Positions 1-35,117 of a stretch of DNA of 35,117 nucleotides are shown in pieces. The DNA is taken from the NCBI GenBank assembly GCA_945865815.1, contig CAMBFR010000033.1:1-35117 (forward strand). The letters are read 5' to 3'. The first letter of the stretch is position 1. Each line of letters starts with the position of its first letter. Source of the stretch: Candidatus Sulfopaludibacter sp. SbA3. Lineage in GTDB: Bacteria; Acidobacteriota; Terriglobia; 20CM-2-55-15. A program made the position numbers and the translations under genes. The notes under the pieces were generated by a model. The model worked only from the letters and a program-made list of their open reading frames with translations, had not been told where the DNA came from and did no database searches.

Positions 1-482
1 GCATCATGCCCGCCTTTCACCCCAAGGGTGGTCCTTCTGACTGCGGTCATTTTCGTCCTTGACGAAAAAATCCTTCGTCCCGCGCCGTTCTCGGCGTGCT
101 CCTTCACCTGAACTCTGTTTTTATCTGTGGTTATCGCCTAATCGGGGTGGCAGACTGCCCATTGATTTGCAGCGCGTAGGTGGCCATAGTGGTTTCCTCG
201 CTAATGAGTCAGTTTCAACGGACCGGTGAGGCCCGCTCAGACCGCTGGTTAAAAGTCTATCCGCGCATTGAGATTGAAGTGTGTATCGGCGACGTCGACC
301 ATACTCCCCACTTGTGTATACAGTCAACCGAATCTGAGCGTAAACAACTTCCGACAAGAGGCCGCAGGGTTTGCGCTGTGAACCCGGCTCGCTTCTGCGC
401 CGCGGCCGCATCGCCGAAACCGATGCGCGGCCTGTGGGAAGTGGCACGCGGACCATGAAGGTGAAAATGAGTCGCTATCAGG
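1..482. other. Intergenic region without a convincing gene
   Basis: No open frame here shows a recognisable domain, a good ribosome binding site or a plausible composition; the short frames look accidental. Bases 115-135 (a segment reading like TTTTTATCTGTGGTTATC) resemble the degenerate 'cagataaacacagat' type intergenic repeats seen in many bacterial genomes. A hairpin at 404-432 (GGCCGCATCG paired with CGATGCGCGGCC, two-base bulge) lies just beyond the ettA stop but has no U-run on either strand. The segment may hold the 3' end of the ettA transcript and upstream repeat debris. Confidence 0.6.
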
Positions 483-2161
<1,679 letters not shown>

Positions 2162-2165
<4 letters not shown>

Positions 2166-3448
2166 GCCTGAAGACCTTCCTCGGTGAGCGCGTTTGCCCG
2201 AATACGGATCCAGCGATTGACCGGCTCCGCGGAAGGTATCTCCACACGTATGAAGTTGTCGCTCAACGCGGAGCCGTCTTCCAGGACGAGGACCTCCATT
2301 TCGCGGCCCAGCATCGATCGCCGAAATTCCTCGTTTTTTCGAGCGATCAATTGGCGGAGCGACTTCGCTCGAAAACGTGCGACATGGTCCGGTATGTGGC
2401 CTGGAATGGTTGCCGCTACAGTGCCGGGCCGGGATGAAAACGGAAAGACGTGCAGATACGTCAGCGGCGATTCTTCAATCAGGCGATACGTCGCCTGAAA
2501 ATCGTCATCCGATTCGCCGGGAAATCCGACCATGACATCGGCTCCGATCGCCGCGCCGGGAATTCGCGCACGGATCGATCGAACCAGGCCGGCATAGTAT
2601 TCCGGAGTGTATGGGCGGCGCATCGCGCGCAAAATTCCGGCCGAGCCACTTTGGAGCGGGATATGAAAGTGCCGGGCGATCCGGGAATGTCCGGCCATCA
2701 GTTCTATGATCTCCGGGCTCACTTCGAGCGGCTCGATAGAGCTGAGCCGCAGGCGCTCGAGGTGCGGTATCTGTAACGTCTCGCAGAGCAGATCGAAGAA
2801 TGTTGTGTTCGGATGAATATCGCGGCCGTACGTGCCGAGGTGAATCCCGGAGAAAACCACTTCCTTGTATCCGCGCGACACAAGTTCGCGAACCTCGTCC
2901 AGAACGCTCTCCGGTGACATGCTGCGGCTGCGTCCCCGAACCGAGGGAATGATGCAGAACGAACAGTTGGCGTTGCAGCCATCCTGAACCTTCACCACGG
3001 CGCGTGTCCGGCCGCCGGAACCGGAATGCGGGGCGGCGTGCAGTTCTTTTTCCAGAAAGATGCTGCTGCACAGGATTTCCGCGCGGCCGTGGGTGGAGAA
3101 ATCCTGCTCGAAGAGGCCGAGTGCGATTTGACCCACCATTGGTTTGTGGGAGTTTCCGACCACGTATCGAACTTGCGGAAGCTGGGCCACTTCTTCGGGT
3201 GCCCGCTGAGCGTAGCAGCCGGTGACGACAATCTGCGCTTGCGGATTTCGGGAAGCAATCCGGCGAATCATCTGCCGTACCTGCCGGTCCGCTTCGTCCG
3301 TTACCGTACACGAATTGACGATGACGACGCCGGCGTCGTATGCGGACGAACTTTCCACGGCGTTGGAATCGAGCAATTCCTGATGGATGGATGCGCCTTC
3401 GGATTGCGACGCGCGGCATCCGAAGTTCGATATGTGAAAGGTTTTCAC
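2162..3448 (-). CDS. mtaB: tRNA t6A37 methylthiotransferase MtaB
   Basis: Radical-SAM enzyme that converts t6A37 to ms2t6A37 in ANN-decoding tRNAs, using two [4Fe-4S] clusters. The N-terminal methylthiotransferase domain has three cluster cysteines at 11, 47 and 78. The radical-SAM motif CxxxCxxC is at 158-165 (GCNANCSFC). A C-terminal TRAM-like segment follows after about residue 370. Its 428 aa are normal for MtaB and the N-terminus (FHISNFGCRASQSEG) fits MtaB rather than MiaB or RimO. The start is GTG; its G is shared with the TAG stop of purE (TAGTG). Its TGA overlaps the TTG start of ettA, so these genes are probably translationally coupled. Confidence 0.93.
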
Positions 3449-3942
3449 TATTGTTCCGAAATCTGGCGGCTCTTCTCCGCGACCTTCTTTTCAAGATCGG
3501 CTTTGTACGCGACCAGCTTCTTAGTCAGGTCCTTATCGCCAAGGGCCAGTATCTCAACAGCCAGAATCCCGGCATTGGCCGCGCCGGATTTGCCGACGCC
3601 CATCGTGGCCACCGGCACTCCCGGAGGCATTTGGACTGTTGAGAGCAGCGAGTCCAGGCCACTGAGGGGCGAGCTGTCGATGGGAACTCCGATAACCGGC
3701 AGCGTTGTCCCGGCGGCACAAACGCCCGCTAGGTGGGCCGCTGCGCCTGCGCCTGCGATGATTATTTTGAGCCCCCGCTCGCGCGCGGTTTTCACATATT
3801 CGTGCGTACGCTGCGGCGACCGGTGAGCGCTGTAAACGCCGATCTCGTACGAAACGCCGAACTGCTTCAAGACCTTTGCAGCTTCCTGCATGACCTGAAG
3901 ATCTGAATCGCTGCCCATGATAATGCCGACCGTGGGTTTCAT
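3448..3942 (-). CDS. purE: N5-carboxyaminoimidazole ribonucleotide mutase PurE
   Basis: Cytosolic purine biosynthesis enzyme converting N5-CAIR to CAIR (class I PurE). The phosphate-binding GSDSD motif is at residues 10-14 and the SAHRSP motif with catalytic His40 at 38-43. The glycine-rich AGAGAAAHLAGVCAA segment and PVIGVP follow. The 164 aa length is typical. No purK is seen in the window, so the partner forming N5-CAIR must be encoded elsewhere. The ATG start overlaps the purD stop as ATGA, a 4-bp overlap, placing it third in the operon behind larE and purD. Confidence 0.96.
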   Translation of the reverse strand: MKPTVGIIMGSDSDLQVMQEAAKVLKQFGVSYEIGVYSAHRSPQRTHEYVKTARERGLKIIIAGAGAAAHLAGVCAAGTTLPVIGVPIDSSPLSGLDSLLSTVQMPPGVPVATMGVGKSGAANAGILAVEILALGDKDLTKKLVAYKADLEKKVAEKSRQISEQ

Positions 3943-5204
3943 CGTTGCTTCAAGAGCCCCTTTTGTCCGATGTCCTTGCGAAAATCCTTGCCGTCGAAGT
4001 CTATCATCTCCGTTACGAAGTAGGCCCGCTCGAGCGCCTCCGCCAGCGTGGCTGCGCGCGCGGTCACGTTCAAAACGCGGCCGCCGGCCGTGTATATCTT
4101 TCCATCTTCCCAGCGGGTTCCGGCGTGAAAGACGGTTACGCCCTCAATTCGCTTCGCTTCGTCGAGCCCCGAAATCTGTTTGCCGGGTTCGATCTTTCCG
4201 GGATATCCGCGCGACACAAGAACAACGGTCGCCGAGGCCTCGGGCCGCCATTCGAGTTGCCGCGAAGCCAGGCGATGTTCTGCGATATCGATGAGTACAT
4301 CCGCGAGGTCCGTTTTCAGACGCGGCAGAATGACCTGGGTTTCGGGATCGCCGAAACGCGCGTTGTATTCCAGGAGTTTTGGCCCGTCCGCCGTGAGCAT
4401 GATGCCCGCATACAGGATGCCGGTGTATTCGTTGGCTGCGGCAAGCGTGGGACGAATCATGCGATTGAGAACGGCATCGTAGTCGCTGGCGGAAAGGATC
4501 GTATCGACTGAATAAGCTCCCATGCCCCCTGTGTTGGGACCGGTGTCGCCGTCGAAACGGCGCTTGTGGTCCTGCGCGGCCACCATCGACTGAAACGCAG
4601 TGCCATCCGCGAACACATGAAACGATGCTTCCTCGCCGGACAAGAACTCCTCGATTACAACCTTGGAACCCGCGTTCCCCAGCGTTTTTGCTTCCATGAA
4701 CTGTTGCACTGCGGCATTCGCCTGCTCGCGGTTTTCAGCAACGACCACGCCCTTGCCGGCCGCGAGTCCGTCGGCCTTTACGACTATGGGATAGCGGGAA
4801 CTCTCAAGCGTGGCATAGGCAGCTTGCGCCGTCGTGAATTCCTGAAAGTCGGCGGTCGGGATCTGATTGGTCTTGAAGAACTGCTTGGCGTAGCTCTTGC
4901 TGGATTCAAGGCGGGCATCGTCGGCCCTGGGCCCGACGATTTTCAATCCCTTGTTCCTGAACAGATCGACGACGCCCTTGCTCAGCGGAACTTCCGGTCC
5001 TACAAACGTGAGATCGATCCGATTCGTTTCAGCGAATTCGGCCAGCGCAGGCACGTCATCCGCGGAAATCGGGACCAGCTCCGCCTGTTCACGAATGCCT
5101 CCGTTGCCGGGGGCCGCGTAGATCTTCGGCTTATGCGGACTTCGAGCCAGCGCGTCGACGATGGCATGCTCACGCCCGCCCGAACCGATAACAAGGATTT
5201 TCAT
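3939..5204 (-). CDS. purD: Phosphoribosylamine--glycine ligase (GAR synthetase) PurD
   Basis: Second step of de novo purine synthesis: phosphoribosylamine + glycine + ATP gives GAR. It opens with the diagnostic GSGGREHA motif (residues 7-14), followed by an ATP-grasp fold containing KADGLAAGKGV, GEEASFH and GDTGPNTGGMGAYS, and the EYNARFGDPETQ metal/substrate loop. Full length at 421 aa. The ATG start overlaps the end of larE by 4 bp (ATGA), and its own end overlaps purE by 4 bp. The paired purD-purE placement supports a shared purine role, although larE and mtaB in the same operon are not purine genes. Confidence 0.97.
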   Translation of the reverse strand: MKILVIGSGGREHAIVDALARSPHKPKIYAAPGNGGIREQAELVPISADDVPALAEFAETNRIDLTFVGPEVPLSKGVVDLFRNKGLKIVGPRADDARLESSKSYAKQFFKTNQIPTADFQEFTTAQAAYATLESSRYPIVVKADGLAAGKGVVVAENREQANAAVQQFMEAKTLGNAGSKVVIEEFLSGEEASFHVFADGTAFQSMVAAQDHKRRFDGDTGPNTGGMGAYSVDTILSASDYDAVLNRMIRPTLAAANEYTGILYAGIMLTADGPKLLEYNARFGDPETQVILPRLKTDLADVLIDIAEHRLASRQLEWRPEASATVVLVSRGYPGKIEPGKQISGLDEAKRIEGVTVFHAGTRWEDGKIYTAGGRVLNVTARAATLAEALERAYFVTEMIDFDGKDFRKDIGQKGLLKQR

Positions 5205-6016
5205 GAGTGTGCGATCTGAGTCAGGACTTCGTTGAGCGCTCCGCTCCGATAGCCTGCGGCATCAATCGCGACGTAGAGAAAGCCGAGCGCCTTGAATTCA
5301 CTGCTGATGCGATCAAGCAGTTCGATACTGAAGGCCTTCGTCATCTCTTCTCGCGCGATCTCGATTCGGGCGACATCGCCATGATGCCGGACGCGGCATT
5401 GCCTGAACCCGAGCGTCCGCAGAATCTCTTCCCCTGTATCGATCATGCGAAGTTTTTCCACCGTCACCTTGGAGCCGTATGGAATGCGCGACGATAAACA
5501 CGCGGACGCGGGCTGGTCCCATGTCTTCAGGCCCAGATCGCGCGAAAGCCGGCGGATTTCTTCCTTGGTTAACTCGACTTCGATCAGGGGGCTTCGAATC
5601 TCCATCTCGTGACCGGCCTGACGGCCAGGACGAAAATCGCCGGTGTCGTCCATGTTGTTTCCATCGACGACGTGGGCGAATCCGCCGGCTTTCGCCATTG
5701 CCTGGAGCCCGGTATAGAGCTCGTGCTTGCAGAAGTAGCAGCGGTTGGACGGGTTCTCAACGTAGTTGGCATCCGCCATTTCGCCCGACGCCATGAACTT
5801 ATGCCGGAGACCATATACGCGAACCACATCCAGGGCGATGTTGCGCTGGTATGTGGGGTAGCTCGGACTCTCGGCCGTAACCGCCAGGGCATTGCTGCCC
5901 AGCTCCTGGTGTGCCACAACCGCGAGATAGGAACTGTCGACGCCACCGCTGAACGCCACAATACATGAGCCCATTTCGCCGAGAATCTGCCGAAGGCGCT
6001 CTTGTTTCTGTAACAC
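5201..6016 (-). CDS. larE: LarE-type ATP-dependent sulfur transferase (PP-loop)
   Basis: PP-loop ATPase of the LarE family, which activates pyridinium dicarboxylate mononucleotide by adenylation and inserts sulfur to build the nickel-pincer cofactor of lactate racemase and related enzymes. The PP-loop SGGVDSS is at residues 23-29. Cysteines 93 and 96 (RCYFC) plus Cys173 (SACLSSR) form a three-cysteine set. Known LarE proteins are of two kinds: a single sacrificial Cys or a three-Cys [4Fe-4S] type; this resembles the latter (inference). No larA, larB or larC is in the window. The start is GTG, only 6 nt after a TACAAT -10 box, suggesting a leaderless operon transcript. 271 aa, normal length. 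Confidence 0.85.
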   Translation of the reverse strand: MLQKQERLRQILGEMGSCIVAFSGGVDSSYLAVVAHQELGSNALAVTAESPSYPTYQRNIALDVVRVYGLRHKFMASGEMADANYVENPSNRCYFCKHELYTGLQAMAKAGGFAHVVDGNNMDDTGDFRPGRQAGHEMEIRSPLIEVELTKEEIRRLSRDLGLKTWDQPASACLSSRIPYGSKVTVEKLRMIDTGEEILRTLGFRQCRVRHHGDVARIEIAREEMTKAFSIELLDRISSEFKALGFLYVAIDAAGYRSGALNEVLTQIAHS

Positions 6017-6022
6017 TGCATG

Positions 6023-6031
6023 ATTGTAGCA
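6023..6031 (-). promoter_or_regulatory. Extended -10 promoter of the larE operon
   Basis: Read on the minus strand, TGC precedes TACAAT (TGnTANAAT, extended -10), with TACAAT at 6028-6023. The larE GTG is at 6016, so transcription would begin at or next to the start codon. No good -35 lies at 16-18 bp; a TTGTCA at 6057-6052 is too far away (23 bp). Confidence 0.5.
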
Positions 6032-6077
6032 GATGAGTGAAATACCAGTGATGACAAGGGTTTCAGCCTCAAAACCC

Positions 6078-6106
6078 TTGACAAAGATCCGGCGAATTCG
6101 AACAAT
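6078..6106 (+). promoter_or_regulatory. Sigma-70 type promoter of the HNH gene
   Basis: A perfect TTGACA (6078-6083) is followed after 17 bp by AACAAT (6101-6106, four of six to consensus). Expected transcription start is about 6113, four bases before the ATG at 6117, so the mRNA would be nearly leaderless. This supports the 6117 start over the in-frame upstream ATG at 6033, which would lie upstream of the promoter. Confidence 0.5.
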
Positions 6107-6116
6107 CAGCTTAACT

Positions 6117-6644
6117 ATGCACGCGACGCTTCTGTTGAATGCTTCTTACGAGCCGTTAAGAATCATTTCGTGGAAAAAAGCCCTTACGCTGTTTTTTGCC
6201 GGCAAAGTCGAAATCATCGATGAGTACGATCAGGAAGTTCACGCCATCACGTTCGCCATCAAGCTGCCCTCGATCATTCGGCTTCTGCGTTATGTGCGGG
6301 TGAAAAATCACAATCGGGTCAAGTTTTCCAGGGCGAACATCTACTCCCGCGACGATTACACGTGCCAGTACTGCGGCAAGAAACACCCAACCGAAGACCT
6401 GACGTTCGATCACGTCGTGCCTGTGGCTCGCGGCGGACAGAAGAAGTGGGACAACATCGTCGCGGCGTGCTTCCGATGCAATCACAGGAAAGGCGGCCGG
6501 ACTCCGGAAGAAGCGGGAATGCGCCTTGTCCGGCAACCCACGGAACCGCACTGGCTTCCGGCATTCCACGTCACGCTCAGAATCAAGGCTCCGCCCGACA
6601 CCTGGCGCGATTACCTCTACTGGAATATCGAGCTCGATATCTAA
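6117..6644 (+). CDS. HNH endonuclease family protein
   Basis: A 175-aa HNH nuclease of the widespread stand-alone type whose N-terminus reads like 'LLNASYEPL.IISWKKALTL'. The zinc-binding pairs are C83/C86 (CQYC) and C118/C121 (CFRC). They flank the FDHVVP core (D98, H99), N113 and H123 of the ββα-metal fold, so the catalytic set is intact. The physiological substrate of this family is not established. I chose ATG 6117 because family members begin at this motif and a TTGACA promoter lies directly upstream; the frame is open back to an ATG at 6033. The gene is divergent from the larE operon. Confidence 0.85.
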   Translation: MHATLLLNASYEPLRIISWKKALTLFFAGKVEIIDEYDQEVHAITFAIKLPSIIRLLRYVRVKNHNRVKFSRANIYSRDDYTCQYCGKKHPTEDLTFDHVVPVARGGQKKWDNIVAACFRCNHRKGGRTPEEAGMRLVRQPTEPHWLPAFHVTLRIKAPPDTWRDYLYWNIELDI

Positions 6645-6665
6645 GGGGCGATCGGGCTGCCCATA

Positions 6666-6880
6666 AACTCCCCTCCTGGATTAGGAGGGGTGCCGTTCGC
6701 GCGTTTTATAGCGAACGGCGGGGTGGTGTTTATGCTGCGAAGCCACCTTATAGATATTCGCGAAGCGCACCGATTAAAAAGGAACGCTACGCGGCCATCG
6801 ATAACGTGGCTTCGCGGCGTTCCATACCACCCCGTCTGCGCCTTCGGCGTAGACACCCCTCCTAAAACAGGAGGGGAGTT
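6666..6880. repeat. 215-bp composite inverted-repeat element (MITE/REP-like)
   Basis: The outer 27-bp arms (6666-6692 and 6854-6880) are inverted copies matching at 25 of 27 positions, and each arm is itself a hairpin (CCCCTCCT / AGGAGGGG). Further in are a hairpin on each side (GCCGTTCGC/GCGAACGGC at 6692-6719; GTCTGCGCC/GGCGTAGAC at 6834-6854). Then come GGGGTGGT/ACCACCCC (6720-6727, 6826-6833), a perfect GCGAAGCCAC/GTGGCTTCGC pair (6737-6746, 6806-6815), and GGAACGC/GCGTTCC (6781-6787, 6817-6823). The whole element can fold into one long branched hairpin. Similar 'AACTCCCCTCCT...' elements are scattered in many bacterial genomes. It codes for nothing plausible. Confidence 0.85.
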
Positions 6881-7003
6881 CGGACTCGCGATTCGCTTGG
6901 TCAAGTTGGAGTTGCTCGAACGGCCAAGGAAATTCAGAATGACCTGGAGTCTCGCGGTATCATGGTGCGATCGTTGGCGCGCGAGGGTGTGATCAAGGGA
7001 TGA
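6866..7003 (+). pseudogene. Headless coding tail fused to the repeat element, overlapping yqeY
   Basis: From inside the right arm of the repeat to a TGA at 7001-7003, one frame reads as protein-like sequence; its last residues include TAKEIQNDLESRGIMVRSLA. The stop overlaps the yqeY ATG as ATGA, the usual 4-bp operon overlap. An in-frame TAA at 6863, within the repeat, cuts it off, and no initiator with a ribosome binding site precedes the coding-like part. The reading is that a gene formerly upstream of yqeY lost its 5' part when the repeat arrived or rearranged. Family not recognised. A chance open frame is possible. Confidence 0.5.
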
Positions 7004-7452
7004 CTCCACAGGAAAAAATACAGGCGGATCTGGCAGACGCCATGCGCAATAAGGACGCACTGCGGCTGAGCGTCCTGCGCATGATGAAGACCGCCGTGAA
7101 GAACAAGGAAATCGAGAAGATGAAACCTCTCGATGAAGGCGAAGTGATATCCGTGCTGAACACGCTGGTGAAGCAACGAAAGGATTCCGTGGAGCAGTTC
7201 CGCAATGGCGGCCGGGAGGAAATGGCCCGGAAGGAAGAAGCGGAGATCAAGATCATTGAAGCGTACCTGCCTGCGGCCGCCTCCGAAGACGAAATCCGCA
7301 GCGCTATTGAGGAGGCCGTCAAGGAAACGGGCGCCGCATCCATTAAAGACATGGGTAAAGTGATGAAAGCCGCGCTTGGCCTGCTCGCAGGGAAAAGCGC
7401 CGACGGATCTCGCGTCAGTCAAATGGTTAAGGAACGATTACAGGGATCCTGA
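7000..7452 (+). CDS. yqeY: GatB/YqeY domain-containing protein
   Basis: Small all-helical cytosolic protein of the YqeY family, related to the tail domain of amidotransferase subunit GatB and thought to interact with tRNA; its exact role is not known. The 150 aa are full length. The family pattern is clear: an N-terminal helix with 'DLADAMRNKD..RLSVLRMMKTAVKNKEIE', then RKDSVEQF, the central EIKIIEAYLP and the C-terminal GKVMKAALGLLAGKSADGSRVSQMV (shown here in two parts: GKVMKA...ADGSRVSQMV). The ATG overlaps the stop of the upstream coding remnant. lepB starts 20 bp downstream, so the two are likely co-transcribed. Confidence 0.92.
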   Translation: MTPQEKIQADLADAMRNKDALRLSVLRMMKTAVKNKEIEKMKPLDEGEVISVLNTLVKQRKDSVEQFRNGGREEMARKEEAEIKIIEAYLPAAASEDEIRSAIEEAVKETGAASIKDMGKVMKAALGLLAGKSADGSRVSQMVKERLQGS

Positions 7453-7472
7453 TCCCACAATTCAAAGAACAG

Positions 7473-8291
7473 ATGGAAGAGACTCACGATCACAGTATGG
7501 ACCCGGTTCCCGATGTTCCTTTGGACCAGCTTACTGTGTTCGAACGCCCGGACGTCCGCATCGACGAATTCACGACCTTTGAAGTTCAACCCGCGATTCG
7601 GAGGAAGGGGCCCGTTCGTGAGTGGATCGAAAGCCTCGCTTTCACGATCATTTTCGTCCTGATCTTCACGAACTATGTCGCGCAGGCGACACAGGTCCCC
7701 ACCGAGTCCATGAAGCCTTCGATCCTGGTGGGCGACCATTTCTTCCTCGACAAGATCGCGTTTCCCGCAAATTTTCCCGAAGCCGTGCAGCCCTACCTTC
7801 CGAAGCGCAGCATCGAGCGGCTTGACGTGATTGCGTTTCGATCTCCGACAGACGGGAATATCCCGTTTGTGAAGCGCGTGATCGGCACACCGGGCGACGT
7901 CATCGAGGTGCGAAACAAGAACGTCTACATCAACGGCGTGAAGATCGACGAGCCTTACAAGATTCACGTGGACTCGACAATTTACGGTGACGAAACCTGG
8001 ATGCCGGAAGAGTTGAAGATCCGCGACAACTACGGCCCTGTTACGGTTCCTCTCGACAGTTATTTCGTAATGGGCGACAACCGCGACAACAGCAATGACA
8101 GCCGGTATTGGGGCTTCATTACCAGCAACGATGTTATCGGAAAGCCCCTGTTTGTCTATTGGTCCTACGAAAGCGATCCATATGTGCCGGGCGACAGGAC
8201 GATCCGCGAGCGCCTTGCGGGTTATCTCTCCATCGCCGGTAATTTTTTCACAAGGACCCGATGGTTCCGGATGGGGACCATAGTCGGTTGA
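7473..8291 (+). CDS. lepB: Signal peptidase I
   Basis: Membrane serine protease (S26A) removing Sec and Tat signal peptides on the outer face of the inner membrane. A 50-residue acidic cytosolic N-tail precedes one membrane segment (about 52-70). Catalytic Ser79 lies in PTESMKPS (box B) and the general base Lys134 in PFVKRVIG (box D); box E GDNRDNSNDSR follows. Total 272 aa. The long negatively charged N-tail is unusual but in frame; an internal Met at residue 9 could be the true start. It sits between yqeY and a cupin gene with short gaps, in a yqeY-lepB-cupin-galU run ending at the terminator at 9581. Confidence 0.96.
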   Translation: MEETHDHSMDPVPDVPLDQLTVFERPDVRIDEFTTFEVQPAIRRKGPVREWIESLAFTIIFVLIFTNYVAQATQVPTESMKPSILVGDHFFLDKIAFPANFPEAVQPYLPKRSIERLDVIAFRSPTDGNIPFVKRVIGTPGDVIEVRNKNVYINGVKIDEPYKIHVDSTIYGDETWMPEELKIRDNYGPVTVPLDSYFVMGDNRDNSNDSRYWGFITSNDVIGKPLFVYWSYESDPYVPGDRTIRERLAGYLSIAGNFFTRTRWFRMGTIVG

Positions 8292-8301
8292 GGTATTGCA
8301 A

Positions 8302-8667
8302 ATGAAGGAAGATGCGACGTTCTATCGTTGGGCGGAAATCCCGGAAGAACCTCTCAATCCATTGTTCTCCCGAAAAATGATCACCGGCGAACGCGTCATG
8401 CTAGCGCACGTGATTATGAAGAAGGGCAGCGTGGTTCCCGCGCACCAGCATGAAAACGAACAGGTCACCTATGTTCTCCAGGGCGCACTGAAATTCGAGA
8501 TTGGCGGGAAGGAGATCATCATCCGGCCGGGGGAAGTTCTGCACATTCCATCCAATGTCGTCCACAAGGCGACGGCGCTGGAAGATACCCTCGATCTGGA
8601 CATTTTTTCTCCTCCACGCCAGGATTGGCTGGATAAGACGGACGATTACCTGAGAGGCAAAGAATAG
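8302..8667 (+). CDS. Small single-domain cupin protein
   Basis: A 121-aa cytosolic protein with one cupin barrel. Motif 1 reads PAHQHENEQVTYVLQG, giving His/His/Glu metal ligands, and motif 2 reads RPGEVLHIPSNVVHKA with the fourth His. It resembles mannose-isomerase-like or dioxygenase-like small cupins; the substrate cannot be read from the sequence. The start at ATG 8302 is preferred over an upstream TTG at 8296 because the GAGG at 8290-8293 is then correctly spaced (8 nt). It lies ten bases after lepB and just before galU, so it is probably in the same transcript. Confidence 0.85.
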   Translation: MKEDATFYRWAEIPEEPLNPLFSRKMITGERVMLAHVIMKKGSVVPAHQHENEQVTYVLQGALKFEIGGKEIIIRPGEVLHIPSNVVHKATALEDTLDLDIFSPPRQDWLDKTDDYLRGKE

Positions 8668-8677
8668 GCAGTTTGTG

Positions 8678-9550
8678 ATGCATATCCGCAAAGCTGTTTT
8701 CCCCGCCGCCGGCCTCGGAACACGATTCCTCCCTGCAACCAAGGCGCAGCCCAAGGAAATGCTGCCGCTTGTGGACAAGCCGCTCATCCAATATGTGATG
8801 GAAGAAGCCGTAGGCGCCGGAATCCGTAACATCACCATTGTCACGGGACGCGGCAAGAACGCCATCGAGGATCACTTCGATGTTTCATACGAACTTGAAC
8901 ACGTGCTCGAAGGCCGGGGCAAGCACGCGCTGCTTAAAGAGATCCGGCAGATTTCGAGCATGGTCAACGTGTCGTATGTGCGCCAGAAGGAGGCGCTCGG
9001 CCTCGGGCACGCGATTCTCGTTGCGAAAGATTCGATTGGAAACGAGCCGTTCGCGGTCATGCTCGGCGATGACATCATCGATTCCGAAATCCCATGCCTG
9101 AAGCAGATGACGGACTTGTTCGAAAAGCTGCAGGCCTCGATCATCGCGACCTGCAAAGTCCCAACGTCGGAAATCTCACAATATGGTGTGATCCGCGGCT
9201 ATCCCCTGGAGGGTTTCGGCGATCGCGTCTACCGCGTGCAGGATGTCGTGGAGAAACCGCCGGCCCACGAGGCGCCGTCCGATCTTGCCATCATCGGCCG
9301 CTATATTCTTACGCCGGAGATCTTCGGGATCCTCGAAAAAACCCGGGTCGGCCGCGGCGGAGAAATTCAGCTTACCGACGGCATTCGCCTGCTTCTGGAA
9401 CAACAACCCGTGTACGCATATATGTTTGAGGGCACGCGTTACGATGCCGGAGACAAGCTGGGCTTTCTTAAGGCGACCGTGGAGTTGACGCTCAAGCGGC
9501 AGGATCTCGGGGAGCCTTTCCGGCAATATTTGAAGTCGCTGAGCCTGTAG
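8678..9550 (+). CDS. galU: UTP--glucose-1-phosphate uridylyltransferase
   Basis: Makes UDP-glucose from UTP and glucose-1-phosphate, feeding envelope polysaccharide synthesis. The nucleotidyltransferase signature is at the N-terminus (AAGLGTRFLPATKAQPKEML, residues 10-29). It is followed by KPLIQYVMEEA, the catalytic VMLGDDII metal site, the EKP motif (VVEKPP), GRYIL and the GEIQLTDGI loop typical of bacterial GalU. The 290 aa length matches the family. ATG 8678 is chosen; a GTG one codon upstream is possible. It is the last gene before the strong terminator at 9581-9613. Confidence 0.95.
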   Translation: MHIRKAVFPAAGLGTRFLPATKAQPKEMLPLVDKPLIQYVMEEAVGAGIRNITIVTGRGKNAIEDHFDVSYELEHVLEGRGKHALLKEIRQISSMVNVSYVRQKEALGLGHAILVAKDSIGNEPFAVMLGDDIIDSEIPCLKQMTDLFEKLQASIIATCKVPTSEISQYGVIRGYPLEGFGDRVYRVQDVVEKPPAHEAPSDLAIIGRYILTPEIFGILEKTRVGRGGEIQLTDGIRLLLEQQPVYAYMFEGTRYDAGDKLGFLKATVELTLKRQDLGEPFRQYLKSLSL

Positions 9551-9580
9551 TGCCGGCCGGAAACAGTCCTGAAATGAAGG

Positions 9581-9613
9581 AGCCCCGGTTCGAAAGAACC
9601 GGGGCTTTTTTTT
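9581..9613 (+). terminator. Intrinsic terminator after galU
   Basis: A perfect 11-bp stem (AGCCCCGGTTC, 9581-9591, with GAACCGGGGCT, 9596-9606), a GAAA tetraloop and seven further T residues (9607-9613). It lies 30 bp after the galU stop and ends the yqeY-lepB-cupin-galU transcript. Confidence 0.95.
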
Positions 9614-9804
9614 ACACTTCGTGTGGAAGGTTATAAGTAAAAGGAAGAACTATTTATATAAGCAGGACTGTTACTACTAATAGAACAGTGGCAAGTTTGA
9701 TTGGGTTGGTATGGGAGAGTTCGTTGCATATGTATTTCGTTTCGCGTGCTTCGCGAAGTAAGCATTATAGACGGTGGCATCGTGGTGTCAACCCGTAACT
9801 TCGG
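9614..9804. other. AT-rich spacer upstream of rsmI
   Basis: This stretch is clearly more AT-rich than its surroundings. It contains an inverted repeat ACTGTT/AACAGT around 9668-9690 and a CTTCGCGAAG palindrome near 9751-9760. A 22-codon basic frame from the ATG at 9730 to the TAA just before the rsmI -10 box has no recognisable similarity. No RNA family was recognised. Confidence 0.4.
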
Positions 9805-9810
9805 TATAAC
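9805..9810 (+). promoter_or_regulatory. -10 box of rsmI
   Basis: TATAAC lies five bases before the rsmI ATG (9816), so transcription would start at about the start codon (leaderless). No convincing -35 is seen at normal spacing, and no Shine-Dalgarno sequence precedes the ATG. Confidence 0.45.
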
Positions 9811-9815
9811 CTCAA

Positions 9816-10598
9816 ATGGGAACGCTCTTTATCATCGCCACCCCGATCGGAAACCTGGGCGACATCAGTTCCAGGGCGATTGAGACGCTTCGGCAAGCCG
9901 ACACCATCGCGTGCGAGGACACGCGGCACACGATCAAGCTGCTCAATCACTTCGGAATTCATAAACCGCTCACCAGCTACCACGAATTCAACGAGGAAGA
10001 AAAAGCCGCCGAACTCGTTCGCAAAATCGAAACCGGCACAAACGTGGCGCTGGTTTCAGACGCCGGCACGCCGGGTGTATCCGATCCCGGCTATCGACTG
10101 GTTCGTTTGTGCCGCCAGCGCGCAATTACTGTCGTCGCCATTCCGGGTGCGAGCGCTGCGGTCACGGCACTGTCCGCCTCGGGATTGCCATCCAATGAGT
10201 TCATGTTCGTTGGGTTCCTGCCGTCCAAAAAGAGCGCCAGACACGGCAAGTTGAACGCCCTGAAAAACCTTCCCTGTACGATGGTCTTTTACGAAGCGCC
10301 GCATCGGATTTCCCAGACGCTCGAAGACCTTCAGCAGATTCTGGGCGATCGCGAAGTGTGTATCGCAAGAGAACTCACGAAGATCCATGAAGAGTATCTG
10401 TTCGGTAAGCTTTCCGATGTGAAGGGACAGGTCAAACCTCTCGGCGAGTTCGTTATCGTCGCCGCAGGCGGAGTGGAACAGGTGGAAGAGTCCGTCGACC
10501 TAAGCGCTCTCTCGCGCAAGGAAGCGATAAAAGTGATCGCCGAAAGGCTGCACGTTTCCCGAAACGACCTCTACGACCTCCTTTTTAAAAAGGAATGA
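9816..10598 (+). CDS. rsmI: 16S rRNA 2'-O-methyltransferase RsmI (C1402)
   Basis: SAM-dependent methyltransferase of the tetrapyrrole-methylase fold that 2'-O-methylates C1402 in the ribosomal P site together with RsmH (base methylation). Diagnostic motifs: LFIIATPIGNLGDISSRA at residues 4-21, CEDTRHT, the SAM loop VSDAGTPGVSDPGYRLV, the PGASAAVTAL segment, FVGFLPSK, and YEAPHR near the C-terminal half. The C-terminal helical domain ends LHVSRNDLYDLLFKK. Full length at 260 aa. It stands alone after the galU terminator and converges on the blaI end of the mfd operon, with a palindromic repeat between them. Confidence 0.96.
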   Translation: MGTLFIIATPIGNLGDISSRAIETLRQADTIACEDTRHTIKLLNHFGIHKPLTSYHEFNEEEKAAELVRKIETGTNVALVSDAGTPGVSDPGYRLVRLCRQRAITVVAIPGASAAVTALSASGLPSNEFMFVGFLPSKKSARHGKLNALKNLPCTMVFYEAPHRISQTLEDLQQILGDREVCIARELTKIHEEYLFGKLSDVKGQVKPLGEFVIVAAGGVEQVEESVDLSALSRKEAIKVIAERLHVSRNDLYDLLFKKE

Positions 10599-10610
10599 CG
10601 AAAACACGCT

Positions 10611-10648
10611 AACTGTCGGCGCGGGGCTTCAGCCCCGTGCCCACAGTT
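10611..10648. repeat. REP-like palindrome, copy 1, between convergent genes
   Basis: A near-perfect 38-bp palindrome: AACTGT/ACAGTT ends enclose the core pair CGGGGCT / AGCCCCG, with one mismatch and one G-T pair. It shares the CTGAAGCCCCGCGCC core (minus strand) with copies at 23264 and 27428. Placed 12 bp after the rsmI stop and 12 bp before the blaI stop, it could form a terminator-like hairpin in both transcripts, although no long T-run follows. Confidence 0.75.
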
Positions 10649-10660
10649 AGATCGCAGGAC

Positions 10661-11044
10661 CTAAAGCAGGGTTTCGTCCATGGCAGTGGAAGATGGGGAG
10701 TGGAAAATTTCGCCGTGCGGCTCGTACTCCACATGACCGTTGCCGCCAAGGAAGTCGCGGAGGTCTTCCCGCGAACCGCCAAAGTACGCCTCGACCAGAT
10801 GGGTCAGCGCGTCTTCGCGGGCGTTCTCATAAGTGACCGCGGGTTCGTAGTGGTGCGTTCGCGACTTCTTGGTCCGGGTAAGAAGACCTTTGTGGAAGAG
10901 GCGATCCATGATCGTCATGACGGTCGTGTAGGCCAGATTGCGAGAAGGTCGAACCTCGGCGTGGACTTCGCGGACGGTGACGGGCGGATGCCGCCACACG
11001 GACTTCATGATGTCCAACTCAAGCGGGGTCAGATGAACTTTCAA
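10661..11044 (-). CDS. BlaI/MecI/CopY family transcriptional repressor
   Basis: Winged-helix repressor of the penicillinase-repressor family. The hallmark order LTPLELDIMKSVW, VTVREVHAEV, LAYTTVMTIMDRLFHKGLL, then a basic wing and a C-terminal dimerisation helix is present. BlaI proteins usually control an adjacent blaR1-type sensor-protease or an efflux gene; none is here. The start is a TTG at 11044, inside the 3' end of rqcP, chosen because GGAGG sits nine bases upstream and the domain begins right there; this gives 127 aa. An in-frame ATG at 11068 exists. It is the last gene of the mfd-surA-like-rqcP-blaI series. Target unknown. Confidence 0.85.
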   Translation of the reverse strand: MKVHLTPLELDIMKSVWRHPPVTVREVHAEVRPSRNLAYTTVMTIMDRLFHKGLLTRTKKSRTHHYEPAVTYENAREDALTHLVEAYFGGSREDLRDFLGGNGHVEYEPHGEIFHSPSSTAMDETLL

Positions 11045-11297
11045 CCCTGCGATCCTCCAGAATTTCAATCATCTCTCGAGCCCCTTCCTTGCCTGGCGCA
11101 TGGCCCGGAAGCGACCGGATACGGATCTTCAAGAAGCGCCTGGAAAGCCGGAGCGCCACCGTATCGCCGACTCGGACTTCGCGGCCCGCGCCGGCTTCGT
11201 GGCCGTTGACAGAAACCCGGCCGGCATCGCAGGTATCTTTTGCCAGCGTGCGCCGCACAATGATGCGACTCCACTTTAGAAAGAGGTCGAGACGCAT
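11019..11297 (-). CDS. rqcP: S4-domain RNA-binding protein, RqcP type
   Basis: A 92-aa protein made almost entirely of an S4 RNA-binding domain (residues 1-60: MRLDLFLKWSRIIVRRTLAK, then GRVSVNG and VRVGDTVALRL). It resembles RqcP (YabO) of Firmicutes more than Hsp15. RqcP works with RqcH on stalled 50S-peptidyl-tRNA complexes to add alanine tails. In Bacillus, yabO also lies a few genes from mfd, which agrees with this neighbourhood. The RqcP assignment is by sequence pattern; an Hsp15-like role is the alternative. It ends 26 bp inside the blaI frame and begins 24 bp after the SurA-like gene. Confidence 0.7.
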   Translation of the reverse strand: MRLDLFLKWSRIIVRRTLAKDTCDAGRVSVNGHEAGAGREVRVGDTVALRLSRRFLKIRIRSLPGHAPGKEGAREMIEILEDRRVESSSDPA

Positions 11298-11321
11298 CAG
11301 GTCTATTTCAATCTGGTGGAT

Positions 11322-12341
11322 TTAATTTTGTGACTTGGCTTCGGAAGCTGGTGCCGCTCCGGTATCGGTGTATCCGGAACGGATTTCCACGAACCCTTCG
11401 GTGCGCAGCTTCGTGAGATATTCACGGATTCTGGGCGCCCTTCGTTCGCGCCACAGGCGGTCCTGAATCTCGGCCTGGGCGAGATCAAAAGCGAGGATTC
11501 CGCCGGTATGCTTGTCGTCCACCTTCACAATCATGAAGGCGTCCTGGAGCGCGAGGAGTTCGCTGACCTGGCCCTTTTCAAGTTTGGCCGCCTGGTCTTC
11601 CAGAAACTTGGCAAGCTGGCCCTTCTGGAAAAATCCGAGGCCGCCGCCGTCCGGAGCGGTCTGAGACTCCGAATACTTTTGGGCAACCGTGACAAAGTCA
11701 TCGCCGCGCTTGATCGCAGCAAGGGCTTCCTCGGCCTTTTTCTTTTGCTCCTCGATCTGGGCAGGCGTCTTTTCCTGGGTCAGGATGGTGATTTCGCTGA
11801 GCCGAACCCCTTCGGGCCGATCGAATTCCTGTTTGTGTTCTTCGTAGTAAGTCCGGAGCTGTTCGGTAGTAATGACGATCCTTGAATCGACCTCGCGGCC
11901 CAGCACCTGACTGCTGAGATACTGCGTACGGATGCTCTGCTTGAAGTCATCGAGCGACGTACCCTGAGCAATGATCGCCTGCTCGAGGGCTTCCATCGTG
12001 GCGATGTTGTTTTCCTGGCGCAGTCTCTCCATGCTCTTGATCACTTCGAGATCGGCGTTCATATCCATCTCTTTGGCCTTCTGGAGGAGCAGGCTCTGAT
12101 CGACCATGTCGCGCAGCAGGCTCTTGAGACCTTCTTCGTATTCCCGCTCCAGTTGCGCGCCGGTCAGGTTGTCACGTCTCTGGAGAAGGTCGCGTAATTC
12201 CTTCTTGCCGGCTTCGTACTCGGACTTCAGGATGATTTCCGCATTCACCCGCGCAATGATCTCATCGACGACCTTTTGTTGGGCCCAGGCCGGGCTGGAG
12301 ATGAAAACCAACGCTAAAATGGCTGCCAAAAATTGACGCAT
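11322..12341 (-). CDS. SurA-like periplasmic chaperone / parvulin peptidyl-prolyl isomerase
   Basis: Secreted folding factor for envelope proteins. The signal peptide is residues 1-20 (cut after SPAWA). An N-terminal SurA-type chaperone domain follows (about 21-165; VVDEIIARVNAEIILKSEYE is diagnostic of SurA_N_3-like domains). One parvulin domain covers roughly 170-270, with GGGLGFFQKGQL and the C-terminal VSELLALQDAFMIVKV. It has only one PPIase domain (E. coli SurA has two), giving 339 aa. The start has GGAG seven bases upstream. It lies 22 bp downstream of mfd and is probably co-transcribed with it. Confidence 0.88.
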   Translation of the reverse strand: MRQFLAAILALVFISSPAWAQQKVVDEIIARVNAEIILKSEYEAGKKELRDLLQRRDNLTGAQLEREYEEGLKSLLRDMVDQSLLLQKAKEMDMNADLEVIKSMERLRQENNIATMEALEQAIIAQGTSLDDFKQSIRTQYLSSQVLGREVDSRIVITTEQLRTYYEEHKQEFDRPEGVRLSEITILTQEKTPAQIEEQKKKAEEALAAIKRGDDFVTVAQKYSESQTAPDGGGLGFFQKGQLAKFLEDQAAKLEKGQVSELLALQDAFMIVKVDDKHTGGILAFDLAQAEIQDRLWRERRAPRIREYLTKLRTEGFVEIRSGYTDTGAAPASEAKSQN

Positions 12342-12363
12342 ATACTGCTCCTGTCCCCAGATT

Positions 12364-15300
12364 CTAAGCTATTTCGCGCAAAACGTCCTCAATACCGCGG
12401 AAGAAATCTGCCCGGGTTCCGGCGGCTTTCAGGCGCAGAGTGGCCGGCGGCGCGAACACAACCGACTCGCCGGATCCCACCAATTCCACAATCCGCTCGG
12501 GATCGATGCGAGCATTCTCATGGAACCGGATATCAATCCCATGCACCGTTCGCTCTATGACCATAACACCGCGGCTTCGGCCGAGTATTCGCAACCTCGC
12601 GTACTCCAGCAAGTTGCGGACCTGTAAAGGCAATTCTCCGAACCGGTCCTCAAGGTCCCGGGAGAGGTTATCGACCTCCTCCTCGTTTCGGCAGGAAGCG
12701 ATCTGCTTGTACAAACGCAGCCGCTGCAGTTCTTCCTCAATGAAGTGCGGCGGTATCTTAAGGTCGACTTTGAGGTTGATCTGCGTCTCAACTTCAGGCT
12801 GTACCTCCCCGGAACGCACTTCCTCGATAGTTCGCTCCAAAAGCTGGCAATACAGATCGAACCCAATCGCTTCGATATGACCGTGCTGCTGGCCGCCGAG
12901 CAGGTTGCCCGCCCCTCGAAGTTCAAGATCCAGCGCGGCAATTCGGAATCCGGCGCCGAGTTCGCTGAACTCCCGGATGGCGGCCAGCCGGCGGCGGGCG
13001 ATCTGGGTTAAAGACTCGTCAGACGGAATAAGGAGGTAGGCGTAAGCACGCCGGTTCGATCGCCCGACGCGGCCTCGAAGCTGGTAAAGCTGCGAAAGCC
13101 CATAGCGGTCGGCGCGATTGACGATCAAGGTGTTCGCAAGTGGAATATCCAGGCCATTTTCGATGATGGTCGTTGCAACCAGGACATCGAACTTGTGGTG
13201 CATGAAATTCGTCATGACCTGCTCGAGCTCTTTCTCGCCCATCTGGCCATGCCCGACGCCGATCCGCGCCTTCGGGCAGATTTTCTGAATAAAACCCGCC
13301 AGCGAGTAAATGGACTCCACGCGATTGTGGACAATGTAAACCTGCCCCCCGCGTTCGATCTCGAAATTGACGGCGTTCTCGATCACCTGCGCCTTGAACT
13401 TCACAACCACCGTTTGAATAGCCAGGCGGTCGCGGGGCGGCGTCTCAATGACGGACATGTCGCGCAGTCCGCTCAGAGCCATGTTCAGCGTGCGGGGTAT
13501 CGGCGTCGCTGTCATGGTTACCGCATCGACCTGCTTCTTCAGGTGCTTCAGGCGTTCTTTATGGGAGACGCCAAAACGCTGCTCCTCATCGACGATCATG
13601 AGGCCGAGATCGTTGAACTTCACGTCCTTCGACAAAAGGCGGTGTGTCCCGATAACCACATCCACCTTTCCGGCCTCGATATCGGCAACGATCGTTTTCT
13701 GCTCTTTGGTGGGCACGAAGCGGCTGAGCATGGCGATACGAACAGGGAACGCCGCAAAGCGCTCCTTGAATGTTTCGTAGTGCTGGTAACAGAGGATCGT
13801 TGTCGGGGAGAGAACCGCTACTTGTTTGCCGTCGGAGACGGCTTTGAAAGCCGCGCGCATCGCCACTTCGGTCTTGCCGTAGCCGACATCGCCGCAGACC
13901 AGCCGATCCATCGGAAGCGACGACTCCATGTCGCGCTTGATGTCGGCAATCGCGGTGATCTGATCCGGCGTTTCATCGTACTGAAATGCCTCCTCGAACT
14001 CTTTCTGCCACTCCGTATCCGCCGAAAACTCGTAACCGCTGGCCAGCTTTCGTTCGGCATACAGCTTCAGGAGTTCCTGGGCCATGTCGCGGATCGCTTT
14101 CTTGGCCCGCGTCTTGCGTGCGACCCACGTCGTTCCGCCGAGTTTGTCGAGTTGAGGCCTGGCGCCCTCGGTTGACGAGTATTTCTGGATGAGATCGAGG
14201 CGTTCGAGCGGCACGTAGATGCGGTCTCCGCCCAGGTAGGCCAGTACCATGCACTCTCTATCGTGGAGCACCGTCAATCCGTTATATATCCCGATGCCGT
14301 GGTCGATATGAACGACGTAATCGCCGGGTTTCAGGTCCTGAAGGTCCGAAAGGAAAGACGAAATTCGCTGGCGGCGGCGATGCGGGGACGACAAATGTTC
14401 GGATTCATCGAACAGGTCGGCCTCGCCGTATATCTCGAGACCCACATCGGTCAGAAGGAAGCCTTTCGAGATCTTACCGATTCCGATGATAGGCACATCG
14501 GCGTCCTCCACCGCTTTCAAGGGTTGCTCGCCAAACTCAGACCGGAATGGAACCTCGTACTCGTGCAGGACATCCCGCAAACGCTCGGCCATTCCAAGGG
14601 TGCTTCCCAGCAGAACAACCTGCCGGCCCGCATCGAAGGAGTCGCGCACGGCGGCAACCATGTCCTTGATACGGCCATGGAACTTCGGGGACGACTGGCC
14701 TCGAACCACAAAGGCGGCGGTGGATTCAAACACGCCCGTGCCGAGTTCCTCAAGATTCACCCGCCGTTGGGCTGCAGTAATGGCTTGAAAGTCGTGCGGA
14801 GGGACAAATAAATCGCCCGGCGGGAGGGCCACGCCGCCTGCGCTTTTTGTCTGCTCGAACCGCTGTTCCAGAACGAGGAAGAACTTTTCGTGCGTTTCGC
14901 GCAAAACCTCGGGCTCATCGAGAATCACGACGCAGGGCTCGACGTAGTCGAGAATTGTCGCTTCCAGCCGCTCGGCCGGCTGAACGATGGGAATCAGAAA
15001 CGGCGCGCCGGCGAAGAATTCGCCGTTGTCCGCGAACACCAGTTTCTCGTTCAGGTCTCTGGCAAAAGCGTCTTCGGCCCATCGCCGGCGGGCGCGGCCC
15101 GCCCACTGTTTGAGCATCTCGCGGCTGATCACCACATCCTGCATGGGCAGAATGTCGATGTGCCGGAGCGGGGTGCGCGAACGCTGATCCTCGAGATCGA
15201 ATTCGCGGATGGAATCCACGGAGTCGCCGAAGAATTCGATACGCACGGGATTGCGCATCAGGGGCGAGAAGACATCGACAATACCGCCGCGAATGGAAAA

Positions 15301-15858
15301 CTCTCCGGGCGCGCCTACCGGCTCCTGCCGCAGATAACCGGCGCTTGCCATGTGCTCGACCAGCAGGTCCTGCGAAAGATCGTCTCCCGCCGAGATGTGC
15401 AGGCTGTAGGCATCGAACGTCGATGGGCCCGTCAGGCGGGTTGCCGCCGATCGAATGGACGCCACAACGATATCCACCTGCTTGTGCCGAAGCTTCCAGA
15501 GCGTGGTCGCACGGGCCTGCTGGATGTCCGCGTGGGGCGAGAGCCCGGCGTATGGATCGGTTTCCCACGCCGGGAAGGCCGACACGCGGCCAACTGCGGA
15601 AGGGTTCAACTCGCTATGAAAGTATGAAATGTCCGACGCGAGGGATTCGACAGCGCTGTCATGAGGCGTAATCAATACCAATGGGCGGCGCAGAACCTGC
15701 CAGAGCCGCGCCATAAACAACGACCGGGCGCTTCCCGCAAGCCCGGATACGACAGCTTCGGACTCGCCTCGCAGCGCTTCCGACGCAATCTGCCGGAAGT
15801 CGGTTGCTTCGGAAATGCGCGCGAGAATTTTCTGAATCCGGGTTTCGAGAATTTCCAT
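12364..15858 (-). CDS. mfd: Transcription-repair coupling factor Mfd
   Basis: Large SF2 DNA translocase that displaces stalled RNA polymerase and recruits UvrA. Order: UvrB-like N-terminal module (about 1-350, with HFHSELNPSAVGRVSAFPAW), RNA-polymerase interaction domain (about 480-580, with KPGDYVVHIDHGIGIYNGL), then the helicase motor with Walker A GDVGYGKTEVA near 650 and DEEQ near 756 (VDEEQRFGV). The translocation motifs NTLIVNRADRYGLSQLYQLRGRVGR (split: NTLIVNRADRYG...QLRGRVGR) and the C-terminal TRCF autoinhibitory domain complete it. The 1164 aa are normal. It is the first gene of the mfd-surA-like-rqcP-blaI set. No clear promoter: a TATAAA sits only one base from the ATG, too close to serve it. 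Confidence 0.97.
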   Translation of the reverse strand: MEILETRIQKILARISEATDFRQIASEALRGESEAVVSGLAGSARSLFMARLWQVLRRPLVLITPHDSAVESLASDISYFHSELNPSAVGRVSAFPAWETDPYAGLSPHADIQQARATTLWKLRHKQVDIVVASIRSAATRLTGPSTFDAYSLHISAGDDLSQDLLVEHMASAGYLRQEPVGAPGEFSIRGGIVDVFSPLMRNPVRIEFFGDSVDSIREFDLEDQRSRTPLRHIDILPMQDVVISREMLKQWAGRARRRWAEDAFARDLNEKLVFADNGEFFAGAPFLIPIVQPAERLEATILDYVEPCVVILDEPEVLRETHEKFFLVLEQRFEQTKSAGGVALPPGDLFVPPHDFQAITAAQRRVNLEELGTGVFESTAAFVVRGQSSPKFHGRIKDMVAAVRDSFDAGRQVVLLGSTLGMAERLRDVLHEYEVPFRSEFGEQPLKAVEDADVPIIGIGKISKGFLLTDVGLEIYGEADLFDESEHLSSPHRRRQRISSFLSDLQDLKPGDYVVHIDHGIGIYNGLTVLHDRECMVLAYLGGDRIYVPLERLDLIQKYSSTEGARPQLDKLGGTTWVARKTRAKKAIRDMAQELLKLYAERKLASGYEFSADTEWQKEFEEAFQYDETPDQITAIADIKRDMESSLPMDRLVCGDVGYGKTEVAMRAAFKAVSDGKQVAVLSPTTILCYQHYETFKERFAAFPVRIAMLSRFVPTKEQKTIVADIEAGKVDVVIGTHRLLSKDVKFNDLGLMIVDEEQRFGVSHKERLKHLKKQVDAVTMTATPIPRTLNMALSGLRDMSVIETPPRDRLAIQTVVVKFKAQVIENAVNFEIERGGQVYIVHNRVESIYSLAGFIQKICPKARIGVGHGQMGEKELEQVMTNFMHHKFDVLVATTIIENGLDIPLANTLIVNRADRYGLSQLYQLRGRVGRSNRRAYAYLLIPSDESLTQIARRRLAAIREFSELGAGFRIAALDLELRGAGNLLGGQQHGHIEAIGFDLYCQLLERTIEEVRSGEVQPEVETQINLKVDLKIPPHFIEEELQRLRLYKQIASCRNEEEVDNLSRDLEDRFGELPLQVRNLLEYARLRILGRSRGVMVIERTVHGIDIRFHENARIDPERIVELVGSGESVVFAPPATLRLKAAGTRADFFRGIEDVLREIA

Positions 15859-15975
15859 TTTTATAGTCGCCGGGCCTCCGGAGGTACCCTATCGATTCTT
15901 AGCGTACAGTGAAATTGTGACCGCCGGTTTCCAGATTGAGTAGCCGCCACGTTCATGGTTGGAACCAAGCTCATT

Positions 15976-16005
15976 TTGAGTTTCTTAACACTGCTGGGGT
16001 AGTCT
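15976..16005 (+). promoter_or_regulatory. Possible promoter of hicAB
   Basis: TTGAGT (15976-15981) is followed after 18 bp by a weak TAGTCT (16000-16005), seven bases before the hicA GTG. This would give a leaderless or nearly leaderless toxin mRNA. The -10 match is poor. Confidence 0.3.
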
Positions 16006-16012
16006 TGTCCTC

Positions 16013-16261
16013 GTGAAAGCCCGTAAAGTCTACGATAAGATTATGGCTGGCGCGCGCGACATCCGCTTCGAGGACGTGTGCAGTTTGGCAGAAGGATTCG
16101 GTTTTGCCCGCGATAGGGTCAGCGGCAGCCATCACATCTACCGGCACCCGCTGGGATTGATGCTAAACTTGCAGCCGGACCGCAACCACCGCGCGAAGTT
16201 ATACCAAGTGAGACAACTTTTGATGCTGGTTGAGGAAAACGGACTAACTTTGAACGACTGA
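16013..16261 (+). CDS. hicA: HicA family mRNA interferase toxin
   Basis: Type II toxin-antitoxin ribonuclease with a double-stranded-RNA-binding-like fold that cleaves mRNA. The core GSHHIYRHP is at residues 38-46, with the catalytic His expected at His40/41. It is followed by LMLNLQPDRNHRAKLYQVRQ and a helical tail LLMLVEENGL, typical of this HicA subgroup. It is 82 aa, normal length. The start is GTG. It is followed one base later by hicB, the usual toxin-first order. The toxin looks intact. It stands divergent from mfd. Confidence 0.88.
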   Translation: MKARKVYDKIMAGARDIRFEDVCSLAEGFGFARDRVSGSHHIYRHPLGLMLNLQPDRNHRAKLYQVRQLLMLVEENGLTLND

Positions 16262-16262
16262 T

Positions 16263-16475
16263 ATGAGCGAATACCACATCAATCTTTTTTGGAGCGACGA
16301 GGACAAATGCTGGGTCGGGGACATTCCCGATTTGAAATTCTGCTCGGCGCATGGGGAGACGCCCGATGAGGCCCTTCGCGAAGTTCAGATAGCAAAGAAG
16401 GCGTGGCTCACCACTGCTCGATCGCACAAACAGCGAATCCCGAAGCCAACTTACCGACCGGCTATATATGCCTGA
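16263..16475 (+). CDS. hicB: HicB family antitoxin (short form)
   Basis: Antitoxin partner of the preceding hicA. The partly degraded RNase-H-like fold is seen in YHINLFWSDEDKCWVGDIPDL, followed by SAHGETPDEALREVQIAKKAWL and a proline-rich basic tail (RIPKPTYRP). At 70 aa it is the short type without a C-terminal ribbon-helix-helix or HTH DNA-binding domain, so operon autoregulation may rely on the complex or be absent (inference). The ATG follows the hicA TGA after one base. Confidence 0.85.
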   Translation: MSEYHINLFWSDEDKCWVGDIPDLKFCSAHGETPDEALREVQIAKKAWLTTARSHKQRIPKPTYRPAIYA

Positions 16476-16572
16476 TGGAAGCAGTGTGGTCGATTGCGCC
16501 TGAGTCCAGGATGACTCTTTTGACGGTGGACTCGAATTTCAACCGTGTCGAAGCCGTTCGGACCAGCTCAAA

Positions 16573-17439
16573 CTACGGCCACTGAAGGCGTGCCGGGGCG
16601 AACGGCTTCTCGCCGCCGGTCTTCTTGCGCAACTGCCCGTACATCAGCTCTTCAACGAACTCAACGCACTTGAACTCCAGCAACTGCGCGTTCTTCTCCT
16701 GCCTCCGATAGAGAGGTAGCTGAATTTTCCAGGGGCGCGTGAACACCTTTGGATCTTCGATCGTCGCCTGGTAGTCCAGGACATCCGGATTCACGAAGGT
16801 AAATCGTTCGACGACGTGGAGCGCATCACTGTGGAAGTTGCCGGAGCGATCGAACCACGTCTGGTCGTTGAAACCAATGGTGTCCACGACCAGCGAATCT
16901 CCCTCCCAACGACCCGTCGATTGCCCCATCCACGAATCCACGGGGGGCGGCTCGGTCGGCGCCATCTTGACGATGCGGCTGGCGCTCGCATACTCGTACG
17001 CCATCAGGATTTCATTGTTATGTGTCTGCAGAATCTGAAACGGATACGGCATGTACGTCGCGCGCGGGATCCCGGGAAGATAGCACCGGACCTCCGGGTC
17101 TCTGCTCAGCCAGTTCTCGTAATTCTCTTTCTTCCTGGCTGCAGCCTCTGGCAGGTACGGGATCTCGTTGCCCTCCACCACGCCAATGCCGGCGGGGATG
17201 GCCGCGATGGCGCCAAGCTCGAGCACGGGACCGCTCCGCGCCGGATGATCCTGCAGATCCCAGTGCGCCGATCCCACAGCCTGCCAGATGCCGTTGAAGT
17301 CGGGTTTGCCGTCCGCTGTCCGCGGCATCCTCACGTCCGAGGCCAGACCGTCCGCGGGCTGGCTCATCTGTTGTGAAATGCCGAATGCGATGCCGGCGGA
17401 TACAACGGCGATCAACGCGCCTTTCATCCAGTTTTGCAT
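16573..17439 (-). CDS. Secreted protein of unknown function, paralog B of a tandem pair
   Basis: Exported protein of 288 aa with an N-terminal membrane/signal segment (residues 5-21, MKGALIAVVSAGIAFG). It shares landmarks with the next gene upstream: a 'PRTADGKPDFNGIWQ' start of the mature domain, GRWEGDSLVVDTIGFND, LHVVERFTFVNPDVLDYQATI, EDPKVFTRPWKIQLPL, and a C-terminal FKCVEFVEE. Members are common in Acidobacteriota genomes and lack a proven function; the repeated W/G pattern suggests an extracytoplasmic β-rich fold (inference). Start ATG 17439 is set by GAGGTGA nine bases upstream; the frame is open to 17526. It is third in the DUF6152-paralog A-paralog B unit. Confidence 0.75.
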   Translation of the reverse strand: MQNWMKGALIAVVSAGIAFGISQQMSQPADGLASDVRMPRTADGKPDFNGIWQAVGSAHWDLQDHPARSGPVLELGAIAAIPAGIGVVEGNEIPYLPEAAARKKENYENWLSRDPEVRCYLPGIPRATYMPYPFQILQTHNNEILMAYEYASASRIVKMAPTEPPPVDSWMGQSTGRWEGDSLVVDTIGFNDQTWFDRSGNFHSDALHVVERFTFVNPDVLDYQATIEDPKVFTRPWKIQLPLYRRQEKNAQLLEFKCVEFVEELMYGQLRKKTGGEKPFAPARLQWP

Positions 17440-17453
17440 GGAATCACCTCGTG

Positions 17454-18404
17454 CTACCTGGCGGCCCTGTCGCGCGCGCGGCCCGCGCTGAGTGTGTTGG
17501 GAACCGCATAATTTCCCTCGTGACACGCGTACTCGAAAAGCTTGTAGTCCGGCTCGAGGTTCAGGGGCATCGCCAATTTCCAGGGCGACGTGAAGACCTT
17601 GGGATCTTCGACGGCCACTTCGTACTGGATCGTTTTCTCATCGACGCGCGTAAAGCGCTCGACGACGTGCAGCTCTTCGCTCTGCGGAACCGATCGCACG
17701 CGCTGCGAGGCGGCGTTGGTGGCCAGGCTTCCCTTGTCGTTATAGTTAGTGATGTCCACGACGAGCGTGTCGCCTTCCCAATGCCCGCGTGAATCGCCGT
17801 TCCACTGCCGGAAGGCGGGTCCCAGATGGGGACGCCCGTCGAGGGGAATAATCCGCGCCTCGTGGATCATCTCGTACATGATCGCCACGTACCCGGGACC
17901 CTGCAGGATCTGGTACCCGGAGCCGTAACCGGTCGGGAAAATCCCTCCCGGCACGCCGCGCGTGATACAGCGCTCCCAGGGGGTAAAGTTCACCCAGTCG
18001 TCCTGGATATGGGCCAGCCTGTAGTTTCGTTGTTCCTCTGCCCACGGCATGATCGGCACTCGGCCGTTGGGCGGATCGACGACCAGCGATCTTCCTTTTT
18101 CCAGCTTCCGGCTGAACGTGTCGTTTGCGAAGCCGGGGCCGGTGCCGCGCGCCGTCCGGTCAGGGTCGCCGGCATATAAGTCCGGCTGGTCGCTTTCATC
18201 GAACACCTCAAACGGGGTACTGGTGTAGTTGGTCCAGGTTCCCTGGATGTCCGGTTGACCGTCAGGCGTTCGAGGCGCAGTCCAGTTCTTCGCGGCCTGG
18301 GTTGGGTTCGTTCCGGCGGTTTGGTCCTGGCCGGCGGCAAATGCCAGCATCGCCGCAGCCATCACGGCGATCGCCAGCGACATTAGAAGAGTTCGAGTCC
18401 GCAT
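17454..18404 (-). CDS. Secreted protein of unknown function, paralog A of a tandem pair
   Basis: A 316-aa exported protein with a signal peptide (residues 1-24, hydrophobic stretch LLMSLAIAVMAAAMLAFA). The mature part begins with APRTPDGQPDIQGTWTN and carries the family landmarks GHWEGDTLVVDITNYNDKG, LHVVERFTRVDEKTIQYEVAV, EDPKVFTSPWKLAMPL and FEYACHEGNYAV. It is homologous to the gene immediately downstream (14-bp gap). Function unknown; no catalytic motif is evident, though the conserved Cys-His near the C-terminus might bind a ligand or cofactor (speculative). GAGGTG lies seven bases before the ATG. Confidence 0.75.
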   Translation of the reverse strand: MRTRTLLMSLAIAVMAAAMLAFAAGQDQTAGTNPTQAAKNWTAPRTPDGQPDIQGTWTNYTSTPFEVFDESDQPDLYAGDPDRTARGTGPGFANDTFSRKLEKGRSLVVDPPNGRVPIMPWAEEQRNYRLAHIQDDWVNFTPWERCITRGVPGGIFPTGYGSGYQILQGPGYVAIMYEMIHEARIIPLDGRPHLGPAFRQWNGDSRGHWEGDTLVVDITNYNDKGSLATNAASQRVRSVPQSEELHVVERFTRVDEKTIQYEVAVEDPKVFTSPWKLAMPLNLEPDYKLFEYACHEGNYAVPNTLSAGRARDRAAR

Positions 18405-18441
18405 TCAACACCTCGCAGTCGGCGGAATGTCCGTTACTTTT

Positions 18442-18873
18442 TTACTTTTTTTCAGATGGATCGCGGCGGTCGGCGGGCGCGCCGGTGTTCGACGAACCGA
18501 TGAACAGTTTCTGGCCGCTCGCCATCGTGACTTCCCGGCCATTCGCCCGGTTCGACCCGTCTTTTGCGCGAAATCCCTGAACTGTAATCTGGGTTCCCGG
18601 GAGCACCGAATTCTTGTTCCAGCCGAGCCGGAGCAGCGCGTTGGGCGCGCCACCCTCGATCGACCAGGCGACAGCCTTCCCGTCCGGGCCCTTCACTTCC
18701 ATATGGAGCCACGCGTGCGGGTTGATCCATTCCATTTTGGTAACGGTTCCTTTCAGCGTCACCGGCTTGGACCCATCGAATTCCGCAGCGAATGCATGAT
18801 GCGCGACGGCCGGCGCTCCAGCCGTCAGGATGAGCATGGCGACAGCCGCAACAAAGAAAAGACGCGTTTGCAT
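18442..18873 (-). CDS. DUF6152 family secreted protein
   Basis: A 143-aa exported protein: signal peptide (1-23, ending APAVA), then HHAFAAEFDGSKPVTLKGTV, MEWINPHAWLHMEV, a Trp-rich middle and TVQGFRAKDGSNRANGREVT, the hallmarks of DUF6152. The fold appears OB-like and the role is unknown. The conserved histidines after the cleavage site (HH) and in NPHAW could bind metal (inference). ATG 18873 is supported by GGGAGG ten bases upstream; the frame is open further upstream but that part reads as non-coding. It heads the unit with the two paralogs 37 bp downstream. This association is itself informative for annotating the family. Confidence 0.85.
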   Translation of the reverse strand: MQTRLFFVAAVAMLILTAGAPAVAHHAFAAEFDGSKPVTLKGTVTKMEWINPHAWLHMEVKGPDGKAVAWSIEGGAPNALLRLGWNKNSVLPGTQITVQGFRAKDGSNRANGREVTMASGQKLFIGSSNTGAPADRRDPSEKK

Positions 18874-19007
18874 CGACGTACCTCCCGGAAAAAAACTGGA
18901 TGGAAAGAATCTTTGGCCGCACAGCGCGCGGCTTCGGGGCCGATCGTACCACAGGCCTACTATCCTTCCCACGCTTTTGCTTGTCTTTGCTGGTCGTCCA
19001 CACTTAC

Positions 19008-19421
19008 TCAGACAGGCGTTGTCAGTGGCTCGCCTTTCTTCGCGAATATCATCGCCAGTAACCGCGCGCGACTCGTGGCACTGACGTTGCGGTTGACTTC
19101 GTGTGTACTTCCGGGTTGTTCGTAAAACATCTGGCCCGCCCTGTATGTGGTTTCAGGCACTCCTGAGATCTTCGTCACCACCTCACCTTCGATGACATAC
19201 ACCAGGACGAAACCGGGATGACGATGGGGACGGCTTTGAGCTCCCGGCGCCACAGTGATCTCGGTTGCAGTCATCTGCCAGCCATCAAGCGTGACATTGG
19301 GAAGATCCTGTACGAACAGCGGAGCCGGAGTCTGGACGCCCTGGGCTGAAGCAGCCTGGGTGGCCAGGTGGAGCAGGGGAACGAGAGCGGTGATTATCGC
19401 GTCGCGACGGGTTATTTCCAT
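19008..19421 (-). CDS. Secreted cupin-domain protein
   Basis: A 137-aa protein with an N-terminal export signal that begins with twin arginines (MEITRRDAIITALVPLLHLA), which may be a Tat signal. One cupin domain follows, with ligands PHRHPGFVLVYVIEGE in motif 1 and YRAGQMFYEQPGSTHEVNRN in motif 2, so metal ligands are retained. The function of such periplasmic cupins is not established. The ATG has GGAG seven bases upstream and overlaps the end of the DoxX-like gene by 10 bp, indicating coupling. Confidence 0.82.
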   Translation of the reverse strand: MEITRRDAIITALVPLLHLATQAASAQGVQTPAPLFVQDLPNVTLDGWQMTATEITVAPGAQSRPHRHPGFVLVYVIEGEVVTKISGVPETTYRAGQMFYEQPGSTHEVNRNVSATSRARLLAMIFAKKGEPLTTPV

Positions 19422-20008
19422 GTTGTCTCCTTTCGTCTTTTAAGGAATAGAGCGTCCAGGCTCAGCATTGAGGCGTCAACTGTCGCCAACATCCAGCCGC
19501 CCATTGCCAGAACGTATACCGCCCAGGTGAACTGTTCGAGGCCTGATAGCGTCATCGCCGATGCGAACAGAAACAGCAACATCCCGGATCCGGCAGCAGC
19601 ATACCGGAGCTTGAGACCTGCAAGCATCGAGAAACAACACGCGACTTCCGCGATCGGGGCAAGGACCGCCAGCGCCGGAATGATTGCTTGTGGCATGAAT
19701 GAATTGACCACGCCAGTGTAGCGGATAAATCCGTTGAAGTCGCTGAAGCGGCTCTGCAAGGCCAGCACGAAGGCGCCCACAATTACAAACCGGGCGACCG
19801 TGTTGATCCATCGGTAATGCCCGCGCGTGACGGCCACGGCGGCGAAGGCGCCTGTGAAGATCAGCGGCCGTATCAAGCCGGACAAGGGCGTCCCGGAAAA
19901 AAATATCTGGCTCACAAACCAGGCCAGCTGTATCGAAAGAGCGACGCTTAGTGCGATCAAAGCGGCCGCTTTGCTTCTCTCGAATCGAGCACTGTCTAAG
20001 AAATTCAT
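19412..20008 (-). CDS. DoxX-like integral membrane protein
   Basis: A 198-aa inner-membrane protein with about five to six hydrophobic segments (near residues 14-34, 42-60, 68-85, 104-122, 130-148, 158-178). The central part (GFIRYTGVVNSFMPQAIIPALAVLAPIAEVACC, in pieces: GFIRYTGVVNS, PIAEVACCFSMLAG) resembles the DoxX/SURF4 family. Family members are associated with redox or thiol metabolism in other bacteria, but none is proven here. ATG 20008 with GAGAG upstream is preferred over a GTG two codons earlier. It overlaps the secreted cupin gene downstream, a pair that likely functions together. Confidence 0.65.
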   Translation of the reverse strand: MNFLDSARFERSKAAALIALSVALSIQLAWFVSQIFFSGTPLSGLIRPLIFTGAFAAVAVTRGHYRWINTVARFVIVGAFVLALQSRFSDFNGFIRYTGVVNSFMPQAIIPALAVLAPIAEVACCFSMLAGLKLRYAAAGSGMLLFLFASAMTLSGLEQFTWAVYVLAMGGWMLATVDASMLSLDALFLKRRKETTWK

Positions 20009-20029
20009 AGGCACTCTCAGGGCACCATT

Positions 20030-20506
20030 TCAGTGTTTACCGTACTTTATCAATACCCGCTCGACGATTCCGGTGGTGGATACGCCCTGGACGAGGGGCA
20101 AGGCGATAACCTCTCCTCCCCAGCTTTCCACTTCTGTCCGGCCGACAATTCCGTCGAGGCCCCAATCCGCACCTTTTACAAGAACGTCGGGCCGGATTTT
20201 GAGGATGGCTTCGAGCGGCGTGTCTTCATCGAAGGTGCACACAAAATCCACCACCTCGAGCGCCGCCAGCAATTCCGCCCGTTCCTGCTCGGGAATAATG
20301 GGGCGGCTTGCGCCCTTGAACCGCCGCACGGACGCGTCTGTGTTGATGGCCACGACAAGCGCGTCGCCACGATCGCGAGCCTGCTTCAGCAGTTCGATGT
20401 GCCCAGGATGAAGAATGTCGAAGCACCCGTTGGTGAAAACAACCTTCCTGCCTGAAGCCTGCAGGTCACGAGTCTTTTGGGCTATGAGTTCAAGGGAGGC
20501 GATCAT
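20030..20506 (-). CDS. rfaE2: D-glycero-β-D-manno-heptose 1-phosphate adenylyltransferase
   Basis: Nucleotidyltransferase that makes ADP-heptose for LPS core or S-layer glycans; it corresponds to the C-terminal domain of HldE. The motif [16 protein letters not shown] (residues 25-40) contains the HxGH active site. [14 protein letters not shown] and [22 protein letters not shown] (in parts) are diagnostic, and STTGIVERV is the second nucleotide motif. The stand-alone 158-aa form implies a separate kinase (HldA/RfaE1) elsewhere. It supports a diderm organism with heptose-containing glycans. It lies 22 bp upstream of the DoxX-like gene and divergent from the hydrolase gene; an extended -10 (TGC then TATACT, 20540-20532) precedes it by 25 bp. 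Confidence 0.93.
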
Positions 20507-20547
20507 AAACGCTGATTTGCGTCGAAGTCTTAGTATAGCATCGCGAA

Positions 20548-21939
20548 GTGCCCCGTCTCTGGATCAGCCTGGCCTTTGGAGCGCTGCTGGCGCTTGCATG
20601 GACTCAGTTCTCATCGCTTGACCCGAAACAGGAGTCCGGCACGCTCCCGATCACGCCCGCAACTCCGTACATCCGCTACATGCCCGAGGCGCAACCCCGG
20701 GCACGCATCCTGGTCGTTCACGGATTGAATTCCAACAAGGAATTCATGCAGATTTTTTGTAAGGCGTTCGCGGACGCCGGTTTCGAGGTCTACTCCATCG
20801 ACCTTCCGGGCCACGGCGATTCGCGCTCAGGCTTCGAAGCCTCCCTTGCGCAGGCTGCCGTCCGGAATGCGCTGGAACATATTGGAGGCAACCCCATTGT
20901 GATCGGGCATTCCCTCGGCGCCGGACTGCTTCTGGACATCACGGCTGAACGCCATTTCGATACGCTCGTATTGCTCTCGCCGGCTCCGACGCCGGTCGAT
21001 ACCCTTGACGCCGGTCGCGTGCTGGTCGTCACCGGGAGATGGGACATTCCCCGGATCAACGCTTTCATCCCGACCCTGCAGGATATCGGCGGATCCAGGC
21101 TGGAGTGGTGGCAGTCGCCCTGGGGAGCTCACTCTTCCGCAGTCATGAACCCCGAAACTATCCGCGCGATCGTGGCGTGGCTCGGCGGGAACACTGCAAA
21201 CCTGAGGACGACGGCACGATTGGGCTGGCTCGGCGCCATGTTCGCCGCGGGCCTCGGATTGGGCCTGACACTATTGCGCGGCAATCCCATCGAGCCCAAA
21301 CCGGCCCGCATGCCGCTGCTGCTTGTTTACCATGTTGCGGCAGGTGGCGCGGGGGTTCTCCTGTTGCAATGGATCGGACCTCTGAGTTGGATTCGCGTAT
21401 TCGCCATGGACTATCTGGTGAGCTTTGTTTTGGCGGCGGGCCTCGTCGTGCTGCTCCTGGGGATGCTGGGCAAACGAGATCGCACGGAATCTTTTCGCCC
21501 GAGCATGGCTGTCTTGAAGGCAGTAGCCGCAGCCGCCTATGTCATCGTTGTATTGGGCTTGATTGGCGGCTCCCACGTGTTTCACCTGGGCATTTCCGGA
21601 GGACGGTGGTGGCGCTTCCCTTTGATTGCGGCCGCAAGTTTTCCTCTGTTCATGGCCGACGAGTTGTTTGTCCGGCCTGCGGCCTCGTGGTGGCGCCGGG
21701 CGGCGATCGGTATCCTCACGAAGACTCTTCTGGGAGCTTTCGTGCTGAGTGGAGTGCTGCTCCTGAGCCCGGACTATGCTTTCCTCGCGTTGGTGCTTCA
21801 CGTGGTGGTATCGTTTTGGATCGCTCTTTGGTTCGTCACGGAAGCGGTTCACAGAAATACTCAGGATCCTTTAGCCACGGCGATTTTTGCATCTCTTGTT
21901 CAGGGATGGGCATTCGCCGCGGCTTTCGTTATCACTTGA
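20548..21939 (+). CDS. α/β-hydrolase fused to a multi-pass membrane domain
   Basis: A 463-aa two-part protein. After an N-terminal anchor (residues 5-19) comes an α/β-hydrolase domain (about 50-215). The likely triad is Ser122 in GHSLGAG, Asp166 in VTGRWD and His195 in WGAHSS; the oxyanion loop is near VVHGLNSN. From about 225 to the end there are about seven hydrophobic segments typical of an integral membrane domain of unknown family. The substrate is probably lipid-like or membrane-derived (inference). The start is GTG with no Shine-Dalgarno; a weak TATAGC lies eight bases upstream. It is followed after 15 bp by the M16 peptidase pair, so an envelope role is plausible. Confidence 0.75.
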
Positions 21940-21954
21940 TCGGGAGATGATCGA

Positions 21955-23274
21955 ATGCGTTTCGTAGCGTCCGCGCTTATCTTGCTGTTTCTGCAAAGTT
22001 CGGGCTCGCGGCCCGGCATTGTGGAATACAAACAAACCGTGCTGCCTAACGGGCTGACTGTAATCACTCATGAAGATCATTCGACTCCGGTCGTCAATCT
22101 TCAAGTCTGGTATCACGTCGGATCGAAGGACGAACGGGAAGGCCGCACCGGGTTCGCGCATCTGTTTGAGCACCTGATGTTCAAGGGATCGGCGAACGTC
22201 GAGCCCGAAGAGCACGGCAAGATCGTCACGAATGCCGGCGGCGACAGCAACGCATACACCACCGACGATGTGACGGTTTATTTCGAAACCGTTCCGGCCA
22301 ACTACCTTGAAAAGATGATCTGGCTGGAGGCGGACCGCCTTGCCACGCTCGACGTTTCACAGGAGAACTTTCTGCAGGAGCGGGAGGTTGTAAAAGAGGA
22401 GCGTCTGACCCGGATCGAAAATCCGCCATACGGCAACATGATGGAGTTGCTCTACAACAACGCCTTTGATGTTCATCCTTATAAGCACCTCACGATCGGC
22501 AGCATGGCGGACCTGACTGCGGCAACGATCAATGATGTGCGCGACTTCTATCAAACGTATTACGTCCCCAACAACGCCACGCTGGTGATTGCGGGCGACC
22601 TCAAAACGGACGAGACACTCGGATGGGTAAGGACGTATTTCGGCGGCATTCCGCGGGGAAAGCGCCCGATCACGCGGCCGAATCTAACGGAGCCGCCACA
22701 CGATAAAGAGCGCCGCATTAATCATTCCAAGGCCGTTCCGCTGCCCGCTTACGTCGCGGGATACTACGTTCCCGAAGACGGACACCCGGACTTTTATCCC
22801 CTGGTAATTGCCTCGAGCATCCTCTCCGATGGCCAGAGTTCCCGCATTTACCAGTCGCTGGTTTATCAAAAGCAACTCGCGATTCAAGCCCAGGCGGGAG
22901 GGAGCTTCACCGAAGATCCCAACCTTTTCTTTGCATTCCTGATCATGAATCGCGGCGCATCCATCGAAGACGGCGAACAGGCCCTGACCGCGGAGCTGTT
23001 GCGCATGACGACCGAACCCGTCACGGATAAGGAACTGGAAAAGGCGAAGAACAAGACCCGGTCGGAATATACGTTCGGCCGTCAGTCCGTCCGGCAGAAG
23101 GCGGATGCCCTCGGCCATGCTGCCGTTATTCACGGCGACACCACCGCCGTGGAAAAGGAATACGAGCTCTTCATGAAAGTCACGAAGGACGACGTGATGC
23201 GCGTGGCGAAACAGTATTTCAGGCCTGAAAACCGAACCGTGGTGGTTATAACTCCGCCGCAACGTGGCAACTGA
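21955..23274 (+). CDS. M16B zinc peptidase, catalytic subunit
   Basis: Exported (signal 1-17) insulinase-family zinc protease of 439 aa. The inverted zinc motif HLFEH is at residues 69-73, with the third ligand at Glu148/149 in REVVKEER, the expected distance. Two M16 homology halves follow the usual order. The second half has SSRIYQ but lacks the Tyr of the R/Y substrate-binding pair. That fits an αβ arrangement in which the partner gene downstream supplies R/Y. GGGAG precedes the ATG. Its last two residues and TGA stop are encoded by a REP-like repeat (23264-23289). It is 15 bp after the hydrolase gene. Confidence 0.92.
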   Translation: MRFVASALILLFLQSSGSRPGIVEYKQTVLPNGLTVITHEDHSTPVVNLQVWYHVGSKDEREGRTGFAHLFEHLMFKGSANVEPEEHGKIVTNAGGDSNAYTTDDVTVYFETVPANYLEKMIWLEADRLATLDVSQENFLQEREVVKEERLTRIENPPYGNMMELLYNNAFDVHPYKHLTIGSMADLTAATINDVRDFYQTYYVPNNATLVIAGDLKTDETLGWVRTYFGGIPRGKRPITRPNLTEPPHDKERRINHSKAVPLPAYVAGYYVPEDGHPDFYPLVIASSILSDGQSSRIYQSLVYQKQLAIQAQAGGSFTEDPNLFFAFLIMNRGASIEDGEQALTAELLRMTTEPVTDKELEKAKNKTRSEYTFGRQSVRQKADALGHAAVIHGDTTAVEKEYELFMKVTKDDVMRVAKQYFRPENRTVVVITPPQRGN

Positions 23275-23289
23275 AGCCCCGCGCCCACA
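23264..23289. repeat. REP-like palindrome, copy 2, half-degraded, forming a stop codon
   Basis: CTGAAGCCCCGCGCCCACA (23271-23289) matches 19 consecutive bases of the copy at 27440-27458; the left arm is shortened to GTGGCAA. The TGA within CTGAAG is the stop codon of the first M16 gene. The remaining hairpin potential is lost. Confidence 0.7.
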
Positions 23290-23309
23290 GCTGTTAATAA
23301 GGAGAATCG

Positions 23310-24770
23310 ATGCGCGCCGCACAAATACTTTTAGTTCTGCTGATCGCCGTGGCTGTTTCCATTGTGGCCACACAACAACAGGCCGGGCCGCGCGCACCAT
23401 CCGTTGCGCCGGAGCCGCCGCCGCTGGCGAAAGTGGATTTTCCTTCTTATGAAAAGCGGGTGTTGGCGAATGGCCTGACCGTATATGCGCTCGAACACCA
23501 CGAACAGCCGGTGGTTGCAATCCGGCTTGTCATAACTGCCGGATCGGCGAACGACCCACTGAATCTTCCGGGCGTGGCGGCATTCACGGCGGATCTGCTC
23601 AGCCAGGGAACCCGATCCCGGTCGGCGACGCAGATCGCGGAAACAATGGATCAGGTCGGCGCATCACTCGGCGCTTCAGCCGACATGGAAAGCACTGTGG
23701 TTTCAGCCAGCGCGCTGAAGGACGACATCGGACTCGCATTTGAAATGATGAACGACGTCCTGATGAACCCGGCTTTCGCACCCGAGGAGATCGCTCGAGC
23801 GCAACAGCAGGCAATGTCGAGCCTGACCGCATCCATGGAAGATTCCGACTTTCTCGCCGATGCAGTATTCGAGCGGGGAATCTACGGCGCCCATCCTTAC
23901 GGCAGTCCGGGCGGCGGAACACTCAGATCCATACCCGCGCTGAGGCGAGACGATCTGGTGCGGTTTCACAATACGTACTACGCACCCAACATTTCCGCAC
24001 TGGCGATAGTTGGAGACTTGTCTGCCGAAGACGCATTCAAACTCGCGGAACAGTGGTTCGGTTCCTGGCAGAAAAAGGAAGTGCCGCGCGTCGCGCTGGA
24101 CGCGGTTTCAAAGATTCAGGGCAGGCGCATCATCGTCGTCGACAAACCGGACTCGGTGCAAACGGAGGTTCGCGTCGGCCACGCCACCGTTACCAGAAAA
24201 GACCCGGACTATTTCAACATCCTTATTGGCAGTATCGTCCTGGGTGGATCGTCTTCGGGACGCCTGAACCAAAAACTCCGAGTCGAGAAGGGACTCACGT
24301 ACGGCGCTTTCGCAACAATCATTCCTCGAAAGGGCCCGGGCAGCATTTACGCCGCCTCCGACACTCGTACTGAAAAGACGGGCGAGGCGTTGCAACTGAT
24401 CTTTGACGAAATTGAGCACCTTGCTACTACCGAAACGCCGGCGGAAGAACTCGGGAACGCGAAAACCTACATCATTGGAAGTTTTCCGTTGAGCATCGAG
24501 TTGCCGGGCGATCTGGCCGCGCGCCTGACCAACATCTTTCTATACGACCTCGGCGACGACTATCTCCAGACCTATCGAGACAAACTGGCTGCCGTCAGTT
24601 CAGCCGATGTCCTGCGTGCTGCGAAAGAAAAAATCGCGGGCGACGATTCGGTTGTCGTCCTTGTGGGCAAGGCGGCCGACTTCCAGGACTCCATCCGGTC
24701 CATGGGCAATGTCGAAGTCATTCCCGCCGACAAACTCGACCTCGGCTCGACTGCGTTGAGGATTCCGTAA
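23310..24770 (+). CDS. M16B peptidase-like protein, non-catalytic partner
   Basis: A 486-aa exported homolog (signal 1-20) in which the HxxEH zinc motif is replaced by GVAAFTADLLSQG (residues 88-100), so it cannot bind zinc in the usual way. It retains the R/Y motif region SSGRLNQKLRVEKGLTYGAF in its C-terminal half. Paired with the upstream active homolog it fits the heterodimeric M16B peptidases (as in Sphingomonas and mitochondrial processing peptidase), where one subunit carries zinc and the other the substrate-binding R/Y pair. A good AGGAG six bases before the ATG. It probably acts in the periplasm. Confidence 0.9.
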   Translation: MRAAQILLVLLIAVAVSIVATQQQAGPRAPSVAPEPPPLAKVDFPSYEKRVLANGLTVYALEHHEQPVVAIRLVITAGSANDPLNLPGVAAFTADLLSQGTRSRSATQIAETMDQVGASLGASADMESTVVSASALKDDIGLAFEMMNDVLMNPAFAPEEIARAQQQAMSSLTASMEDSDFLADAVFERGIYGAHPYGSPGGGTLRSIPALRRDDLVRFHNTYYAPNISALAIVGDLSAEDAFKLAEQWFGSWQKKEVPRVALDAVSKIQGRRIIVVDKPDSVQTEVRVGHATVTRKDPDYFNILIGSIVLGGSSSGRLNQKLRVEKGLTYGAFATIIPRKGPGSIYAASDTRTEKTGEALQLIFDEIEHLATTETPAEELGNAKTYIIGSFPLSIELPGDLAARLTNIFLYDLGDDYLQTYRDKLAAVSSADVLRAAKEKIAGDDSVVVLVGKAADFQDSIRSMGNVEVIPADKLDLGSTALRIP

Positions 24771-24779
24771 TGCTATACT
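24771..24779 (+). promoter_or_regulatory. Extended -10 promoter of the small helical protein gene
   Basis: TGC followed by TATACT (24774-24779), an extended -10. The gene at 24816 has a conventional leader of about 30 nt with AGAGGAAGG ending six bases before its ATG, in contrast with the leaderless promoters nearby. Confidence 0.4.
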
Positions 24780-24815
24780 TCGGTTGCCCTTTGCCTTTCT
24801 CAGAGGAAGGTACCG

Positions 24816-25112
24816 ATGACCCCGGAAAAACTAGAACGAACCATCGAATTCATCGTTGAACACCAGGCGCAGGCCGCAGCTCACATAGAGCAGTTGGCAG
24901 TTGCGTTTCGAGCCGCGGAAGAACAGCGGATCAAGGACCAGGTTCTCGCTCGGGAAGTGCAATCCGCGGTGGTCATCCTGACCGAACTCGCTCAAATCCA
25001 GTCCAGCCGCCTTGCCAGGCACGAAGAAGCCTTTCAGGTCCTGCATGAAGATCTGAAAGAATCTCTAAACCGGCTTGATCAGATTTTGCGCCGGCTCACG
25101 GACAGAAACTGA
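24816..25112 (+). CDS. Small coiled-coil protein of unknown function
   Basis: A 98-aa charged protein predicted to be almost entirely helical, with heptad-like spacing of Leu/Ile/Val throughout (LERTIEFIVEHQAQAAAHIEQL near the N-terminus, LKESLNRLDQILRRL at the C-terminus; shown in short parts). No cysteine, signal peptide or known domain. Such short coiled coils frequently occur in acidobacterial genomes without assigned function. Clear Shine-Dalgarno AGAGGAAGG. It lies between the M16 pair and the arginine genes; it need not belong to either. Confidence 0.65.
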   Translation: MTPEKLERTIEFIVEHQAQAAAHIEQLAVAFRAAEEQRIKDQVLAREVQSAVVILTELAQIQSSRLARHEEAFQVLHEDLKESLNRLDQILRRLTDRN

Positions 25113-25143
25113 TCTTTCTCGTCATCATTCGCGTTCATTAGCG

Positions 25144-25172
25144 TTGACTCTCGGCCGCTTTGACTGTATAAA
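25144..25172 (+). promoter_or_regulatory. Promoter of argC
   Basis: TTGACT (25144-25149), a 17-bp spacer, TATAAA (25167-25172). The argC ATG is at 25178, so the mRNA is predicted to start at or beside the start codon. The -10 box lies inside the first ARG-box-like site. Confidence 0.75.
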
Positions 25173-25178
25173 TATGCA
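25165..25178. promoter_or_regulatory. ARG box 1 of argC (weaker)
   Basis: TGTATAAATATGCA fits the TGAAT-N4-ATTCA core at 4/5 and 4/5. It overlaps the -10 box, so ArgR bound here would block RNA polymerase. Confidence 0.6.
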
Positions 25179-26173
25179 TGACTGTGCATAATTATTCAAA
25201 GCATGTCGCAATCGTCGGGGTCACCGGTTATTCGGGCCGGGAGCTGGACGGGCTGCTTCGCTTCCATCCAGAGATCCAGGTTTCGGGACGCTTTGCCTCC
25301 AAAGCCGACTCCAAGACCGGCGCCGAGGCATTCAGCCTTGAGACACTCCGTACCAAATCGCCTGATGTCGTGGTTCTTGCCACGGAGCACGACCTTTCGC
25401 ACGAACTCGTTCCGCAGCTGCTGGAGGAAGGTTACCGCGTACTGGATATGAGCGGTGCGTTCCGGCTGCCCGAAGCGGCGCAATATTCAGAATGGTACGG
25501 ATTCGAGCACCGCGCGACGGGTCTTCTGAAGGAATCTGTTTACGGACTCCCGGAGTTTTATGCAGAAAGAATTCAGAAGGCGCGCCTGGTCGCCAATCCC
25601 GGTTGCTACGCGACAGCCGCGATACTGCCGTTACGCCCGCTGTACATGGCCGGTGCGATCGATCTGGCGGCGCCGGTTGTGGTCGACGGAAAGTCCGGTG
25701 TTTCCGGGGCCGGACGCCATCCCAAACCGGAAACCCATTTCTGTGAAGTAAACGAAAACCTCAAAGCGTATGGCGTACTGAAGCATCGGCACACGCCCGA
25801 GATGATCAGCCAGCTTCCGGGCGCATCAGTCGATCAATTCGTTTTTACGCCGCATTTGATACCGATCACCCGGGGCATCCTGTGTACCATTGTGCTGCGC
25901 GCTGCAGGAGGCGCATCGGTCCAGGGCATTCTGAGTGAGGCCTATGCCGGGACACCGTTTGTCGAAGTGCTGGCGCCGCCGTCAATGCCATCAATGCCCG
26001 ACATCCAGAGTGTGGTTCGGACGAATGTGTGCCGCATGGGCGTAGCGTCGAATGGAGCGAACACGGTGATCGTATCGGCGATCGACAATCTTGTTAAGGG
26101 CGCGGCAGGACAGGCTCTTCAGAATTTGAACCTCATGTTGGGCTGCGAACAAGGGGCGGGTATTTCCAGATGA
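25178..26173 (+). CDS. argC: N-acetyl-γ-glutamyl-phosphate reductase
   Basis: Third step of arginine synthesis: NADPH-dependent reduction of N-acetylglutamyl phosphate to the semialdehyde, in the cytosol. The nucleotide-binding GVTGYSGREL is at residues 14-23 and the catalytic Cys143 in NPGCYATA. Further conserved are YGLPEFY, DGKSGVSGAGR, and the HRHTPEM loop. Full length at 331 aa. It starts the argC-argB-argA unit; argB overlaps its end by four bases. The ATG at 25178 lies five bases after the -10 box, with tandem ARG boxes around it, so it should be repressed by ArgR with arginine. Confidence 0.96.
   Translation: MTVHNYSKHVAIVGVTGYSGRELDGLLRFHPEIQVSGRFASKADSKTGAEAFSLETLRTKSPDVVVLATEHDLSHELVPQLLEEGYRVLDMSGAFRLPEAAQYSEWYGFEHRATGLLKESVYGLPEFYAERIQKARLVANPGCYATAAILPLRPLYMAGAIDLAAPVVVDGKSGVSGAGRHPKPETHFCEVNENLKAYGVLKHRHTPEMISQLPGASVDQFVFTPHLIPITRGILCTIVLRAAGGASVQGILSEAYAGTPFVEVLAPPSMPSMPDIQSVVRTNVCRMGVASNGANTVIVSAIDNLVKGAAGQALQNLNLMLGCEQGAGISR
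25185..25198. promoter_or_regulatory. ARG box 2 of argC (stronger)
   Basis: TGCATAATTATTCA fits the TGAAT-N4-ATTCA core at 4/5 and 5/5. Its centre is 20 bp from that of box 1, the spacing bound by one ArgR hexamer in E. coli-type operators (20-21 bp). It lies inside codons 3-7 of argC. Confidence 0.7.
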
Positions 26174-26859
26174 CTGTTGTCGTGAAAGTCGGCGGCGTCT
26201 CGCTCGAGAATGCCGGAAAGGCCGTTGAACGGATTCAGGAGGTGGGCGGTTCGTCCAGGGTGATCGTTCACGGGGGCGGCGTGCAGATTTCCCGGATGAT
26301 GGAACGCATGAAGATCGAGCCTCGATTTGTGGACGGGCTGCGCGTCACGGACGAAAAGGCGTTACAGGCAGTGGCGGCGGCGCTTCTGGGCGAGGTGCAC
26401 ACTTCCCTGATTGCCGCCCTGCATACGGCTGGAGTCCGGGCGGTCGGCTTGTTTGGCGTGATCGCGGCGTCCAAAAGGGAAGGCCCCTGGGGTCTGGTCG
26501 GAACCAACATTCAGGTCAATGCGGCTGCGATCCGGGCCGTGATCGAAGCGGGCCAGACGCCGGTGATCGCAACGCTGGCGATCGGCGGGAATTCTCTTTT
26601 GAATGTGAATGGGGACGAAAGCGCCGCGGCGATCGCGGTCGCATTGGAAGCAAGCGACCTGGTATTTCTCACTGACGTCGAAGGCGTCAAGGATGGCACG
26701 GGACAGGTGTTGGAGCGCGGTCCGAGTCCGGCCATGCTGCTGAAGTCCGATTTCGTCAGCGGTGGCATGCTTCCCAAACTTCGCGCGGTCCAGACCGCTC
26801 TGGATGGCGGGGTTGGAAACGTGCGCGTGGGCCGCACGATCTTTGCGAGTACGTCATGA
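26170..26859 (+). CDS. argB: Acetylglutamate kinase
   Basis: Phosphorylates N-acetylglutamate with ATP, the second step of arginine synthesis. Amino-acid-kinase fold with VVKVGGVSLEN near the N-terminus, VHGGGVQISRMMER, the substrate loop GLRVTDEKAL, and the ATP/metal segments ATLAIGG and FLTDVEGVKDG, plus KLRAVQTALDGGV near the C-terminus. At 229 aa it is shorter than many (about 258-300). It lacks the N-terminal helix that mediates arginine-feedback hexamers in other species, so it is likely arginine-insensitive (inference). ATGA overlaps with both argC and the acetyltransferase gene. Confidence 0.94.
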   Translation: MTVVVKVGGVSLENAGKAVERIQEVGGSSRVIVHGGGVQISRMMERMKIEPRFVDGLRVTDEKALQAVAAALLGEVHTSLIAALHTAGVRAVGLFGVIAASKREGPWGLVGTNIQVNAAAIRAVIEAGQTPVIATLAIGGNSLLNVNGDESAAAIAVALEASDLVFLTDVEGVKDGTGQVLERGPSPAMLLKSDFVSGGMLPKLRAVQTALDGGVGNVRVGRTIFASTS

Positions 26860-27359
26860 AGATTCGACCGGCGGAACACGGCGATATTCCCGGCATGGTC
26901 CATTTGATCGGCCATTACGCGTCGGAAGGCCTGATGCTGCCTCGTTCTTCCAACGCTATTGCCGCCGGACTGGCGGAGTATCTTGTCGCCGATGTAGTGG
27001 GCGAAGTGGTCGGATGCGGCGCCCTTCAGCAATACTCCGACGACAGCGCGGAACTGTACGGACTGGCGACTCATCCTGAACACTCGCCGCGGGGCACAGG
27101 AAGCGCGCTCGTGGAGGCGCTGATCGAAAAAGCGCGGACCGCAAACATTGCTCGCGTGTTCGCGCTCACACTGGTGCCCGTATTCTTCCAGAAGATGGGC
27201 TTTCATACCGTCCAGCATAATGACGTTCCACTCAAGGTATGGAAGGACTGTGTGGTATGCCCGAAATTCGGCAATTGCGACGAGATCGCCATGCTGCTGG
27301 AAGTCGGCGTTCCTGTCGTCAGCCACTCGCGGCAGCCCGCGTTGTTCAAAGCACTTTAA
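26856..27359 (+). CDS. argA: Single-domain N-acetylglutamate synthase (GNAT, ArgA type)
   Basis: A 167-aa GNAT acetyltransferase that likely makes N-acetylglutamate from acetyl-CoA and glutamate. It matches the short ArgA type (as in Mycobacterium Rv2747). Features: IRPAEHGDIPGMVHLI at the start, the acetyl-CoA loop region ATHPEHSPRGTGSALV, VFFQKMGFH, and a C-terminal WKDCVVCPKFGNCDEIAM with Cys spacing CxxC...C, which may be a metal site. The ATG overlaps argB by four bases. Function rests on family and operon context; another amino-acid acetylation is the alternative. Confidence 0.82.
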   Translation: MKIRPAEHGDIPGMVHLIGHYASEGLMLPRSSNAIAAGLAEYLVADVVGEVVGCGALQQYSDDSAELYGLATHPEHSPRGTGSALVEALIEKARTANIARVFALTLVPVFFQKMGFHTVQHNDVPLKVWKDCVVCPKFGNCDEIAMLLEVGVPVVSHSRQPALFKAL

Positions 27360-27485
27360 CCCTCATCCGGCCCTTCGGGCCACGTTCTGGAGAAGGACGA
27401 TTTTTGGCTAAGCACTGCCGGGTAGCCGTGGGCACGGGGCTGAAGCCCCGCGCCCACAACAAGTAGAACGAAAAGCGGGTGAGGG
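27360..27485. repeat. Nested palindromic repeats between argA and the transporter gene
   Basis: The outer repeat begins at the argA stop with CCCTCATCCGGCCCTTCGGG (27361-27380), itself a small hairpin, and ends with CGGGTGAGGG near 27477-27486. The core GTGGGC...GCCCAC (27428-27457) is a strong hairpin enclosing CGGGGCT GA AGCCCCG, copy 3 of the family also at 10611 and 23264. This looks like one repeat inserted in another. It could act as a terminator-like or boundary element for the argCBA transcript, though it lacks a U-run. Confidence 0.65.
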
Positions 27486-27493
27486 CCTGACGC

Positions 27494-28831
27494 ATGCGAA
27501 ACGATCCCAAAAACATATTTGGATGGTGCATGTATGACTGGGCGAACTCGGCGTATATCACCACGGTCGCCGTCGGTGTGCTTCCCACCTACTTCGCATC
27601 GGTTGTCGTTGGACCCGAAGGACTGCGCATCGGAGGCTCCGTTTACAGCGCGACTACTCTCTGGGCTTTTGTCATCGGCTTTGCGTCCTTCATAACCTTT
27701 CTGATCGCGCCGGTTCTGGGCGCCATTTCCGACTTTTCCGCTTCAAAAAAGCGTTTCCTTCTCACCTTCGCGTATGCCGGCGCCTTGTTCACGCTGCTGC
27801 TCTACTTTTGCGGCTCCGGCGATGTCTACCTGACGCTCGTGCTGTTCCTGTTGGCGCAGGTGGGATACATCGGCGCGAACGTGTTCTACGACGCGTTCAT
27901 TTCCGAAATCGCAACCGACGACACGATGGACGCCGTTTCCGGCAAAGGATACGCATACGGCTATGTCGGCGGCGGATTGCAGTTTGCTTTCTCGCTGGTT
28001 CTCATTGCCGGCAGCGGCTGGATCGGCATTTCTCAAACGACGGCGGCGCGAATCGCAATCCTCACCGCGGCGGTCTGGTGGGCCGGCTTTTCGCTGTTCA
28101 CGGCCAGATACCTGCACGAAGCGCGAAAAGCGGCGCCCGTTCCGCCGGGCTATGGCCCAAAACTGCGAATCATCGATTACATCTCGATAGGCCTTTCGAG
28201 AACAATCACAACGACACGAAAGATCGGGCAGTTCCCGCATCTGGTGCTGTTTCTGGTGGCGTTCATGCTTTACAACGACGGCATCCAGACAGTCCTGGAT
28301 ATGGCAACGATCTACGGGACTGAAGAGTTGAACCTGTCGACGACGACCCTGCTTGTCACGCTGCTGGTGATCCAGATTATCGCGACGGTCGGCGCGCTCG
28401 TCTTCAGCCGGATTGCGGCCCGGATCGGATCGAAGCGCGCCATCATGATCACTCTGGCCCTGTGGTCTGGTGTGGTTATTTATGCATACTTCATCCAGAC
28501 GGCGGCGGAGTATTTCGCGCTCGGAGTCGTGGTTGGAATCGTTCTCGGGGGTTCGCAGGCGCTGAGCCGGTCTTTCTACGGATCGATGGTTCCGGAAGAG
28601 GCGAGCGCCGAGTTCTTCGGCTTCTACACGGTTTTCAGCCGTTTTTCGGCGATCTGGGGACCCCTGACATTCGCGGTCATCCGGCAGTGGGCAGGTTCGT
28701 CGAGGTTGGCCATCGTCTCGCTGATTTTTTTCTTTGTTGCCGGCCTTGTGCTGCTGGCGTTCGTTAACGAGAAGAAAGCCCGTGAAGCGAAGACGCACCG
28801 CCTTTTCGATTCACGAGATTCTCAGGCGTGA
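27494..28831 (+). CDS. MFS transporter, UMF1 family
   Basis: Major facilitator of the UMF1 (Atg22-like) family, 445 aa with about 12 membrane segments. Start of family: NIFGWCMYDWANSAYITTV. A loop with APVLGAISDFSASKKR follows the second segment region. A second half begins near 250 (LVLFLVAFMLYNDGIQTV), with a GSQALSRSFYGSMVPEE motif and EFFGFYTVFSRFSAIWGP. The substrate is unknown; yeast Atg22 exports amino acids from vacuoles, so arginine-related export is only a guess. Its end overlaps the end of argH by 68 bp, tail to tail. No good Shine-Dalgarno sequence precedes the ATG, and the nested repeats separate it from argA by 134 bp. Confidence 0.88.
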   Translation: MRNDPKNIFGWCMYDWANSAYITTVAVGVLPTYFASVVVGPEGLRIGGSVYSATTLWAFVIGFASFITFLIAPVLGAISDFSASKKRFLLTFAYAGALFTLLLYFCGSGDVYLTLVLFLLAQVGYIGANVFYDAFISEIATDDTMDAVSGKGYAYGYVGGGLQFAFSLVLIAGSGWIGISQTTAARIAILTAAVWWAGFSLFTARYLHEARKAAPVPPGYGPKLRIIDYISIGLSRTITTTRKIGQFPHLVLFLVAFMLYNDGIQTVLDMATIYGTEELNLSTTTLLVTLLVIQIIATVGALVFSRIAARIGSKRAIMITLALWSGVVIYAYFIQTAAEYFALGVVVGIVLGGSQALSRSFYGSMVPEEASAEFFGFYTVFSRFSAIWGPLTFAVIRQWAGSSRLAIVSLIFFFVAGLVLLAFVNEKKAREAKTHRLFDSRDSQA

Positions 28832-30089
28832 GGTAGTCCGCCGGAAGGTCTGCAAACAGCGGCGAATACTCCATCAAGTTGATCTCGTTCAGCCGTTTCT
28901 TGCCGGCGATCGCGTCGCGCACGGCGCGCCCCACTGTTTCGTGGGCCGTTCTGAAGGGCACGCCTTTCATGACGAGGAAATCGGCCAGGTCGGTGGCGCC
29001 CATGAAAGAATCCGCGGCGGCAATGGCCATCCGCTCTTTGTTGAGGACGACACTACGGACGGTCAGCCGCAGGACGCTCAGGGCGAGGCGAAGTATATTG
29101 AATGCCGCAAAGAACGCTTCTTTGTCTTCCTGAAGATCCTTGTCGTAGGCGGTTGGCAGACCCTTCATCACGACGAGAAACCCGGTAAGTAACCCCGTCA
29201 TGACGCCGGCCTTCGCGCGAATCAATTCGAGGCCGTCCGGATTTTTCTTTTGCGGCATGAGGCTGCTGCCCGTCGTGACCTTCTCGGAAAGCTCGAGGAA
29301 CCCGAATTCTTCGGTGGAATAGATGATCCAGTCTTCCGCAAGGCGGCTGGCGTGCACCATTGTGATTGCCGCATTCGATAGGAACTCGATCACAAAGTCG
29401 CGGTCGCAGGTGGCGTCGACGGTACTTTTGGAAATGCGGCTGAATCCCAGTTCCCGGGCTATGGCCTCCCGATCCACCGGAAAATTGGAGCCCGCAACGG
29501 CGCCCGAGCCCAGTGGCAGCACATCCACGCGGCCGACAGACTGCTCGAAGCGTTCCCGGTCGCGGCGGAACATTTCAATAAACGCGGCGCAATAGGCGCT
29601 CCAGCGGATGGGCTGAGCCCTGCGCAGATGGGTATACGCCGGAAGCAGGACGTCGGCATTCGCATTGCCGGATTCGGTAAATGCGATATCCAGAGCATCG
29701 AGATCGGCCAGCACCAGGGCAATGGCCTTGCGGACGAAGAGCCTGAAATCGGTTGCAACCTGATCGTTACGGCTGCGGCCGGTATGGAGTTTGAATGCGG
29801 CCTGCCCGATCTTCTGGGCCAGCGTGGCCTCGACGAAGGTGTGAATGTCCTCGTAGGGCATCGTCTTCACCTGGTCGAGCGTATATTCGGTGAGAATCTG
29901 TTCCAGGCCGCGGTCGATGTCCTGCCATTCGGCTTCGGTCAGGACGCCGCACCCCAGCAACGCCCGCGCGTGCGCGCGGCTGGCGCGGATATCTTCGTCA
30001 AGCAGAACAGCGTCGATGCCGAGCGACCGGTTCATCTTCTCGAAAACCGGGTCGCCGGCTTCTTCAAAACGTCCTTGCCACAGTTTCAT
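28764..30089 (-). CDS. argH: Argininosuccinate lyase
   Basis: Last arginine step: argininosuccinate to arginine and fumarate. The start is placed at ATG 30089, where the family N-terminus MKLWQGRFEEAGDPVFE begins, rather than at a distal frame start (30212). It has TGRSRNDQVATDFRLF, AYTHLRRAQPIRWS and the signature GSSLMPQKKNPDGLELIRAK of the lyase superfamily with the catalytic Ser. The C-terminus ends in NLVNRKGGASSL and is normal. Length is 441 aa. It starts 26 bp inside the argG 3' end. Its 3' end overlaps that of the transporter gene by 68 bp. Confidence 0.95.
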   Translation of the reverse strand: MKLWQGRFEEAGDPVFEKMNRSLGIDAVLLDEDIRASRAHARALLGCGVLTEAEWQDIDRGLEQILTEYTLDQVKTMPYEDIHTFVEATLAQKIGQAAFKLHTGRSRNDQVATDFRLFVRKAIALVLADLDALDIAFTESGNANADVLLPAYTHLRRAQPIRWSAYCAAFIEMFRRDRERFEQSVGRVDVLPLGSGAVAGSNFPVDREAIARELGFSRISKSTVDATCDRDFVIEFLSNAAITMVHASRLAEDWIIYSTEEFGFLELSEKVTTGSSLMPQKKNPDGLELIRAKAGVMTGLLTGFLVVMKGLPTAYDKDLQEDKEAFFAAFNILRLALSVLRLTVRSVVLNKERMAIAAADSFMGATDLADFLVMKGVPFRTAHETVGRAVRDAIAGKKRLNEINLMEYSPLFADLPADYLTPENLVNRKGGASSLHGLSSR

Positions 30090-31308
30090 GTTGTTTTGGA
30101 ACTTCCAACTTCGAACCCTGTATCTGTGATCGGACTGCGGCGGGAAGTCCAACGACGTTGATGAAGCCTTCAACGTTGTGGGAATTCTGGGTTCCGGTTT
30201 CGAATGATGCAATATCGTAGCTATAGAGGCTGAATGGCGACTGGCGGCTCCTCACGCTCATGGTCCCTTTGTAAAGGCTCATCGTGATCGAACCGGTGAC
30301 GACTTCCTGGGTCTTGTTGAAGAAAGCGTCCATGGCTTCCCTCAATGGCGTGAACCACTGTCCGTCATAGATCATCTGTCCGTAGGTGATGCTCAACATT
30401 TCTTTTTGATACCGCGTCTGCCTGTCGAGGGTCAGTGACTCCAGTTCGCGGTGCGCAGCCATGATCAGGGTGCCGCCGGGCGTCTCGTAGACGCCGCGGG
30501 ACTTCATGCCGACCACGCGGTTCTCAACCATATCGACGCGGCCGATACCGTTTGTTCCGGCAATTTCGTTCAGGTCTTCAAGAAGCTGGACGGGAGGAAT
30601 CCGGTATCCATTGAGTCCGACCGGAACGCCTTCTTCAAAGTCGATCGTGATTTCGCTTTCGCCGCTCGGACACGACCGGGCATCGACGGTAAACATGTAC
30701 AGGTCGGCCGGCGGCGGCTCTGCCGGATCTTCGAGGATGCCGCCCTCGTGGCTGATATGCCACAGGTTGCTGTCGCGGCTGAATATCTTCTCGGCCGTTG
30801 CCGCGACTGGAATATTCCGCTCCCTTGCATATGCAAGGGCATCGTGGCGTGAACGGATATTCCATTCGCGCCAGGGCGCAATGATTTTCAGGTGAGGGGC
30901 AAATGCTTTGTACGCGAGTTCGAAGCGGACCTGGTCGTTTCCCTTTCCGGTGCAACCGTGCGCGAGGGCATCGGCGCCTTCTTCGAGAGCAATTTCGACC
31001 TGGCGCTTTGCGAGCAGCGGCCGGGCTATGGAAGTGCCCAAAAGGTACTGGCCTTCATACTGCGTCCCGGACTTTACGAGCTGCCACAGATACTCAGTAA
31101 CGAATTCGTGACGAAGGTCTTCGACGTAGCATTTCGAGGCGCCGGATCGGAGGGCTTTCTGCTCGAGGCCGCTCAGGTCCTCGTCCTGGCCGATGTTTCC
31201 GGCCATGGCGATAATCTCACAGCCATAGTTTTCTTTGAGCCATGGAATGATGATCGATGTATCCAGGCCGCCGGAATATGCCAGCACGACCTTCTTCACT
31301 TGTTTCAT
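30064..31308 (-). CDS. argG: Argininosuccinate synthase
   Basis: ATP-dependent condensation of citrulline and aspartate. The N-terminal PP-loop motif AYSGGLDTS is at residues 9-17. Later motifs: LGTSIARPLLAK, HGCTGKGNDQVRFE and APWREW, and SRDSNLWHISHEGG. Full length at 414 aa, including the C-terminal helix. The start at 31308 matches the family N-terminus, with GGAG ten bases upstream, yet it lies 92 bp inside the end of argF, which is unusually long (see findings). It is second gene of argF-argG-argH. Confidence 0.96.
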   Translation of the reverse strand: MKQVKKVVLAYSGGLDTSIIIPWLKENYGCEIIAMAGNIGQDEDLSGLEQKALRSGASKCYVEDLRHEFVTEYLWQLVKSGTQYEGQYLLGTSIARPLLAKRQVEIALEEGADALAHGCTGKGNDQVRFELAYKAFAPHLKIIAPWREWNIRSRHDALAYARERNIPVAATAEKIFSRDSNLWHISHEGGILEDPAEPPPADLYMFTVDARSCPSGESEITIDFEEGVPVGLNGYRIPPVQLLEDLNEIAGTNGIGRVDMVENRVVGMKSRGVYETPGGTLIMAAHRELESLTLDRQTRYQKEMLSITYGQMIYDGQWFTPLREAMDAFFNKTQEVVTGSITMSLYKGTMSVRSRQSPFSLYSYDIASFETGTQNSHNVEGFINVVGLPAAVRSQIQGSKLEVPKQHETVARTF

Positions 31309-32206
31309 ACCGATTCTCCACTAACGAAAATAAAACCGCTTTTTCCACAGGCAACCGGTTGGCGGCCTGCTGGAAAACAATGGAGTCTTCCGACTCGATC
31401 ACCAGGCCATCGACTTCCTGGCCCCGGTGCGCGGGAAGGCAATGCATAAAGAGGGTGCGCTTGCCGGTCATGGCCATAAGCGCTTCGTTAACCTGATATG
31501 GCGCGAAAATCTTCAGACGCTCAGCCAGTTCGTCTTCCTGTCCCATGCTGGCCCACACGTCGGTGTATATGGCATCGGCGCCCTTGACTTCGGCCGGCTT
31601 CGTCGACCAATCCACCTGCTCGTCATCCGCAGGGCCGAAGCCTTCGGGACAAACCGCGCGAAACTGGAGACCTGCCAACTGACATGTGCGTCCGAGCGAA
31701 CGCGAAACATTGTTCCAGTCTCCGACGTAGACGAGCTGCTTGTTGGTAAATCCCGGCCAGATATCGAGAAGCGTCAGCAGGTCGGCCAATGCCTGGCAGG
31801 GATGCTCATAGTCGCTCAGGGCGTTGACGACAGGCAGCGCCGAGTAAGCCGCTAGTTCTTCGAGAGCCCGATGACTGAAAACCCGGGCCACGATCGCATC
31901 AACCCATTGCGACAGGCTTCGCGCAACATCGGGAACGGCCTCGCGCTCTCCGAGGCGAGCTTCAGGCAGCAGAATCGGCCAGCCTCCCAGTTGCCGGATC
32001 GCAACTTCAAACGTGACTCGAGTGCGAAGCGAGGGCTTTTCAAAGATGAGCGCGACGCTTTTACCCTGGAGCGCATCTGCAAACATCTCTCTTGAACGCA
32101 GGTCGCGCGACAAAGCCAGAAGATCGAAGAACCCGCTTCTTGTCAGGTCCGAGATGCTCAGAAGATCGCGTTTGCCATCCGGAGCGGTGTCTGAATAGTT
32201 ATTCAT
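31217..32206 (-). CDS. argF: Ornithine carbamoyltransferase
   Basis: Makes citrulline from ornithine and carbamoyl phosphate. Motifs: FEKPSLRTRVTFE (carbamoyl-phosphate loop, residues about 58-70), ALSDYEHPCQALADLLT and the ornithine-site FMHCLPAHRGQEV near the C-terminus. No clear feature of N-acetylornithine-type enzymes was seen. ATG 32206 was chosen because the perfect ARG box and the -10 box sit just upstream; the 8 codons before are out of the promoter logic. At 329 aa it carries about 30 residues beyond the usual C-terminal helix (after EKAVLFSL), encoded in the 92-bp overlap with argG. Confidence 0.94.
   Translation of the reverse strand: MNNYSDTAPDGKRDLLSISDLTRSGFFDLLALSRDLRSREMFADALQGKSVALIFEKPSLRTRVTFEVAIRQLGGWPILLPEARLGEREAVPDVARSLSQWVDAIVARVFSHRALEELAAYSALPVVNALSDYEHPCQALADLLTLLDIWPGFTNKQLVYVGDWNNVSRSLGRTCQLAGLQFRAVCPEGFGPADDEQVDWSTKPAEVKGADAIYTDVWASMGQEDELAERLKIFAPYQVNEALMAMTGKRTLFMHCLPAHRGQEVDGLVIESEDSIVFQQAANRLPVEKAVLFSLVENRYETSEEGRAGIFRRPGYIDHHSMAQRKLWL
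32192..32205. promoter_or_regulatory. ARG box 1 of argF (strong, perfect core)
   Basis: TGAATAGTTATTCA matches the TGAAT-N4-ATTCA core at all ten positions. It overlaps the argF ATG (32206-32204) and is 20 bp from box 2 centre to centre. Confidence 0.85.
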
Positions 32207-32211
32207 AATAC

Positions 32212-32225
32212 TGCATAAGTATGCG
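32212..32225. promoter_or_regulatory. ARG box 2 of argF (weaker)
   Basis: TGCATAAGTATGCG matches the core at 4/5 and 3/5 and is itself a GCATA/TATGC palindrome. It overlaps the -10 box of argF. Confidence 0.6.
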
Positions 32226-32246
32226 ATCACAACGCTGCGGCGTCAA
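32218..32246 (-). promoter_or_regulatory. Promoter of argFGH
   Basis: On the minus strand TTGACG (32246-32241), a 17-bp spacer, and CATACT (32223-32218). The argF ATG at 32206 is 11 bases after the -10 box, so only a very short leader is expected. ArgR bound to the two ARG boxes would cover it. Confidence 0.65.
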
Positions 32247-32252
32247 TTACTT

Positions 32253-32261
32253 TGTTATAAT
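32253..32261 (+). promoter_or_regulatory. Extended -10 promoter of argR
   Basis: TGT precedes a perfect TATAAT (32256-32261); the argR ATG is at 32272, ten bases on. No clear -35. It lies outside the argF ARG boxes, so any autorepression would be partial. Confidence 0.65.
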
Positions 32262-32271
32262 TTCCCACCTT

Positions 32272-32709
32272 ATGAAACGGGCGCGGCACAAGGCGATCGT
32301 GGACCTCGTTCGAACCGGCGAAATCTACAGCCAGGACGACCTGATGCGAGGGCTGGAAGCGAGAAGAATCGAAGTCTCTCAATCCACGTTGTCGCGCGAT
32401 ATTCAGGAGTTGCGCCTGGCTAAGACGGCCGGCCTTTACACGCTTGTGGATACCGAGCCGGCAAAGACATCGGAAGATGATGTGCGGCGGATCATTCAGG
32501 AGTTCCTTATAGAAATTGCAGTCGCGGAAAACCTGGTGATCCTGAAAACGGGTCCCGGCAACGCTTCGCCGCTCTCGCGGGCTATTGACGATGCGGCGTG
32601 GCCGGAAGTGGTCGGCAGTATCGCGGGCGACGACACGATATTCGTTGCGGCGCGCTCCTCGCGCGACGCGCGGAAGCTCGAACACCGGTTTCGGGGGATT
32701 CTAGAATAG
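32272..32709 (+). CDS. argR: Arginine repressor ArgR
   Basis: Arginine-dependent repressor, active as a hexamer. The N-terminal winged helix carries the recognition segment EVSQSTLSRDIQEL (S-R-D at residues 41-43). The C-terminal oligomerisation and arginine-binding part has GNASPLSRAIDDAAWPEVVG and GDDTIFVAARSS. It is 145 aa, normal. The start is ATG 32272, where the family N-terminus begins; the frame runs back to 32221 but those codons lie upstream of the TATAAT. It is divergent from argF, whose operators sit between them. Its end overlaps the end of folK by nine bases. Confidence 0.94.
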   Translation: MKRARHKAIVDLVRTGEIYSQDDLMRGLEARRIEVSQSTLSRDIQELRLAKTAGLYTLVDTEPAKTSEDDVRRIIQEFLIEIAVAENLVILKTGPGNASPLSRAIDDAAWPEVVGSIAGDDTIFVAARSSRDARKLEHRFRGILE

Positions 32710-33195
32710 CGGCGGGGCGATCCTGCGGACTTCTCCAGTGTCATCAGTCTGGTCCAGCAGTTCTCTAACGGTCTGGTGCCGGACGGAATCGACCAGGTCC
32801 GGGCTCAATTCGGCGAGCGGCTCCAGGACGAATCGGCGATGCGCGTAACGGGGATGTGGAATCGTGAGCCTCGGCATCTGAACAGCCTTGTGTTCATAGA
32901 AGATGATGTCGATATCGATGGTGCGTGGCCCTTTGTCGTCGCTTCGCACCCGATGATTCTCCTGTTCCACGGCCAGGCATGCATCGAGTAACCGGCCGGG
33001 ATCCAGTTCCGTAGTTGCTTCTATTACAGTGTTCAGGAACCACGGTTGGTCAATATTGTCCCGTGGCTCGGTAAGATATAGCGACGCGCATCGCGCCGGG
33101 TGTATAGCATGGCGGGAGAGACCGGCAACGGCGGCCCTCAAATAGGATTCGCGGTCTCCGAGATTGGATCCCAAGGCCAGGTAAGTCACGCTCAT
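32701..33195 (-). CDS. folK: 2-amino-4-hydroxy-6-hydroxymethyldihydropteridine pyrophosphokinase
   Basis: Folate biosynthesis: transfers pyrophosphate from ATP to hydroxymethyldihydropterin. Motifs: YLALGSNLGDR at residues 5-15, SLYLTEPRDNIDQPWFLN, DKGPRTIDIDIIFYE with the magnesium-binding DxD, and IPHPRYAHRRFVLEPL. Length is 164 aa from ATG 33195; the frame is open seven codons further up but the family begins at this Met. It is convergent with argR and divergent from rfbC, with only 32 bases between the two start codons. Confidence 0.94.
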   Translation of the reverse strand: MSVTYLALGSNLGDRESYLRAAVAGLSRHAIHPARCASLYLTEPRDNIDQPWFLNTVIEATTELDPGRLLDACLAVEQENHRVRSDDKGPRTIDIDIIFYEHKAVQMPRLTIPHPRYAHRRFVLEPLAELSPDLVDSVRHQTVRELLDQTDDTGEVRRIAPPLF

Positions 33196-33227
33196 TGAGA
33201 CGGAATTATGAAACAAGTGGTTGCCTG

Positions 33228-33785
33228 ATGAAAACTCGCATCACACCGACCCCGATTCCGGATCTCGTCATCGTCGATGTGGATTACTTTCAGGACGAAC
33301 GGGGTTTCTTCATCGAGTCGTGGAGTAAGCGCGACTTCGCCGATGCGGGCCTGCCGCACGACTTCGTCCAGGATTCTCATTCCCGGTCGATGAAACAGGT
33401 TTTGCGGGGCCTGCACTACCAGGATATGCGCGCGCCCACTGCCAAGCTTGTGCGCTGCACGGTGGGACGAATCCTCGATGCCGCCGTAGATCTGCGAGTC
33501 AGCTCACCGGCTTTCGGCAAGTGGTTCACCATTGAACTGACTGCGGAAAACAAGACAATGCTGTTCGTGCCCGTGGGTTTTGCTCATGGCTTTGCGGCCT
33601 TATCGGATGTCTGCGAAGTCCAGTACAAACAAACCGATCACTACCAGCCTGCAACCGAAGGCGGCATCCTCTGGAATGATCCCGACGTCGGAATCGAATG
33701 GCCATTCCGCGACCCGATACTTTCAAACCGGGACCGGAATCAGCAAACGCTTCAGCAGTATTTGAAGAATCCTGCCTTTAGGTAG
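33228..33785 (+). CDS. rfbC: dTDP-4-dehydrorhamnose 3,5-epimerase
   Basis: Epimerase for dTDP-L-rhamnose synthesis, used for surface polysaccharides. Cupin fold of the RmlC family: ERGFFIESW (residues 24-32), VLRGLHYQ with catalytic His63, and the YKQTDHYQP segment with the active-site Tyr. The later GILWNDPDVGIEWP is diagnostic. It is 185 aa from ATG 33228. rfbA, rfbB and rfbD are not in the window. The start codon is close to folK on the opposite strand. Confidence 0.94.
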   Translation: MKTRITPTPIPDLVIVDVDYFQDERGFFIESWSKRDFADAGLPHDFVQDSHSRSMKQVLRGLHYQDMRAPTAKLVRCTVGRILDAAVDLRVSSPAFGKWFTIELTAENKTMLFVPVGFAHGFAALSDVCEVQYKQTDHYQPATEGGILWNDPDVGIEWPFRDPILSNRDRNQQTLQQYLKNPAFR

Positions 33786-33800
33786 GCTTAAGGAGGAGAG

Positions 33801-35117
33801 ATGTACATCCTGTTGTTTGCTGCGCTTCTTGCGCAGGGTCCGCAAACTCCAAACGCGGCGCCACGCCCTGGATTTCGGGCGGCGCCGCCGATCTTTCAGC
33901 AGAATTGCGGCACGTGTCACGACGGGAGGCAGGCGGTGTCCATTACGGACTTGCAGCAATACTCTCCCGAACGCGTGTACGAATCGCTGACCACCGGCAA
34001 GATGAAAGACCAGGCGGCTCAGCTCCAGGATGTTCAGAAGAGGCAGATCGCGGAATTCCTTGCCGCGCGCCCAATGGGAAGCGACGAAGCCGGCGACATC
34101 AAACAGATGACGAACGCGTGCGCCACGAATCCTGCCATGGCCGATCCGGCAGCAGGTCCTGCATGGAACGGCTGGAGTCCCGGTGAGAAGAATGCACGTT
34201 TTCAATCCGCAAGCGCCGCCGGCTTGAGCACGGCCCAAATTCCCGGGTTGAAGCTCAAATGGGCCTTCGGCGTTCCGAAGGCCGCCGAGATGCATTCGCA
34301 ACCGACCGTCGCTTCAGGCCGTCTCTTCTTCGGCAGCGATGCGGGCTACGTCTATTCTCTCGACGCCAGGACCGGATGCGTGTACTGGGCATTCCACGCC
34401 GACTCCGGTACCCGTACAGCGCCGACTGTCGCGCCGATCACGGGACAAGGCGCTACGAAATACGCCGTCTATTTCGTCGACGTGCTGACGCGCGCCTATG
34501 CGCTCGACGCCCAGACCGGCCGGCTGTTATGGAAAGTCCAGGCGGGCGATCATCCGCGCGCGAAGAGCACCGGATCGGCGACCGTCCATGATGGCCGGAT
34601 CTACGTTCCGATATCTGCAATGGAAACCACAACCGGCGCCGTGCTGACGTACGAGTGCTGCACGTTCCGGGGCCACGTCGCCGCGTTGGATGCCAGCACC
34701 GGCCGGCGGCTCTGGCGAACCTTCGTCATTCAGGAAGAACCGAAGGCGCGCGGCAGAAACCAGCAAGGGGTCACGCTCTACGGTCCGGCCGGGGGATCCG
34801 TTTGGAATGCTCCGACCGTCGATGCGAAACGCCGCCGCATCTATGTCGGAACGGGCAACGGTGTCAGCGAGCCTGCAGCCGAAGGCACCGATTCCGTTAT
34901 CGCCATGGACATGGATTCCGGAAGAATTGTCTGGCAGCACCAGGAATACAAAGGCGACGTCTACATCAACAATTGCAGGGCGGCAGGCCAACCCGGAGAC
35001 AATTGTCCCCAGACGCTCGGGCCGGATTACGACTTCGGTGGCGCGTCAATGATCATGCACACGCTTCCGGACGGACGCGATGTGATTATTGCCGGCAGTA
35101 AAGCCGGAGTCGCCCTC
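33801..35117 (+). CDS. PVA-dehydrogenase-like quinoprotein with N-terminal cytochrome c (3' end outside window)
   Basis: The gene is open at the window edge: 439 residues are visible without a stop. After a short hydrophobic N-terminus (about 1-12) comes a haem c domain with CGTCH at residues 36-40. A PQQ-type β-propeller follows: the start AWNGWSPGEKNARFQ resembles 'pyrroloquinoline-quinone-like' enzymes such as polyvinyl-alcohol dehydrogenase, then repeats of the form VYSLDARTG, AYALDAQTGRLLWK, VAALDASTGRRLWR and VIAMDMDSGRIVWQ. A vicinal Cys-Cys (YECCTF) is present. The predicted role is periplasmic oxidation of an alcohol or sugar with the attached haem passing electrons on. The substrate is unknown. 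AGGAGGAG precedes ATG 33801; 15 bp after rfbC. Confidence 0.85.
   Translation, partial: MYILLFAALLAQGPQTPNAAPRPGFRAAPPIFQQNCGTCHDGRQAVSITDLQQYSPERVYESLTTGKMKDQAAQLQDVQKRQIAEFLAARPMGSDEAGDIKQMTNACATNPAMADPAAGPAWNGWSPGEKNARFQSASAAGLSTAQIPGLKLKWAFGVPKAAEMHSQPTVASGRLFFGSDAGYVYSLDARTGCVYWAFHADSGTRTAPTVAPITGQGATKYAVYFVDVLTRAYALDAQTGRLLWKVQAGDHPRAKSTGSATVHDGRIYVPISAMETTTGAVLTYECCTFRGHVAALDASTGRRLWRTFVIQEEPKARGRNQQGVTLYGPAGGSVWNAPTVDAKRRRIYVGTGNGVSEPAAEGTDSVIAMDMDSGRIVWQHQEYKGDVYINNCRAAGQPGDNCPQTLGPDYDFGGASMIMHTLPDGRDVIIAGSKAGVAL

Follow-up and report, generated by a model that had tools for sequence, protein, structure and literature searches.

In Escherichia coli, arginine-loaded ArgR binds as one hexamer to the paired 18-bp boxes of the carAB P2 promoter and excludes RNA polymerase; these boxes overlap the -35 element and are separated by a 3-bp gap (21 bp from box to box), the gap being 2 bp at argR (PMC6245113). 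In Streptomyces clavuligerus the argC operator consists of two 18-nt ARG boxes 2 bp apart; it is described upstream of the gene, and is not known to place a box on the start codon or on N-terminal codons (PMC3293853). The same paper mentions one predicted ARG box of S. coelicolor that overlaps a start codon, so the bare overlap of a box with a start codon is not unprecedented. In Bacillus subtilis (argCO1/argCO2), AhrC boxes 11 bp apart cover the argC promoter, and one extra single operator lies in the argC coding region, apart from the promoter boxes (PMC9245794). A different regulator is found at the acuR-acuI-dddL operon of Rhodobacter sphaeroides, which is leaderless and has an operator over its promoter by the start codon; AcuR belongs to the TetR family and is autoregulatory, and its operator is described upstream of the ATG (PMC3017554). 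A -10-like signal placed about 10 bp ahead of the start codon has served to recognize leaderless genes, which were estimated at 9.7-19.4% of genes in three Acidobacteria genomes (PMC3160421). A search of the open-access literature returned no description of an ARG box that serves as start codon and N-terminal codons, no paper combining ArgR, ARG boxes and leaderless genes, and no ArgR work mentioning Acidobacteria; subscription literature lay outside this search, and descriptions may exist elsewhere.

Here we analyse contig CAMBFR010000033.1 of Candidatus Sulfopaludibacter sp. SbA3 (a soil member of the Acidobacteriota), whose whole 35,117 nucleotides are called the window. Its argC site has paired boxes, 20-bp phasing and, by prediction, control of argC by ArgR in common with the S. 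clavuligerus operator, and shares with carAB P2 two 18-bp boxes overlapping a promoter, here a predicted one. As in B. subtilis, boxes lie over the argC promoter, a predicted one here, and there is an operator sequence within the argC coding region; in contrast to argCO2, however, the box in coding sequence is one member of the promoter pair and not an additional operator separate from it. Very probably, a leaderless or nearly leaderless argC-argB-acetyltransferase operon here has its promoter and start codon covered by a two-box ArgR operator of the classical kind, and argF-argG-argH is controlled by the same operator. The features discussed below are listed in Table 1.

Table 1. Genes, ARG boxes and predicted promoter elements of the two arg operons and of argR in the window.
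Feature	Coordinates	Strand	Remarks
Predicted -35 hexamer of argC, TTGACT	25144..25149	+	5/6 to consensus, 17 bp before TATAAA; from consensus only
ARG box 1 of argC	25165..25178	+	TGTATAAATATGCA; kept in 7 relatives
Predicted -10 hexamer of argC, TATAAA	25167..25172	+	Inside ARG box 1; from sequence
argC	25184..26173	+	TIGR01850, 3.1e-102; GTG 25184 preferred, ATG 25178 alternative
ARG box 2 of argC	25185..25198	+	TGCATAATTATTCA; coding; kept in 7 relatives
argB, acetylglutamate kinase	26170..26859	+	TIGR00761, 3.7e-50; overlaps argC
GNAT N-acetyltransferase	26856..27359	+	NF005840, 156.3 bits against a cut-off of 154; overlaps argB
argH	28767..30089	-	TIGR00838
argG	30067..31308	-	NF001770, TIGR00032
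argF	31217..32206	-	TIGR00658; ATG 32206 on ARG box 2, start kept in 8 relatives
ARG box 2 of argF	32192..32205	-	TGAATAACTATTCA; coding
ARG box 1 of argF	32212..32225	-	CGCATACTTATGCA; overlaps predicted -10
Predicted argF promoter, TTGACG - 17 bp - CATACT	32218..32246	-	Promoter scan 9/12; from consensus only
Predicted -10 hexamer of argR, TATAAT	32256..32261	+	Ends 10 nt before argR ATG; from consensus only
argR, arginine repressor	32272..32709	+	PF01316 over cut-off; TIGR01529 122.6 bits, under cut-off of 130.45

Paired ARG boxes at argC and argF

The two argC boxes lie exactly where an earlier note on this DNA had placed them. Each sequence is present as a single copy in the window, and the boxes are 20 bp apart, both from start to start and from centre to centre. 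The note had likened this spacing to that of paired ArgR sites in other bacteria, and footprinted ArgR operators do have the same spacing (PMC3293853, PMC6245113). At argC and at argF alike, two TGNATNNNTATNCA-core palindromes stand 20 bp, or about two helical turns, apart and adjoin the arginine biosynthesis genes of the respective operon. The argF pair, upstream of argF-argG-argH, has the same phasing and register as the argC pair, with the ATG beginning one base before box 2.

The coding-region box of argC is the stronger one, as the note had held. An 18-bp ARG-box scan gave a sole perfect match in the window, at argC box 2 (25183-25200), and a palindromic matrix made from the ARG boxes of the family, both argC boxes among them, scored box 2 at 22.1 bits and box 1 at 18.4 bits. 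With this matrix, the only paired sites of the window were those starting at 25165 and at 32192, and the reversed window gave none. Inside argC, no further box of at least 11 bits was detected. Across the 4.34-Mb genome, a strict spaced-pair pattern matched once, at the argC site. When up to 3 mismatches were allowed in 18 fixed positions, the argC and argF pairs were the only matches, with 0 in the backwards control. By prediction, the regulon of paired sites thus comprises the two arg operons. G+C content is 27% in the argC box stretch and 58% in the window.

A third high-scoring box of the window, TGGTTATTTATGCA at 28473-28486, stands singly in a transporter gene; of the clusters compared, G001 and G006 alone share it, G006 with the opposite strand of the locus. 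Single and poorly recurrent, it was not counted as an operator; it is probably the product of chance plus coding constraint.

The acetyltransferase encoded after argB is probably an N-acetylglutamate synthase, a role suggested by its position. Alignments of the argR product with ArgR/AhrC proteins of solved structure run from end to end, the best at 9.2e-21. This presumed regulator gene is divergent from argF and lies in the same window, 7 kb from the argC site. With the predicted argR transcription start about 43-76 bp downstream of it, the argF operator might influence argR too. The argF frame overlaps the start of argG by about 90 bases (31217-31308, minus strand), which is long for an operon junction.

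Predicted promoters and translation starts

The earlier note had placed one box over the -10 element. Box 1 of argC does cover a -10-like TATAAA, here a prediction, and relatives carry TTAAAT or TATAAA at the matching position. A strict promoter scan missed the argC promoter because the last base of TATAAA is not T, and a clear -35 is absent in most argC relatives. At argF the predicted -10, CATACT, occupies 32223-32218. The distance from -10 hexamer to start codon is 11 nt at argC (GTG) and at argF. No Shine-Dalgarno sequence precedes argC, argF or argR; some other genes of the window, such as argG, have one. By their -10 signals 11 nt before the start and their lack of a Shine-Dalgarno sequence, argC and argF resemble described leaderless genes.

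With transcription starting 7 nt past the -10, at about 25179, the argC mRNA is predicted to be leaderless or nearly so: its leader would measure about 5 nt if GTG 25184 is the start codon, and ATG 25178 would leave none. Counted from this predicted start, box 2 would cover about +7 to +20 and the two boxes together about -14 to +20. The coding position of box 2 would follow from such a transcript, since an operator that spans both the -10 and the start site cannot then avoid the coding sequence. The argR gene also looks near-leaderless, from its TATAAT and the missing Shine-Dalgarno sequence.

We take GTG 25184 as the probable start of argC, because it aligns with the ATG of relatives and stands at the same distance from its -10 hexamer as the argF start. 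From this GTG, box 2 opens at the second base of the start codon and spells codons 2-5. The earlier note's claim that box 2 is coding thus stands; its assignment to codons 3-7 is doubtful, being true only for ATG 25178, and becomes codons 1-5 from the GTG. An in-frame stop is found 15 nt upstream of the box-2 RTG in 8/8 argC genes (the TAA within box 1 in the window), and in four of them (G000, G006, G009 and G010) no ATG, GTG or TTG follows that RTG before the conserved argC core. It follows that box 2 has to be translated.

The beginning of the argC mRNA (25179-25258) folds better than shuffled sequences (z -3.1); the fold is mostly a GC-rich hairpin in the coding sequence past box 2 (25208-25258).

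Conservation in the family and the class

Among named relatives, the nearest are 'gp5' soil metagenome assemblies of Acidobacteria, and 13_1_20CM_2_55_15. The earlier note had made its reading depend on conservation of both boxes in close relatives. In unchanged register, 7 other family genomes carry the argC pair, for example as TGGTTAAATATGCA-n6-TGAATATTTATTCA, and have the start codon at the matching place; the argF pair is found in 8 relatives, among them the same-genus G001. In the incomplete assembly of G001, the nearest relative, argC is absent. Both boxes always occur together in the family, and argR is present in 11/11 family genomes.

Two genomes of another genus of the family (G002:C51, locus L131, and G005:C58, locus L132) have an argC that is divergent (38-41% identity) and lacks ARG boxes; ARG-like boxes remain in them only upstream of argR. 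Judging from these sequences, replacement of argC with loss of ArgR control is possible.

Of 299 genomes of the class, 121 matched a related pair pattern that allowed up to 2 mismatches (backwards control 0). By tblastn, argC, argF or argR lies beside the pair at 20 of the 21 class loci tested, and most of the further loci from a scan of the phylum encode one of these genes too. Families were given the working labels f1-f15, which are not taxon names. The box starts with TG, which makes an RTG partly automatic; it was therefore counted as an embedded start only if open into an arg gene, and pairs whose RTG does not, for example before argR in f9, were left out. A 20-bp pair with the argC start RTG on box 2 was found in f2 (MNNYS), f6 (mostly MHNYS or MHKYS) and f10 (GTG, then NKYS), and in f14 (G173) argR begins with MNIYS on its own ARG box. 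In f4, argC mostly starts 13-28 nt past the beginning of box 2. The f3 pairs are spaced 19 bp, with candidate argC starts further downstream, and most argC genes in the sampled genomes of f5, f7, f8 and f9 have no strong pair. In these comparisons the start codon shifts while the promoter-operator is conserved, and any ARG box with A or G in front of it provides a start codon ready-made.

At three f6 loci (L110, L111 and L115, near position 1500) the RTG of the pair opens only a short frame, (M/V)-[N/Y]-N-Y-T-F; the L110 and L111 pairs lie upstream of argF. These short frames could be fortuitous or encode leader peptides.

Proposed mode of repression

With ample arginine, a single arginine-loaded hexamer of ArgR would occupy both argC boxes and bar RNA polymerase from initiating; a drop in arginine would allow expression of the argC operon. 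The argF-argG-argH operon would be under the same type of operator. As the mRNA would begin at the start codon or a few nucleotides from it, the downstream half of the operator would be coding, box 2 providing R-TG as the start codon and [NH]-x-Y-[SA] as codons 2-5. We infer ArgR binding, repression, the transcription start and leaderless translation from the sequence.

The earlier note had gone further and proposed that ArgR blocks both polymerase binding and early elongation. This part of its reading was not retained: from about +7 to +20, box 2 is inside the footprint of an initiating polymerase, so that simple promoter occlusion suffices, and a roadblock to elongation is possible but unneeded. 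We regard as unlikely a division of labour in which ArgR would block polymerase at box 1 and act as a separate early-elongation roadblock at box 2. In its favour, box 2 outscores box 1 and is located past the predicted transcription start, and the AhrC operator inside the B. subtilis argC coding region (PMC9245794) offers a parallel. However, box 2 is phased 20 bp with box 1, like the one-hexamer operators that exclude polymerase, and the constant company of the two boxes in the family speaks against a separate roadblock, which would need no fixed phasing.

It is very improbable that transcription starts further upstream and that the boxes, or their RNA structure, act on a leadered mRNA. In a longer RNA the boxes could pair with each other, but the box-box fold is no better than that of shuffled sequences (z -0.53) and no Rfam family matches; an explanation by RNA structure was rejected on these two grounds. 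The lack of a Shine-Dalgarno sequence also argues against action on the mRNA, as does the presence of the same pair at argF, and at argR of other families, with different flanks. The boxes are, moreover, the DNA palindrome known from ArgR. Promoter occlusion by ArgR would account for all the observations. The predicted switch is real and conserved but mechanistically ordinary: the mechanism is known, the arrangement is new.

Selection on the coding box

In ArgC as in ArgF, the residues spelled by box 2 are M-[NH]-x-Y-[SA]. In the argC and argF sequences compared, its Tyr codon is always TAT, its Ser codon always TCA and its Ala codon GCA in all but one, whereas in the genes of the window TAT makes up 38% of Tyr codons, TCA 6.7% of Ser codons and GCA 13.7% of Ala codons. 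The log10 probability of these synonymous choices is -9.4 for argC and -8.0 for argF, distinct sequences being taken as independent, which they are not fully. The exchange between Ser and Ala corresponds to the T/G ambiguity of the ARG box.

Short and partly coding as the boxes are, we give practically no weight to the idea that they are chance AT-rich palindromes or an N-terminus conserved as protein: control patterns never reproduced the pair found across the class, ArgC and ArgF are not homologous, so that a shared protein motif is no explanation for their common beginning, the synonymous codons that are fixed are rare ones, conservation extends to the non-coding box 1, and no relatives were seen with the same N-terminal residues from other codons. 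It is likely, instead, that box 2 gives the start codon and thereby imposes M-[NH]-x-Y-[SA] on ArgC and ArgF, and on ArgR of another family, in the leaderless arg operons of the class.

Biological significance

These results correct gene starts in a poorly studied phylum, where ArgR control gains a clear sequence signature. Leaderless transcription would push the operator into coding sequence, and a constraint of DNA binding would thus shape the N-termini of unrelated enzymes. If this is true, the N-terminus of a protein is the footprint of selection on an operator.
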